Origin: SAR324 cluster bacterium
GTDB lineage: Bacteria; SAR324; NAC60-12
Direction: 5' to 3'
Length of the DNA stretch: 64,000 bases
Assembly: GCA_015231825.1 (NCBI GenBank)
Contig: JADGAV010000010.1
Span: 1 to 64,000, forward strand
Positions within the stretch are counted from its first letter, which is position 1, and each line of letters begins with the position of its first letter. The notes beneath the pieces are model-generated. The model did not search any database. It saw nothing but the letters and a program-made list of their open reading frames with translations, and was not told the origin of the DNA. Positions 1 through 64,000 of the stretch are shown here, one piece after another. The position numbers were made by a program, and so were the translations under genes.

Positions 1-22
1 ACTTGCGTTCTTCCGGAGAGGA

Positions 23-107
23 TGCCGAAGAGGTGACTCGAACACCCACATCCTTAACGGACACTAGAACCTGAATCTAGCGCGTCTACCAATTCCGCCA
101 CTTCGGC
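23..107 (-). tRNA. tRNA-Leu (anticodon CAG)
   Basis: Reverse complement GCCGAAGTGGCGGAATTGGTAGACGCGCTAGATTCAGGTTCTAGTGTCCG...GTTCGAGTCACCTCTTCGGCA: 7-bp acceptor stem GCCGAAG/CTTCGGC, D-loop GGTAGACGC, anticodon loop TTCAGGT on CTAGA/TCTAG stem, long variable arm, T-loop GTTCGAGTC. Confidence 0.95.
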
Positions 108-172
108 ATTTATGCTTGCTCGGAAGCAAGCCATACATCTATTAAAATTTTACTGAAAAATCAATTTTAAAA

Positions 173-583
173 TCAGTTTTGTTTTAGCCATCGGAACTGT
201 TCCTGGTGACTGATTTCCACAAGGTATCGACCCTCCTGAAACAAACGCATCCGCAGCATGTCTGCCTGATAAACGGAGCGGTGCTGCCCTCCTGTGCATC
301 CGAAGGACACCATCAGATGAGCAAAGTTCCGTTCCTGATAGGTTTGCAGGGTTTGCAGCACAAGAACAGCGACTGCTTCTGAAAATCGGGCGACTTCAGG
401 AAAATTCAGGAAATAATCCTGAACCGGAGCATCCAAACCCGACATCGTGCGGTAAATGGCTTCTCTGCCAGGATTGGGCAGTCCCCGGCAATCGAAGACA
501 AAGCCGCCGCCATGACCGGTGGGATCTTCAGGAATTTGAGAAAGGTGATAACTGAAGCTGTGAATATCAACCGTGAGCGCCAT
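173..583 (-). CDS. RapZ C-terminal-domain-only protein (lacks the N-terminal P-loop NTPase half)
   Basis: 136 aa; FVFDCRGLPNPG and VSFGCTGGQHRSV motifs typical of the RapZ/YvcJ C-terminal domain; no Walker A region. Confidence 0.8.
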   Translation of the reverse strand: MALTVDIHSFSYHLSQIPEDPTGHGGGFVFDCRGLPNPGREAIYRTMSGLDAPVQDYFLNFPEVARFSEAVAVLVLQTLQTYQERNFAHLMVSFGCTGGQHRSVYQADMLRMRLFQEGRYLVEISHQEQFRWLKQN

Positions 584-596
584 CAGGAAAAATCGA

Positions 597-1619
597 CTAA
601 AATTGATGCAGGAACTTCAAGTCATTGCCGTAAAAATATCGGATATCTTCGACTCCATGCTGCAGCATGATGGGCCGTTCCAAACCAAATCCGAAAGCAA
701 AACCGCTCCATTCTTCAGGATCATACCCTCCATTTTTCAAAACAACCGGATGCACCATCCCGGCCCCGGCGACCTCAAGCCAGCCTGCGTATTTACATAC
801 CCGGCATCCTTCGCCATCGCATAAATTACAGTCCATATCCACTTCTATGCTGGGTTCCGTGAAGGGAAAGTAGCTTCCTCTGATGCGGACTTTGCGTTCC
901 ATACCATACATTTTTCGGGAATACTCGGTGATCACTCCGATCAAATCAGTCATTTTGATGTTGCGCCCGACAGCCAGCCCTTCAATTTGATAAAACTGGT
1001 GTTCGGATCTGGGCGTGATTTGTTCGTATCGATACACTTTTCCGGGTAAAATGATCCGAATCGGTTCGGGGTAAAATTCACGCATTGCCCGAATTTGGCC
1101 GGGGGACGTATGGGTCCGTAAAACGACTTCATCATTTATCCAAAAGGTATCCCACATGTCGCGGGCAGGATGATAGGAGGGGATGTTCAAGAGTTGAAAA
1201 TTATTTTCATCAGTTTCCACTTCAGGCGATTCATAGACCTGGAATCCCATTTCACCAAAAACAGACGCAATTCGCCGCAATGCCTGCGTGCAAGGATGCA
1301 GATGTCCTCGCGGGGCGGGGCGTCCCGGCAGTGTGACATCGATTTCGTCGCTTTCCAGGGCCTCGTTCAGTTTTTTTTCCTGCAGCTGCTTTTGGTGGAG
1401 TTCAAATTGCTCTGAAAGGGACTGCTTGACCTCGTTGGCCGCTTTTCCGAGCGCAGGACGTTCTTCGGCAGAAAGTTGACCGAGTTGTTTAAGAAATTGT
1501 GTCAATTCTCCTTTTTTGGAAAGGTATTGACGGTGCCACTCGGGAAGTTGTGTCACCTCCCTCAATGCTTCGAGTTCGCGAAGTCCTTTGTCTTTGAGCG
1601 CATGGAGTTGATCTAACAT
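597..1619 (-). CDS. pheS: phenylalanyl-tRNA synthetase alpha subunit
   Basis: 340 aa with class II aaRS motifs (HPARDMWDTFWI, LRTHTSPGQIR, EGLAVGRNIKMTDL, GFGLERPIMLQHGVEDIR). Confidence 0.95.
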   Translation of the reverse strand: MLDQLHALKDKGLRELEALREVTQLPEWHRQYLSKKGELTQFLKQLGQLSAEERPALGKAANEVKQSLSEQFELHQKQLQEKKLNEALESDEIDVTLPGRPAPRGHLHPCTQALRRIASVFGEMGFQVYESPEVETDENNFQLLNIPSYHPARDMWDTFWINDEVVLRTHTSPGQIRAMREFYPEPIRIILPGKVYRYEQITPRSEHQFYQIEGLAVGRNIKMTDLIGVITEYSRKMYGMERKVRIRGSYFPFTEPSIEVDMDCNLCDGEGCRVCKYAGWLEVAGAGMVHPVVLKNGGYDPEEWSGFAFGFGLERPIMLQHGVEDIRYFYGNDLKFLHQF

Positions 1620-1829
1620 AGCTGAGAATTTTTCTTTTGTTTCGTTTTATGAGGACAATCAAACAGATTTCTTTGGCAGAAAATTCCTGGATGAATCAAT
1701 TAGGGAGTCAGAATTTGTATGTCTTTTCGGAAAAACATACAATACTTTTTGCAGATAAAAGGAAGAGACTAGTTGAGCTCAAGTGCAGTCGCAGTGCTCT
1801 TGCGCACCCCACATACGAGGGAAATTGCT

Positions 1830-4800
1830 TCAATCATTTGCATGAACAACGGTCTTGGCTGCTGCAGAGGAAACGCTTCGGTCATCTGCATTGAGATAAG
1901 CATGCAGCTGCTGCTCGGCTTCTTTTTTGGTTTTGACTATATTTTCCAGTTTGAGCTCTTCGTACCCACGGATCTGGTCGGGGAGTGCCGCAATCTTCAG
2001 GGCACTCTGCAAATTCCCCGATTTCAGAACAGGCAGAATTTGTCTTATAAGATCTTGATACCACTCAATCAGTTTGAGCTCTTCCTGCCGCACGGGTGCG
2101 AAGGCAAATAAATCCAGGGGAGTGCCGCGCAGCATTTTCAGCTGTGCCAGCTTTTTGAGGTAGGGAAAAACCCAGGATCCCAATTTGAGTTTTTGCTTCA
2201 TTCCCCACTTTCGCAGCAAAGGAGGATGAAGATGGATCGAGACCGATACCTGGCCATCATAAGAATTTTTTGCGTCCTCCACTGCGGGATCCTGCACCCA
2301 CAAACGAGCCACTTCGTATTCATCTTTGTATGCCATCAGTTTGAACAACCATCGCGCTGCGGTTTCTGTTAAAACAGCATCGTCTCCATCAATTTTGCTG
2401 GTCTCTGCTTTAAAGATTTCGTGTATAAATTCCAGATAACACTGTGCATATTTTACGTTTTGGAACAGTATCAAATCCGCAACTCTCGGATAAAGAAGCT
2501 CCTTCAGGGGCTCATTTTCAGGAAGTTCAGCAATCATCAACCGCATCGCATTCACCTGACTGCTTTCGAACTTTTCTAATTTTGCCAATGCGTAATCCTT
2601 TACAGAAATTGTTTCCTGAGCATCCCGAAAAATCAGATCCAGGACTTTTTGAGGATGGAGCCCGTATTTTCTTCCCCATCGAAAAGCATTGATGTTTTGT
2701 TCGACAGAAACCTTGTTTCCTCGAATGGCTTTTTCAATATATTCAGCACCAACGGGAATTACGCCTGTCTGATAGGCGACTCCCAGCATAAAAATATTGT
2801 TGGACTGCTCATTGGCAAAAAGGGATTCAGAAATGTTATTGGCGTCCAGAAAGATGTTTTGATCTGCACGGGTATGGCGATTCAATTGTTTCTGCAGAAA
2901 CGTCAGATGAGGAAATGGGGTTGTAATATCCGTTACCGTCATTGCGGTATTGATTTGGTGGGAATTGACAATAGCGATGCTGCGGTTTTGATCAAGGCGG
3001 TCCATGTTGTCTTTTGCGACTGAGGCGAGGAAGTCAAAGGCCAGCAAAAGATCCGTCTGCCCATTGGCAATTCGATATGCCGATTCAAAGGGATGATCTG
3101 CAATGCTGATGTTGGCGGAAACTGCCCCGCCTTTTTGTGCCAATCCGGTTTGATCCATCTGAAATGCATATTTCCCTGCCAGATATGCAGCCGCGACCAG
3201 GATAGAACTGACAGTGACCACTCCGGTTCCTCCTATTCCCACCATCATGATGCGGTAGGGATTTTGGCTGTTCGCTTTGATTTCAGGTTCGGGCAGTTCA
3301 GATGCTTCGATTTTTGGGAGATTGGCGGCTTTTTTGATTTTTTCTGCTCCTTCTTCCAGTTCGATCGTCATAAATGAAGGACAATCGCCTTTGAGACAGG
3401 AATAATCAAAGTTACAGGTAGATTGATGAATTTGCGTTTTGCGTCCATACTCGGTGAGTACTGGAATTACAGAAAGGCAATTGGATTTGACCCCGCAGTC
3501 TCCGCAGCCCTCACAGACGGCCTCATTGATCAGAATCCGCTTTCGAGGAATTTCCAGCAAACCCCGTTTGCGCTTGCGCCTTTTTTCTGCAGCGCACTCC
3601 TGATCATAAATCAGGACCGTCACGCCTTTGGTTTTTTTCAGGGAGAGCATGGATTGTTCATACTGACTCTTGGGAACAACTCTGATCTTCTCGCTGATTT
3701 TTTTTTGAGGATATTTTTCTGGAAGTTCTGCGACAATCACAATCTTCTTCACCCCCTCACACTCCAATTTCCGGGCAAGGGTTTCCGGATCCAGCATGCC
3801 CATCGAGGTTTGTCCTCCGGTCATGGCAACGGTTGAGTTGTAGAGGATTTTATAAGTTATATTGATGCCGTTGGCGACACAGGCTTCGACAGCCTTGTTG
3901 GCGGAGTGAAAATAGGTGCCATCACCGACATTTTGAAAGAGATGTTTTTTTTCAGTAAAATGGGAGAGTCCGATCCAGTTGGCTCCTTCACCTCCCATAT
4001 GGGTGATGAACTCAAGTTTGCGGCCCATGTATGTGGCCATGGCATGACATCCGATGCCACCCCCGCCAACCTCTCCATCAGGATTTACGGTGGAAGAATT
4101 GTGAGGACAGCCACTGCAGAAATAAGGCATTCGAGGAATGGTTTCTTCATATTTCCGACTGCTAATCTCAGTCATTTTTGCGGATCTTGCGGACAATTCG
4201 TTGCCGGCCGCCGGGACTCTATCTCTCAAAAAGCCTGCGAGCGCGATCAGGATTTCACTGGTTTTAAGTTCTCCCTCCGCATGGAAGAGGGTTTTTCCAT
4301 GCCGGTCCTTTTTTCCAAAAATGTGAGGACGTTTGCTTTGGTTGTAAAGTTCATTTCTAATGAGGATCTCGGTGAACCCGGTCTTTTCTTCAACAATGAG
4401 CATTTCTTCCAGACCTTCTGCAAATTCTCTCAACCGACGTGGTTCAACCGGAGCAATCATTCCCATTTTGTAGAGGCGTATCCCTGCGTTTTTTAATGCG
4501 TCATCATCCAAACCGAGCAGACGAAGTGCCTCTCTCAAGTCGTAGTAGCTTTTTCCAAAGGAGACCAGACCAATGCGGTCGTTTTCGGAACGAACCATGA
4601 TTTGATCGATTTTGTTTTCATAGACGTAGGCTTTTGCTGCTTCGATTCTGTTATAAAAAATTTCTCTTTCCGTCTCCAGAATAGCAGGAGGCATCAACAT
4701 CAGGGTTTGTTGTTTTTGAAAGAGTTTTCCGTCGATCTCGAAGGCCGGTATCGAATGAAGCGCCTGTTCAGGAAAGACTTCTACTATGGAACCGCTATCG

Positions 4801-5417
4801 GCGGTATCGGTTACGATTTTTAAGCAGGTCCACAATCCGGTGTAGCGGGAAAGGCCAACTCCTTTCAGCCCCAATTCAAGAATCTCCTGCTGATTTCCCG
4901 GAAAGAGAATCGGCATTTTGAGATCATAGAGGCCTGGAGTCGTGTCGCTGGGCAGTGTTGAACTTTTACAGGAAGGGTCATCGCCGGCCAGGACGAGTAC
5001 TGCCCCATATTTACTGGTCCCCATGTAGACACCATGACGGAATGCATCTCCCGTGCGATCCACTCCGGGCCCTTTGCCATACCACATCCCCAAAACGCCG
5101 TCGTATTGAGAATGAGGTACCTTTTCCAGCAATTGAGTGCCGTATATTGCGGTTGCTGCCAAATCTTCATTGACCCCCGCCTGGAAGTGAATGCGGTATT
5201 TCTCCAGGAGAGATCCTGCGGATTTGAAATGGGTGTCAACGGTCCCCAATGGAGACCCTTGATAACCGCTCACATAGGTGCCTAGTCGGATTTTCTCATT
5301 GGCATCTCTACGAGTTTGGTCGATTGGAATGCGCACCAATGCCTGCAATCCTGTCAGAATAACGCTCCCTTCCAGTAAGCTATACCGATCCAAAAAATTA
5401 AATTCAGAAGGTCTCAT
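1830..5417 (-). CDS. fused indolepyruvate ferredoxin oxidoreductase (IorA-IorB type, 2-oxoacid:acceptor oxidoreductase)
   Basis: 1195 aa; TPP-enzyme region (MPYFCSGCPHNSSTVNPDGEVGGGGIGCHAM), Fe-S cysteines (CEGCGDCGVKSNC), C-terminal gamma domain (VGIGGTGVVTVSSIL). Confidence 0.9.
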   Translation of the reverse strand: MRPSEFNFLDRYSLLEGSVILTGLQALVRIPIDQTRRDANEKIRLGTYVSGYQGSPLGTVDTHFKSAGSLLEKYRIHFQAGVNEDLAATAIYGTQLLEKVPHSQYDGVLGMWYGKGPGVDRTGDAFRHGVYMGTSKYGAVLVLAGDDPSCKSSTLPSDTTPGLYDLKMPILFPGNQQEILELGLKGVGLSRYTGLWTCLKIVTDTADSGSIVEVFPEQALHSIPAFEIDGKLFQKQQTLMLMPPAILETEREIFYNRIEAAKAYVYENKIDQIMVRSENDRIGLVSFGKSYYDLREALRLLGLDDDALKNAGIRLYKMGMIAPVEPRRLREFAEGLEEMLIVEEKTGFTEILIRNELYNQSKRPHIFGKKDRHGKTLFHAEGELKTSEILIALAGFLRDRVPAAGNELSARSAKMTEISSRKYEETIPRMPYFCSGCPHNSSTVNPDGEVGGGGIGCHAMATYMGRKLEFITHMGGEGANWIGLSHFTEKKHLFQNVGDGTYFHSANKAVEACVANGINITYKILYNSTVAMTGGQTSMGMLDPETLARKLECEGVKKIVIVAELPEKYPQKKISEKIRVVPKSQYEQSMLSLKKTKGVTVLIYDQECAAEKRRKRKRGLLEIPRKRILINEAVCEGCGDCGVKSNCLSVIPVLTEYGRKTQIHQSTCNFDYSCLKGDCPSFMTIELEEGAEKIKKAANLPKIEASELPEPEIKANSQNPYRIMMVGIGGTGVVTVSSILVAAAYLAGKYAFQMDQTGLAQKGGAVSANISIADHPFESAYRIANGQTDLLLAFDFLASVAKDNMDRLDQNRSIAIVNSHQINTAMTVTDITTPFPHLTFLQKQLNRHTRADQNIFLDANNISESLFANEQSNNIFMLGVAYQTGVIPVGAEYIEKAIRGNKVSVEQNINAFRWGRKYGLHPQKVLDLIFRDAQETISVKDYALAKLEKFESSQVNAMRLMIAELPENEPLKELLYPRVADLILFQNVKYAQCYLEFIHEIFKAETSKIDGDDAVLTETAARWLFKLMAYKDEYEVARLWVQDPAVEDAKNSYDGQVSVSIHLHPPLLRKWGMKQKLKLGSWVFPYLKKLAQLKMLRGTPLDLFAFAPVRQEELKLIEWYQDLIRQILPVLKSGNLQSALKIAALPDQIRGYEELKLENIVKTKKEAEQQLHAYLNADDRSVSSAAAKTVVHAND

Positions 5418-5451
5418 TGCTTCCTCCAGTTGATGCGCAAATGCTGATTGG

Positions 5452-6594
5452 TTAGATTTTTCTTAGAATTTCTGCGGCTTCTTCCAGAGTATTGTCGTCT
5501 TTTGCAAAGCAAAATCTCAAGATATGATCATCAGGTTTTGTTTCGTAGAAAACAGATATTGGAATAGAAGCAATTTGGGACTCTTTGGTGAGAAGATTCG
5601 CATACTCAGTGTCTTCCATGTTGGTAATTTCACTATAATCGAGCAGTTGAAAATAAGTTCCTCCGGCCGGTTTGAATTTAAAGCGGGACTCCTTGAGCAA
5701 ATCGCAAAACAGGTCTCGTTTTGCCTGGTAAAATGAGGAAAGATTCAAATGGTGTTCGGGACACTGCTCCATGAAATCAGCGAGCGCATATTGTAGAAAA
5801 GGTACCGTGGTGAAGGTGAGAAACTGGTGGATTTTTCTGAACTCGGTGCTCAAAGCGGCCGGGGCAATGCAATAGCCCACTTTCCATCCTGTCGCATGAT
5901 AGGTTTTGCCGAAGGAAGATACGACAAAAGCACGTGATGCCAATGCCTGATGACGCAGAATAGATTCATGGCGAACGCCGTCAAAGATGATGTGCTCATA
6001 GACTTCATCGGAAAGAATTAGGATCTCTGTGCCCTTTACAAGGGATGCCAGGGTTTTCATGTCCTCTGAATTCAATACGTTCCCTGTCGGATTATGGGGT
6101 GTGTTGAGAAAAATCAGGCGTGTTTTCTCTGTCAAACTGTCTTCCACTTTTTGCCAGTCAATTTGGAAGTCCGGAGCCGTTAGTGAGAGGTGAACCGCTT
6201 TTCCTCCTGCCAATGTGATTGCCGGATCATAGGAATCGTAGGCAGGATCAAATACAATCACTTCATCCCCGGGGCGAACGACGGCGTGGATTGCTGCAAA
6301 CAATGCTTCAGTTGCCCCCGACACAACTGTCACATCCTGGTCCATATCGACCGTGCAGTCATAGAGATCTTTTACTTTTCGAGTGATTTGTTCCCGAAGT
6401 TGGGGAATGCCGATCATGGGAGGGTATTGGTTTTTACCAATGTTCATATAATGCGATACCAATCTTCGGAGCTCTTCCGGACAATCGAAATCCGGAAACC
6501 CCTGTGACAAATTGATAGCCTGGTAGTCAAGCGCCATTTGAGACATGACCTGAAAAATAGTTGTTCCGACTTTCGGAAGTTTACTTTCGAGCAT
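5452..6594 (-). CDS. PLP-dependent aminotransferase, class I/II (methionine/kynurenine aminotransferase-like)
   Basis: 380 aa; NLSQGFPDF, NTPHNPTGNV, SDEVYEHIIFDG, SSFGKTYHATGWKVGY. Confidence 0.9.
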   Translation of the reverse strand: MLESKLPKVGTTIFQVMSQMALDYQAINLSQGFPDFDCPEELRRLVSHYMNIGKNQYPPMIGIPQLREQITRKVKDLYDCTVDMDQDVTVVSGATEALFAAIHAVVRPGDEVIVFDPAYDSYDPAITLAGGKAVHLSLTAPDFQIDWQKVEDSLTEKTRLIFLNTPHNPTGNVLNSEDMKTLASLVKGTEILILSDEVYEHIIFDGVRHESILRHQALASRAFVVSSFGKTYHATGWKVGYCIAPAALSTEFRKIHQFLTFTTVPFLQYALADFMEQCPEHHLNLSSFYQAKRDLFCDLLKESRFKFKPAGGTYFQLLDYSEITNMEDTEYANLLTKESQIASIPISVFYETKPDDHILRFCFAKDDNTLEEAAEILRKI

Positions 6595-6669
6595 TGGAGC
6601 CTTGTTGCTTTTTGTGCGTCATTTAATTGCTGTATCGGTCAAATAAAGCGATGATTCTCTCTTGGTGGA

Positions 6670-9255
6670 TCATATTTTCCTGTTGTCCAGCATTTTTCGG
6701 AGGAGTTGGCTGATTTCTTCTTTTTGAAAAGGTTTCATCAAAAAACCGTCGATTCCAAAATTGGGAATATTTTCTTCGCTCACTTCCTGATTGAATCCTG
6801 TCATAATGACGATCGGGATGTCGGAGCGAATTTGTTTAATCTGCTTGGCTAATTGAACCCCTGTCATCTTCGGCATCGTATAATCGGTGAGGATCAGGTC
6901 AAAATCTTGTGGGGACTTTTCAAAAGAAGCCAGCATTTCATAGCAATCCGTAAATGAAAAGACCTGGTATCCCATTTTATCCAACATAACTTTTACCATT
7001 TTTTGGACTATTGGTTCGTCATCTACCAGCAAAATGCTCTCTTTCCCTCTCAAAATTTCCAGGGATGCCGTGTCTGAAACATCCGTATTTTCTTCCTGTG
7101 AGATGGGGAGATAAACCTGAAAAGTTGTTCCTTTGCCTATTTCGCTGAAGACTTCAATGACTCCTCCGTGCTGGTCGACAATTCCGAGCACGACTGACAA
7201 TCCCAAGCCGGTTCCCTCTCCCACATCTTTGGTTGTGAAGAAAGGATCGAAAATGTGTTCGAGCGTACCCTGGTCTATTCCAATGCCGTTGTCTTCAATA
7301 CTCAAGCAGACAAAATGATTACTGATTATTTTTCCTTCCATGTTCCTCAGCTGGCAAAACCCTTTGTTTTTCAATTCAATTTTTAACGCTCCATTTTTGG
7401 GCATGGCATGACTCGCATTGATACAAAGATTGAGCAATACCTGGTGAATTTCATGAGGAGAAGCAAAAATTTCTGGTAAATTAGGATCGATGTCGGTGCT
7501 GATGGAGATTGAAGAAGGGAGGGTATGCAGTAAAAATTGCATTGCCTCTTCAACAATCTCAGCCAATTGTACCGGTTTTCGTTCTGAAGCGGATTTCCTG
7601 CTGAAAGTAAGAATTTGCTGGACCAGGGCTTTGGCCCGCTGTCCGGCATTTGAAATTTCCTGCAAAGGGGAATAATCCAGCATTTTTTCAGATTGCTCCT
7701 CCAGGAGCATTTCGGTGTATCCGAGAATTGGAGAAAGCAAATTATTGAATTCATGGGCAATCCCTCCTGCCAGGATTCCCATCGATTCCAGTTTTTGTGA
7801 TTGGCGAAGCTGGTTTTCCAGATCCAATTCCTGGGTGATATCCCGTTTGTGTGAGATAAAATGAGTGATCACTCCCTTCTGATCAATCACAGGAGAAATA
7901 GTGATGCTTTCGGTGTAAAGTTCCCCGTTTTTTTTCTTGTTGATTATTTGGTTTTTCCAAACTTTTCCACTTAGAATCACATCCCATTGTTGTTTGTAAA
8001 ACTCAGCGCTTTGTTTTCCGCTATTAAGGATGTTGTGGGTTTTACCGATTGCTTCTTCGCTGGAATATCCGGAAGTCTTCTCAAAGCTGGGGTTGACGTA
8101 CTCGATGACGCCATTCACATCGGTAATTGCGATTGTCTCGGCCGCCTGCTCAATCGCAGTTTCCAGTTTCATCCGGTCTTCTTCTGCTTGTTTGCGGTTT
8201 GTGATATCGGTCACATAGAGTAAGTTGGCAGTTTTTCCTTCATATATGATTGTTGAAGAATAGGATTCCACCCAATGCCAATCTCCTGATTTGTTCAGCA
8301 TTCGCCATTCATATTGGGGAATGATTTGATCTTTGCTTCCTGTTTGTTTTTTAACTGACTGTTCTTCAACCTTCTTCAGATCATCCGGATGAGTCAATTT
8401 GCGATAAACATCCTTTGAAGAAAAGAACTTTAATTCTTTAATGGTATACCCAACAATATTGGCAAAAGATTGGTTTGCGTAGACAATCCGGTCATTTTGA
8501 ACAACACAGATACCAATTAAGGTCTGTTCCGAAAATGACCTGAATCGTTCTTCGCTTTCCTGAAGCTGCAATATTTTATCGCGGATGGAATCTCGCATAT
8601 AAGCGAAGCCTTTGGCCAGCATTCCCAATTCATCATTTCGTCTCAGATCAATTTTCTGATTCAGGTCTCCTCTTTCAACAGCTAAAAAAATATCTCTGAG
8701 TCTGCCTAAAGGCCGTGTAATTCCAACATGAAGGGCAAAACTCAAGGTAAGGATTTCAAGAAATGTCAAAAATAACATTTGGAAAATAAATAATCCTATA
8801 TCTTCCGTCAATTTCTGATTGATGAAATGCTCGGTCATATAGATCGAAACCGAACCAAGCGTTTGTTCTTTTCTCAAAATGGGTGTGGATTTCTCTATCT
8901 GAATCCAGTCGCTGTTCGGTTCCGCGTCCAATGCAACAGGATTCCAATCATTGTCCCTTTTTTTCCCGATGGCGATGGAGTCATTCAGCAGATCTTTTAC
9001 CAGAATTGCATAAATGTTCCTGTTTTCCATTTCCGCGGTTACAAATTCTTCAAGCTCGACCGAATTGTAATCCCATAGAGGAGTGACCAGAATTCTGGAT
9101 AAACGATTGGATACCATAGTTAGACTTGTCTGTAATTCTTCCTTCTTTTCCTCATGTTCATTTTGGTAATCAATATAGCTGAAACATCCAGCTATGATAA
9201 TGATAACTGTTACAATGGTCAGATTGATTCTAAACGAGAGAGAATTTTTCATCAC
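6670..9255 (-). CDS. hybrid sensor histidine kinase (TM - HAMP - PAS - PAS - HisKA - HATPase - REC)
   Basis: 861 aa; HAMP (GITRPLGRLRDIF), PAS domains, H-box GGIAHEFNNLLSPI, ATPase boxes, receiver ILLVDDEPIVQ...LTDYTMPKMTG. Confidence 0.93.
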   Translation of the reverse strand: MMKNSLSFRINLTIVTVIIIIAGCFSYIDYQNEHEEKKEELQTSLTMVSNRLSRILVTPLWDYNSVELEEFVTAEMENRNIYAILVKDLLNDSIAIGKKRDNDWNPVALDAEPNSDWIQIEKSTPILRKEQTLGSVSIYMTEHFINQKLTEDIGLFIFQMLFLTFLEILTLSFALHVGITRPLGRLRDIFLAVERGDLNQKIDLRRNDELGMLAKGFAYMRDSIRDKILQLQESEERFRSFSEQTLIGICVVQNDRIVYANQSFANIVGYTIKELKFFSSKDVYRKLTHPDDLKKVEEQSVKKQTGSKDQIIPQYEWRMLNKSGDWHWVESYSSTIIYEGKTANLLYVTDITNRKQAEEDRMKLETAIEQAAETIAITDVNGVIEYVNPSFEKTSGYSSEEAIGKTHNILNSGKQSAEFYKQQWDVILSGKVWKNQIINKKKNGELYTESITISPVIDQKGVITHFISHKRDITQELDLENQLRQSQKLESMGILAGGIAHEFNNLLSPILGYTEMLLEEQSEKMLDYSPLQEISNAGQRAKALVQQILTFSRKSASERKPVQLAEIVEEAMQFLLHTLPSSISISTDIDPNLPEIFASPHEIHQVLLNLCINASHAMPKNGALKIELKNKGFCQLRNMEGKIISNHFVCLSIEDNGIGIDQGTLEHIFDPFFTTKDVGEGTGLGLSVVLGIVDQHGGVIEVFSEIGKGTTFQVYLPISQEENTDVSDTASLEILRGKESILLVDDEPIVQKMVKVMLDKMGYQVFSFTDCYEMLASFEKSPQDFDLILTDYTMPKMTGVQLAKQIKQIRSDIPIVIMTGFNQEVSEENIPNFGIDGFLMKPFQKEEISQLLRKMLDNRKI

Positions 9256-9273
9256 AGAATTGAGGAATGGCTT

Positions 9274-10005
9274 CTATTCTCCAAAACGTCCGTTGAAACC
9301 CTGCTGTTCAAATAGATTTTTCCCTTCTTCAGTATCTTGATAAAAAAGGAAAAAATCATAGATCTGTTTCGCGACGGATTGAGCGTCTGGATAATTTTTG
9401 TGAAGACAAATATATGATTTGAGCTGTGAAATCGGATATTGGCGGAACGCATTCTCCTGCGCCAAAACTTTCCCCATTCGCTCTTTGATATCCAACAAAT
9501 AATTTGCCCTGCTTTCAAAAAGTTTTGTGTGGAGAGTTGAAAATCTGGAGGCTTGGATGGAATTGCTTGCCGGGATCAGATTTTTCAGCCATTGGATGCC
9601 CAATTCCATCAGTACATCTTTTCCCTGCAAATCCTCAATGCTTGTCAATGGAGGCTCAGATCGCGCCTGAAAAAGAATTGTTGTCAGTACTATCAATGGT
9701 TTTTCATAAAAATAAAAATCCGAGTATTTCTGTTCACTGGCCTTGGCACACAGATACATATTCAAAATACCTGCTTGCATCATACTTCGAATGCGGAGGA
9801 TCGGATAGTGTTCGATTTTAATCGGAATCCCCAATTCCTGAGAAATGATCCGGTAGGTCTCTGGAATCACGCCGGTAATTTTTTGATTGTCATCGACATA
9901 AGACAGGGGAGGAAAATTGCTGATGGCCGTGCGCAGTAAATTTTCCTGTGCGGAAAGAATAAGGGGGAAGAAGCAAAATCCAAAGAACCACAACGTTACT
10001 TTCAT
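9274..10005 (-). CDS. periplasmic substrate-binding protein, family 3-like
   Basis: ORF 9274..10134; the Met at 10005 begins a signal peptide (MKVTLWFFGFCFFPLILSAQ) followed by SBP_bac_3-like AISNFPPLSYVDDNQKITGVIPETYRII. Ends 18 bp before the kinase ORF. Confidence 0.75.
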   Translation of the reverse strand: MKVTLWFFGFCFFPLILSAQENLLRTAISNFPPLSYVDDNQKITGVIPETYRIISQELGIPIKIEHYPILRIRSMMQAGILNMYLCAKASEQKYSDFYFYEKPLIVLTTILFQARSEPPLTSIEDLQGKDVLMELGIQWLKNLIPASNSIQASRFSTLHTKLFESRANYLLDIKERMGKVLAQENAFRQYPISQLKSYICLHKNYPDAQSVAKQIYDFFLFYQDTEEGKNLFEQQGFNGRFGE

Positions 10006-10287
10006 AACCGATGCACAATGAAATAGTTTTAACTTTGTATAGGCCGAAATTTTTAAAACCATATCACTTGGCAGGGGATAAGTAAACGCGAATTCAGCAG
10101 GGACATTTTTGAATGAACGCAAAATGCCTAACAACTTGTAAAATAGAAATAGTCTGCTTAGATTTAAAGATATTTAAGAAGGATTTAAATCTGGAATTTT
10201 AACCTGCATCAACAAGAAAACGCCTGTCGGATCAAAACCTCATTATACTGAGGCCCAAACTGCGATATCAAAAATGAAAGGAATACC

Positions 10288-10710
10288 ATGATGTCTGATC
10301 TGTTTGCCTATGGAACCCTCATGAGCGAGGATATTATGTTCGCTGTGTGCCGTACTCACTATTCCGGGGTCGAAGGGATTCTGCAGGATTACCGGAGGTG
10401 GCAATTCAAGGGGGAAGTCTATCCTGGAATGATGAAGCAAGAGGGTGGAAGGGTAGAGGGGATAATCTACCGTGATATCTCAACTGAGAACTGGAATCGA
10501 CTGGATGCCTTCGAAGGAGAACGCTTTTCCAGAGAGATCGTTAATGTGGGTGCGGCGGATGGTACATTCCGATCTGCACATACTTACGTGCTCAAAGCAG
10601 AATTTGCAGGACAGCTCAGCGACAGTCCCTGGGAATTGGAGTCATTCCTCAGAACAGGAAAACCCCTATTTGAGTCGGCCTATTTTGGCTTTGATGTTTT
10701 GAAAAGTTAA
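10288..10710 (+). CDS. gamma-glutamylcyclotransferase-like (AIG2/GGCT) family protein
   Basis: 140 aa; LFAYGTLMSEDIM, EGIIYRDISTENWNRLDAFEGERF typical of the GGCT fold. Confidence 0.85.
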   Translation: MMSDLFAYGTLMSEDIMFAVCRTHYSGVEGILQDYRRWQFKGEVYPGMMKQEGGRVEGIIYRDISTENWNRLDAFEGERFSREIVNVGAADGTFRSAHTYVLKAEFAGQLSDSPWELESFLRTGKPLFESAYFGFDVLKS

Positions 10711-10941
10711 GACCCGAATCAACTGGCGTTCGCATGTTGGAATGACTGCCTCTATACAAATGGCGTGAAAGTAAAAAAACTCCCTTGATTTCCCTGAATT
10801 CAGGGGTTTGTGTGGGAGCCGCCATTTTTTCAGAAAAAATGCACTGCTAAGGGTTGAATTTTTTTATTCAAATTGATACGGTTCTTTTTCCGAATGATTC
10901 GGAGCATATTTCAAGGATGAAGATACTTTCATGGAGGAATT

Positions 10942-11184
10942 ATGAAGCAGCTTAAAATAGGACGTCACACCTTAGATTTGAATTTAATCAGTTATGTGGA
11001 TCTCAATTATAAAGTTGAGGGGGGTGTGAGCCGCGTGTTGTTAGGACTTGCCAAAGACATGGAATGTTTGAAAAATTCTCAATTGGATCGCTTGTTTTTT
11101 GGTGATCGCGAAGCAGAGCAATTGAGACGATTCTTCCAGCATCCGGAAAACAGCCAGGAGCATGTTGTTGTTTTCTCTTCCTGA
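10942..11184 (+). CDS. hypothetical protein, 80 aa
   Basis: ATG with upstream GGAGGA; followed by a strong intrinsic terminator at 11201..11245. Confidence 0.7.
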   Translation: MKQLKIGRHTLDLNLISYVDLNYKVEGGVSRVLLGLAKDMECLKNSQLDRLFFGDREAEQLRRFFQHPENSQEHVVVFSS

Positions 11185-11200
11185 ATCAGTTCCTTGTTTC

Positions 11201-11245
11201 AAACCCCATCGCAGCATTCCATAACGGATGGGGTTTCTTTTTCCG
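11201..11245 (+). terminator. rho-independent terminator
   Basis: AAACCCCATC...GATGGGGTTTcttttt: about 10-bp stem followed by a T-tract. Confidence 0.85.
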
Positions 11246-11271
11246 CATAACTGCACAGAACCTCATTGACA

Positions 11272-11931
11272 CTACTGAGCAAGCAGCGTCTTTATATCTT
11301 CGGTTATTTGCTCCAGTGTCGCATCCGAACGATAAAAAGCACGAAGATTTCCTTTTTTATCGATCAGATATACATAGTCGGAGTGGGCGAATAGATACTT
11401 CAAGTCGGATTCAACCTCCTGCCGGATAAATGCTGCTCCATATTGCCGCGCCGTTTTTTCAATTTCTTCGAGTGTCCCGGTCAAACCGATGAAAGAAGGG
11501 TGAAAATGAGCCATGTAGCTCTTTAGATGTTCTGCAGTGTCTCGTTCCGGGTCAATGGTAATAAAGAGGGTTTGCACCTGGTCCACTTGATTATCCAGTT
11601 TTTTCATCAGTTGTTTTAAACGACTGAGGACCATTGGGCAAATATCCGGACAATTAGTGTAGCCAAAATTAACGAGAACGACTTTTCCTTTAAAGTCCTC
11701 CAAACTTGCACTTTCACCATGATGATTGTGCAGAGTGAAATTTCCTCCCAGACCTTCATAGAACTGAAGCCTGCCTTTCTGGTCTGTTCCGGAAGAATTC
11801 GATATTACTTCCTGTTCCTGGTTTGGTTTAATATTCTGGAGTTTAACGATAACCGTTGTACTTCCTCCAACCAGAACAAAAAGCACGGCAATTCTGATCA
11901 AAAATCTTTTCAGATGAGTATTAGCGGCCAC
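11272..11931 (-). CDS. SCO1/SenC/PrrC family copper-binding/thioredoxin-fold protein
   Basis: GYTNCPDICPMVL CxxxC motif, HSDYVYLID. The long ORF goes to 12051; a GTG at 11931 (overlapping the ABC stop by 11 nt) is the likelier start. Confidence 0.85.
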   Translation of the reverse strand: MAANTHLKRFLIRIAVLFVLVGGSTTVIVKLQNIKPNQEQEVISNSSGTDQKGRLQFYEGLGGNFTLHNHHGESASLEDFKGKVVLVNFGYTNCPDICPMVLSRLKQLMKKLDNQVDQVQTLFITIDPERDTAEHLKSYMAHFHPSFIGLTGTLEEIEKTARQYGAAFIRQEVESDLKYLFAHSDYVYLIDKKGNLRAFYRSDATLEQITEDIKTLLAQ

Positions 11932-13696
11932 TTGGTTTCTCCATTTTTTGATTTTGAAACTGCATTTCGTAAAGTTGACGGTAACGTCCTCCTTTTTCCA
12001 GAAGTTCTTCATGGGTGCCGATCTGGATAATTTTTCCTTCTTCCAGGACACAAATCCGATGGGCGTGACGAATCGTTGAAAGCCGATGGGCGATCACAAA
12101 AGAGGTGCGGTTTTCCATCAAATGTTCTATTGCCTGCTGCACTTCAATTTCTGATTCTGCATCCAGGGCAGAAGTGGCTTCGTCCAGAATCAGAATAGGG
12201 GCGTCCTTGAGCAGGGCACGTGCAATCGCCAGGCGCTGACGCTGCCCACCGGAAAGTTTGACTCCTTTTTCTCCAATTGGAGTCTGGTACCCCTGAGGTT
12301 GGGCAATAATAAAATCATGGGCATTGGACGCTATGGAAGCAGCCAGCATCTTTTCTTCAGGGCATTCCGGCTGTCCATAGGTGATGTTGTTGAGGATGGT
12401 ATCATTGAAGAGAATCGTCTCCTGTGTCACGATCGAAATGAGGGCGCGCAATGATCGGAGCTGGACCTTTTTGATGTCAATCCCATCAATTTTCAGCACC
12501 CCTTCCGGAACCTCGTAAAAACGGGGAATCAAGTTGATGAACGTCGATTTTCCTGCCCCGCTGCTCCCTACCAAAGCAATTACTTCTCCTTTTTTAACTT
12601 TCAGATGAATGTCCTGCAGCGCCGGTTGTTCCTGAGATTCGTATTGAAAACTACTGATTTGAATTTCAATCTCATCTTTGAATTCTGTCAAGGGCAAGGC
12701 GTTAGGAACATCTTCCACTTCCGGGACCTGGTCCATGATAGAATAGACACGTTCGACGGCCGCAACGCCTTCCTGGAGCTTTAGATTGAATCCGTTCAGT
12801 TTTTTTATCGGATCATTGAGCATGAAGAAGAGGACAAAAAATGAGGCGATATCTCCAATCGTGATCACATTTTGATCAACCAGATGCCCTCCATAGATAA
12901 AAATAACGGCTCCCGCAATGGCCCCGATGGATTCTATTATCGGCGAAGAATAAGCGGTGATTAAAACAGAACGGATGTTGTGATCATAAAGCTGGTCGTT
13001 GTTGTTTTTGAAACGGGCAATTTCATATTTTTCCATCCCAAATGCCTTGATCACCCGAATTCCTGTGAAGGTCTCCATGAGAAAGTTTGCCAATTCTCCG
13101 AAGCTGGCTTGACGTTGACCCACTGCCTTCTTGTTGCGCCTGCCGAAGCTTTGTATGCAAACAAGCGCAATTGGAATGACAATCATGAGAAGCAGGCTCA
13201 ATTGCCAACTCCGGTAAATCATCATGCCGAGGAGAATAAAAACCAGAGGGATATCCCGAAACGGACCGGTCACTCCCACATTCAATGCCGCCTGCAGCAC
13301 CTGAATGTCATTGGTGAAACGCGCTATCAGATCTCCAGTTCTTGATTTGTCAAAAAATGACAGGGATAGCTGCTGCAGGCGCTCAAACAACTGCAACCGC
13401 AAAGTGGACAAGAGGCGCTGTACCATCAGGCCTGTGCTGAACATGTGGCCAAATCCGAAGAGCCCTTTCATGGCGAAAATAAATACAATGGCAATTCCAA
13501 CAAAATAGTACTTTTCAAGTTCGGGTTCATCTTTGATCGCATCAATCACATCTTTTGCATACCATCCGGGAGCGGCACTGAAAACATTGTATCCCATGGT
13601 GCAGAGAACACTGAGGGCGATCCACCCTTTGTAAGGCAGGACCAGAGCCACCAGTCGTTTCACTTCAGACCATTTTTTCCCACTGAATTTGAGCAT
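11921..13696 (-). CDS. ABC transporter, fused TMD-NBD (MsbA/lipid-exporter-like)
   Basis: 591 aa; Walker A GSSGAGKST, signature LSGGQRQRLAIARAL, Walker B PILILDEATSALD. Confidence 0.93.
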   Translation of the reverse strand: MLKFSGKKWSEVKRLVALVLPYKGWIALSVLCTMGYNVFSAAPGWYAKDVIDAIKDEPELEKYYFVGIAIVFIFAMKGLFGFGHMFSTGLMVQRLLSTLRLQLFERLQQLSLSFFDKSRTGDLIARFTNDIQVLQAALNVGVTGPFRDIPLVFILLGMMIYRSWQLSLLLMIVIPIALVCIQSFGRRNKKAVGQRQASFGELANFLMETFTGIRVIKAFGMEKYEIARFKNNNDQLYDHNIRSVLITAYSSPIIESIGAIAGAVIFIYGGHLVDQNVITIGDIASFFVLFFMLNDPIKKLNGFNLKLQEGVAAVERVYSIMDQVPEVEDVPNALPLTEFKDEIEIQISSFQYESQEQPALQDIHLKVKKGEVIALVGSSGAGKSTFINLIPRFYEVPEGVLKIDGIDIKKVQLRSLRALISIVTQETILFNDTILNNITYGQPECPEEKMLAASIASNAHDFIIAQPQGYQTPIGEKGVKLSGGQRQRLAIARALLKDAPILILDEATSALDAESEIEVQQAIEHLMENRTSFVIAHRLSTIRHAHRICVLEEGKIIQIGTHEELLEKGGRYRQLYEMQFQNQKMEKPSGR

Positions 13697-13760
13697 CGAT
13701 TTTGTCGTCAGAATTTTATTGGATCAGGCAAAAGATTGAAGGCGGAGGACACATGGTCTC

Positions 13761-15215
13761 TCACCGAAGAGCCTCATTCCGGAATAATTTCCAGGAAGTC
13801 CCTTCTTTTCCATCTTCAAGTTGAATGCCGATCTGATGTAACTGATCCCGAATAAAGTCGGAAGCGGCAAAGTCCTTGTTTTCTCGAAACCGTTTTCTAA
13901 GCTGAATGACCAATTGCATCACCTGGTCCATTTTCTCTCCTGTTTCCGATTCCTGCTCGAGGGTCTGGGGAATCACTCCCAGCACCTCTCCACCCAGGGT
14001 AGAAAAGAGATATTCTGCATCTGCAATTGCTTCGGGATTGGGTGAACTCTCGTTGAGAAGACTGTTGGCTTCTTTTGTCAATTCAAAGAGCACTGCCAAT
14101 GCCTGCGGCGTGGCAAAATCATCATCCATTGCTTCACAAAACCGTTGGCGGTATTCCTGGAAATGCTGATGCCCCGGAGTCACTTGATCAGAAAGCTGTT
14201 GCCGCAAGGCCCCCGTGATTTGATGCAGACGGAGCAGCGATAACTTTGCGTTCTGGATAGATGACTCGCTGTAGTCCACAACAGAGCGGTAGTGACTGGC
14301 AAGGATAAAATAGCGGATGGCGAGGGCTCCATGGGTTTGACAGGCTTCTGCAAGGGTCACATAATTTCCCAAAGATTTGCTCATTTTTTGCCCATTGATT
14401 GTCAGCATATTGCTGTGCATCCAGTATTTGGCGAAGGATTGTCCAAGGCTCCGCGCCTGGGCCAGTTCACTTTCATGATGAGGGAATTTAAGATCCATTC
14501 CTCCCCCGTGTATATCAAATTGATCACCCAGGTATTTGCTGCTCATCACAACACATTCGGTATGCCAACCCGGATAACCGAATCCACCCCAGGGATCTTT
14601 CCACCGCATCAGGTGCCCTTTTTCGGCATGTTTCCATAATGCAAAGTCATTCGGATTGCGCTTTTCAGAACGGATTCCAACTCGGGTGCCGCTGAGCATG
14701 TCTTCCTGACTTCGATTGGAAAGTCGGCCATACGAGGGATCCCGCGAAATATCGAAGTAGATTGAACCGTTGACTTCATAGGCACTCCCTTGATCCACCA
14801 TTTTTTCAATCGCTTCCAATTGTTCTGGAATATGACCTGATGCTCTTGGAGAAATATCCGGTCTCTGCAATCCAAGGGCATCCATCAAACTGAAGTAGGA
14901 ACCCGCGTAATATTCCGCGATGGCCATCGGCTCTTTGTTGGCTTCACGTGATTTTTTAAGAATTTTGTCCTCACCGTCATCCGAATCATCAACCAGATGC
15001 CCGACATCCGTGATATTTTGCACATAAAAGGTCTTGTACCCGAGGAATTGAAAGTATCGCAGGATCACGTCAAAGCCTGTATAGGTTTTTCCGTGCCCGA
15101 CATGTGTTTCACTGTAGACGGTGGGACCGCATACATAAATAGACACTTGATCCGGGCGGTTTGGGATAAATTTTTCTTTTTTTTGGGAAAGTGAATTGTA
15201 TATTTGCAATGGCAT
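13761..15215 (-). CDS. cysS: cysteinyl-tRNA synthetase
   Basis: 484 aa; [45 protein letters not shown]. Confidence 0.96.
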
Positions 15216-15452
15216 TCTTTTTTCCTTTTATTCAATCTGCGTTATCGGCCACTTGAAAATAAGGCTCGATTCTATAGTTTCATTTGTGTAAGTTAGACAA
15301 ACAAGTTCTCTGGCAAAGGGGACTGAACCGAGATATTTTTGAAATTGCAGGGTCAGCTGGAAATCAAAGCAATTCGATATTGCCAATGATCGAAGGCTTG
15401 GCGTATTGAACTGAAAACTCGCATTTGAATCTGGCTTTGAGAAAGGTTTCGT

Positions 15453-16226
15453 ATGACGACAGTGATCTCGTTTTCAAGTCAAAAGGGCGGTGTTGGAAAA
15501 ACAACATCGGCAATTAACTTATCTACCGCCTTGGCACTTGGTGGATACCGTGTGCTCATGATCGATCTTGATCCTCAAGATTCCATGCGGGCCTCCCTTG
15601 GGATCACTGATCCCATTTCAGGCGGTACCCTCGAACTTTTTCGCAATTCAGAAATTTCACTCGCCGAGATTTGCACTCCAACCAGTCATGAAAATCTCGA
15701 ATTTATTTTTTCAAATATTTCACTGATCACGGACGAGCAGGAAATCGTGCAAACCGCTTCCGATCAGTCCTATCTCAAAAACTGGCTCAATCGAGAAGTG
15801 GGAGAGGAACATGATTTTGTTGTGATTGATGCTCCGCCATCGATGGGATCGCTCAGTATCAACGCCCTGGTAGCTTCTGACTTGATCGTGATCCCTCTCC
15901 AGTGTGAGGCCCTGGCAGTCAAGTCTTTGAAACGCTTTTTGAGAATCTTCAAACAGCTTCAATCCACTATTGACGAGCAGCTGCGTATTGCCGGAATTTT
16001 GCTGACCATGTATGACCGCAGCATTAAATCTCACCGCATGGTGTCGCGTCAAATTTACCAGGGCCTGCAGAACGCGGTATTCAAAACAATAATTCCTAAA
16101 TGCGATACGATTCTGGAAGCCAGCATTTCCGGACAATCGGTAATTAGTAAAAGCTTGCCTTCCATTGGTGCAACCGCCTATATTCGACTGGCCAATGAGA
16201 TTCTGGATCGTTACAAACTCCGTTAG
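15453..16226 (+). CDS. ParA/Soj/MinD family ATPase (no ParB beside it)
   Basis: 257 aa; deviant Walker A SQKGGVGKTTSAINLS, LMIDLDPQDSM, VIDAPPSMG. Confidence 0.9.
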   Translation: MTTVISFSSQKGGVGKTTSAINLSTALALGGYRVLMIDLDPQDSMRASLGITDPISGGTLELFRNSEISLAEICTPTSHENLEFIFSNISLITDEQEIVQTASDQSYLKNWLNREVGEEHDFVVIDAPPSMGSLSINALVASDLIVIPLQCEALAVKSLKRFLRIFKQLQSTIDEQLRIAGILLTMYDRSIKSHRMVSRQIYQGLQNAVFKTIIPKCDTILEASISGQSVISKSLPSIGATAYIRLANEILDRYKLR

Positions 16227-16690
16227 TCAAGCATTCCGAGCAGTTTAAGACCTTGCTGATAAGCATCTCGTTTGAAGGGAATGATCCGCTCTAGCGCATT
16301 TTCCGTCGCAACCCATTCATAAGCGTCGAATTCTGCAGGGTGAGCATCGAATGAAATTGCTTCAACTCCCTGGTTGAGTCGAACCAGATACCAGCGCTGT
16401 TCCTGCCCCGAGTACTTTTTTTTCTTTCCTTTCCTGAGAGCCCATTGATCGAGCACCCATTGAGGAAACTTGTAGCGGACGTGATTTTCTGAAACTTTTA
16501 AAAGTTTGACATCATTGGTCCCGATTTCTTCTTTAAGCTCTCTGAAAAATGCTTCTTCCTCGGTTTCTCCCGAATCGACGCCTCCCTGAGGAAACTGCCA
16601 CCCGTGCTCAACAACACCCATTCGATGAAACATCAAAACTTCAGTTTGTTTTTGGTTGGTGATTACAATACACACATTCGGACGATACAT
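16223..16690 (-). CDS. rppH: RNA pyrophosphohydrolase (Nudix)
   Basis: 155 aa; YRPNVCIVITN, Nudix box GGVDSGETEEEAFFRELKEEIG, FPQWVLDQW. Confidence 0.92.
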   Translation of the reverse strand: MYRPNVCIVITNQKQTEVLMFHRMGVVEHGWQFPQGGVDSGETEEEAFFRELKEEIGTNDVKLLKVSENHVRYKFPQWVLDQWALRKGKKKKYSGQEQRWYLVRLNQGVEAISFDAHPAEFDAYEWVATENALERIIPFKRDAYQQGLKLLGMLD

Positions 16691-16809
16691 CAGAATCTCA
16701 TCGAAAGGAGGATCAAAGGCCTTTTATCTCATCAGAAAATATACTATAATCGGCGAAATTTGACAGACAAAACAGGGGATTTGGTGTTATTTCCGATAAT
16801 ATTCCAGAT

Positions 16810-17193
16810 GTGCTGCCTGAAACTGGTTTTGAAACCCGTATTTTTATTGGAGGTGCCTTGGACGAATTGACCACTCGCTGGGAAAATAAAATTTGCATTG
16901 TCACTTTTGATGGAAAACTGACCTATCCTATCAAGGAAGATTTAAAACAGTATTTCTCAACCCTCATCAAAAAAGAATTTCAGGGACTGATTTTCAATGG
17001 AAAAAAAACGGCCCCCATCGATTCTTCAGGGTTCGGGTTCTTGATTTCAACACAAAAGCAATTGCATCAAAATCAAATAAAATTTGTGATATGTGAACTT
17101 CAATCTGTTGTATTGAAACATTTTTTCGCAATGCAGATTGAAAAAACAATCCCTTTGTTTGCAACAGAAGAGGAAGCTTTGAAATTTTTTTAA
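16810..17193 (+). CDS. STAS-domain (anti-sigma factor antagonist-like) protein
   Basis: NKICIVTFDGKLTYPIKEDLKQYF...APIDSSGFGFLIST has the STAS pattern; exact start uncertain. Confidence 0.7.
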   Translation: MLPETGFETRIFIGGALDELTTRWENKICIVTFDGKLTYPIKEDLKQYFSTLIKKEFQGLIFNGKKTAPIDSSGFGFLISTQKQLHQNQIKFVICELQSVVLKHFFAMQIEKTIPLFATEEEALKFF

Positions 17194-17234
17194 ACCCACT
17201 TTTTTGCCTGAGATGGTGTGAGGAGTCTGTAAAA

Positions 17235-17921
17235 TTGATTGAAGACTGTAAAGCCGTGATTTTTGACATGGATGGTTTAATGATTGATTCGGAAAGTATT
17301 GTCATCAGAGCCATTCAATGTGCAGGAGAAACAATGGGTTTGCAGATATCCGAAGAGCTCTGCTTTCACATGATAGGCAGGAGCTCAAAATTGGTCAAAG
17401 AATCGTTATATGCAGAATTTGGGGATGACTTTCCTCTCAAAGAATTTTTTCTTCAGGTGCAGAAAAATGCAACCCGCTTTGTTGAAAAAAACGGCATTGC
17501 CTTAAAAACCGGATTGAAAGAACTGATCCGTACCCTGGAAGACGCTGCAGTCCTTAAAGCAGTTGGAACCTCTTCTTCTCGGAAAAACACAGAGTTAAAA
17601 CTGAAAAAAACTCGTCTCTATGAACATTTTAATACGGTTGTTTGTGGAGATGAAGTCGATCATAGCAAACCGGCACCCGATATTTACTTGAAAGTTGCCC
17701 GGCAATTGAAATTGGAGCCAAGGGAATGTGTGGTTTTGGAAGATTCGGAACCCGGCATTCAGGCAGCCAGTGCTGCTGGGATGATCCCGATTATGGTTCC
17801 TGATCTCCACTCTCCATCAGAAAAGCTTCTTCCTCTAATTCATCAAGTCTTCCCCACTTTGCACGAAGTGAAAATCTACCTCTCTAAAAACATGAAGGTG
17901 CTTCAAATGATTTCAGAATAA
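17235..17921 (+). CDS. HAD-superfamily hydrolase (beta-phosphoglucomutase/CbbY-like)
   Basis: AVIFDMDGLMIDSE, VGTSSSRKNTELKL, KPAPDIYLKVA, VVLEDSEPGIQAASAAGM; TTG start. Confidence 0.9.
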   Translation: MIEDCKAVIFDMDGLMIDSESIVIRAIQCAGETMGLQISEELCFHMIGRSSKLVKESLYAEFGDDFPLKEFFLQVQKNATRFVEKNGIALKTGLKELIRTLEDAAVLKAVGTSSSRKNTELKLKKTRLYEHFNTVVCGDEVDHSKPAPDIYLKVARQLKLEPRECVVLEDSEPGIQAASAAGMIPIMVPDLHSPSEKLLPLIHQVFPTLHEVKIYLSKNMKVLQMISE

Positions 17922-17923
17922 GT

Positions 17924-18424
17924 TTGGAAGAAGGAAAGGAAGAATTTGGGAGAAGTCGAGTGAAAAAAGGCCGAAAAAAAATTCCTGCCAATATCCAATT
18001 TGAGAAATCTCAGGAAGATGACCTGCTCATGAAATCACTGCTGGCCTCAATCCCGGAATTTCCCGGTGTTAAAGAAGATGATAAAGAAAGTGTGGATATC
18101 CCGCAAACTCCTAAAAGAAAATCCAGACGTGCAAAACTTTCGGATTCCTCTCAGGCCCCGGATGCGGTTCTCGATCTTCATGGAAAAACGAGAGAGGAGG
18201 CCATCATGATGGTGCAAAACTTCGTGATGCTTGGCCATCATCAACAATTGCGAACTTTGCTGATCATTACGGGGAAAGGCCGTCGCTCAGGAAGCGACGG
18301 CCCAATTTTGAGACAGTCGGTGCAAGCATGGTTGAAGCGCAACGGATCGCCCTATATTCGAGACTACGCCGCAGCTCCTGCCCATCATGGCGGTTCCGGT
18401 GCCATTTGGGTCAATTTACTCTGA
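17924..18424 (+). CDS. Smr-domain protein
   Basis: VLDLHGKTREEAIMMVQNF, LLIITGKGRRS, HHGGSGAIWVNLL. Confidence 0.9.
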   Translation: MEEGKEEFGRSRVKKGRKKIPANIQFEKSQEDDLLMKSLLASIPEFPGVKEDDKESVDIPQTPKRKSRRAKLSDSSQAPDAVLDLHGKTREEAIMMVQNFVMLGHHQQLRTLLIITGKGRRSGSDGPILRQSVQAWLKRNGSPYIRDYAAAPAHHGGSGAIWVNLL

Positions 18425-18448
18425 CCGGGAAGGTTACAAAATTGAGAA

Positions 18449-20956
18449 TTATCGAATTTTGGTACCGATCGGTCTCACGTTCATCGGTTCAATCTGCCAG
18501 ATGTCTCTGGCATATTCTGCAATGGTCCGGTCCGTGGAAAATTTTGCCATATTGGCGGTATTGAGGATCGACATCCGTGTCCAGGTCTCCTGATCCAAAT
18601 ATGTTTGACCGACTTTTTCCTGACAGCTGAGATAACTCGAAAAATCCGCCAGCAGCATATACGTGTCATCATAAATCAGGGTATTGTAGATGTCATTGTA
18701 GAGATGGGGATCATCGCGATTGAAGTATCCGGTATTGATCATTTCCAGAATTTCCCGCAATTCCAGAGTATTTTGATAACAAACCCTGGGATTGTATCCG
18801 GCCTTCTGCTTTTTCTTGACTTCATCATCCGTCATTCCAAAAATAAAAATATTGTCTTCCCCCACTTCTTCCCGAATTTCAATAGTGGCTCCATCCATGG
18901 TTCCGATAATCAGTGAACCATTCAAAGAAAATTTCATGTTACTGGTCCCGGATGCTTCGGTTCCGGCAGTTGAAATATGCTGGGAAATGTCCGTGGCAGG
19001 GATGATTTTTTCTGCCAGGGAGACCCGATAGTTCTCAAGAAAAACCACTTTGAGCCGGTCTCCGATCTGAGGATGATTGTTGACCACCCGGGCCACATCA
19101 TTGGCCAGTTGAACAATCAATTTAGCCATATAATAGCCAGGGGCGGCTTTTCCACCCAGGATGACGGTCCGTGGCACAAATGCAGCGTTCGGATTTGCAA
19201 GAATCCGGTTGTGGAGGGCAATGATGTGGAGTACGTTCAGCAGCTGTCGTTTGTACTCATGGATGCGTTTGATCTGCACGTCAAATAAGGAATTTGCCTT
19301 GATTTCAATCCCCTGTTCCCGTTGGAGCCATTTACAGAATTGTTCCTTTTTGGTCTGTTTGACTTTGTACCAGTCCTTTTGAAACCGGGGCTCATTTGCA
19401 AAAGGGATCAGATTTTTGAGTTCTTCTGGAGATTTAATCCACCCTTTTCCGATTTTCTTGGTGATCAATTCAGACAGTTCCGGATTGCATCCCAAAAGCC
19501 AGCGACGATGGGTGATGCCATTTGTTTTGTTTTGGAACCGTTCCGGATACATCGCATAAAAATCCCTAAAAATGGTTTTTTTCAACAATTCCGTGTGCAG
19601 CGCGGCCACTCCATTGATGGCGTGACTTCCTACAAATGCCAGATGGTGCATACGGACTTGTTTGCCAAATCCTTCCTCGATCAGTGACATTCGTCCCAGG
19701 ATGTCCAGATCTCCGGGATAGCGCTCTTTGACCTCATCCAAAAACTGATCATTGATGTCATAAATGATCTGCAGATGACGGGGCAGCAGATGTCCCATCA
19801 TGCCCACGGGCCACTTTTCCAGTGCTTCAGGCAGAACGGTGTGATTGGTATAGGCGAACACCCGGATTGTGATCGTCCAGGCAGCGTCCCAATCCAATCC
19901 TTCCTCATCCATCAGGATCCTCATCAACTCCGGAATTGCTATCGAGGGATGCGTATCATTCAGCTGAATGGCGATTTTATCGGCAAATTTGTCAAACGAT
20001 TGATGATTGACTTTGTATCGCCGAATAATATCTTTAAGTGAGGCGCAAACAAAAAAGTACTGTTGTTTGAGGCGCAGTTCTTTTCCGGAAAAATTTTTAT
20101 CATTGGGGTAAAGCACCTTTGAAATAGTCTCGCTTTTTTGCTTTTCCTCAACAGACCGCATATAGTCCCCCTCATTGAAGAGAGCAAAATCAAAATCCTT
20201 TGAAGGTTTCGCCTGCCACAAACGCAGTGTATTCACTGTCCGTGTTTGATATCCGGCAATGGGGACGTCATAAGGCAATGCCAAGACATCCTGTGTGTCC
20301 TCCCAATGGTAGGATTTTCGACCTTTCTGATCGATTTCTTCGCGGACATGCCCATAGAACTTTACTGAGTGGGTCTCGTCGAATACCTGAATTTCCCATG
20401 GATACCCTTGAGCCAGCCAGTTGTCCGGATATTCGACCTGGGCCTCGTTTTCGATCTTTTGCTCGAATATTCCGTATTCGTAACGGATTCCGTAACCAGA
20501 AGCAGGAAGTTCCAAAGTCGCCATTGAATCTAAAAAGCAGGCAGCCAAACGCCCCAATCCTCCATTTCCCAAACCTGCATCACTTTCCAGTTCTTCAATA
20601 TCAGCAAGGTCGTATCCATTTTCTTCCATGACTTTTCGGCAAACATCCGCCAAGTCCAAATTGATCAGGTTGTTGCGAAGACTGCGTCCCATTAAGTATT
20701 CAAGAGACAGGTAATAGACCTGCTTGCAGTCACTTTCATAGTAGCTTTGTTGGGTGTCATTCCAAAGTTCAACCTGCCGATCACGGATTGCTAAAGCGAG
20801 ACTTTCAAAAATATCAATTTTTTTTAAAGTGCGGCGGTTTTTGCAGACTGAAAATTCCAGGTGATGTGCAATGGATTTCGCCAAAGCCGTTTCATCCATT
20901 TTCAGGTAATCATCGACGAATTTCCAAATATTGTTTGATTTGTTCCTTGAAGTCAT
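18449..20956 (-). CDS. glgP: glycogen/maltodextrin phosphorylase
   Basis: ORF to 21013; probable ATG at 20956 (MTSRNKSNN). GLGNGGLGRLAACFLDSMATL, QLNDTHPS, TEASGTSNMKF (PLP region). Confidence 0.95.
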   Translation of the reverse strand: MTSRNKSNNIWKFVDDYLKMDETALAKSIAHHLEFSVCKNRRTLKKIDIFESLALAIRDRQVELWNDTQQSYYESDCKQVYYLSLEYLMGRSLRNNLINLDLADVCRKVMEENGYDLADIEELESDAGLGNGGLGRLAACFLDSMATLELPASGYGIRYEYGIFEQKIENEAQVEYPDNWLAQGYPWEIQVFDETHSVKFYGHVREEIDQKGRKSYHWEDTQDVLALPYDVPIAGYQTRTVNTLRLWQAKPSKDFDFALFNEGDYMRSVEEKQKSETISKVLYPNDKNFSGKELRLKQQYFFVCASLKDIIRRYKVNHQSFDKFADKIAIQLNDTHPSIAIPELMRILMDEEGLDWDAAWTITIRVFAYTNHTVLPEALEKWPVGMMGHLLPRHLQIIYDINDQFLDEVKERYPGDLDILGRMSLIEEGFGKQVRMHHLAFVGSHAINGVAALHTELLKKTIFRDFYAMYPERFQNKTNGITHRRWLLGCNPELSELITKKIGKGWIKSPEELKNLIPFANEPRFQKDWYKVKQTKKEQFCKWLQREQGIEIKANSLFDVQIKRIHEYKRQLLNVLHIIALHNRILANPNAAFVPRTVILGGKAAPGYYMAKLIVQLANDVARVVNNHPQIGDRLKVVFLENYRVSLAEKIIPATDISQHISTAGTEASGTSNMKFSLNGSLIIGTMDGATIEIREEVGEDNIFIFGMTDDEVKKKQKAGYNPRVCYQNTLELREILEMINTGYFNRDDPHLYNDIYNTLIYDDTYMLLADFSSYLSCQEKVGQTYLDQETWTRMSILNTANMAKFSTDRTIAEYARDIWQIEPMNVRPIGTKIR

Positions 20957-21164
20957 GGGGGTCTTTCTCCGTATTTTGTATGCTTTTTGTTGATTGATAG
21001 ATGCCTCAAACATATATCAAATTGCTGGATTTCTCAAACAATCCTTTGTCAAAATTCCTGTTTGAATGACGGCACTTTTACAAATATTCTTGTTATTGCT
21101 GGATAAATCTATAACCTTTTCAGAAAAGAGAAAATCTTATTGTTCACCCGCAAACGGTTTTTTT

Positions 21165-21968
21165 ATGGATCATTTCAGGCTTGCCGAAATCAATATCTAC
21201 CCGATCAAATCTGCTGCAGGAATTTCATTGAAATCTGCCCTTGCTGAAAACAGGGGACTTGAGCACGATCGACGCTGGCTGCTGATTGACCAAAACAACC
21301 GTTTTGTCACTCAAAGAGAGTTTCCCCGGATGGCCCTGATTTCAACGGCTTTCTCAGAAACGGAGCTTGAGGTGGAGGCACCTGGAATGAACAGAATATC
21401 GATTCCAGCACCGCAACAGTTAGATTCGCTTCTGGTTACAATCTGGAAAAATGAATGTTTTGCTGTTTCTGCAGGAAAAGAGGCAGGGGCGTGGTTCAGC
21501 GAGTTTTTAGAGGCCCCTGTCCAACTGGTCTACATGCAGGATGAAGTCAGACGTCCGATCAACCCGGACTATGCGAAACCGGGTGATCATGTCAGTTTTG
21601 CTGATGCTTATCCCTATCTACTGATTGCCGAAGCCTCGCTGGATGATTTGAATTCCCGGTTGGAAAAACCTTTGCCCATGAATCGATTTCGCCCCAACCT
21701 GGTGGTCAGCGGCTGCCGATCCTTTGAAGAAGACCAGTGGAAGCGAATACGGATAGGCAGGATAGAGTTTCGTGTTGTCAAAGCCTGTGACCGCTGTGTG
21801 GTCACCACCATTGATCAAATCAGCACGGCTAAAGCCAGAGAGCCATTGCGGACTTTAGCGCAATATCGAAAAATGGACGGCAAGGTCTTCTTCGGACAAA
21901 ACCTGATCCCGGATCAAACAGGAATGCTGCATTTGAATGATCCGGTTGAAGTGCTCGAAAGAAAATAG
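21165..21968 (+). CDS. MOSC domain protein with MOSC N-terminal beta-barrel (mARC/YcbX-like)
   Basis: MDHFRLAEINIYPIKSAAG, RGLEHDRRWLLID, CDRCVVTTIDQ; ORF opens at 21066 but the ATG at 21165 fits the family N-terminus. Confidence 0.85.
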   Translation: MDHFRLAEINIYPIKSAAGISLKSALAENRGLEHDRRWLLIDQNNRFVTQREFPRMALISTAFSETELEVEAPGMNRISIPAPQQLDSLLVTIWKNECFAVSAGKEAGAWFSEFLEAPVQLVYMQDEVRRPINPDYAKPGDHVSFADAYPYLLIAEASLDDLNSRLEKPLPMNRFRPNLVVSGCRSFEEDQWKRIRIGRIEFRVVKACDRCVVTTIDQISTAKAREPLRTLAQYRKMDGKVFFGQNLIPDQTGMLHLNDPVEVLERK

Positions 21969-22150
21969 AGTTTAAAAACAGAATCATGGCAGGCCTGGAA
22001 AAAGTCCAGGGATACTTTCATTGATTCAGGTTGATTTTCAGGAGTAAAACACTTTGCCTGAACTTCAGTTTGATTCAGTGTTGGATTCAAACTTTTTGCC
22101 TATTTCAAACTGATACAAGAAAAATGCGGGAGGAGGTGCCAAAATATTTT

Positions 22151-22786
22151 TCAAAATTTCCATTGAAAGGCCAGCGTCAATCCTTTTTCTTCCTGAGGGA
22201 TCAGATCAATCTTACCTGTTGGCGCGGGGGGGGCTGCTTCCTGAGGACGGGGGGCGTTGGGTGTCAGGACCGATCGTCCGCCAATAATAGAACCCATCAC
22301 GCCTCCAAGAACAATTCCCAGACCAATGGATCTCAGCGTATCCCGGCTGCTATTGGCGGTCAGAAGTGCAAACCATCCTCCAATCATCAATCCGGTGCCG
22401 ACTCCATAGAGGATGTTGGGGGCAAAATTTACTTTTTCCTGCTGCAGAAAAGTTCCTCGCAGCCGCAATGCTTCATCCAACAGTTGCTGCGTGTTGTCCG
22501 GAAGCACGTCTTCATCGACATAAACATCGGTCTGATCCTCGGATTGAAAATCGGTGGGTTCGTCCTGAAGTAATTGATCCGAATCTTCCAGCTGCTCAAA
22601 GTCGAGTTCATTGAGATCCAGGTCATTGGAAAACTCTTCTTCCTGGAAAGTATCCAGGGAATCATCCTGAAAAAACGAATCTTGAGTTTGAGCGAAAAGG
22701 GAAATCGCAGGCCGACCTGTCAAACTCAACACCAATATTCCGAAACTGACCAATAATTTTAACTTTGTTTTTCTGGTTATAAACAT
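22151..22786 (-). CDS. secreted glycine-zipper protein with acidic N-terminal region
   Basis: 211 aa; signal peptide, Asp/Glu-rich stretch, GVGTGLMIGG..., GLGIVLGGVMGSIIGG, Pro-rich linker, C-terminus GLTLAFQWKF. Confidence 0.7.
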   Translation of the reverse strand: MFITRKTKLKLLVSFGILVLSLTGRPAISLFAQTQDSFFQDDSLDTFQEEEFSNDLDLNELDFEQLEDSDQLLQDEPTDFQSEDQTDVYVDEDVLPDNTQQLLDEALRLRGTFLQQEKVNFAPNILYGVGTGLMIGGWFALLTANSSRDTLRSIGLGIVLGGVMGSIIGGRSVLTPNAPRPQEAAPPAPTGKIDLIPQEEKGLTLAFQWKF

Positions 22787-22983
22787 ATAGCGTATCGACG
22801 GTTATTTTGTTAAAGTGCTCCATGGGTCCGTTGGCAGTTTTTTACAGAACGGGTAGAATTGTGAATGCAATTACTATTCATTAATTGGCGATTATTCAAG
22901 GTCTGAATAAAAAAAATATTTTTTTTTGAACTTTTATATAAGGAAGAAGGCTCGATAACAAGACAGATTGCTTCTCTTCTTCC

Positions 22984-23466
22984 GTGATGGAAACGGATTT
23001 TCAAAAACAGAGTGAGACTATTGTTCGATCTCTGAGAGATTATGAGCTTATGAAAGCAAAGAACTATATGAAACAAATCATGATGGTGCTGGTCTTAACC
23101 TGCTTCCTTTTTCCGGCAAAAGCCTCTTCTCAGGAAACAGGCCCTTTGATGATGGGGGTTGAAATCGGATATACTTTGGGAGGAATGCTCGCAGGTGTCG
23201 CGGCTGGCGGAGTCGTATGGCTCACTGACCCCGGGGGGCCGACTCCCATCATCACGGTGCTCAAGGATGGGGCAATTCTAGGAACTTTGCTCGGGGCAAT
23301 AACAGGATTTTATCTCATCTATAATTCAACAATTGATCCCAACGCAGCTCCCCAGCCAGATAATTTTCAAGACCTGCTTGGTGAGGTACCATTTTCTGCA
23401 TCGGAAAAAAAATACCACTCCAATGCTCCTGGAATCACATTGACTTTGATTCACTACAAATTTTAA
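22984..23466 (+). CDS. secreted glycine-zipper protein, related in layout to the neighbouring ORFs
   Basis: Signal peptide (MKQIMMVLVLTCFLFPAKASSQ; true start probably ATG 23050 or 23068), GYTLGGMLAGVAAGG, DGAILGTLLGAITG, C-terminus GITLTLIHYKF. Confidence 0.7.
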   Translation: MMETDFQKQSETIVRSLRDYELMKAKNYMKQIMMVLVLTCFLFPAKASSQETGPLMMGVEIGYTLGGMLAGVAAGGVVWLTDPGGPTPIITVLKDGAILGTLLGAITGFYLIYNSTIDPNAAPQPDNFQDLLGEVPFSASEKKYHSNAPGITLTLIHYKF

Positions 23467-23473
23467 GGACGAA

Positions 23474-23959
23474 ATGCGATCCCTTTTCAAGAAAATTTTT
23501 ATTTTGAGTTTGGCCACCTGTTTCTTCAGTTATTCACTGCTTTTTGCCCAGCAGGCTCCTGCTCCGGACACGGCACCGGTTGCGGTAACCGCAGCAAGGC
23601 CCCCGGTCATGAAGTCCATATTTTGGAACACCGCTTTTGGATCGGCATGGGGAGCCATAATGGGGGCAGTCGCTGCGCTTTCAAGCCCCGCCGCTCCTTT
23701 TCGCGATTCTTTGATTTTGGGAACAACTTTTGGAGGAATGATTGGATACGGGTTTGGGGTTTACCTCGTGGTCCGCGGCATTTCATTTGATCCAAATACC
23801 CTTCCCACACCCCCCACGACTCCTCTCGGGTTTGTCCCGATTTCTCCAATCAATTCTGTTGTGCAAGACAACCGAATGCCTTTCTCTGCAGAAATGCGGT
23901 TGGCAGAAAAAACACCAGCTCAGGGATGGCAAACCACGATCTTTCAAACCACTTTTTGA
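23474..23959 (+). CDS. secreted glycine-zipper protein, third member of the cluster
   Basis: Signal peptide, FGSAWGAIMGAVAAL, RDSLILGTTFGGMIGYGFGVYLV, Pro-rich linker, C-terminus GWQTTIFQTTF. Confidence 0.7.
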   Translation: MRSLFKKIFILSLATCFFSYSLLFAQQAPAPDTAPVAVTAARPPVMKSIFWNTAFGSAWGAIMGAVAALSSPAAPFRDSLILGTTFGGMIGYGFGVYLVVRGISFDPNTLPTPPTTPLGFVPISPINSVVQDNRMPFSAEMRLAEKTPAQGWQTTIFQTTF

Positions 23960-24027
23960 ACTCAGCCGGAAGCATTCATACTAGTCCCGAAGCAGTAAGA
24001 GTTCCATTCGAATAATGTCGAATTGAT

Positions 24028-25071
24028 ATGAGGACCAGCCATTGGTTTGCGCAGAACCGTAAAACTATTTCTGATAAAATCCAGTGGATTTTTAATCAAC
24101 CGGAAGGCATTCTCTGTGAACACCGGTCATTGCATCACCACATTTCCATTCTCAAAGAAGGATCGCTCGTTCGAATGTTTTTTGCCAATCCGACTCAACC
24201 GGAAGATAGTTTTCAGTACAGCGGATGTATGGCCGAGTACGATCTGCATGATCCCCTCAACTTGATCGTCGCGTATCCGCAGGCCCTGCTGCTCTCTCTA
24301 CTTTGGAAGAGCAGTCCGCGCAATGTTTACATCATCGGATTTGCAGGAGGACGCATTCCGATGATTCTCCATCACTACTTTCCGGATGTGAAGATCGAAA
24401 GCGCTGAAATTGATAAGGATCTGGTTCCATTGGCAGAAAAATACTTTGGGGTGCTGTTCGACCAGCGAAATCGAGTTGTCATTGAGGACGGCAGGGACTT
24501 CCTGGAAAATAAAATCCCCCTGGGTACTTATGATTTCATCATCATTGATGCTTTTCGAGGAACCGGATATAGCCCCTACCATCTGAATACGGCAGATTTT
24601 TTCAAGCTTTGTAAAAAGCACCTGACAGAGGGAGGGGTAGTCACCATCAACCTGGTAAAAACCGATCATTTGTTCCTTGAAAAAATCAATACACTGCGAA
24701 TTTCCTTCAAGCATGTCTACCTGCACTTTGATCCCATTAATCCAGAGACTTATGTTTTTCTCGGCACGGATGGCGAAGCACTCGCAGAAGCTGAAAGAGC
24801 TGATCGGGCGGCAAAAATCCAGCATCAAATCGGATTTGATTTTTCTTTTCTAAAACGTGCCATCGATTTGAAACCGCTGTCTCAGCAGGATGCATACTTG
24901 CTAGAGAACTTTGGGTCTTCCTCAGAAATTTTGAATATGAAGGATCCGCCCCCCGGGCCCTTAAAACTTCTTTCCTCCAATGATCCTGTTTTTTTCAAGG
25001 CCGAGGAAAATAACCGTTGTCCTTGCGGGTCCCCTTTTCTGTTCAAGCACTGTCATGGAAAAGAGACCTGA
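24028..25071 (+). CDS. spermidine synthase-like methyltransferase fold with C-terminal SEC-C zinc motif
   Basis: IIGFAGGRIPMILHHYFPDVKIESAEID, IEDGRDFLEN, DFIIIDAFRG; C-terminus RCPCGSPFLFKHCHG. Confidence 0.8.
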   Translation: MRTSHWFAQNRKTISDKIQWIFNQPEGILCEHRSLHHHISILKEGSLVRMFFANPTQPEDSFQYSGCMAEYDLHDPLNLIVAYPQALLLSLLWKSSPRNVYIIGFAGGRIPMILHHYFPDVKIESAEIDKDLVPLAEKYFGVLFDQRNRVVIEDGRDFLENKIPLGTYDFIIIDAFRGTGYSPYHLNTADFFKLCKKHLTEGGVVTINLVKTDHLFLEKINTLRISFKHVYLHFDPINPETYVFLGTDGEALAEAERADRAAKIQHQIGFDFSFLKRAIDLKPLSQQDAYLLENFGSSSEILNMKDPPPGPLKLLSSNDPVFFKAEENNRCPCGSPFLFKHCHGKET

Positions 25072-25275
25072 TCTTTCAACATCATCACTTTCTTTTTAAA
25101 TACTTCTGCCTGGGTGAGGATTTTCTTATTCTTGATAGTGCAGAAAAAAAGAAGTATTAAAGATCAGCATTTGGGTGATCATGAAAATATGATTCCTAAT
25201 AATGGCAATGGGAACTCCCCTGTGCTACAATTGCATTCAAAATCACTTCCTGAAATTGATTGAAGGAGCGTTGCA

Positions 25276-25869
25276 ATGGTTTGTTTAAATCCGTTGTTAC
25301 CTGTTAAAATGCGGTGGTTGATAAAAATCTTGTTCCGAACAGGCAAAGTTGTGAAAGGGATCATACTCCTTTCGATTTTAACGGCTTTACTAATGCCTCC
25401 GCGGCATGGAGCCGCCCAGACAAGACCACCTGCAGTCAGTAAATTAAAAAAGTATATTCTGCCGCCAACAGTACAAAAAGTCAGAAGCAATCCAAATTAT
25501 CGTTTTCGTTACCCGGTTCGGAATCTGGATCGTCATCTCAAGGAAGTGCGAGCGCACAAATCGAGGCAGTTTGAACTCAAAAAACAACGGCGCAAACAGG
25601 CGGATAGTCAGGCCTATCAACGTTTCCAACAACGCCGCGATGACGCAAATAAATATCGGCAGGGGTATCTGAAAAAACAAATTGAAGAGAAAAACAAAGC
25701 TCCCGTGGTCGAGGAAAAAGCTGCTGAAAGTCCACAACTCCTGGCAAAACGTGAACGAAAAGCCCTCAATGTAGAAATCCTGGAAGGTCGAAAAGATCCA
25801 ACCGTCAAAGGAGACCCGAACTACCTTAAATTTATTGAAGAGAAAACAAGGCTGACCAAAAGGAATTGA
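25276..25869 (+). CDS. hypothetical protein, highly charged coiled-coil-like
   Basis: 197 aa, GGAGCG before the ATG, N-terminal hydrophobic segment, Lys/Arg/Gln-rich remainder. Confidence 0.65.
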   Translation: MVCLNPLLPVKMRWLIKILFRTGKVVKGIILLSILTALLMPPRHGAAQTRPPAVSKLKKYILPPTVQKVRSNPNYRFRYPVRNLDRHLKEVRAHKSRQFELKKQRRKQADSQAYQRFQQRRDDANKYRQGYLKKQIEEKNKAPVVEEKAAESPQLLAKRERKALNVEILEGRKDPTVKGDPNYLKFIEEKTRLTKRN

Positions 25870-25918
25870 AGATTGGGCAGTTTGCAGGAGAATTTTTCAT
25901 TTGATAGGAGTGAAAACA

Positions 25919-26269
25919 ATGATCGCTGGTGAAAAATATCCGTCAAAATGGAGGCAAGTCATTGGCACGAGCGCGATTTGCCTGATGCTTGCGCTCGTCG
26001 GCTGCAGTCAGCCCAGAGTTCGTGCTTATCATGCCCCCACTACCTTTGAAATTGAAAACCCCGAATCACTCAGCGATACAGAACTTCAAACAATCAGCCG
26101 ATGTGACTATTGGAATGTCTGTATTTTTGAACAGCATGAAGAAGTCGCGCCTTTTGGCCCCACCTTCCTTTACCAGGAACGACATAAATATGTACCCCGG
26201 GAATACTGCCGTTTTGAAACCTGCGACCGCCTGAAAGCATTTTATTTTAAACCGAAGAAAGGCATGTAG
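25919..26269 (+). CDS. putative lipoprotein
   Basis: AGGAG before ATG 25919; signal peptide with lipobox-like ALVGC. Confidence 0.7.
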   Translation: MIAGEKYPSKWRQVIGTSAICLMLALVGCSQPRVRAYHAPTTFEIENPESLSDTELQTISRCDYWNVCIFEQHEEVAPFGPTFLYQERHKYVPREYCRFETCDRLKAFYFKPKKGM

Positions 26270-26379
26270 GGCCAATTTTCTGAAGTTGCCGGGAAGTTGA
26301 GGTACACAGATAAAAATCTTCTGAAAATCAGCGAAAACTGATCATCGGGTGCAGTGACGAAAGCCGGTCAATTCACACA

Positions 26380-29300
26380 TTACGTTTCTTTAAAATCTTC
26401 CTGGGGACTTGAACATCCGGGTCCCTGCATAATACTTTTCCCGTTGCTGCCGGGGATCAATTCAATTTGAGTGGCAATCCGTTCTTTCAATTCCGAAATG
26501 TGGGAAATGATCCCGATCAATTTTCCTTCATGCTGAAGGCTGGCCAGTGTGGCAAGCGCCGTGTCCAGTGCCTCATCGTCGAGAGTTCCGAATCCTTCGT
26601 CCAGAAAAAGGGAATCGACACGGATATTGCGACTGGTCATTCCGGAAAGCCCCAGTGCGAGTGCGAGACTGACAATAAAACTTTCTCCTCCGGAAAGATT
26701 TTTGATAGATCGGGTGAGGCCGGCCTGATAATGGTCCATCACGTTCAGCTCAAGTGGTTCCTCAGAATCCCTTATCAGCAGGTAGCGGTCACTCATTTTC
26801 TGAAGCTGCTGATTGGCATGCTTGACCATGACTTCAAATGTCAATCCCTGAGCAAAATTCCTGAATTTTTTACCATCCGCGGAACCGATCAATTGGTGCA
26901 GTTGATTCCAGCGAGTGCATTCCTTATTCTGAAGTTCTTTTTGTTTGAGGAATTCCTTTTGTTGCTCTCCTTTTTCCTGATTGTCTTTCAGCTTCTGCTG
27001 AAGAGCCCCGATTTCTTCACGAATTGCAGTGAGTTTCTCACCAAGTAGTTGCATTTCACTCTGCAGAGACGATTTAGGCTGCTCCGTCACCTGCTGAGCC
27101 TGTTCTTTCTGAAGAGATTCCACCTTTTCTCTGCGCCGTGCCTGCAGTTCCGTTTCCAGCTTTTCCAGCTCTTCCTGATGTGTTCTCAACTGCATCCTTT
27201 GGTTTCTGGGCAAGCAAGCATTCAGGTAATCCTCTTCCGTCTCAAATCCCGCGTCCAATCTGTCGTTTGAAAAACTGGTTTCCATCGTCTGCAGGTTTTC
27301 GGCGCGATCTCCAATGGATTGGCGCAGATCTTCACTGTTCAGAAACTCGGTTTTCAAGTGTTGTTCTAAACTCGCTGACTCCTGATTTGCGGCCTCCAGA
27401 GCACTTCTGGCATCTTCAGCTGCACGAGCCAGGCGCGCTTCTTCGTCATCGGGATTTTTTTCTGAAAAATCAATGCGTCTCTGTTCCTGCATTGTTTTTA
27501 GAATTTTCGAATTTTCCTGACAGGTCTGATTTTGCTGCTGCCACTGTTCGGTGGATTGCAGCAGTATTCCCTCCCATTTTTTCTGTTCCCCATCTGCTTC
27601 ATAACGACGATTGGTTTCTTCCGCTTTTTGCTGTTGTTTTTCTTTCCATGTGTCCCTTCGTTTTTTGAGTCCATTGAAAACCTCGTCAATATTTTCAAGA
27701 TTTACTTTTTCCGTGCCATATTCTTTCAGGATTGACGAAACCGCTGCGAGCGAATGCTGCACCTCCTTCTGCTGGTGTTGAAAATCATCATTCATTTTCT
27801 TTTGTTCCTTACTTGCTGATTCCCTGGCACTGAAAGCTTTCTGATATTCAATTTCCTCTTTTCCCAGATCTTCTTTGGCATGTTCCAGTGCCTTTCGTGC
27901 ATTTTCGCTCGTCTTTGTTTTCGCTTCTGCAGTTTTCAATTTGTCGCGGAGCGTCTCAAGATTTTCAGTGTTGCGCGTCAGTAATTCTTGCAGTTGTTCC
28001 AGAGAATGATCCGTAGTCAGGTCAGGATACACCGATTGTCGGTACTGTTGGTAGAGTTCATTCCCTTCCTGAATTTTGGACTGAACAAACCGAATTTCTT
28101 TTTCTGCATGCTCCACGTTTTTTTGCGTTTTGGTAAATTTGACCACCATCTCATTAATTTGTACTCGAAGATTTTTGAGTAGGTTCTGCACATCTTTCAG
28201 CTTGTTTTCTGCTTGATCTGGTTGTGGCGGGTGATCGGTGGCATAGGGATGATCGATAGAACCGCACAAAGGACAGGGCTGTCCCTTGGACAGACGCTCC
28301 CTTTCTTCTTCCAGACCACGAATTTGTCTGAGCAAAGCAACTTCTTTTTCCAAATATTCTGCTTCCATTTCGCACTGCTTTTCATCATGAACAAGATTCT
28401 GTTGCCTGATCGTTAAATCGGAGAGCAGTTTCTGTTCATTTTCCAGGAGTGTTTGCTCCTCTGCCAGACTTTTTTCAGAGTCTTCTATGTGGAGTAGAGT
28501 TTCTTCCATTTTTTCAAAAATGCGCTTTCGTTTTTCCTGCGTGTCGGTTTCTTCCCGCCAGTCAGCAATTTCACGGCCATTTAAAAGTAGGGAAAGCTCC
28601 TCGTGCACCTCCTTCTGCATTTCTTCTTTTTGCTGCAACGCCAAAATGGCGGAGTTAAGCTTCGATTGCTGTTTTTGACAGGAGTTTTCCTGATCCTCGA
28701 AATTTTTTTGTGCTTCTTCTTTGAGTTCTCCCTGTTTTTTCAGTGACTCCTGTTTCACCTTCAGAAGTGCAAACTGTTCTTGAATGCCAGCCAGGTTTTC
28801 CACTAAGCCTTCGTCAATTTGATGCTCGCGTAGAAAGCATTCAATCCCTTCCAGTGTTTGGCACGCAGATTCCATATTTCTTCGAGCAAGTTTTAGATTT
28901 TGCTGAGATGTCAATTTTTCAGTTTCAGCTTCTTTGACTGCAGCTTTTAGAGCACGGTTGTGAGAAGAAACCTGGTCAATTTGAACATCCAAAATGCGAA
29001 TTTGTTTGATGAGTTCCCCTCCATTCTGCTGTGCCTTTTGAGCCAGTTCCAACTCCAGCCGGATCTTTCGTTTGTTTTCTTCCGCCTGGATCTGCTCTGT
29101 TTTCAATTTTTCTGTTCTTTTTAAAGCGTTCTGAAGCTTGTTGAATTCATCGTTTTGAAGCTTTCGAAGATTTTTCAGTTCGTTATAATCCAGTTCCAGT
29201 GTGAGTGCCTTTTCTGCCATTAAAAGCAAAGTCCGTTTCGGTTCAGCATCACTTTTCTTTTTTTCAATATTTTGAAAATCTTTCTCCAGAGCAGTAATTT

Positions 29301-30072
29301 CGTTTTGAAGAGTTTCCAGAGTTTCATGCCATCTTACTGCTGCTGTGGATTCCTGAAGTTTTTGCTCCAGGGATTGGGCCTCGCTGCTCCGGGTTTTCCA
29401 CTGTTCTTGAATCGCCTGCTCTTCCTCTTTTTTGAGCATCTGCATTGCCGCCATTTTGTCGATAATTTCCTTGAGAATTCCCTCCTCCTCTTTCTGTCGA
29501 GCGTGCACTTGCATCGAAATACGGCTGTAGATTTCAGTTCCTGTGATTTGCTCCAGCAAAGGGGCTCGTTCATCCGGTTTGGCCTGCAGAAAAGCGGCAA
29601 AACTGCCCTGGGCCAATAACACGGCACGAGTGAATCGGTCAAAATCCATCCCGGTGACTGATTCTACTTCAGAAACGACTTTTGACAGGGAAGATTCCAG
29701 GACTTTAGGGATTTTAACATCAACGATTTCATGCTTTGGTGTCTGGAGATCTCCAAGGGGAGATTTGCGTGCCCGGTGGTGGGACCAGTGACTGCGGAAA
29801 TGCCCTTTTGCGGTTTTAAATTCGACTTCTGCAAAACACTCTCCGGTCTGGCGTGCGAGGATTTCGTTGCCTGATTTATTGATGCGGCTCAGGCGGGGTG
29901 TGCGACCGTAGAGTGCCAAGCAAAGGGCATCCAAAAGGGTGGTTTTACCAGAACCGGTAGGGCCGAAAATTGCGAAAAGGCCGTCACTCATGTAAGCAGG
30001 ATGGGTGAAATCTATCTCCCATTCTCCAACAAGAGAATTCAAATTTTTGAATCGCAGTTTAAGAATTTGCAC
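26380..30072 (-). CDS. sbcC: exonuclease subunit SbcC (SMC-like ATPase)
   Basis: 1230 aa; IFGPTGSGKTTLLDALCLALYG, Zn hook QPCPLCGSIDHP, SGGESFIVSLALALGLS, DSLFLDEGFGTLD. Confidence 0.95.
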   Translation of the reverse strand: MQILKLRFKNLNSLVGEWEIDFTHPAYMSDGLFAIFGPTGSGKTTLLDALCLALYGRTPRLSRINKSGNEILARQTGECFAEVEFKTAKGHFRSHWSHHRARKSPLGDLQTPKHEIVDVKIPKVLESSLSKVVSEVESVTGMDFDRFTRAVLLAQGSFAAFLQAKPDERAPLLEQITGTEIYSRISMQVHARQKEEEGILKEIIDKMAAMQMLKKEEEQAIQEQWKTRSSEAQSLEQKLQESTAAVRWHETLETLQNEITALEKDFQNIEKKKSDAEPKRTLLLMAEKALTLELDYNELKNLRKLQNDEFNKLQNALKRTEKLKTEQIQAEENKRKIRLELELAQKAQQNGGELIKQIRILDVQIDQVSSHNRALKAAVKEAETEKLTSQQNLKLARRNMESACQTLEGIECFLREHQIDEGLVENLAGIQEQFALLKVKQESLKKQGELKEEAQKNFEDQENSCQKQQSKLNSAILALQQKEEMQKEVHEELSLLLNGREIADWREETDTQEKRKRIFEKMEETLLHIEDSEKSLAEEQTLLENEQKLLSDLTIRQQNLVHDEKQCEMEAEYLEKEVALLRQIRGLEEERERLSKGQPCPLCGSIDHPYATDHPPQPDQAENKLKDVQNLLKNLRVQINEMVVKFTKTQKNVEHAEKEIRFVQSKIQEGNELYQQYRQSVYPDLTTDHSLEQLQELLTRNTENLETLRDKLKTAEAKTKTSENARKALEHAKEDLGKEEIEYQKAFSARESASKEQKKMNDDFQHQQKEVQHSLAAVSSILKEYGTEKVNLENIDEVFNGLKKRRDTWKEKQQQKAEETNRRYEADGEQKKWEGILLQSTEQWQQQNQTCQENSKILKTMQEQRRIDFSEKNPDDEEARLARAAEDARSALEAANQESASLEQHLKTEFLNSEDLRQSIGDRAENLQTMETSFSNDRLDAGFETEEDYLNACLPRNQRMQLRTHQEELEKLETELQARRREKVESLQKEQAQQVTEQPKSSLQSEMQLLGEKLTAIREEIGALQQKLKDNQEKGEQQKEFLKQKELQNKECTRWNQLHQLIGSADGKKFRNFAQGLTFEVMVKHANQQLQKMSDRYLLIRDSEEPLELNVMDHYQAGLTRSIKNLSGGESFIVSLALALGLSGMTSRNIRVDSLFLDEGFGTLDDEALDTALATLASLQHEGKLIGIISHISELKERIATQIELIPGSNGKSIMQGPGCSSPQEDFKET

Positions 30073-30081
30073 GAAGTCTCG

Positions 30082-31311
30082 CTATTCTGCATGAAGATCG
30101 TTTTCATGAATGTCTGTCAAGATTTCATGAAACGCATCAAGAAGTTCGGACTGCTGTTCCTCCGGAATCTGATGGGCGTTCATTGTTCGCTGAAACACCT
30201 CTGTTTCCCTGAGTTCTTCAAGTGTTTCTTCATGTGACATTCTTTGAAGGACTTGGTCGACTAATGGATTGTTTTTGACGCGCAGGATTTCCAGCTTTGT
30301 TCCTTTGGTAATGTCTTCGAGCTGCCCTCGTAAATCACCGATGACTTCACTGCCGGTATAAGTGATTTCCAGCCAGACCGGTTTTTTTTCATTGCCTAAT
30401 TCATTTAGCTTCTTGCAGAGGGACTTCCAGTCTCCTTTCAGGGACTCCAGTTTCTGGAAAGAGGGGACCGGTATACTCGCCACACTTGGAATTTTTCCGG
30501 AAAACTCCACAGAGAGCACCTGTTTTTGCTGCTTTGCTTCTCCAAAATTCATCGGAATCGGTGATCCTGAATACCTGCGGAATTCAGATTCCCCTACTTT
30601 TTGAGGAACATGCAGATGGCCGAGTGCCAGATAATCAATCTGCGCGGGAAAAGTATCTGAGGTGAGATGGGCAAGAGAACCGACATACAAATCACGCACT
30701 CCGTCTCCGTCCGCTGTTTGCCCTCCGGCAGTGAAAAGGTGACCCATTCCAACAAGTGGCGGGGAGATCTGCAATTCTTCGCACCGACGCAGAGCGGTCT
30801 CGACAACAGTCTTGTAGTGATCCTGGATGCCCCTGATCAGCTTCTGTCCCTTTTCTTCGATGCTTTCTCCTGCTTCTGCCTGGCGCACATCACGGTCTCT
30901 TAAAAACGGAACAGCACAAACCATCAGTTCAGGGACACCTGAATTGTCGTTTAACAGGAAATTTTCCTCATCCGGAGAATCAGCCATGCGCCCCACGACA
31001 TGGACGTTGAGAGAGCGAAGCACTTCTCGGGGGGCGTTTAGCAGGGAAGGTGAATCGTGATTTCCGCCAATGATGATCACATGCCGGCAATCTGACTGGG
31101 AAATTCGGTGGAGAAATTGATAGTACAACTGCAGGGCCCTGTTGCTGGGGGCAGTGGTATCGAAAATATCTCCTGCAACAAGGAGGGCATTGACTGCATT
31201 CTGTTCAATGAAAGTGGCGAGCCAATCCAGGAATTGGCCAAATTCATCGTAACGCTTGCGACCGTATAGCATGCGGCCTAAATGCCAATCTGAGGTGTGA
31301 ATCAGTTTCAT
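30082..31311 (-). CDS. sbcD: exonuclease subunit SbcD
   Basis: 409 aa; MKLIHTSDWHLGRMLYG, LLVAGDIFDT, IIGGNHDSP. Confidence 0.95.
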   Translation of the reverse strand: MKLIHTSDWHLGRMLYGRKRYDEFGQFLDWLATFIEQNAVNALLVAGDIFDTTAPSNRALQLYYQFLHRISQSDCRHVIIIGGNHDSPSLLNAPREVLRSLNVHVVGRMADSPDEENFLLNDNSGVPELMVCAVPFLRDRDVRQAEAGESIEEKGQKLIRGIQDHYKTVVETALRRCEELQISPPLVGMGHLFTAGGQTADGDGVRDLYVGSLAHLTSDTFPAQIDYLALGHLHVPQKVGESEFRRYSGSPIPMNFGEAKQQKQVLSVEFSGKIPSVASIPVPSFQKLESLKGDWKSLCKKLNELGNEKKPVWLEITYTGSEVIGDLRGQLEDITKGTKLEILRVKNNPLVDQVLQRMSHEETLEELRETEVFQRTMNAHQIPEEQQSELLDAFHEILTDIHENDLHAE

Positions 31312-31422
31312 GGCAACAGTTTCTGTTTTATGAAATCTTTTCTCAGTGTTTCAACCCACCCTCTGCTGAATATTTTGCTGATCACTCCGCCAGTGTCTTC
31401 TTGCGTTCTCCTGCATTTACAT

Positions 31423-33213
31423 TCAGCTTTGCTGAACTTGAGCTGAAGCTTTGACTCGTATATGCAGCTCATCAAGCTGTGCTGTGCTCACTGCGGAGGG
31501 GGCGTCCGTTAGAAGACAGGAGGCTTTTTGAGTTTTTGGAAATGCAATCACGTCCCGGATCGAATCGGTATTGAGCAAAAACATCATGATCCGGTCCATA
31601 CCAAACGCAATGCCTCCATGTGGAGGAGCACCATAAGAAAGAGCATCCAGTAAAAATCCAAATTTTGACTGGGCTTCTTCATTGCTTATATTCAGCAATT
31701 CAAAAACTCTTTTTTGAATATCTTGACGGTGAATACGAATGCTGCCACCTCCCAATTCGACACCATTCAGAACCACATCATAGGCAACAGAGCGGATTTT
31801 TGCGGGATCAGAGTCAGCATATTTTTCAAGATCTTCCAGGTTCGGCATCGTAAACGGATGGTGGGTAGCGGTGTAGCGTTTAACTTCTGGATTGTATTCG
31901 ACAAGGGGAAAATCCGTTACCCAGACAAAGCTGAAATCATTTTCCTTGATCAAATGCCTGCGGCGGGCGATTTCCTTGCGCAGATTGCCAAGGGAATCAG
32001 CAACGATTTTTTTCGTGTCGGCACAAAACAGGATCAAGTCTCCGATTTGCCCGCCGACTTTTTCTTCAATAGAGTGCTTGTCCACATCGGAAAAAAATTT
32101 CGCAATGGGAGATTGCCAGCCATCAGCGTTGAGCTTGACCCAAGCCATTCCTTTGGCTCCGTAATTTGCTACAAAATCGGTCATGTCATCCAAATCTTTT
32201 CTGGAAAAATCGGCACCGCCCGGGACACAAATAGATTTCACCAAACCTCCTTTGGCCACGACACTGGAAAAAACTTTCAAACCGCAATTTGCAGCGATGT
32301 CGGAAAGGTCGACCAATTTCAAATCAAAGCGGATATCCGGGGCGTCGACTCCATATTCGTCCATGGCCTGTTGATAGGTCATGCGGGGAAACGGTGCATG
32401 TACCTCGGTATCAATTGTTTCTTTGAACAAGTACTGGAGCATTCCCTCAATCAGCGAAAAAATTTCTTCAGGCTGGGTGAAGCTCAATTCCAAATCAATT
32501 TGAGTGAATTCCGGTTGGCGGTTTCCCCGTAAATCCTCATCCCGAAAGCAGCGTGCAATTTGAATGTATCGGTCGTATCCGCTGCACATTAAAAGCTGCT
32601 TAAAAAGCTGGGGGGACTGGGGCAGGGCATAGAATTGTCCGGGATTGACACGAGAGGGCACCAGATAGTCCCGGGCCCCTTCCGGAGTTGATTTGGTGAG
32701 AATGGGGGTTTCGATTTCAAAGAATCGGTGTTCGATAAAGTAACTGCGCACGGCATGCATTGCTTTGGAGCGTAGCATCAGGTTCTGCTGCATGGTCGGA
32801 CGACGTAAATCGAGATATCGATAGGTCAGCCTCAATCTTTCATCCACACTGGTACGGTCGTCCAGCATAAATGGCGCGGTGAGGGATGGATTCAAAATCT
32901 CCAATTCCTCGACCAACACCTCAATTTCGCCAGTCGGCAGTTTGGGATTGACATTCCCGTCTTCTCGAGGATTGACTTTGCCTCTTGCAGACAGGACAAA
33001 TTCTGAGCGAATTGATTCTGCAAGTTCGTGTGATGCTGCATTGATTTCTTTTTTAAAAACCACCTGCGTCAGACCGGTGTAGTCCCTTAAATCGACAAAG
33101 ATCACACCACCGTGGTCACGGCGGGACTGGCACCATCCCATCACCACCACTTCTTCTCCGATGTTTGCGCTTCTCAAGTCTCCACAGTAGTGTGTTCTAG
33201 ATTGTTGTTTCAT
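31423..33213 (-). CDS. aspS: aspartyl-tRNA synthetase (bacterial type)
   Basis: 596 aa; RYLDLRRPTMQQNL, PEGARDYLVPSR, QSPQLFKQLLM, GIAFGMDRIMMFL. Confidence 0.96.
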   Translation of the reverse strand: MKQQSRTHYCGDLRSANIGEEVVVMGWCQSRRDHGGVIFVDLRDYTGLTQVVFKKEINAASHELAESIRSEFVLSARGKVNPREDGNVNPKLPTGEIEVLVEELEILNPSLTAPFMLDDRTSVDERLRLTYRYLDLRRPTMQQNLMLRSKAMHAVRSYFIEHRFFEIETPILTKSTPEGARDYLVPSRVNPGQFYALPQSPQLFKQLLMCSGYDRYIQIARCFRDEDLRGNRQPEFTQIDLELSFTQPEEIFSLIEGMLQYLFKETIDTEVHAPFPRMTYQQAMDEYGVDAPDIRFDLKLVDLSDIAANCGLKVFSSVVAKGGLVKSICVPGGADFSRKDLDDMTDFVANYGAKGMAWVKLNADGWQSPIAKFFSDVDKHSIEEKVGGQIGDLILFCADTKKIVADSLGNLRKEIARRRHLIKENDFSFVWVTDFPLVEYNPEVKRYTATHHPFTMPNLEDLEKYADSDPAKIRSVAYDVVLNGVELGGGSIRIHRQDIQKRVFELLNISNEEAQSKFGFLLDALSYGAPPHGGIAFGMDRIMMFLLNTDSIRDVIAFPKTQKASCLLTDAPSAVSTAQLDELHIRVKASAQVQQS

Positions 33214-33445
33214 TTGTTCCTTTTCAAAAATTATTGCTTCCCTTTTACAAAGTAAGTGGGCATTGATTCGTTTGAGCTTACTGGAGAGTGTCGAAAAACA
33301 GGGAAGGGTTTGGGGGTCTCATTTGAAGGTGTTGTCCGTTTGTGCCTGCACTGCACCCGAACTTTTTTAGATTGTTTAAATGGTCAAACAGTGAAATTAT
33401 CATAGCTCGTAGTCATTGACAATATAACTTTCGGAAAGCCTTCAT

Positions 33446-36034
33446 TTGCCGGAAAAACGCATGATTAAATTGCAGGACATTGCTTGTTTTTTGAATACTT
33501 TTCGTATGATCTTTTTCTGTGTCCCGGTCTTTCTTCTGCTTTCCTGTCAAGTCCCTCCTCTTCCTGGAGAATCGACGGAATCTCCGGAAGCAGAAGTCGG
33601 TTCAAGTGATCCTGCGGAGACCCCGAGAATTGGCGATTCTGAAAAAATTCCTCCGTTTTTGGGAATTGCTTATGAGGCGATTGAACTCAATAAAATATCT
33701 TCCAATCTTCCAAAAAAAGCGATTCGAATTATCAAGGTTCTCCCCGATACGGTTGCCGATGAAATTGGACTGAAAGAAATGGACCTCATTTTGAAGTATG
33801 ATTTTCACAGCTTCGACAATGTCCCCAAAGATGATATCCCAAAAACTTTCAAGAGTTATATCACCAGCAAGAAATGGGTCGGAGACCCTTTGAGACTGGA
33901 AATATTTAGAGAAGAAACAAAAATTTCCGGACAGAAAAATTCGACCTCAATTCCTTCTGAAGGTCTTCGGAAAGAAATGATTTCGGAATTGATCAATACC
34001 CAAAAACCGGGGGAGGTGCTGAACTTCACGATTGAAAAAAAAGCAGGGATTCGAAAATTGACGGCGAAACTTGGCACCAGGCCCAATATGCGAACCACCG
34101 CACCGCCGAAGAATTCACAATTGTTTCCTCAATACGAAAACTATACAAGTCCCTCCATTGAATTTTCAAACAAATTGATCGTTTCTCTGAATCTGGAAAC
34201 AGAATATGAGGATCTGATGAAGCGTTATCAAAAAGATGAATGGTGGGATGACGGCTTTCGGCTCAAGACTTTTCGATATATTCATCAGGATCCGTTGAAA
34301 CTTCCGAAAATTGCCAACGATTTGTCTGCCGATTTTGAAAGAGCAATCCATGCAAAAAGTCAGAATTTTCCTGATTTAATCAGCCGTGCCGCAGCGGTTT
34401 TGGACGAGACGATAGAATCCGGGGTGAATCGAATTCCCCCAGCTCCGGGATCGCACAATTTCGAAGAACATTTGACCTTTATTGTTGAAACCGTGGTGCA
34501 GGCGCGCCAACTTCGCGATCATGCCCTGCGTCGGCTATCGAACGATGAGATTCAATTTTTGTACGAAAACCTGCAGGGAATCACCGATAAATTTGCTGAA
34601 CATTACTACCTGGATAACGACACTCCTCCGGCACTTTTCAAAAAATTTCAAAAAGTGATCAAACTTTCCCATAAAATTGATTTTCCTGCTTTGCTGCAGG
34701 CCGCTCAGCTTTTGAGTTACTTTGCTGACCGAGACTGGCTTAGTTCCTTGAAATCGGCCCTGGCGCTTAGAGATTGGGGAACTCGTCCAGCGAACAATCC
34801 GCTCCGCACCTTTGGAGACATTATGACCGTGTTGAACACAGCAGCGGGACCTATGGTCATTGGCGGAGAAGGGCCCACAAGATATGAGCAAGATATTGCT
34901 ATCATTATTGACTTGGGGGGAGATGATCTTTATATCAATAATGCAGGTGCAGCCCGAAGCCCGGAAATGCCGATTTCGGTGCTGATCGATTTAGGGGGAA
35001 ATGACACCTACTCTGCCACAAAATCTGTCGCCCAGGGGAGTGGGATGCTGGGGAATGGGATTTTAATTGATCAAGCGGGCGACGACACTTATACCGGCGT
35101 CAGACTTTCTCAGGGGACTGGCTTGATGGGAACCGGTATTTTGATTGATTTCGCCGGGTCGGATCAATACCACGGACAGGAATTCAATCAGGGTTTCGGC
35201 TTATGGGGCAGTGGCATGCTCGTTGATCTGAAGGGCGATGACTCTTATAATTCTCATTTGTTTGCACAGGGTGTCGGAGCACCCAAAGGGCTGGGCCTGC
35301 TGCTGGATGTGCAGGGTTCAGATCGCTATTATGCCACCGGGAAATACCAGAGCACATACAAAGTGGAAGGGCTTTTTCATGGTTCTTCTCAGGGATTCGG
35401 CATTGGATTTAGGAACCTGGCATCAGGAGGAGTCGGAATATTACTGGATTCTCAGGGAAAAGATTCATTTCGTGCAGGAAATTTTTCTCAGGGAGGAGGT
35501 TATTTTTATGGACTGGGAATCTTGAAGAACGGGAATCAGGAAAGCGATCTCTATATTGGATCCCGCTATACTCAAGGGTTTTCCGCTCATTCTGCTGCCG
35601 GAATCTTAATCGAAGAGGGAGGAGACGATCACTACATCGGGAAAGTGGGTGCCATCCAGGCTGCAGCCTGGGACAAGGGGAGTGCTGCCCTGATTGACTA
35701 TGCAGGAAATGACACCTACGACACGCTGGGTTGGGGATTTGCTCAAGGAGCTGCCGAGCACAACGGCTTTTCTTTGTTTATCGATTGGGAGGGGGTCGAT
35801 GTTTATCGACTTCAAGGCAGGACTAAACCGAAAAATGAATATGACGGGGGTTCCAGTTTTTCCTTTTTTATCGACAATGGGGGGGAGAACGACCAGTATT
35901 CTGAGGGAAGCGGCGGCAATAATCAGATCAAAATGGAGGGGGAGTATGGAATTTTTGTTGACTTGGATGCTGAAATTGAAGATGAATTGGAAGACAACAC
36001 CTTTGAACATTTGATTCTTCCAACAAAGGAATAG
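33446..36034 (+). CDS. putative PDZ-domain lipoprotein with C-terminal tandem GDD-Y repeat array
   Basis: 862 aa; lipobox LLLSC near the N-terminus; PDZ-like FLGIAYEAIE...IIKVLPDTVADEIGLKEMDLIL; about 12 copies of [I/L]LIDxxG[D/N/S]DxY...QGxGxxGxG. Confidence 0.8.
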   Translation: MPEKRMIKLQDIACFLNTFRMIFFCVPVFLLLSCQVPPLPGESTESPEAEVGSSDPAETPRIGDSEKIPPFLGIAYEAIELNKISSNLPKKAIRIIKVLPDTVADEIGLKEMDLILKYDFHSFDNVPKDDIPKTFKSYITSKKWVGDPLRLEIFREETKISGQKNSTSIPSEGLRKEMISELINTQKPGEVLNFTIEKKAGIRKLTAKLGTRPNMRTTAPPKNSQLFPQYENYTSPSIEFSNKLIVSLNLETEYEDLMKRYQKDEWWDDGFRLKTFRYIHQDPLKLPKIANDLSADFERAIHAKSQNFPDLISRAAAVLDETIESGVNRIPPAPGSHNFEEHLTFIVETVVQARQLRDHALRRLSNDEIQFLYENLQGITDKFAEHYYLDNDTPPALFKKFQKVIKLSHKIDFPALLQAAQLLSYFADRDWLSSLKSALALRDWGTRPANNPLRTFGDIMTVLNTAAGPMVIGGEGPTRYEQDIAIIIDLGGDDLYINNAGAARSPEMPISVLIDLGGNDTYSATKSVAQGSGMLGNGILIDQAGDDTYTGVRLSQGTGLMGTGILIDFAGSDQYHGQEFNQGFGLWGSGMLVDLKGDDSYNSHLFAQGVGAPKGLGLLLDVQGSDRYYATGKYQSTYKVEGLFHGSSQGFGIGFRNLASGGVGILLDSQGKDSFRAGNFSQGGGYFYGLGILKNGNQESDLYIGSRYTQGFSAHSAAGILIEEGGDDHYIGKVGAIQAAAWDKGSAALIDYAGNDTYDTLGWGFAQGAAEHNGFSLFIDWEGVDVYRLQGRTKPKNEYDGGSSFSFFIDNGGENDQYSEGSGGNNQIKMEGEYGIFVDLDAEIEDELEDNTFEHLILPTKE
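34895..35975 (+). repeat. protein-level tandem repeat region, about 12 degenerate copies of about 26 aa
   Basis: VLIDLGGNDTY / ILIDQAGDDTY / ILIDFAGSDQY / MLVDLKGDDSY / LLLDVQGSDRY / ILLDSQGKDSF / ILIEEGGDDHY / ALIDYAGNDTY / LFIDWEGVDVY etc. Confidence 0.85.
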
Positions 36035-36084
36035 CAAATGTTGCATGAACAGCAAAGTCGGTTTCGACTCAAACAGGATATCGA

Positions 36085-36504
36085 ATGAGGACTCAGATTT
36101 CCCATCTCACCGTTGAATTCATTCATTGTGATCTTGCCGGCCTGGTATTTTACCCTCATTTCTATTTTTGGTTTGACCAGGGAACAGAACGTTTGTTCAA
36201 GGCCAATCAGCTTTCATACTCGGAACTCATGCGGGACTATGGTGTGGCAGGAATGCCGCTTCTTGAGACAGGAGCCTCCTACAAGAATCCATGCAAACTG
36301 GGAGATGAACTTGAGATTCGGAGTTGGGTGGATCAATGGAATGGCCGAACCTTCCTGGTCAAACACCAGGTTCAGCATGCGGATGGCCGGCTGGCTCTTG
36401 AAGGATTTGAAAGGCGTGCCTGGATTGTCCCCGCCCCTGATACTCCTAAAGGAATGACTGCGATTCCTGTTCCTGAGGAAGTTATTTCCCGTTTTACCGA
36501 CTGA
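36085..36504 (+). CDS. acyl-CoA thioesterase (4-hydroxybenzoyl-CoA thioesterase-like hotdog fold)
   Basis: VEFIHCDLAGLVFYPHFYFWFDQGTERLF (Asp in the 4HBT-type motif). Confidence 0.85.
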   Translation: MRTQISHLTVEFIHCDLAGLVFYPHFYFWFDQGTERLFKANQLSYSELMRDYGVAGMPLLETGASYKNPCKLGDELEIRSWVDQWNGRTFLVKHQVQHADGRLALEGFERRAWIVPAPDTPKGMTAIPVPEEVISRFTD

Positions 36505-36556
36505 TCGGACAAAGTCGATTGCTGGCCAAAGGACCGTAGTTTCGGAGAAATGTTTT

Positions 36557-38680
36557 ATGGAACGATTATTCAAATCGGAAATTGAAAAATTAAAATTGGG
36601 AGAAGGTCAAACTTTCCAGGGTGAGGGGATTTTGGCGGTCACAAAAGGACTTCTTCAGGCAGGAGTTTCCTATGTTGGCGGTTATCAGGGAGCTCCTGTT
36701 TCTCATTTGGTCGATGTTTTGACCCAAGCCACTGATTTAATGTCTGAATTGGGAGTACATGTAGAGGCGAATACGAACGAAGCGTCGGCAGCCGCGATGT
36801 TGGGAGCCTCTATAAATTATCCTGTTCGCGGTGCTGTCACCTGGAAGTCCATTGTTGGCACCAATGTCGCTTCAGATGCACTTTCTAATTTATCTTCTGC
36901 CGGGGTGATTGGAGGCGCGTTGATTGTGGTGGGCGCAGACTATGGAGAAGGAGCCAGTGTGATCCAGGAGCGGACCCACAATTTCGCGTTAAAATCTTCC
37001 ATGTGGCTGATTGATCCCCGGCCCAATTTGGAAACGATTGTTCACCTGGTTGAAAAAGGGTTCGAACTCTCGGAGGCCAGCAACAGTCCAGTCATTCTTG
37101 AATTGAGGATCCGGGCCTGTCATGTCCAGGGGGAATTTGCTGCCAAAAACAATATTGCCCCCGAACTCAGCAGTATCAAAAAAGGAAAGCATCCTGCCCC
37201 GTTCTCTTATGCCCGTTTGAGCCATCCCCCGGTCACTTTCAGCCAGGAACATCAGAAAATCGAAAAGCGACTCCCCCAGGCCAGGCAATTTATTACTGAA
37301 AATCATCTCAATGAGTTTTTTGAAGGCGATCTCCAAACCGTAGGGATCATTCTGCAGGGAGGCCTTTTCAATACCTTAATGCGCCGCCTGGCTGTTTTGG
37401 AGCTTGCCGATCTATTTGGCAATTCTCAGATTCCGCTTTTAGTCCTCAATGTCGTTCATCCCCTGGTCCCTGATGAAATCATCCGTTTCTGCCGAGATAA
37501 AAAGGCTGTTCTAGTTCTGGAAGAAGGAAATCCTGAGTTCATTGAGCAGCAGATTCATGTTTTGATGAGAAAATTTGATCTGGATACTCAAATTGCTGGC
37601 AAAGACATTTTTCCTCTTGCCGGCGAATACACGGCTGAGGTGATGCTCAAGGGCCTGGTTGATTTTCTCGGAGAAGTCGAACCCGAGGGAATTGATTTGG
37701 AGCAAACGAGAGACATCGCCATCCGTCTTTCTACCGAGAAAGAAGCTGCCCGTCATTTGCTTGAGGAACCTTTACCTCCCCGTCCCCCCAGTTTCTGTAC
37801 CGGTTGTCCTGAAAGGCCGGTTTTTTCTGCCATCAAATTATTGAAAGAAGATATTGGTGATCTTCATATTTCAGCAGACATCGGGTGCCATGCTTTCGGT
37901 ACTTTTGAGCCTTTCAGCATGGGGAATTCGATATTGGGCTATGGAATGAGCCTTGCGGCAGCCGCTGGAGTGGGGTCCTTTCAAGAAAAAAGAACCATCA
38001 GCATCATGGGGGATGGAGGATTTTGGCACAACGGACTGCAAACTGGAGTCCTGTCGGGATTGTTCAATAAGAACGACGGTGTCCTGATCATCATGCAGAA
38101 CGGATATGCTTCTGCTACCGGTCAGCAGTATATCCCTTCATCGATCTCCACATCATCGGATCTTCCTGTCACAAGCAGCATTGAACGCACGCTCAAATCA
38201 TTGGGGGTCGGCTGGCTGAGGACAGTTCGGACTTATAGTGTTTCTAAAATGGTGGAAATCCTCCGTGAAGCAATGACATCCCCATATCCAGGATTGAAAG
38301 TGATTATTGCTGACGGTGAGTGCATGCTGGCTCGCCAACGTCGTTTGAAGACAGAAAACCAGAAAAAGCTGGATGCTGGAAAAACCGTGCGAATTCCACG
38401 TTTTGGCATTGACGAAGAGGTGTGCACGGGAGATCACTCCTGCATTCGCCTCTCAGGATGTCCATCACTGACGGTAAAATCCAATCCAGATTTTTTACGT
38501 GACGACCCTGTTGCTGCAATCAACGAAGATTGTGTGGGTTGCGGTTTGTGTGGAGAAGTCGCGCATGCGGCAGTACTCTGTCCGTCGTTCTACAAAGTGG
38601 AAAAAGTGCAAAATTCAAATTCCAGGCAGAGATTCCTCCACCGAGTGCGCAGCGGCATTATAGACTGGCTTGCCAATTGA
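36557..38680 (+). CDS. indolepyruvate ferredoxin oxidoreductase alpha subunit-like (IorA)
   Basis: 707 aa; GYQGAPVSHLVDVL, FCTGCPERPVFSAIK, GDGGFWHNGLQ, C-terminal ferredoxin-like cysteines CTGDHSCIRLSGCPSL ... CVGCGLCGEVAHAAVLC. Confidence 0.88.
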   Translation: MERLFKSEIEKLKLGEGQTFQGEGILAVTKGLLQAGVSYVGGYQGAPVSHLVDVLTQATDLMSELGVHVEANTNEASAAAMLGASINYPVRGAVTWKSIVGTNVASDALSNLSSAGVIGGALIVVGADYGEGASVIQERTHNFALKSSMWLIDPRPNLETIVHLVEKGFELSEASNSPVILELRIRACHVQGEFAAKNNIAPELSSIKKGKHPAPFSYARLSHPPVTFSQEHQKIEKRLPQARQFITENHLNEFFEGDLQTVGIILQGGLFNTLMRRLAVLELADLFGNSQIPLLVLNVVHPLVPDEIIRFCRDKKAVLVLEEGNPEFIEQQIHVLMRKFDLDTQIAGKDIFPLAGEYTAEVMLKGLVDFLGEVEPEGIDLEQTRDIAIRLSTEKEAARHLLEEPLPPRPPSFCTGCPERPVFSAIKLLKEDIGDLHISADIGCHAFGTFEPFSMGNSILGYGMSLAAAAGVGSFQEKRTISIMGDGGFWHNGLQTGVLSGLFNKNDGVLIIMQNGYASATGQQYIPSSISTSSDLPVTSSIERTLKSLGVGWLRTVRTYSVSKMVEILREAMTSPYPGLKVIIADGECMLARQRRLKTENQKKLDAGKTVRIPRFGIDEEVCTGDHSCIRLSGCPSLTVKSNPDFLRDDPVAAINEDCVGCGLCGEVAHAAVLCPSFYKVEKVQNSNSRQRFLHRVRSGIIDWLAN

Positions 38681-38684
38681 GATT

Positions 38685-40202
38685 ATGAAAAATCAGGAAA
38701 ATTACAGACCGATCACCATTTTGATTGCCGCCATGGGAGGAGAAGGGGGAGGAGTTTTGATGAACTGGATTGTCAATACCGCCTGGCAAAAGGGCTATCC
38801 GGTTCAAGCAACTTCTATTCCGGGTGTGGCACAACGAACCGGGGCAACGACCTATTATATTGAACTCCTGCCGATCAAACGTCAGGATCTGGATGGAAAA
38901 ACTCCCGTCTTCACACTGAATCCGGCTCCAGGTGAAATTGATCTGATGCTGGCAACAGAACTGATGGAAGCTGTACGTGCGATTTCAAACGGATTTGTCA
39001 CCTCCCGCACGACGCTGATTGCTTCAAATCACCGGGTTTTTACCACGCTTGAAAAAATGGCTGCGGGGGACGGCAGGTATGAAGAGGAAAAACTTCTGAA
39101 GATTGTAAAAAATGCAGGCAAACGAAACATTTTGCACAATTTTTCAAATATTGCCAAGGAGAACGGTTCCATCATCAATGCGGTATTTCTCGGTGTGCTT
39201 TCGGGGATGGATTTACTTCCACTAAAATCAGAAGATTTTGAAAGATCCATTCGGGAGGAAGGAAAAGCAGTCAAGACCAACCTCCGAGGGTTTCAGGCTG
39301 GTTTGGCTTTGTTGAAATTGACGGGATCTTCCTCCAATGAAAGCAACCCCCCTTCCATTCGACTTTCCAGGGAAACTTCGTTTCTGTTCCGCATCCAAAA
39401 TGATTTCCCGGAACGGGCGCAGGAAGCAATAAAAGATGGCGTCGATCGTTTGACCGATTATCAGAACGCATCCTATGCTGTCAAGTTCCTTGATCGGCTG
39501 GAACCTTTCAGAAACGGATCTCCTGATTTGTGCAGGGAAGTCGCAAAAAACCTTGCTGTCCGCATGTCTTATGAGGATATCATTCGAGTGGCGCAGGCAA
39601 AAACAAGAGCAGCAAGACTGGAACGGATCCGGGGGGAAATAGAGGCAGGAAAAGAAGAACCGGTCATGATTACAGAGTTTTTTAAACCTGGAATTCCCGA
39701 AATTTGTGATCTTCTGCCCCCTTCTTTGTCAACAAAAATCTTGAAATGGGCAGAAAAGACAGGTCGAGAGGAATCAACACGTTTTGAAATGCATGTGAAA
39801 ACGTCCACGGTGTTTGGATTTTTGAAACTCAAGGCGCTTGAAAAATTACGCTGGTGGCGTCCCCGAAGTTTTCGATGGGGTCTCGAACAGGAACAAATTG
39901 AGCAATGGCTTCGGTTGATTGTCGAAGCAATGAAAAAGAGCGATGAGTTTGCAATAGAAACAGCCCGGCTTGCCCGGCTGATCAAAGGATACGGAAGTAC
40001 CCATAAGCGAGGAACAGAACATTATCAACGGATTGTAAATGAATTTGTGAAACCCTGCCTGGCAGGAAACATTTCGGCAAAGAATCCTCAGGTGATATTA
40101 AAAAACCTGTTGAACAGATCCCTAGCCAACCCTGAGAAGAATGATCTAAAGAGTGCTTTGGCAAAAATTCATGCGACGATGCCTTCAGCAAACGAAAATT
40201 AA
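38685..40202 (+). CDS. indolepyruvate oxidoreductase beta subunit-like (IorB) with long C-terminal extension (DUF6537-like)
   Basis: ATG 38685 lies 4 bp after the IorA stop; AAMGGEGGGVLMNWIVNTAWQKGYPVQATSIPGVAQRTGATTYYIEL. Confidence 0.87.
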   Translation: MKNQENYRPITILIAAMGGEGGGVLMNWIVNTAWQKGYPVQATSIPGVAQRTGATTYYIELLPIKRQDLDGKTPVFTLNPAPGEIDLMLATELMEAVRAISNGFVTSRTTLIASNHRVFTTLEKMAAGDGRYEEEKLLKIVKNAGKRNILHNFSNIAKENGSIINAVFLGVLSGMDLLPLKSEDFERSIREEGKAVKTNLRGFQAGLALLKLTGSSSNESNPPSIRLSRETSFLFRIQNDFPERAQEAIKDGVDRLTDYQNASYAVKFLDRLEPFRNGSPDLCREVAKNLAVRMSYEDIIRVAQAKTRAARLERIRGEIEAGKEEPVMITEFFKPGIPEICDLLPPSLSTKILKWAEKTGREESTRFEMHVKTSTVFGFLKLKALEKLRWWRPRSFRWGLEQEQIEQWLRLIVEAMKKSDEFAIETARLARLIKGYGSTHKRGTEHYQRIVNEFVKPCLAGNISAKNPQVILKNLLNRSLANPEKNDLKSALAKIHATMPSANEN

Positions 40203-40469
40203 AGAATCATCCCCGCAAAACGATATTTTACGACTGATTTGACCGGAAATATCGTGACGCGGCACAATCGACGAAGGTTTGCACTGAAAGTTCAATCCAA
40301 GAGCCCTTTATGGCGTGACTGATTCCCAGAGACTCCCCTGGTCCAGACCTATTCACAGTGATTTTTTATGAGACACTTTCATAGAATAGAGAAGCAACCG
40401 GGATTGACTATGAATTAGTGATGCTTGACCAATGTAATCTTGACAAAAGTTGATTTCCGGGAGTCGCTA

Positions 40470-41780
40470 CTATTCATATTGGAGGGCCTGAGCCGGTTCA
40501 ATCCTTGCGGCTTTCAGTGCTGGAATGATCGTTACCAGGAAGCAGATGAGAAAAGAAATGAAGGCCGTAATCCCAATTTCCTGCCATACAATGGACATAG
40601 GAACCCTGTTGCCGCCAGGGTAAACTCCCGGGGGAATATCAACAATATTGAAATTGATAAGAACCCAACAGATACTCAAGCCCAAGAACACTCCAAAGGC
40701 AGTGCCGCAAATGCCGATTAAAACTCCCTGTAGCATAAATATGGAAAGCACGCTTCGATCTGTTGCGCCCAGTGATTTGAGAATGGCAATGTCTTTTGTT
40801 TTCTCCAAGACCATCATGGTGATGGAACTGATGATGTTGAACGCCGCGACCAGAACTATCAGTGTCAAACCTACAAAAAGGGCCAGTTTTTCCAATTTCA
40901 TCAATCGGAAGATATTTTTGTTTTCGCTGGCCCAGTTGCTGACCAGATAAAAATCCTGTCTCCCTGAAGCATTCAAACTATCCTGCAATTCTGCGGCAAC
41001 GATTGGTGCAATTTCAGGATCGGAAATATTCACCCCGATTCCTGTCACACTGTCCTTCATGTTGTATATTCTCTGCACCAGTTTATAGTCCACAAAGGCT
41101 AAGACTTCATCGTATCCCGAAATTCCCAACTCAAAGATCCCGATCACTTCCAGTTCCTTGGCGCGGGGGACATCTCCCACCGGCGTCATTTTCGTCTCTG
41201 AGGAAATCAATTTGACCCGATCTCCGGGCACCACGCCCAGTCCCTGAGCCAACGCGGCCCCTAAGATTATACCGGCTTTTTGCTTGTTTTTCTGAGACCG
41301 GGTGTAGGAAAGTCGTGATAAGATGCGTTTGGATATCAGTGCCTGTTCCTCCAATGAAGGAGCTTCCAGCGGATAAACTTCATCACGGAGAAATGATCCG
41401 ATTTCTGTGACATGAATTTCTCGTTCAGGATCTATTCCACGAATCAGAGCACCTTTCGGCAGGGTTTCTCCTGCCAGCATCGCCTGCTTGTAGATATAAG
41501 GGGCCGTGTGCAGGACTTCAGGATGCTGTGCGATTTGTTCTGCCAATGCTTCGATTTCTGTACTTTCTGCAGCTCCGCCAAAAACAGTCACTTGGGGAAG
41601 CGCACCCAAAATCGATTTCCGCAGATTGTCACGAAAACCATTCATCATTGATGTCGAGACGATCAATGCAACCACCCCCAGCATAACCCCTCCAATCGAA
41701 ATCCAGGTGATGAAGGAAATAGAGCGGTCTTTGCGGCGGGAAAGCAAATATCGCAGCCCTATATACATTTCATATCTCAT
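40470..41780 (-). CDS. lipoprotein-releasing ABC transporter permease (LolC/LolE family)
   Basis: 436 aa; FITWISIGGVMLGVVALIVSTSMMNGF, MMVLEKTKDIAILKSLGAT. Confidence 0.92.
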   Translation of the reverse strand: MRYEMYIGLRYLLSRRKDRSISFITWISIGGVMLGVVALIVSTSMMNGFRDNLRKSILGALPQVTVFGGAAESTEIEALAEQIAQHPEVLHTAPYIYKQAMLAGETLPKGALIRGIDPEREIHVTEIGSFLRDEVYPLEAPSLEEQALISKRILSRLSYTRSQKNKQKAGIILGAALAQGLGVVPGDRVKLISSETKMTPVGDVPRAKELEVIGIFELGISGYDEVLAFVDYKLVQRIYNMKDSVTGIGVNISDPEIAPIVAAELQDSLNASGRQDFYLVSNWASENKNIFRLMKLEKLALFVGLTLIVLVAAFNIISSITMMVLEKTKDIAILKSLGATDRSVLSIFMLQGVLIGICGTAFGVFLGLSICWVLINFNIVDIPPGVYPGGNRVPMSIVWQEIGITAFISFLICFLVTIIPALKAARIEPAQALQYE

Positions 41781-41814
41781 GAAAATACCGATTTCAGGTG
41801 GAAAGAAGGGCAGT

Positions 41815-44502
41815 TTAAAGCTGCTTCTGCAAATATTGTTCGATCAGCTCCGGGGCTTTTTGAAGCGCTTCCGGAAGCTTTTCCGGTGACTTGATCCCGG
41901 CCTGCGCCAGATGGGGCTTTCCTCCTCCTCGCCCGTCTGCAAGGGCAGCGACGAGATTGATCAGATCACCTGCTTTCACTTTTTTAGAAACCAGTTGGTC
42001 TGAAACGACACAAAGTAATGAGGCTTTGCTGTTCAAATCGGCTGCCAATACAGCCAAACCAGGGTTCAGCTGCTCGCGCAAAGAATCGCCGAGGCTTTTA
42101 AAGGCATCCATAGAGTCCAACTCGACCTGGGCAATCACCACCTGGACTCCCGCGATCTCCTGTGCCTGCCGCATCAGATGCTCAGCACTGCCTGCAGCGG
42201 ATTCTTTTTTCAATGCCAGCAAATCTTTTTCTAACTGCCGTTTTTCTTCGAGAACTTGTCTGGTTGTCGAAACAATCTCGTTTAATGGAACATTGAGCAT
42301 GCCTCGCAGTTCGCTGACCACTTTTTCTTCTTCACGAATCAATTTTTCCAATTCCGGTCCGGTAAGCGCAACAATTCGCCTCACTCCTGATGCAATTCCC
42401 GCCTCTGATAATATTCGAAAATGACCGATTTCCCCGGTGGTTCCCACATGGCATCCCCCGCATAACTCAGAAGAATAATCCCCTGCCTGAATCACTCGAA
42501 CCTGGTCACCATATTTTTCTCCAAAAAGCGCAATGATACCGCTTTCAATGGCCTTGTCATAACTGGTCTCATAAATGTTGAGTGTAATGTTTTCCCTGAT
42601 TTTCTGATTGACCATCTGCTCAATTTCACGCAATTGCTCCTCACTCAGTTTTTCAAAATGCGTAAAGTCGAATCGGAGATATTCAGGGTGGACAACGGAG
42701 CCCGCCTGATTGACATGGGTTCCCAAAACTCGTCTCAAGGCAGTTTGGAGGAGGTGCGTTGCGGTATGATTGTAAGTCGTCGGCAGCCGCAGATTTGAAT
42801 TGACTTCAGCTTTCGTTAAAATGTCCTTTGGCGCTTTCTCTCCCTCGCATATATGAACAATGGCATCTCCATCTTTTTGAACATCAACCACCTTCCATTC
42901 CGAAGAAGCTTGAAATAAAGATCCCTGGTCACCCACCTGTCCTCCCGATTCAGCATAAAATGGAGTATGATCCAGAATAATAAGCCATTGTCCTTTTTCA
43001 TTTTGCGAATATTTTCGAACGAACGAGTCACTGGTCATGGTGTCATAACCGATGAAGCGGGAATGACCTCCTTCGGTGAGCGTTTGCCATTCATCCACCG
43101 ACATTTTAAATTTTGCTGCTTCTCGTCCGCGTATTCGCTGCTGGTTCATCCATTCTTCAAAGCCTTCTTCATCAATGGAAAATTCTCTTTCCTCACACAT
43201 CAAACGCGTCAAATCGACAGGAAATCCAAAGGTATCGTAGAGTTTGAAAGTGTCTTCTCCGGACAATTGCCGCTTCTTTTGAGTCTCAGGCTGTTCGATC
43301 ATTTGTTCAAAAATCTCCAAGCCACGGTCCAGGGTTTGTCCGAAGCTTTCTTCTTCTGCCTGAATCACTCCCGCTACATGGCTTGCCTGTGCCTTTATTT
43401 CCGGAAATGCGTCTCCCATGTGCTTGACCAGCGTGGGCACCAAACGAAAAATAAATGGTTCATGCATGCCAAGCACTCTGCCAAATCGGGTTGCACGGCG
43501 CAGCATCCTGCGGAGCACGTAGCCACGACCTTCATTCGAAGGAATTGCACCATCAGCAACAGCAAAAGTCAATGATCTCAGATGATCGGCAATCACACGA
43601 AAAGCGACGCCGATTTCTCCTTCCCCATCTTTTTTTCCAACTTCCTCAGAAATTGCGGCCAGAATAGGAGTAAAAAGATCTGTCTCATAATTGGAATCGA
43701 CCTTCTGCAAGACGCGACAGATCCGTTCCAGTCCCATCCCGGTATCAACATGCTTGGCGGGCAATTTTTCCAGATCTCCTGAAGCCGTGCGGTTGTACTG
43801 AATAAAAACGAGGTTCCAGAGCTCAACAAAACGCCAGCATCCGTCAACATTGACCGCACATTCGTGAAGCACACCAGAAAGCGGACAAGTTCCCTCTCCC
43901 AAGTCAATATGAATCTCAGAGCAGGGGCCACAGGGACCGACATTTCCCATTTCCCAGAAATTGTCTTTTTTACTGCAGCGTAAAATTTGATGATGCCGGA
44001 TTGGGGTGCAGGACTTCCATAATTCTTCGGCTTCCTCGTCGGGTTCCAAATCTTCCTCCGGACTGCCTTCAAAAACCGTGGCCCAGAGTTTATCTGCAGG
44101 CAAACCCCATTGATCCACCATCAATTCCCAAGCCCAGCTGATTGCTTCCTTTTTGAAATAGTCTCCAAATGACCAGTTGCCGAGCATCTCAAAAAAGGTA
44201 TGGTGAAAATTGTCCCGACCGACATCCTCCAGGTCATTGTGTTTTCCGCTGGCACGGATACATTTTTGAGAATTGACGGCACGGCTGTAGTCCCGTGTCC
44301 CTGTTTCCAGAAAAATGTCTTTGAATTGGTTCATTCCCGCATTGCTGAACAGCAGGGTCGGATCATCGCTGGGCACCACAGGAGAGCTTCGTACAAAACG
44401 ATGGTCTTTGGATTCAAAAAACGAAATGAATTCCTGTCTGATTTGTTGTGCAGTTTTCAAGAAGCAGTCTTTCTGAGAGATGTTGATAAAAGTAAGGCTC
44501 AA
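41815..44502 (-). CDS. alaS: alanyl-tRNA synthetase
   Basis: 895 aa; FFESKDHRFVRSSPVVPSDDPTLLFSNAGMNQFKD, HTATHLLQTALR, CGGCHVGTTGEIG. Start ambiguous (TTG 44502 or TTG 44460). Confidence 0.96.
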   Translation of the reverse strand: MSLTFINISQKDCFLKTAQQIRQEFISFFESKDHRFVRSSPVVPSDDPTLLFSNAGMNQFKDIFLETGTRDYSRAVNSQKCIRASGKHNDLEDVGRDNFHHTFFEMLGNWSFGDYFKKEAISWAWELMVDQWGLPADKLWATVFEGSPEEDLEPDEEAEELWKSCTPIRHHQILRCSKKDNFWEMGNVGPCGPCSEIHIDLGEGTCPLSGVLHECAVNVDGCWRFVELWNLVFIQYNRTASGDLEKLPAKHVDTGMGLERICRVLQKVDSNYETDLFTPILAAISEEVGKKDGEGEIGVAFRVIADHLRSLTFAVADGAIPSNEGRGYVLRRMLRRATRFGRVLGMHEPFIFRLVPTLVKHMGDAFPEIKAQASHVAGVIQAEEESFGQTLDRGLEIFEQMIEQPETQKKRQLSGEDTFKLYDTFGFPVDLTRLMCEEREFSIDEEGFEEWMNQQRIRGREAAKFKMSVDEWQTLTEGGHSRFIGYDTMTSDSFVRKYSQNEKGQWLIILDHTPFYAESGGQVGDQGSLFQASSEWKVVDVQKDGDAIVHICEGEKAPKDILTKAEVNSNLRLPTTYNHTATHLLQTALRRVLGTHVNQAGSVVHPEYLRFDFTHFEKLSEEQLREIEQMVNQKIRENITLNIYETSYDKAIESGIIALFGEKYGDQVRVIQAGDYSSELCGGCHVGTTGEIGHFRILSEAGIASGVRRIVALTGPELEKLIREEEKVVSELRGMLNVPLNEIVSTTRQVLEEKRQLEKDLLALKKESAAGSAEHLMRQAQEIAGVQVVIAQVELDSMDAFKSLGDSLREQLNPGLAVLAADLNSKASLLCVVSDQLVSKKVKAGDLINLVAALADGRGGGKPHLAQAGIKSPEKLPEALQKAPELIEQYLQKQL

Positions 44503-44803
44503 GGGATGGAGGCTTGATTACAGTAGAAAAACAAGGGAATTTAAAAAGCTGAGATTCTCAAAAATCCTGCTAAGAATCAAGTTGAAACGAAATTCGCGGC
44601 CTGCCGATCAAGGTTTTCAGATGTGGTGATAAACCGAATGAAGCGGGTCAGCTGAAAGTCCAAACTGGAATTGCCCCTATGCTAAAGATGTCAGTGATTC
44701 TTTTGGAAATACCTGATATTTTGTCTGCACCGGTGGCACGACGTGCATACTGGTCTGTAGAATTACAATATGGAGGAATGGCGAACTGAAAAAAAGGAGG
44801 AAA

Positions 44804-45148
44804 ATGGACATCAATGAAATTGAAATCAATGAACATTACAAAATTGTCGGTGAAGACTCCAGTGGCCTGGTTGTCGGCTTTGGGGAAGGCAATCTGGTCC
44901 AGCTGATTGTAGACCGTGGAGATACTATAGAAGTAGAAGCTGAACTTTTGGAGGAGGAACTCCAGGATGTGGACCTGCAGGAGGCGAAATTAAAAATTTC
45001 TTCTGCTGTTTACGCTGCCTGCGGTCTCTATAAAAAATTGGAAAAATACGGAAAGTTGGAAAAGGACGGACATCTCCTTGCTCAGGAAATTTGCACCGCA
45101 GCAGAACAGCTTCTGGAAAAATATTGGCTGAAGGAGGGGACACAATAA
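44804..45148 (+). CDS. hypothetical acidic protein, 114 aa
   Basis: ATG with upstream AAAGGAGG; coherent ORF. Confidence 0.7.
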   Translation: MDINEIEINEHYKIVGEDSSGLVVGFGEGNLVQLIVDRGDTIEVEAELLEEELQDVDLQEAKLKISSAVYAACGLYKKLEKYGKLEKDGHLLAQEICTAAEQLLEKYWLKEGTQ

Positions 45149-45212
45149 ATCCGTCCGTGCCCAATTATGCAACCGTTGTTGCGGACCCGAATTCTCGCTT
45201 TCATTTACAAAG

Positions 45213-45629
45213 CTAGTTTTGAACCTGGGCTTTCAAAATTTCGTCAATTAGAAAAAGATCTGTGAGCAGGGCGCGAAGATGGATGGAGCCGTTCAGGTTG
45301 TCAACCATGAGGGAACTGATGCAGGATTGGTCGAGTACCAGTTGAATTATTGTCTGCGATTTTTTGATGTCTTGCTCCAACACACTGAAAAAATTTTGAA
45401 AACTTGCTGTAGAACTGAGCCCCTGTTTTTCAACGCTTGCAGAAGAAGCAGCCAGTAAACCGGCGAGCGCGGTGTCGGCCTGCTTTAGAAAAGTCCGGAT
45501 TTCCTCTGTGCCTGAATCTTCGTTACCTTGACGCCCCTGTGCTGCATAAGCCAGCATAAATTCGTAGGCCTCCTCCATCTCATCAATCAGCTTAGTCAGT
45601 TTGTCCGGTCTGTTTTTGTTTTGTGTCAT
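45213..45629 (-). CDS. hypothetical protein, last gene of the Mo-hydroxylase/cytochrome b cluster
   Basis: 138 aa; overlaps the cytochrome b ORF 3' end by 38 nt. Confidence 0.65.
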   Translation of the reverse strand: MTQNKNRPDKLTKLIDEMEEAYEFMLAYAAQGRQGNEDSGTEEIRTFLKQADTALAGLLAASSASVEKQGLSSTASFQNFFSVLEQDIKKSQTIIQLVLDQSCISSLMVDNLNGSIHLRALLTDLFLIDEILKAQVQN

Positions 45630-46293
45630 AATTCACTTGCCATCGTTTTGAGTCAAAATTAGAAAAATATTCCTTGACGGTAATCCAGCCAAAGACCATG
45701 GATCGAGTGAGCCAAAGGTTTTCAGGCCGCACAGCAAAATAGATATGCATCATGATGAAAGTCACCAGAATCAATGCTCCCAAGCCGTGGAGGACGTAGA
45801 TGATTCCCCAAAGATCATCCGTCAGCCAATAAGGATTTCGCTTCCAGAACGGTGTGTCTATTTTCACCATCATGATCAATCCGGTGACAATGGTCACCAG
45901 GATTACGACGGCAACGGAGTGATGAAACATCTTGTTCATCACCGGGTATTTTCCTGGTTTGGCAGCTTGAAATTTTTTGAACTGCAAAGTCTGTCGGGTG
46001 TCGTTCCATGAATCTTTTATATCCTGAAGATCCACCAGCATTGACTTGATTCCTTGCCAGAACAAAGCACGCACAGTATGAAAAAGGACGGCGACAGTCA
46101 GCACGAGTCCGGCAATCCAATGGATGGTTACCCAGGAAAATTTGAGACCCAAAATCGGTACAAAACTCGAAAACAAAAGAACCAAAACTGCAATCGCCAT
46201 CACCCAGTGAAAAGCACGGTCGGGCCAATGATGCCGAATCAGCCGCTTGGATTGTTCATCGTCGACTTTTTTTTCTTCCACTGAATCTGCCAT
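45592..46293 (-). CDS. cytochrome b subunit (FdnI / cytochrome b561-like)
   Basis: HHWPDRAFHWVMAIAVLVLLFSS, IHWIAGLVLTVAVLFHTVRALF, MFHHSVAVVILVTIVTGLIMM, VLHGLGALILVTFIMMHIYFAVRPEN: four helices with heme-ligand histidines. ORF goes to 46413; ATG 46293 (MADSVEEKK) with GAGGAGG upstream is likelier. Confidence 0.87.
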   Translation of the reverse strand: MADSVEEKKVDDEQSKRLIRHHWPDRAFHWVMAIAVLVLLFSSFVPILGLKFSWVTIHWIAGLVLTVAVLFHTVRALFWQGIKSMLVDLQDIKDSWNDTRQTLQFKKFQAAKPGKYPVMNKMFHHSVAVVILVTIVTGLIMMVKIDTPFWKRNPYWLTDDLWGIIYVLHGLGALILVTFIMMHIYFAVRPENLWLTRSMVFGWITVKEYFSNFDSKRWQVNYDTKQKQTGQTD

Positions 46294-46535
46294 TTCCTCC
46301 TCTCGCCTTAATTTTTTCCTGTTGTTCACTTTCTTGTTAAATAAAAAAGTCTCCACGCGTGAAGCAATGCGGCCTTCTGGCGACGACGTTTGCCTTGTTT
46401 GAATATTTCGCAATATTCACAGGAACTTTCAAAAAAATGAAAGCTCCCGTTCCCATTGCAGTTCAGTTTTTTGAAGAATTCAAGGCAAAGGAAAAATGAG
46501 TACCTTGCAGCTCTTGGCTGTCCGTCGAAGGGGCA

Positions 46536-46691
46536 TTATTCTTTCAGTCTCGATGCCCAAAAAAATTTATAGAGCATATGAACAACGATGAAAAGTGCGC
46601 CAGCTCCGAAAAACACCCAAAGCAGGTCCCAGGACATCCCTTGCAGAATCTCCTGGCCCCAGGGATTGCGATCAATGCGAAAAAGTTCCAT
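46536..46691 (-). CDS. 51-aa predicted single-TM small protein (not in the ORF track)
   Basis: MELFRIDRNPWGQEILQGMSWDLLWVFFGAGALFIVVHMLYKFFWASRLKE*; GAGGA 3 nt upstream of the ATG and overlapping the FAD-subunit stop; lies between the FAD subunit and cytochrome b genes. Confidence 0.75.
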   Translation of the reverse strand: MELFRIDRNPWGQEILQGMSWDLLWVFFGAGALFIVVHMLYKFFWASRLKE

Positions 46692-46697
46692 ACTTCC

Positions 46698-47687
46698 TCA
46701 TGCACTGCGAATCGCACGTTTAACAAGATTCTGCATTAGAGGAACCTTGAAGTGGTTGTAGTTTAGCGGAATAGCACCCCGGACCGCAGCCTGACCAGCC
46801 AGATCCGCAGTTTCCTCAGATTGTTTTTCTCCGCGGACAATGTCTTCAACCACTTTGAGATGGCGTGGTACGCATTCGACGCCACCACAGGCGATACTGA
46901 TCCTGTCAATCACTCCACCCTTGATAAACATGGCAGAAGCAACACTGACAAGCGCAAAATCCCAAGTCTGCCGATCAGCAATTTTTTCGAAAAAAAACTG
47001 GGCTCCGGCCCAGGTCTTGGGGATTTGAATGGTGGTCAGGATTTCCTCGGGTTCAAGAACCGTCATCCGGGTGATGTCAACTCCGGGTCCGATGAAAAAG
47101 TCCTTTGCCTCAACCACCCGCTCGCCTTTTGAACTGCGGATCACCATCTTGGCACCAAGAACCACAAGAACTGGTGCGGTATCGGACGGAGTCACTGCCA
47201 CGCAGCGGTCTGCACCGAAGAGGGTGTGTTCGCGGTTCATGGCTTCCGGTGTGTCTGCGTAGCAGGTGTTTCCTCCTGCCCGATAGCAGGGGAAACCGTC
47301 CCGGTAATACCAGCAGCGGGCATCTTGTGCGGCATTTCCACCAAGTGTTCCTGCATTTCTGATCTGAGGACTGGCAACCCGTCGGGCAGCAGTCGCCAGA
47401 AGGCCGTACTGTTTTTGAATGAGAGGATGCTTTTCTACTTCTGTCAGGGTAGTCAATGCTCCAATTTCGATACCGTCTTTGACTTCACGAATCCCCTTCA
47501 GTTCAGCAATTCCCATGAGATCGATTACTGCTTTCGGATTCTTGACCCGATCCTTGAACCAGTCAAGACTGTCTTTCCCGCCAGCCATCCTCCAACCATC
47601 TTTACCGTAACGGTCAAGAAGCGCCAATGCATCTTCCATTCTGGACGGCTGATAGAGTTCAAAATTTCTCATCATATCTGCAATCAT
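46698..47687 (-). CDS. molybdenum hydroxylase FAD-binding (medium) subunit
   Basis: 329 aa; MRNFELYQPSRMEDALALL, TLTEVEKHPLI, IRNAGTLGGNAAQDARC. Confidence 0.9.
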   Translation of the reverse strand: MIADMMRNFELYQPSRMEDALALLDRYGKDGWRMAGGKDSLDWFKDRVKNPKAVIDLMGIAELKGIREVKDGIEIGALTTLTEVEKHPLIQKQYGLLATAARRVASPQIRNAGTLGGNAAQDARCWYYRDGFPCYRAGGNTCYADTPEAMNREHTLFGADRCVAVTPSDTAPVLVVLGAKMVIRSSKGERVVEAKDFFIGPGVDITRMTVLEPEEILTTIQIPKTWAGAQFFFEKIADRQTWDFALVSVASAMFIKGGVIDRISIACGGVECVPRHLKVVEDIVRGEKQSEETADLAGQAAVRGAIPLNYNHFKVPLMQNLVKRAIRSA

Positions 47688-47699
47688 AGCTTTACTCCA

Positions 47700-50108
47700 T
47701 CATTGGGTGTGAACCTGAAGCGGTTTATTGGATGGCTTCATTCCGGATGCCGCAAGAAGAATCATATCGGGCAATACCGGTGTCCGGTTAAACAAGTGTC
47801 CCCCAAGGGCATCTGAAATTGCGCAAAGCAATGCTGATGCTGCCGATCCCATCACGGGTTCTCCAATCCCTTTTGAACCAATCGGGTTCTGAGAATCAGG
47901 AAGATTGACGGCGATCCCATCCATTTTCTTCGGTAGATCGAGATAACTTGGAGGTTTTTGCTGATGAAATCCCCGACTCGCCGCTCGGCCATACTTGGTG
48001 TCATAAACGTAGCGTTCCATGCATGCCATTCCCAGACCCATGATTGCACCGCCAAGAATTTGGTGGTGCAGGCTTTGCGGATGGATTACAGTTCCGCAGT
48101 CGGCCACTCCCAAATAATCCAGAATTTCTAACTTTCCTGTCTCCAGATCCACTTCGATTTGGACAAATGCCGCCGATAAAGCGGGGGTGGTGGCTGTCTT
48201 CGGTAAATTATCCTTGGCCACGCCAATCAGACCGGTACCGGCAATCATTGCAGCAGATCCCTTTGTGATCGGATTGAGGTCCTTTGGCAATTCTTTGCCG
48301 CTGTATTTTCCTCCCAACTCGATGGCCCTTTTAGCGGCTTGCCCGAATGTCATTGATTTTGAAGAATCTGACTTGTGAACAACCCGTTCATTGTCCAGCT
48401 TATAGTCATCTGGACCGCCTCCCATGTCTTTTGAGGCAATTTCCAACAGCTTGTTTTTTGCGTCAACAGCGGCAGCATGGTTGCTGCGGGTCATGGTAAA
48501 CGAGGTGTTGCTGCCGAATTGACCGAGATTCCAGGGCAGACCTTTTCTGCTGTCACCCCGTTCGATCACGCAGTTTTCCCATTTGCTGTCAAGCACCTCG
48601 GCCACCACCCGGGATGTTCCGGCATAGGAGTAAGTGCCAAGGTTTCCCACACCGGAATGTATGTGCAGTTTCCCATCCGGCATGATGCGGACAAGCCCGT
48701 CGAATCCGGCAGCCCCGGCGGAATGGTATGCCTGACCGATGCCCACGCCAATCACCTTGTTGCCTTTTTTCTGGCCGCTCAGTTTCTTTTTCTCCATCCA
48801 ATTGAAAGCGGCAGCGCCCTTGTCCAGGGCATCTTTCAAATATGCGCTTGTCAGAGGACCAAGACCTTTTCCGCTCCAGATTTTTCCAGTGTTGTCCGGT
48901 GCATTGATCCGGCGGATTGCCAGCCGATCAAGGCCCAATTGACGGGCAGCTTTATCGACGATCGGTTCAATTGCTGCGGCTGTCTGGTTTTCTCCAGGAC
49001 CCCGCTGAGCGGTTCTAGGCGGTGTGTTTGTCAATACGGAAATTCCACGCCATCGCATAGCCAGCGGCTGGTAAACAATCGACATGGCGGTTCCTGCGTT
49101 TCGAAAATCCCAAAATCCCTGATTTGGACCGTTGTCATGAACAATGTAGAGGTCCACAGCAGTGATGCGGCCATCTTCCCGAAATCCCATCTTCACACGT
49201 CCCTGAAATCCAGGCCGTCCGAAGCCGACGTAGTATTCTTCACCCCGGTTGATTCTCATCATTACAGGGCGGCCGACCTTTTTTGACATCAGCGCGGGAA
49301 TCACCATCACAGGGTAGGCCCCTCCTTTGGAACCGAAGCCCCCACCGCAGTTTTCGGCAATTAAGACCAGCTGCTGGGGTTTGATTCCAATAAACTTTGC
49401 AAGGAAAGGATAATTGAATGTTCCGCTTTGAGTGGATCCGTGCAGATAGCACTTTCCGTTTTGCCAGTAGGCCATAGCGGAGCGCGGTTCCTGCGAATGA
49501 TGCGGATAACCTGCCGTAACAAAAGTCTCGTCGAGAACCACCTTTGCATCCTTAAAACCAGCTTCCAGGTCTCCATAGGACCATTCTTCTGCAGGTTTTC
49601 CCATCGGCAGTTTTCCTTCACCGGCTTTCGCAAAATCTTTTGCTGTCCATTTGATTGTCTGAAGCTTGAGCCGGGCATTGGCAACATTCCCGTTCGTCCT
49701 TGCATCCGGTCCTCCCGGATATAAGCTTGTCAGCGGGTCCGTGACAAAAGGGAGCGGCTGCAGATCCACTTTAATTTTTTCCACGGCATCTGCGGCAATT
49801 GATTCATTGATGGCTGCTACAGCCAAAATGGGTTCTCCCACATACAGAGGTTCATTCGTCAAAATTGGATTTGCAGGGTCAGGAAATTTGGGCACATCGT
49901 CTGCTGTCATGATTCCCACGACGCCTTCCATTTTAAGGGCTTCGGACGCATCAATATTGCGGACACGGGCATGAGGCATGGGGCTAAGCAGCAGTTTACA
50001 AAACAACATCCCTTCGGCTCGGAAATCCTCTGAATATTTTGCTTTGCCTGTCACTTTCGCAGCGACATCAGGCGGAGTAAAGTTCTTCCCTATCAGTTTA
50101 TAGCTCAT
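47700..50108 (-). CDS. molybdenum hydroxylase large (Moco) subunit, xanthine dehydrogenase/aldehyde oxidase family
   Basis: Probable ATG 50108 (MSYKLIGKNFTPPDVAAKVTGKAKYSEDF); AENCGGGFGSKGG, RTAQRGPGENQTAAAIEP, KGIGEPVMGSAASALLCAISDALGG. Confidence 0.92.
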   Translation of the reverse strand: MSYKLIGKNFTPPDVAAKVTGKAKYSEDFRAEGMLFCKLLLSPMPHARVRNIDASEALKMEGVVGIMTADDVPKFPDPANPILTNEPLYVGEPILAVAAINESIAADAVEKIKVDLQPLPFVTDPLTSLYPGGPDARTNGNVANARLKLQTIKWTAKDFAKAGEGKLPMGKPAEEWSYGDLEAGFKDAKVVLDETFVTAGYPHHSQEPRSAMAYWQNGKCYLHGSTQSGTFNYPFLAKFIGIKPQQLVLIAENCGGGFGSKGGAYPVMVIPALMSKKVGRPVMMRINRGEEYYVGFGRPGFQGRVKMGFREDGRITAVDLYIVHDNGPNQGFWDFRNAGTAMSIVYQPLAMRWRGISVLTNTPPRTAQRGPGENQTAAAIEPIVDKAARQLGLDRLAIRRINAPDNTGKIWSGKGLGPLTSAYLKDALDKGAAAFNWMEKKKLSGQKKGNKVIGVGIGQAYHSAGAAGFDGLVRIMPDGKLHIHSGVGNLGTYSYAGTSRVVAEVLDSKWENCVIERGDSRKGLPWNLGQFGSNTSFTMTRSNHAAAVDAKNKLLEIASKDMGGGPDDYKLDNERVVHKSDSSKSMTFGQAAKRAIELGGKYSGKELPKDLNPITKGSAAMIAGTGLIGVAKDNLPKTATTPALSAAFVQIEVDLETGKLEILDYLGVADCGTVIHPQSLHHQILGGAIMGLGMACMERYVYDTKYGRAASRGFHQQKPPSYLDLPKKMDGIAVNLPDSQNPIGSKGIGEPVMGSAASALLCAISDALGGHLFNRTPVLPDMILLAASGMKPSNKPLQVHTQ

Positions 50109-50109
50109 C

Positions 50110-50769
50110 TCAAACTCCTCCTGCCACACGCATGATGGCTTTAAGATAGTGGTCATAGGCCCCACACCGACATAGGTTTCCGGACATAGCAAGTGCTGCT
50201 TCTTCTCGGGTGGGTTTTGGATTTACTTTTAACAACGCAACCGCGGACAAAACTTGCCCCGGTGTGCAGAAACCGCATTGTGGACCTAGCTCATCTACAA
50301 AGGCCTGTTGAACCGGGTGAAGTTTCCCTGAAGGACTTGAAAGTCCTTCAACCGTAATAATTTTGCGGTTGCGGACACTGTGTGTGAGCATCGAACAGGA
50401 ATAAAAATCCATATCATCGAGCAATACCGTGCAGGCGCCGCATTCTGCTCGATCGCAACTGAGCTTGACTCCTGTGAGACCAAGTTTGTAGCGAAGTGTC
50501 ATCGCCAGTGTTTCATTTGGCAAAACATCGACCCGGCGAACTTGACCATTGACGTTCAGACTTACAAGACGTTCCACGGTCCCGGATGCAGCAGCCAAGG
50601 CCTGGCCGCCTTGGAGCATATAGCCTGCAGCGGCTACAGTCGCTCCTGAACAAATCACTCCTTTAATAAAATCTCGTCTTGAGATATTTGGGTTTAAGGC
50701 TGACATGGAGCGGTTTTCAGCCTGCTCTGCTGGAACCGGATCCCTTCTGAGTTCTTTTTGATCAAACAT
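50110..50769 (-). CDS. molybdenum hydroxylase [2Fe-2S] (small) subunit with Tat signal
   Basis: ATG 50769 with GGGGAGG upstream; Tat motif SRRDFIKGVICSGATVAAAGY; CDRAECGACTVLLDD, CGFCTPGQVL, CRCGAYDHYLKAI. Confidence 0.92.
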   Translation of the reverse strand: MFDQKELRRDPVPAEQAENRSMSALNPNISRRDFIKGVICSGATVAAAGYMLQGGQALAAASGTVERLVSLNVNGQVRRVDVLPNETLAMTLRYKLGLTGVKLSCDRAECGACTVLLDDMDFYSCSMLTHSVRNRKIITVEGLSSPSGKLHPVQQAFVDELGPQCGFCTPGQVLSAVALLKVNPKPTREEAALAMSGNLCRCGAYDHYLKAIMRVAGGV

Positions 50770-51358
50770 AGACACCTCCCCTGAGTGTTGAGGTTTTATA
50801 AAATTTTTGGAAGAAAACCTGGAAGTTCTTGATACCCGTCCCCCAGATACGGGCAATTAAGGACACTTTTCATGATCCGTGTCCTGCATTTTGGCGGAGT
50901 GCGGACTCGATTCCTTTTACCTTTGTTAGCCAATGTAAAAGGATAAATATTAAATGGATTTTAATACTGACGATTTTTCTGATTTGGTACTGAGAAAAAA
51001 TACGTGTTAACACAGGCGGACTGCTGTGTCAAGGTTTGTATAGCATAATCTTCATTATTCACAGAAAATACATTCCCCCTCCAAGTTACGTAGGTCTCTT
51101 CACGTGAACAGTGAGCATTGCGGAGATTTTTAGAGTTGTATTGCGAGAATGTTTTCAAAATCCTTTGTTTGAAAGCTTCGATAAATTTCAGCGTCATTCA
51201 TCCATTCTCAGCAATGCAAAACAAAAGCACAGGGGAAGAGACAAATGCTATTCAGATGTTTGGTTTGAAACTATTAAAAGATGTGCTAAGAGATGGACGA
51301 AGTCTGATAATTGCGGAATAAGTCGGAATTGATCAAAAAACCCCCTGAAGAGAATCAG

Positions 51359-53776
51359 ATGCAAAGACTCACACAGCAGACCAGTAAACAGGGAAAAATC
51401 ATTGCCAATAAACTCGATCCCGGAGTCTTCGTCGTTGAAATTCCCGAGACCGGTCGAAAAATCAGTTTGGGACAGCCCCCTGATGCCGTCAAACGTTTCC
51501 AGCAGGTGGGTTATTCGGGTGCAAGAGGAATTTCGAGCTTTGTCGTAGTGGATTCAAAAACCCAGGGGGATTCAATTTCCTGGGTTTTGACCGAATTTCC
51601 GGTTTTGTATGCACTCTACTATTTTCGAGTGACAAAAAACGGGAAATCGATGCCGGCCTTTTATGCCGGCGTAAAGCCGATGATCATCGGACTGGAAAAT
51701 GATGTAAAGCAAGGTCTGGCCATGATCAAGTATGGTAATTACGGGATGGATGAGATCGGGGAGATCGATGCGATGGACATTCCGGAAGAGACTCGAAATG
51801 CACTCAGAAAGGAGATTCTCGGCCTTGCAGTGGGTCATGAAATACTTGACGGTCATTCCTTTATTGACCCGGTTTATTTAGAAAAAGACCCCGGGAATTT
51901 TCGTGACTTCAGTGATATTGGCGATGGTATCAAAGTAGGCAGAATCGCTTACAATAGTTACCGGTTTTTGTATAAAAATGACGAACTGGATGTCAACGTC
52001 ACGCTGCATCCCGAAGAGGAGTTTCGTTCTCCGGTAGAATTCAAGCATTTCAAATTTCCAGTGATGAATTTTGGAATATGGCATACTGGAGAATATGATG
52101 GGATGGACGCCTACAGCAGTTGCGCACACACCTCCATCATTCATAACTACCGGCCGATTCTAATCGACTATCCCTCGAATATGACAAATATCATCAACAA
52201 CAACGGACTTTCGAAGCAGTCGATCAACACCATCATTGTTTCCCACAATCACGACGACCATACCGGAGCTATGATTGAGCTGTTCCGTCGGTCTCAAAGA
52301 GCGGAAATCATCACGACATATCCTGTGAAATATTCTTTAATCAAGAAATTATCAGCTTTGGCTGATTTGCCTGAAGATGTTGTTGAAAGTAATTTTTCAT
52401 GGACGATTCTTCCCTTTCTGAAGGATAAACCGTATCAAACAGAAACGCTGAATTTATCAGGTCTCGCCGTCACGGGTCACCTCAGCTGCCACAGTGTTCC
52501 CACCACCGTCTATACCTTTCAGATCAATCACGATGGCTATCAATACAGTTACGGGCACTTTCTGGATATTGTTGCCTTTAAGCGAATGAAAAAAATGGTT
52601 GAGGAAAATTGGATGCCGGCGGACCATTTCGGGCATTTGACAAATATCATTCAGGAGACAAATTACAGTTTGATCAAATATGACGCCGGTTGTGTCAATG
52701 ATGAAGCTCTTGAATATACCGTTCATGGTCAATGGCAGGACCTGAAGAATGCGGTGACTGACCGTTCACATCGAGTTTTTACTCATACTGCCAAGGAAAC
52801 GCTTGACCCTTCCTATGAACAGGAGGGACGCTTTGTCAGTATTGGAGATTTGGATTCCAGTCTCCGGGACTCTTCGGGGAAGATGATTCGCCTGGGAGCG
52901 GGCAACAGTGCGATTGTTTCCTTTTTCAGTCAGGCATTTCAAGCGGTACTGTCCTATTTTGAAAGCCTGGTGGATGCTCCTCCGCGATCAAAAGCCTCCA
53001 GCCTGATGCGGTACTACGCCTCGGCCTTTGCCCATTGTCCCAAACAGCCCGATCCCAACATTGGCGCGTTTTTGCTGGAACAGGGGGTCACCAGTTCCGA
53101 AGTCATTGTCATTGTGCGCGGGCGCGCTGAAATCCTTCAATCCGATGCGCAGGGAGAGATTGTCTTCCGCTCCAGCGTCGGTGATGGTGAAGTTCTGGGG
53201 GATGTGGGTGTTCTGACGGGAAGCACGAGAATTGCTGCGATCAAATCACTCAATCGATTAGCCTATCTCCTGGTACCTGCCAGTCTTTTTATAGAGGCAA
53301 TGAATGCGATCGGCGTCACTTATCAGGGAAATTTCAAAGAGATGTTTGAACGACGATTGTTCTTTCAATCGGCTCCTGTAATCTCTCAGGATATTTCTAC
53401 TATCGTGCTCAATAAAATTGCAAAAGCCTGTCGGTCTGAACAAGTTGAAAAAGGGATTGCCTTAATTGAAGAAGGAGTAAAAGAGGACCATTTGATCATC
53501 GTTTCCGGTGATGTTGAGATTTCAGTAGCAGAAAAAAAGGAAATCATTTCTGGTCCCAATATTATTGGAGAATGTGAATTCTTTTTAGGAAATCCCCCTG
53601 TTCATCGTCTTCATTCAGTCAGGGCATGTCAAGCAATGAAAATCCTGACACTCCATTCCTCCGAGGTTCGAGACAACCCGGTGATCATGGATAATATCAG
53701 GCGTATTATTCGCCACCGCAGAAAAACTATTTATGCCGATCTGCCTCAAATCGACCCCTCTCAATCGTCTTTTTGA
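51359..53776 (+). CDS. MBL-fold metallohydrolase-like protein with two C-terminal cyclic-nucleotide-binding-like domains
   Basis: ATG 51359 (ORF opens 51311). MBL motif IIVSHNHDDHTGAM, GHLSCHSVPTTVY; cNBD-like FLLEQGVTSSEVIVIVRGRAEILQ...VGDGEVLGDVGVLTGSTRIAAIKS and ALIEEGVKEDHLIIVSGDVEIS...NIIGECEFFLGNP. Confidence 0.8.
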   Translation: MQRLTQQTSKQGKIIANKLDPGVFVVEIPETGRKISLGQPPDAVKRFQQVGYSGARGISSFVVVDSKTQGDSISWVLTEFPVLYALYYFRVTKNGKSMPAFYAGVKPMIIGLENDVKQGLAMIKYGNYGMDEIGEIDAMDIPEETRNALRKEILGLAVGHEILDGHSFIDPVYLEKDPGNFRDFSDIGDGIKVGRIAYNSYRFLYKNDELDVNVTLHPEEEFRSPVEFKHFKFPVMNFGIWHTGEYDGMDAYSSCAHTSIIHNYRPILIDYPSNMTNIINNNGLSKQSINTIIVSHNHDDHTGAMIELFRRSQRAEIITTYPVKYSLIKKLSALADLPEDVVESNFSWTILPFLKDKPYQTETLNLSGLAVTGHLSCHSVPTTVYTFQINHDGYQYSYGHFLDIVAFKRMKKMVEENWMPADHFGHLTNIIQETNYSLIKYDAGCVNDEALEYTVHGQWQDLKNAVTDRSHRVFTHTAKETLDPSYEQEGRFVSIGDLDSSLRDSSGKMIRLGAGNSAIVSFFSQAFQAVLSYFESLVDAPPRSKASSLMRYYASAFAHCPKQPDPNIGAFLLEQGVTSSEVIVIVRGRAEILQSDAQGEIVFRSSVGDGEVLGDVGVLTGSTRIAAIKSLNRLAYLLVPASLFIEAMNAIGVTYQGNFKEMFERRLFFQSAPVISQDISTIVLNKIAKACRSEQVEKGIALIEEGVKEDHLIIVSGDVEISVAEKKEIISGPNIIGECEFFLGNPPVHRLHSVRACQAMKILTLHSSEVRDNPVIMDNIRRIIRHRRKTIYADLPQIDPSQSSF

Positions 53777-53964
53777 GTTTTCTTTTTTACGCGTTCAAAT
53801 TCATCCCGAATCTGCACCACGTCGCCCCGGTGGAACAATTGACGCTGCAGCTCCATCAATGCTGCTTTGTACTGTTCTTTTGATTGTAAATAACTGGCAT
53901 TGCACTCTTCATGGATTTCGTCAAATAATTGCTTTCTTTCTGGAGTCCAAAATGAGGATCTCAT
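53761..53964 (-). CDS. hypothetical 67-aa protein
   Basis: Coherent small ORF directly downstream of the GH13 gene (13 bp gap); its 3' end overlaps the convergent MBL-cNBD ORF by 16 bp. Confidence 0.5.
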   Translation of the reverse strand: MRSSFWTPERKQLFDEIHEECNASYLQSKEQYKAALMELQRQLFHRGDVVQIRDEFERVKKKTQKDD

Positions 53965-53977
53965 GCGATTCTTTCAA

Positions 53978-55648
53978 TCAGGAGCCACTTTCATTCAATT
54001 TTTTTAGAATACTGAATCCAAAAGAAGGAAGTTTCAGTACTGAGCCATCCAGCTCTCCCTGTTTCGCAAATGTATGGAGCGGGACAACAGACCAGGTTTC
54101 GGAATCCAAATTAAACTGGCAGGAAGAATCTGACAAATTGCAGGCTATCCGCAAGCTTTGTCCGCCCAGTTTTCGATCAAAAAGAAAACCGTGCTCATCA
54201 TGGAATACCAATTCAAAAGAACCGCTTTGGAGCGCCGGAAGATTGCGCCTCAATCCCAGCATTTCTCGGGTGAGTGCATAGGTTCCCTGGGTTTTTTTCT
54301 GTTCTTCTTTTAAATCAACAGGACTTTTTGCCGGAAGCCAGGGCCTTGCTCCCTGATTGAATCCCTGGTTGGGTTTCTGACAGTCCCAGGCAAAGGGAGT
54401 GCGGCAGCCGTCTCTTCCTTTATATGTCGGCCAGTAATTGATTCCCACCGGATCTTGCAATTCTTCTTTATGAATCGGATACTCCGGCATTTCGATTTCA
54501 TCGCCATAGTATAAAATAGGCGTGCCCTTCAAACATAGGAGAAGCAGCAGCAGGGTTTGATGAATACCCGGTTTATCGGAGTTTCCGCCGCTTCGGGATG
54601 TCAATCTCGGGCAATCGTGGTTGCCCAGTGACCAACTGAGCCAGCCGTCTTCAATCCTGCTCTCGGTCAACTGCAGCAGTCTTGTGACCTTGGGAATGTT
54701 GATTTCTCCCAATAAGCCGAAGTTGTAGACCATGTGGAGATGTTCACTTCCTTTGACATAGCTGCAGGACAAATCAATCAACTCGTCCAGATCCTGGATC
54801 CCTCCCACCTCACCTATTGTTGTCAGATGAGGGCTCAATGCATCCAAAGTCTGGCGAATGTGTTTTAGGCATTGAAAATTTTCAGGGCGGTCCTTTGAAA
54901 ACCGGGTCACATACTTGTCATATTCGAGTCCCTCTCTTGCTTCTAGAGGCACATGGCCTTCCGGTTGTGGTGGATTATCTCTGAGTTCCCGGTCATGCAC
55001 ATAAAAATTAGCGGTATCCAAACGAAATCCGTCAACGCCTTTTTCCGCCCAGAAACGGAACACCTCGGCGACTGCTTCTCGAACTTCAGGATGATACCAG
55101 TTCAAATCGGGCTGTTCTTTTAAGAAAGCGTGATAGTAATATTGCTGACGATCTTCATTGAAGGTCCAGCCAGGGCCGCCAAAGACGCTCAACCAGTTGT
55201 TGGGAAGTCCGCCGCCAGGTTTCGGATCTTGCCAGACGTACCAGTCTGCTTTCGGGTTGCTGCGGTCCTTTTTAGATTCTTGAAACCAGGGATGCTGGTC
55301 TGAACTGTGATTGAGGACCAAATCAATGACTACTTTCATCGCTCGTGCATGAGCCGACTGCACCAGCTCTTCAAAGTCATTGAGGGTGCCAAAAATCGGA
55401 TCGACCCCACAATAATCGCTGACGTCGTAGCCGAAATCTTTCATTGGTGAAGGAAAAAAAGGAGAAAGCCAGATCGTGTCAATTCCCAGGCCGCCTCCCT
55501 CTCCATCATTCAAATAATCCAGTTTTTGGGTGATTCCTTTCAAATCGCCGATACCGTCGTTGTCTGAATCATAAAAACTGCGAGGATAAATCTGATAAAT
55601 CACTGCAGATTTCCACCAATCTGCAGGAAATTGAGATGAAATGATCAT
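53978..55648 (-). CDS. GH13 alpha-glucosidase / oligo-1,6-glucosidase-like
   Basis: 556 aa; WWKSAVIYQIYPRSFYDSDNDGIGDLKGI, VIDLVLNHSSDQHPWF, GVDGFRLDTANF, IGEVGG, LGNHDCPRL. Confidence 0.92.
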   Translation of the reverse strand: MIISSQFPADWWKSAVIYQIYPRSFYDSDNDGIGDLKGITQKLDYLNDGEGGGLGIDTIWLSPFFPSPMKDFGYDVSDYCGVDPIFGTLNDFEELVQSAHARAMKVVIDLVLNHSSDQHPWFQESKKDRSNPKADWYVWQDPKPGGGLPNNWLSVFGGPGWTFNEDRQQYYYHAFLKEQPDLNWYHPEVREAVAEVFRFWAEKGVDGFRLDTANFYVHDRELRDNPPQPEGHVPLEAREGLEYDKYVTRFSKDRPENFQCLKHIRQTLDALSPHLTTIGEVGGIQDLDELIDLSCSYVKGSEHLHMVYNFGLLGEINIPKVTRLLQLTESRIEDGWLSWSLGNHDCPRLTSRSGGNSDKPGIHQTLLLLLLCLKGTPILYYGDEIEMPEYPIHKEELQDPVGINYWPTYKGRDGCRTPFAWDCQKPNQGFNQGARPWLPAKSPVDLKEEQKKTQGTYALTREMLGLRRNLPALQSGSFELVFHDEHGFLFDRKLGGQSLRIACNLSDSSCQFNLDSETWSVVPLHTFAKQGELDGSVLKLPSFGFSILKKLNESGS

Positions 55649-55857
55649 TGGAAAATTGTAGAAGAAAATCTTTGATTTAATTTTACGGGACTGAATTGAT
55701 CCATTTGAATTTTTTTGTTTTAAATTCAGTCAATCCATTTTCAGGGGCCGGAGGGTTTACCCGTGAAGCCCACCGAATAGCAGGGAAGTGGTGAGGCTTT
55801 TAAAAGGAACCCACTGCTTAAGGGCAGATAAAAGTTGTTCCTATGTAAAACGAAGTG

Positions 55858-57000
55858 TCAGACTGTTGTCAGCATTTCTTGCTCATATGTGACGGTTCTT
55901 GGAAAAGCACGGTCACTGTCGTTGAAGAGATGACAATAATCGCGCGGGATTGAGATTTCAATCATATCTCCACGATTTGCCAATACGTCTCCTTCTTTAC
56001 GCAGTGTCAGCAATTCATTAGATCCTGCAAGCTCCAGATAAAACAAGGATGCTTCTCCGAGATGCTCCGCGTAGGCGACTTTTCCTTTGGCTGTTGAGGA
56101 AGCTCCCTGTTGATCAAAATGTTCGGGACGGATGCCTAGAGTCACTTTCATGCCCGGCTGTGCGGCGGAAGCATCCACTGAGGCTTCCACCTGAGAGCCG
56201 TCCGGCAATTTGATGGTGCTTTTGCTGCCGTCGGAACTTACCAGTTCTCCATCAATAAAGTTCATTTTTGGTGATCCGATAAATCCTGCTACAAATTTGT
56301 TGCATGGTTGGTGGTACAGTTCCAGAGGTGAGCCCACCTGTGCCACAGATCCGTCTTTGATCACGGCTTCTCCAGCATTGAGTAAAACAATTTTATTGGC
56401 CAGGGTCATTGCCTCAACCTGATCATGGGTAACGTAAATCATGCTGGCGCCCAGATCAGAGTGCAGTTTGGCAATTTCGATGCGGGTCTGAACCCGTAAC
56501 GCGGCATCTAAATTTGAAAGAGGTTCGTCAAATAAAAACACTCCAGGCTCGCGTACAATTGCCCGGCCGATGGCAACACGCTGGCGCTGACCACCCGACA
56601 GCTCCTTGGGCAGGCGCGTGAGCAGCTGATCGAGCTGAAGAATATCCCCAGCTTTGCGGACACGCTCGTCAATGGTTTGCGTGTCGGTTTTAGCAAGTCT
56701 CAAACCGAAGGCCATGTTTTCGTAAACCGTCATATGCGGATAGAGGGCATAGGATTGAAATACCATGGCAACTCCTCGTTCGGGAGGAGGAAGGTTGTTG
56801 ACACGTTTTCCGCCGATGTGCAGGTCGCCTTTGGTAATGTCTTCAAGTCCTGCGACGAGGCGCAGCAGGGTGGATTTTCCGCAACCTGAAGGACCCACAA
56901 AAACAACAAACTCACCGTCTTCTATATCCAAATTGACGTTTTCAATGATTCGTTCCTTGCCAAACTGTTTGTATACGCCACGCATTCGAATTTCGCTCAT
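55858..57000 (-). CDS. ABC transporter ATP-binding protein (MalK/UgpC/AglK family)
   Basis: 380 aa; GPSGCGKSTLLRLVAGLE, LSGGQRQRVAIGRAIVREP, FLFDEPLSNLDA, C-terminal TOBE region. Confidence 0.93.
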   Translation of the reverse strand: MSEIRMRGVYKQFGKERIIENVNLDIEDGEFVVFVGPSGCGKSTLLRLVAGLEDITKGDLHIGGKRVNNLPPPERGVAMVFQSYALYPHMTVYENMAFGLRLAKTDTQTIDERVRKAGDILQLDQLLTRLPKELSGGQRQRVAIGRAIVREPGVFLFDEPLSNLDAALRVQTRIEIAKLHSDLGASMIYVTHDQVEAMTLANKIVLLNAGEAVIKDGSVAQVGSPLELYHQPCNKFVAGFIGSPKMNFIDGELVSSDGSKSTIKLPDGSQVEASVDASAAQPGMKVTLGIRPEHFDQQGASSTAKGKVAYAEHLGEASLFYLELAGSNELLTLRKEGDVLANRGDMIEISIPRDYCHLFNDSDRAFPRTVTYEQEMLTTV

Positions 57001-57112
57001 GTGTTTCTCCTGTAACTGTTTTTTGCTTTTAATTCACACCTGATGAACCGATGGTTTGAGATGCTGTTTTTTCTGTGTCCGGAAAAATTATTGTTTCCGG
57101 TTCAATGGTTCC

Positions 57113-57964
57113 TTATCCTTTGACAGCACCCGCAGTCAGGCCTGATACGATTCGGCGTTGGAAGATCAAAACGAGTGCCACCACTGGAATCGTCACAACG
57201 ACCGAACCGGCCATGATGCTGCCCCAGGGCAATTCGAATTCGCTGGCTCCTCCCATACTGGCGATCGCAACAGGGACCGTACGGGTTTCGTTCTGAAGGA
57301 TGAACGTCAAAGCAAACAGGAATTCATTCCAGGCGGCAATAAATGCCAGCAGTCCGGTTGTCACCAATGCCGGCCACAATAGTGGCATAAATACTTTGGT
57401 AATGATCACCCAGGGACTGGCGCCATCCATAATGGAGGCTTCTTCCAATTCTTTGGGAAGATCCCGCATAAAGGTGGTGAGCACCCAAACGGTAAAAGGC
57501 AGCGTGAAAATCATATAGGTGATCATCAACCCGGGAAGACTGTTGTAGAGACCCATCCAGCGAATCAATTCGAACATGCCTGACAATACTGCGACTTGAG
57601 GAAACATCGAGACGGCAAGGATGGTGAGCAGCAGGAGGCCTCTCCCTCTGAATTTAACCCTTCCTAATGCAAAAGAGGCGGTCACCCCCAAAAACAGCGA
57701 CAGGACCACCACGGCAACTGCGACAATCACCGAATTAAAAATATTTAGGTGGAAAGGCTGCTCTGTAAAGGCAGACACGTAGTTTGAAAAATCAAGAACT
57801 TTCGGATAGTAATCCACTTTAAAAAGTGCAGAACCTGATTTAAATGAGGTTACGATGGCATAGTAGAATGGAAAGACCGAGAATATCACCAACAAAAGAA
57901 CCAGAAAGAAAAGACCAACTTTTTTTAAAATTTTAATTTCCTGCATTGCACTCCTCTCAATCAA
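57113..57964 (-). CDS. sugar ABC transporter permease (MalG-like)
   Basis: 283 aa; EAA motif EEASIMDGASPWVIITKVFMPLLWPAL; QRRIVSGLTAGAVKG C-terminus. Confidence 0.92.
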   Translation of the reverse strand: MIERSAMQEIKILKKVGLFFLVLLLVIFSVFPFYYAIVTSFKSGSALFKVDYYPKVLDFSNYVSAFTEQPFHLNIFNSVIVAVAVVVLSLFLGVTASFALGRVKFRGRGLLLLTILAVSMFPQVAVLSGMFELIRWMGLYNSLPGLMITYMIFTLPFTVWVLTTFMRDLPKELEEASIMDGASPWVIITKVFMPLLWPALVTTGLLAFIAAWNEFLFALTFILQNETRTVPVAIASMGGASEFELPWGSIMAGSVVVTIPVVALVLIFQRRIVSGLTAGAVKG

Positions 57965-58916
57965 ATTTTACTTTGCCTGCCATCAAGTACACCACAGTGC
58001 ACCCGGCGACGATAAAGAAAAGCACCGTGGAAGCAGCAGATCCCAGTCCCACGTTCTGGAACTCCACGAGCTGTTGGCGGGCGTAGACTGACATTGACAT
58101 AGTGGCTTCGCTGTTAGAGGTGAGAACATAAATCAGGTCAAAAATTCTCAAGGCGTCCAGCAACCTGAAAATTATGGCAACCATCAGGGCGGGCTTGATT
58201 AACGGGAGAGTCACTTTAAAGAAAACCCGGACAGGATGAATGCCGTCAACATAAGCTGCTTCGTAGCAGTCGGAAGGCAACATCTGCAGTGCTGCCAGTA
58301 TCAGCAGAGCCATAAAGGGAGTGGTCTTCCAGACATCAGCCATAATGACCGCGTTCATTGCCAGATCATTGTTGGCAGTCCAGGCAAGTGGAGAATTGAT
58401 GAGCCCGAAAAACATCAAGATGTCGTTGATCACCCCGTACTGATCGTGCAGCATCCATCCCCACATTTTGGCAGAAACAATGGTAGGAATCGCCCAGGGG
58501 ATCAGCATGGCCGCCCTTACCAGAGCACGCCCTGGAAATTTGGCATTCAATATCAGTGCTACAATCAGACCCAATACTGTTTCCAGGGTTACAGAAATCA
58601 TCGAGAAGTAAACGGTGTTCCAGACAGAAATCCACCATTTACCGTCAGCCAGCACACCAACCCATTCGCCATCGCCATCGCCATAGTCGATGTAGGTGAG
58701 ATAATTTTCCAAACCAATAAAGTTCACGTTGCCTAAATCCGACAAATTGGCATCCGTCAAGCTGAACCAGATGGTTCGTGCCAACGGCCATCCTGCCACC
58801 ATTAAGATAATAACGATCATGGGGGTCAGGAAAAGCCAGGCAGCCCTGACTCTGCTTTGAGTCAAGCGCGACTTTTCTTCGGGGATGTCTACTGCAGCAT
58901 TCATAAGCTCTCCCAC
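57957..58916 (-). CDS. sugar ABC transporter permease (MalF-like)
   Basis: 319 aa; EAAYVDGIHPVRVFFKVTLPLIKPALM; overlaps the following permease start by 8 nt. Confidence 0.92.
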   Translation of the reverse strand: MGELMNAAVDIPEEKSRLTQSRVRAAWLFLTPMIVIILMVAGWPLARTIWFSLTDANLSDLGNVNFIGLENYLTYIDYGDGDGEWVGVLADGKWWISVWNTVYFSMISVTLETVLGLIVALILNAKFPGRALVRAAMLIPWAIPTIVSAKMWGWMLHDQYGVINDILMFFGLINSPLAWTANNDLAMNAVIMADVWKTTPFMALLILAALQMLPSDCYEAAYVDGIHPVRVFFKVTLPLIKPALMVAIIFRLLDALRIFDLIYVLTSNSEATMSMSVYARQQLVEFQNVGLGSAASTVLFFIVAGCTVVYLMAGKVKFD

Positions 58917-58967
58917 GTTAAGTTGGTGTGCGACATTTAAAACTGAGTTTTCTGTGCCATTAAAGGA

Positions 58968-60257
58968 TTACCAGCTCTTCCCTCCTTTACTCATTCGTTT
59001 TAACTCTCGATCCAGCTGCTTCAGACTGACTGCTGCTGTTTGTGAACCAGAAAGGACACGATGAACGGAATTAAAAAAGGCGTTGCTGACCTGCGGATAT
59101 TTGCTGCCGGTCACTGTTGAGGGTCGGGGAGAGGCATTGACAAAGGTTGTAAGCAGTGAACCAAAGAAGGGATTGGCAGCCAGTACTTCTTTGTCCTCAT
59201 ACAATTTGGCAATAGTGGGATTGAAAGAACCGACGATGGCGCGGTGTTTCTGATTTTCATAAGAAGTTACAAAACGGACAAATTCCGCGGCAACTTCCGG
59301 ATTTTTTGAATATTTTGAAACGGCCAGCTGCCATCCGCCCAATGCAGCCGCTCTCGGTCCTCCTTTAGCGCCGGAAGGCAGAGGTGAAACTCCGACCTTT
59401 TCTTTGATTACACTGTCATCGCTTTGGGAAAGAGACCATGCATAGGGCCAGTTGCGCATAAAGACAGCGTTTCCTCCCTGGAATACTCCACGGGCATCTT
59501 CTTCTGCGTAGTTGAGAACTCCTTCCGGGGAAATGGTACCAATCCACTTTGCGGCCTGATCAATAGCCTTGATCGCTTTGGCGTTATTGATTGTTATTTT
59601 TCCGTTTGGTGCGACTACACTGCCACCATCGTTGCTGATTACCCATTCAATTGCATCACAGGTCAGGCCTTCATAGGCTCGTCCCTGCCAGACAAATCCC
59701 CACATTTCCTTGTTGCCGGCATCACGTTCCGCCTTTTGAATTTTCGCTGCAATTCGTTCCAGGTCTGCCCATGTTTCCGGAGCTGATTCACCATGTTTTT
59801 GCAGTAAATCTTTGCGGTAGTAGAGAACACCTGCATCGGTATAAAAAGGCATGCCTACCAGTTTTCCGTCAACCGTATTGTTGTCAACAATCGGCTTGAA
59901 GTGTTCTTTTTCAAGGCCCTTCATATGTGGTGTTAAATCAATCATATGATTGGCGAGTACGCCGGGCCAGATCACATCAATTTTAAAGACATCAATATCG
60001 TCGGCTCCCGCAGCCAGAATCTGTTGATACAAGGATAAAATTTCTGTTGCGGTTTTCGGCATAGAAACAATTTTGACTTCATGCCCGGTTTTGGCTTTGA
60101 ATGAGGCTGCGACTTCATTGCACAATTTTAGTTGAATGCCAACTGTGTCGCATGTATAGGAAATGGTGTCCGCCTGAGCGGAGAAGGCAGACAAGAAAAT
60201 TGTGAGAACTCCAACAACACCTGAAAATAATGCTTTCATTTTTACCTCAATATTCAA
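58968..60257 (-). CDS. sugar ABC transporter extracellular substrate-binding protein
   Basis: 429 aa; signal peptide; family 1 SBP features (IDVFKIDVIWPGVLANHMIDLTP, GMPFYTDAGVLYYRKDLL, GGNAVFMRNWPYAW). Confidence 0.92.
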   Translation of the reverse strand: MNIEVKMKALFSGVVGVLTIFLSAFSAQADTISYTCDTVGIQLKLCNEVAASFKAKTGHEVKIVSMPKTATEILSLYQQILAAGADDIDVFKIDVIWPGVLANHMIDLTPHMKGLEKEHFKPIVDNNTVDGKLVGMPFYTDAGVLYYRKDLLQKHGESAPETWADLERIAAKIQKAERDAGNKEMWGFVWQGRAYEGLTCDAIEWVISNDGGSVVAPNGKITINNAKAIKAIDQAAKWIGTISPEGVLNYAEEDARGVFQGGNAVFMRNWPYAWSLSQSDDSVIKEKVGVSPLPSGAKGGPRAAALGGWQLAVSKYSKNPEVAAEFVRFVTSYENQKHRAIVGSFNPTIAKLYEDKEVLAANPFFGSLLTTFVNASPRPSTVTGSKYPQVSNAFFNSVHRVLSGSQTAAVSLKQLDRELKRMSKGGKSW

Positions 60258-60440
60258 TTTAATTTTTACTAAAATAAGAAACCAAAGTTTGATTTCCCTG
60301 ATTCTGGTCTTCTATCAAAACACCACGACCGAAATCGGTTGAAATTCCATAAGTATAAAAAGGTTGATGGTCATAAAAACTGGCCAACATCCCGCTTTAC
60401 ATTTTTTGGTCATCCCGCTTTGTATCCGATTTCTGCAATT

Positions 60441-60461
60441 AGACCCGCCAGGGTCTTTTTA
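60441..60461 (+). terminator. candidate rho-independent terminator
   Basis: AGACCC-GCCA-GGGTCT-TTTTA: perfect 6-bp stem plus T-run; no annotated + strand gene ends just upstream. Confidence 0.6.
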
Positions 60462-60887
60462 TACCTCTCGGGCAACGTCCCAACAGGCAATACATCCCTT
60501 GAAACATTCCCGCAATTTTTTCTGAACTTCTGGGAATGCTTTTTATTCTTCAGGAACCTTGATGTCAGTGAATGATTCTGCATTCATATTATATCTGTTG
60601 TTTGCAGGAGTCGACGCTCCTGCAGCGAGTGTTACACTTTGACATTACTATTTCAAACAAAAAATCGGATTTGAATTGGATTGGCTGGGAAGTTCATGAA
60701 AAGTTGCGGCACAGTTCACGAGAAAAAATTTCTAATTGCAGGGAAAAGGAGGGTTTTGGCGGACATAGAAATTTGCCCTGTTAAAGGGCATGACCGCGGT
60801 TTGATTTTAGCTTGAATCGTGCTTCAGCCCGACCTAAATCGTCGTTTACAGATCACAAAAAACGCCTTTTGTGTGCGAGTTAAAATT

Positions 60888-61502
60888 CTAGGAATTTTTT
60901 TGCGCACTTTGGACCAATTGCTCCAGGACGTCATAAGGTTGAGCACCCACTACCATGTATTGACCGGCAGCGAATGTCGGCACTCCCGTCACCCCCATTT
61001 GACGAGCCTTGCCCCAATCCAGATCAACCGCTTCCCTGAGCCGTCGTTTCTCCAGCACTTCACGAGCCTCTTCTACCGGCAATTCTGCTTTTTCTGTTAT
61101 GTGCAGCAGTTCTTCAATTTCTCCAATATTCTTGCCTTCAACGAAATATGCACGGTATAATCCTGCGTGGATTCGCTGACCATCGGGTTGACTGTCCGAC
61201 CATTTGGACAGCTCTTGAGCCAATCGGCTGTTATAGGTCATGCTTCGTTTCCCATAAGGAAGTCCTTCTTCTTCCATCAGGTTTTTCATCCGTTCATTCT
61301 TGGCGGCAATATCTGCATCAGATGATCCAAACAAGTCTTTCAGACTTCTTCCCTCTTGCGGGGTTTCGGGATGAAGGGGGAAGTAACTCCACTGGAGATC
61401 AACATTGTAATTTTCTTTAAGCTTTTGAATACGCCCGGTACTCAGATAACACCATGGTCAGACAATATCAGTGAACACGGTTACAACAACTGGATCTTCC
61501 AT
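60888..61502 (-). CDS. probable selenocysteine-containing DsbA/FrnE-family thiol oxidoreductase (in-frame TGA at 61458..61460 read as Sec)
   Basis: ATG 61502: MEDPVVVTVFTDIV-U-PWCYLSTGRIQKLKENYNVDLQWSYFPLHPETPQEGRSLKDLFGSSDADIAAKN... continuing in frame into ORF 60888..61334 (cis-Pro region GVTGVPTFAAGQYMVVGAQPYDVLEQLV). 205 codons including stop. The TGA replaces the first Cys of the family CPWC active site. Confidence 0.82.
61426..61444 (-). promoter_or_regulatory. candidate bacterial SECIS-like hairpin
   Basis: Minus-strand RNA UGAGUAC-CGGGC-GUAUUCA: 7-bp stem (one G-U), 5-nt loop with G at its second position; 20 nt between the UGA and the apical loop, plus a partially paired lower stem (61421..61450). 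Confidence 0.6.
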
Positions 61503-61720
61503 ATTTTTCTCTCTGCTCAAATTGATTGAAAATTTTATGCTTGATGAGTATCCATTGGGATTCCCAGACCTGGAAAAAGTATCCAACGGAAACAGAAAAA
61601 TTTAGAAGAATCTATCTTGGGATTGGAGAAAGCACAAGATTTGTCTTGCTTGAGCACTGATCTAATATTAAATCAAAGAATATTTGCGGACTTGAATATC
61701 ACCTCCTTCAGAAGGCCCCC

Positions 61721-62179
61721 ATGGATAAACTTTTGACGATTCTTTTATTGAGCATTTTAATTTTTGGAACCGCTTCCAACGGCATTTCTGGCACAGCTTC
61801 TCTGGCAAACGTAATTTCTGTCAAAGCGTCGGGAAAGCCGGGTGCATACCAATTTTCTGTTGAGATTGAAAGTCCGGACAAAGGGTGCCAGCAATTTGCG
61901 AATTGGTGGGAAGTGCTCAATAGTTCCGGTAAGCTTCTTTATCGTCGCATACTTTTCCACAGCCATACTGACGAACAACCTTTCGTCCGTTCAGGAGGAC
62001 CTGTTTCGATTTCATCAAGTGAGGTGGTTTGGATTCGGGCCCACATGCATCCACAAGGTTATGGAGGGGATATTTTTAAAGGAACGATTGCAGAGGGTTT
62101 TAAAAAAGCGGAGCCTGAGATTCCTTTTCCCCTTGAACTTGAAAAACAGAATCCGCAGCCTGATGGTTGCGCATTCTGA
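61721..62179 (+). CDS. hypothetical secreted protein, 152 aa
   Basis: Signal peptide MDKLLTILLLSILIFGTASNGISGTA; conserved-looking CxxFANWWEVL segment. Confidence 0.7.
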   Translation: MDKLLTILLLSILIFGTASNGISGTASLANVISVKASGKPGAYQFSVEIESPDKGCQQFANWWEVLNSSGKLLYRRILFHSHTDEQPFVRSGGPVSISSSEVVWIRAHMHPQGYGGDIFKGTIAEGFKKAEPEIPFPLELEKQNPQPDGCAF

Positions 62180-62264
62180 GTGATCAGCTGTGCAGAGCTA
62201 CTTTGAACGAATCTCCTATACAACGGTCGAAATTCAACACGGAGCGTGGAAATAAGGAAAGGAA

Positions 62265-63191
62265 ATGAGCAATCAAGAAATACTTTTAGAAGCAGGAACC
62301 AATGAAATAGAAATTCTGGAGTTTTTTCTGGGAAAACAAAGTTTTGGCATCAATGTATTGAAAATCAAACAAATCCTCAAATATGATGAGTCCATTTTAG
62401 TTCCCCTTCCCAATTCTTACCATTCTGTCAAAGGAAGTTTTTTATTTCAAAGCAATTCTACGCTTATTATTGATTTGAATGCTCACTTGAATCTTCCCCC
62501 ACCCGAGTTCCCAAATCTTCGTTCTATTGTTCTGGTCTGTGAATTCAATGATTCAACGATTGCCTTTCTCATTGATGGAGTGGATAAAATCCATCGAATG
62601 TCATGGCAGGCGATTCAAGCTCCTCCGAAACTCGGAAGGAACGATCAAGATAACGTTACAGGAATTTTAAACCTCAATGGTCGTCAAATTTTGATGCTTG
62701 ATTTTGAACAGATTGCACAGGTTGCCGGAGGCGAATCCGGTTCCTTCAATTCTCTTCCGGAACTGCTGGCAGAAGATAAAAAAGTGAAGCGGGAAAATAT
62801 CAAACTGCTGATAGCAGATGATTCAAGAATGATTAGACTCGCCCTGGAAGAACATTTAGCTGAAGCCAACTACACGGGATTGACAATTTTTGACAATGGT
62901 GTTGATGTGTTCAATTTTGTCATGAAAATAAAGGAACAAGCAGAACGAGAGGAGAAGCAGGTTACAGACTATTTAATTATTGTGATTACCGATATTGAGA
63001 TGCCTGGAATGGATGGTTTGACTTTGTGCAGGAAAATTAAAGAAGAAACACCTGAAGTATTGGTCTTGATTTTATCTTCCCTGATCAATGAACAATTGGC
63101 ATTCCGGTGTCAGGAAGTCGGGGCAGATGCGTATTTATCAAAAAAAGAGATCAATCAGCTCGCCGCATCGATCGATAAACTATGCCTCTGA
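62265..63191 (+). CDS. cheV: chemotaxis coupling protein CheV (CheW domain + receiver)
   Basis: CheW-like IEILEFFLGKQSFGINVLKIKQIL...VKGSFLFQSNSTLIIDLNAHL; receiver KLLIADDSRMIR...IVITDIEMPGMDGLTL. Confidence 0.9.
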   Translation: MSNQEILLEAGTNEIEILEFFLGKQSFGINVLKIKQILKYDESILVPLPNSYHSVKGSFLFQSNSTLIIDLNAHLNLPPPEFPNLRSIVLVCEFNDSTIAFLIDGVDKIHRMSWQAIQAPPKLGRNDQDNVTGILNLNGRQILMLDFEQIAQVAGGESGSFNSLPELLAEDKKVKRENIKLLIADDSRMIRLALEEHLAEANYTGLTIFDNGVDVFNFVMKIKEQAEREEKQVTDYLIIVITDIEMPGMDGLTLCRKIKEETPEVLVLILSSLINEQLAFRCQEVGADAYLSKKEINQLAASIDKLCL

Positions 63192-63258
63192 CCCAAAATT
63201 GCTCTTCAATAGGAAGCCGGTATTCAGGGCCTGTGCCTTGAAAAACAGGTCGGTTTCT

Positions 63259-63286
63259 CAGCAATAAAAAAGAGAAAAAATTGCTG
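63259..63286. terminator. candidate bidirectional terminator between convergent cheV and serC
   Basis: CAGCAAT-AAAAAAGAGAAAAA-ATTGCTG inverted repeat, A/T-rich loop. Confidence 0.4.
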
Positions 63287-63315
63287 CTCACGTCAGACTT
63301 TTTTAAAAACTATTG

Positions 63316-64000
63316 CTATCCATTGCGTCGTTCAAATTCTTCCATAAAAGATTTGAGTCCCTCAACCCCTTCCATCGGCATTGGATTATAGATCGAGGCC
63401 CGCACGCCACCGACCGATCGATGTCCTTTCAGGGCGTAAAAACCTTCTTCCAAAGCTTCATTGAGAAATTTTTCAAGTAATTCTTCAGAAGGCAGATTAA
63501 AAGGAACGTTCATGATTGAACGATGATCGGGGTGCGCAAATCCCTGATAAAAACCGGATTGGTCTATGGCTTCATAAAGACACGATGCTTTTTTCTTATT
63601 ATGCTTCTCGATAGCCGCAACCCCTCCCTGTTCTTCCAACCACTGCAACACCAGGTGAACCATATAGATGGCGAACGTGTTTGCCGTATTAATCAGAGAA
63701 TTGTTTTTTGCATTCAATTCGTAATTGAGCAGTTTTGGCGTATACGGCGATGCATGGCCAAAGAGATCTTCGCGGATTGCGACCAGTGCCACTCCAGGAG
63801 GTCCCAGGTTCTTTTGTAAACTGGCAAACAGGATGCCGATCTGAGAAAAATCAACTTTTCTTGAAAGAATATCGGAAGTTGCGTCGATCACCAGGGGCAG
63901 GTCATCTGTTTTCGGATAAGTTTTCCACTGGGTTCCGACAATGGTATTGTTGCTGGTGAGGTGCACATAAGAGGCATCTTTGTCAAAATCAGCAGGGTCA
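63316..64000 (-). CDS. serC: phosphoserine aminotransferase (partial, runs off the window end)
   Basis: DATSDILSRKVDFSQIGILFASLQKNLGPPGVALVAIREDL, GHRSVGGVRASIYNPMPMEGVEGLKSFMEEFE; frame open to the window edge (DPADFDKDASYVHLTSNN). Confidence 0.95.
   Translation of the reverse strand, partial: DPADFDKDASYVHLTSNNTIVGTQWKTYPKTDDLPLVIDATSDILSRKVDFSQIGILFASLQKNLGPPGVALVAIREDLFGHASPYTPKLLNYELNAKNNSLINTANTFAIYMVHLVLQWLEEQGGVAAIEKHNKKKASCLYEAIDQSGFYQGFAHPDHRSIMNVPFNLPSEELLEKFLNEALEEGFYALKGHRSVGGVRASIYNPMPMEGVEGLKSFMEEFERRNG

Follow-up and report, generated by a model that had tools for sequence, protein, structure and literature searches.

An in-frame TGA at the catalytic codon of a FrnE-like oxidoreductase gene from a SAR324 bacterium is a conserved, probable selenocysteine codon

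In the DNA analysed here, a stretch of 64,000 nucleotides from a SAR324 cluster bacterium that we refer to as the window, a minus-strand frame resembling the DsbA-family protein FrnE contains a TGA exactly where the first redox cysteine is expected. We asked if this codon specifies selenocysteine (Sec) or marks a damaged gene, and what kind of enzyme the gene encodes. A preliminary description had proposed a 204-aa frame opening with an ATG at 61502 and containing a single TGA. Re-translation of the minus strand confirmed this in every detail: the protein reads MEDPVVVTVFTDIV-U-PWCYLSTGRIQKL..., and the TGA is its sole internal stop (Table 1). The same description had called the listed ORF at this locus a truncation, and indeed this 148-aa frame, opening with an internal TTG, has neither the N-terminal strand nor the active site. 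Ordinary gene finders shorten the gene because they take the Sec codon TGA for a stop. Standard ORF calling in this way strips off the active site, and truncated annotations are likely for many of the gene's homologues.

Table 1. Positions of the selenoprotein gene and its elements in the window
Feature	Position	Strand	Details and basis
Gene for a Sec-containing FrnE/DsbA-family oxidoreductase	60888..61502	minus	ATG 61502, TAG 60890-60888, 204 aa; translation with TGA = U
In-frame TGA, codon 15, read as Sec, first residue of U-P-W-C	61458..61460	minus	Sequence and aligned homologues
TGT codon, Cys18, second redox residue of UPWC	61449..61451	minus	Translation; column invariant in the homologue alignment
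Pro175 of the GVPTF motif, predicted cis-Pro position facing the active site	60978..60980	minus	Invariant P175; precedes strand 176-179 of the model
Predicted bacterial SECIS hairpin	61426..61444	minus	7-bp stem 61444-61438/61432-61426; loop CGGGC 61437-61433; fold and covariation
Shortened ORF of the standard ORF list	60888..61334	minus	Internal TTG start; artefact of TGA read as stop

Both sequence and fold place the protein in the FrnE subfamily of the DsbA family. A profile search matched residues 7-197 to the Pfam DSBA domain (PF01323, E 5.4e-33), helix 1 beginning at [CU]PWC, and the nearest solved structure by either measure was the FrnE of Deinococcus radiodurans (DrFrnE). DrFrnE was the best PDB relative by sequence (E 1e-21), its CPWC being aligned to the TGA-PWC of the window gene, and one of its structures, 5COH, was the best PDB fold match (TM 0.91, 28% identity) of an AlphaFold model of the window protein with a pLDDT of 94.8. 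In this model helix 16-31 begins directly after U15; U15 is predicted to lie where the attacking Cys is classically found, and Pro175, before strand 176-179, at the cis-Pro place of the thioredoxin fold. The U/C-P-x-C motif was kept in all rows of the homologue alignment, with W replaced by F in two of them, and Cys18 is the only Cys among the 204 residues of the window protein, beside U15. Homology to DR_0659 points to membership in COG2761 and cd03024 (the FrnE subfamily). No fitting NCBIfam model scored above its cut-off, the best being the Rcas_1661 (seleno)lipoprotein model with 24 bits against a cut-off of 190. No signal peptide was seen in the window protein, suggesting that it is cytoplasmic.

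One alternative to Sec is that the TGA arose from a Cys codon by nonsense mutation or sequencing error, leaving a pseudogene or an assembly fault; a single substitution, from TGT or TGC, would suffice, and the window genome is a draft. We searched 98 genomes with the Cys-substituted window protein and then checked the frames. Apart from the window genome itself, 25 genomes had TGA-bearing homologues; identity was 42-59% for nearly all of these and 29% for one. Among the best 80 named loci, aligned codon 15 was TGA in 64 and a Cys codon in the other 16 (TGC in 11, TGT in 5), and the TGA homologues in this set contained no other stop. Most TGA homologues were 47-62% identical to the window protein with intact frames, and they came from several phyla, in assemblies made by different groups: SAR324/Lambdaproteobacteria, Alpha-, Beta- and Gammaproteobacteria, Rokubacteria and Acidobacteria. 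Judged from these alignments, the TGA is a conserved codon and not damage, as the preliminary description had argued in calling a random nonsense mutation at the catalytic codon unlikely. The random frame damage in relatives that it had named as a sign against Sec was likewise not what we found, the frames downstream of the TGA being intact. Since the TGA is conserved, and since a covarying hairpin stands behind it (below), we consider the pseudogene or error explanation refuted, with a negligible probability of being right.

Three individual records among the homologues deserve comment. In one (G009, L034:1489-2100) an additional TAA lies close to the C-terminal end, and another (G025, L041:1489-1899) is split over two frames; these are isolated damage or assembly errors of single genomes. 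A third, L074, belongs to a record titled Bordetella parapertussis (MAG MH-08apr19-17) that carries the Sec gene and groups with environmental Proteobacteria, and its title is probably a binning or naming error.

Bacterial SECIS elements lie about 16-37 nt after the UGA and have a G early in a short loop. The preliminary description had left the presence of such an element to be checked, and a SECIS-like hairpin is indeed found inside the coding sequence. It starts 16 nt downstream of the UGA's first base, has a 7-bp stem and a 5-nt loop whose second position is G, and shows compensatory changes. Across 23 homologues, 91.9% of cells could pair, compared to 24-44% when the partners were slid; three pairs showed changes on both sides (C-G/U-A/G-C, A-U/G-C and U-A/C-G), and the covariation score was above all 500 shuffles. 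At pair 18-34 only the window has G-C, which is compensatory relative to the common C-G, and at pair 20-32 about 10 of the 23 sequences have a U-U mismatch. The pairing follows the Sec codon: on average 6.8 of the 7 positions were paired in 77 distinct Sec sequences vs 3.3 of 7 in 16 Cys homologues, in which both the hairpin and the STGRIE peptide that it overlies are gone. Codon choice under the hairpin in Sec genes was also skewed with respect to the rest of the same genes, for Ser AGT (94% vs 7%), Arg CGT (76% vs 11%), Gly GGG (96% vs 21%), Ile ATT (89% vs 24%) and Leu CTC (100% vs 22%). The window hairpin did not exceed shuffled sequence in stability (z 0.54) and a Cys control folded as well, into a different structure, so the case for a SECIS is made by conservation and covariation. 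A search of Rfam gave no match for the hairpin.

Decoding UGA as Sec requires dedicated machinery, and the preliminary description had held that a genome without sel genes would speak against its reading. This objection falls away: the window genome (a draft of 5.8 Mb in 81 contigs, 93.5% complete), searched family by family, encodes SelA (539 bits), SelB (383 bits), SelD (379 bits) and, as the product expected of selC, a tRNA-Sec with anticodon UCA, each above its family's curated cut-off. Among the 26 TGA-bearing genomes, selA was found in 24, and the two without it are only 75% and 80% complete; for comparison, a hand count in which kinship was not controlled found selA in 43 of the 72 other genomes. 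The selD gene of the window genome (L050:1470-1560) has an in-frame TGA of its own, in the context CG-U-AAK, and judging by that context SelD is likely itself a selenoprotein.

We also considered that TGA might be reassigned to Cys or Trp throughout the genome, with no selenium involved; a TGA-to-Cys code would likewise yield CPWC at the active site. However, 15 of the window's 34 non-overlapping ORFs with 200 aa or more terminate in TGA, which is therefore a normal stop there, the genome has the whole Sec machinery including tRNA-Sec(UCA), and the hairpin is tied to the TGA and absent with Cys codons. These observations reduce the chance of such a reassignment to almost nothing. A search of the window by redox-motif context for other genes with in-frame TGA codons yielded no convincing candidate by eye.

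Our preferred reading, to which we assign a probability of about 0.96, is that the gene product is a FrnE-like disulfide oxidoreductase of the DsbA family that resides in the cytoplasm and attacks through Sec (U15-P-W-C18), the UGA being decoded via SelB and the SECIS. The sequence evidence argues strongly for Sec insertion at codon 15. In the proposed mechanism, the SECIS hairpin about 16 nt downstream of UGA codon 15 would recruit SelB-GTP-Sec-tRNA(Sec) to decode that codon; the selenolate of Sec, placed where helix 1 begins, would then attack a substrate disulfide, and Cys18 would resolve the mixed selenenylsulfide. By analogy with D. radiodurans FrnE, the enzyme may work in the direction of a reductase or an isomerase. 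Its regenerator is likeliest an external reductant of the thioredoxin or glutathione type, because the regenerating C-terminal CXXXXC of the DrFrnE type is absent. A more elaborate possibility is that the UGA also serves as a regulatory switch, giving Sec when selenium is available and termination or another residue when it is not, so that two protein forms would arise. The efficiency of Sec insertion depends on selenium supply, which would fit a switch, as would the internal TTG start with its 148-aa frame, but without the first strand and the active site the short form should be inactive, and we regard a switch as unlikely. With Sec at the catalytic position as the preferred reading, we conclude that the gene is real and widespread and that its product is a genuine selenium-containing redox enzyme, meaning that bacteria of the SAR324 type employ selenium for thiol-redox chemistry in a FrnE-like enzyme.

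The coexistence of Sec and Cys forms raises the question of which came first. A phylogenetic tree, rooted at its midpoint and with several weak deep forks, needs four Sec/Cys changes. The Cys sequences of Rhodospirillales type, 15 in number, group in a single clade (100/97) located among Sec sequences, and a single Cys sequence from a betaproteobacterium sits inside a Sec group; L044, L045, L040 and L043 have very long branches. On this midpoint-rooted tree Sec is likely ancestral in the FrnE subfamily, and the sequences suggest that conversion from Sec to Cys was accompanied by release of the STGRIE/STVRIE peptide. We lean slightly towards a fuller scenario in which Sec is ancestral and Cys derived, the SECIS dictates the STGRIE/STVRIE peptide after the active site, and the Cys reverters (one Rhodospirillales clade and a betaproteobacterium) swapped in an unrelated peptide, mostly GDNRVK. 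If true, the subfamily would clearly illustrate how an RNA signal can constrain a catalytic helix and be released once Sec is lost. Sec and Cys forms with or without the SECIS-coded peptide also make a tidy system in which to measure the benefit of Sec in a DsbA-fold enzyme.

One of the long-branched sequences, L043 (L043:1489-2145, genome G033, from the same order), is a distant FrnE/DsbA homologue with 29% identity and a UPFC motif that again has TGA at the catalytic codon. Its TGA lies on a branch with Cys outgroups and its predicted hairpin differs, and its Sec may have a separate origin.

The surroundings of the gene offered no functional clue: in the neighbourhoods of the 80 named loci, the window's neighbours were not shared, save for an ABC ATPase clustering with four other proteins. 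Downstream of the selenoprotein gene and on the same strand, the window carries what looks like a set of sugar ABC transporter genes along with one for an alpha-amylase-family enzyme (53978-60257), which is not common to homologues of the selenoprotein gene elsewhere. Further along is an apparent three-gene xanthine-dehydrogenase-like set (46698-50856), with a 2Fe-2S subunit at 50110-50856 (Pfam Fer2/Fer2_2) and a large subunit at 47700-50192; the frame past the TGA stop of the large subunit resembles an FAD subunit by eye.

Among known proteins, the 2-hydroxychromene-2-carboxylate (HCCA) isomerases and kappa-class GSTs have a DsbA-like fold with an inserted helical domain in common with the window protein, although their match in the fold search was weaker (best E about 2e-9 vs 1e-15 for DrFrnE). 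They perform glutathione-dependent chemistry without a CXXC redox pair, and the U/C-P-x-C motif in all alignment rows rules out this identity. DrFrnE (DR_0659; PDB 5CNW, 5CO3, 5COH, 5CP1 and 5XWH) shares the fold and the active-site position with the window protein and is predicted to be cytoplasmic, as FrnE proteins are generally described, namely as predicted cytoplasmic thiol oxidoreductases (PMC8945050). In DrFrnE the first redox site is Cys, where the window protein has Sec, and a C-terminal CXXXXC (residues 239-244) contributes to regeneration (PMC8945050). This motif has no counterpart in the shorter window protein, where Cys18 and U15 stand alone among the 204 residues, and in that respect the window protein is not an enzyme of the DrFrnE type; the CXXXXC is missing too from the FrnE proteins of D. 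maricopensis and S. roseofulvus (PMC8945050).

The novelty that the preliminary description implied was overrated. Literature on FrnE as a selenoprotein, or with selenocysteine, gave no relevant match, the family being filed under DsbA-like proteins. Under that name, a 2005 Sargasso Sea study reports Sec-containing proteins with a UXXC motif, nine sequences in all, assigned to COG2761 (PMC1088965), which is the COG of D. radiodurans frnE/DR0659 according to another paper (PMC1978522). A later survey includes the Sec DsbA-like family (PMC1794560), a 2016 paper counts 45 such proteins in 41 bacteria (PMC5029168), the family has been found in two Asgard sequences (PMC11227280), and a 2026 review lists it as 'DsbA-like protein form 1' with PF01323 and UxxC (PMC13188914). 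The only mention of SAR324 that we found in the selenoprotein literature is in a table of PMC5029168, with an entry covering two single-cell genomes. SAR324 members, the covariation of the subfamily's SECIS and the locked codon choice beneath it, all seen here, are not described for the DsbA-like family in the available portions of PMC1088965 and PMC13188914. The published DsbA-like selenoproteins resemble the window protein in the PF01323 domain, the Sec-first UxxC motif and a TGA followed by a downstream SECIS, and their COG2761 is also that of FrnE. It is well supported that the window gene is a new SAR324 member of a selenoprotein family known since 2005.
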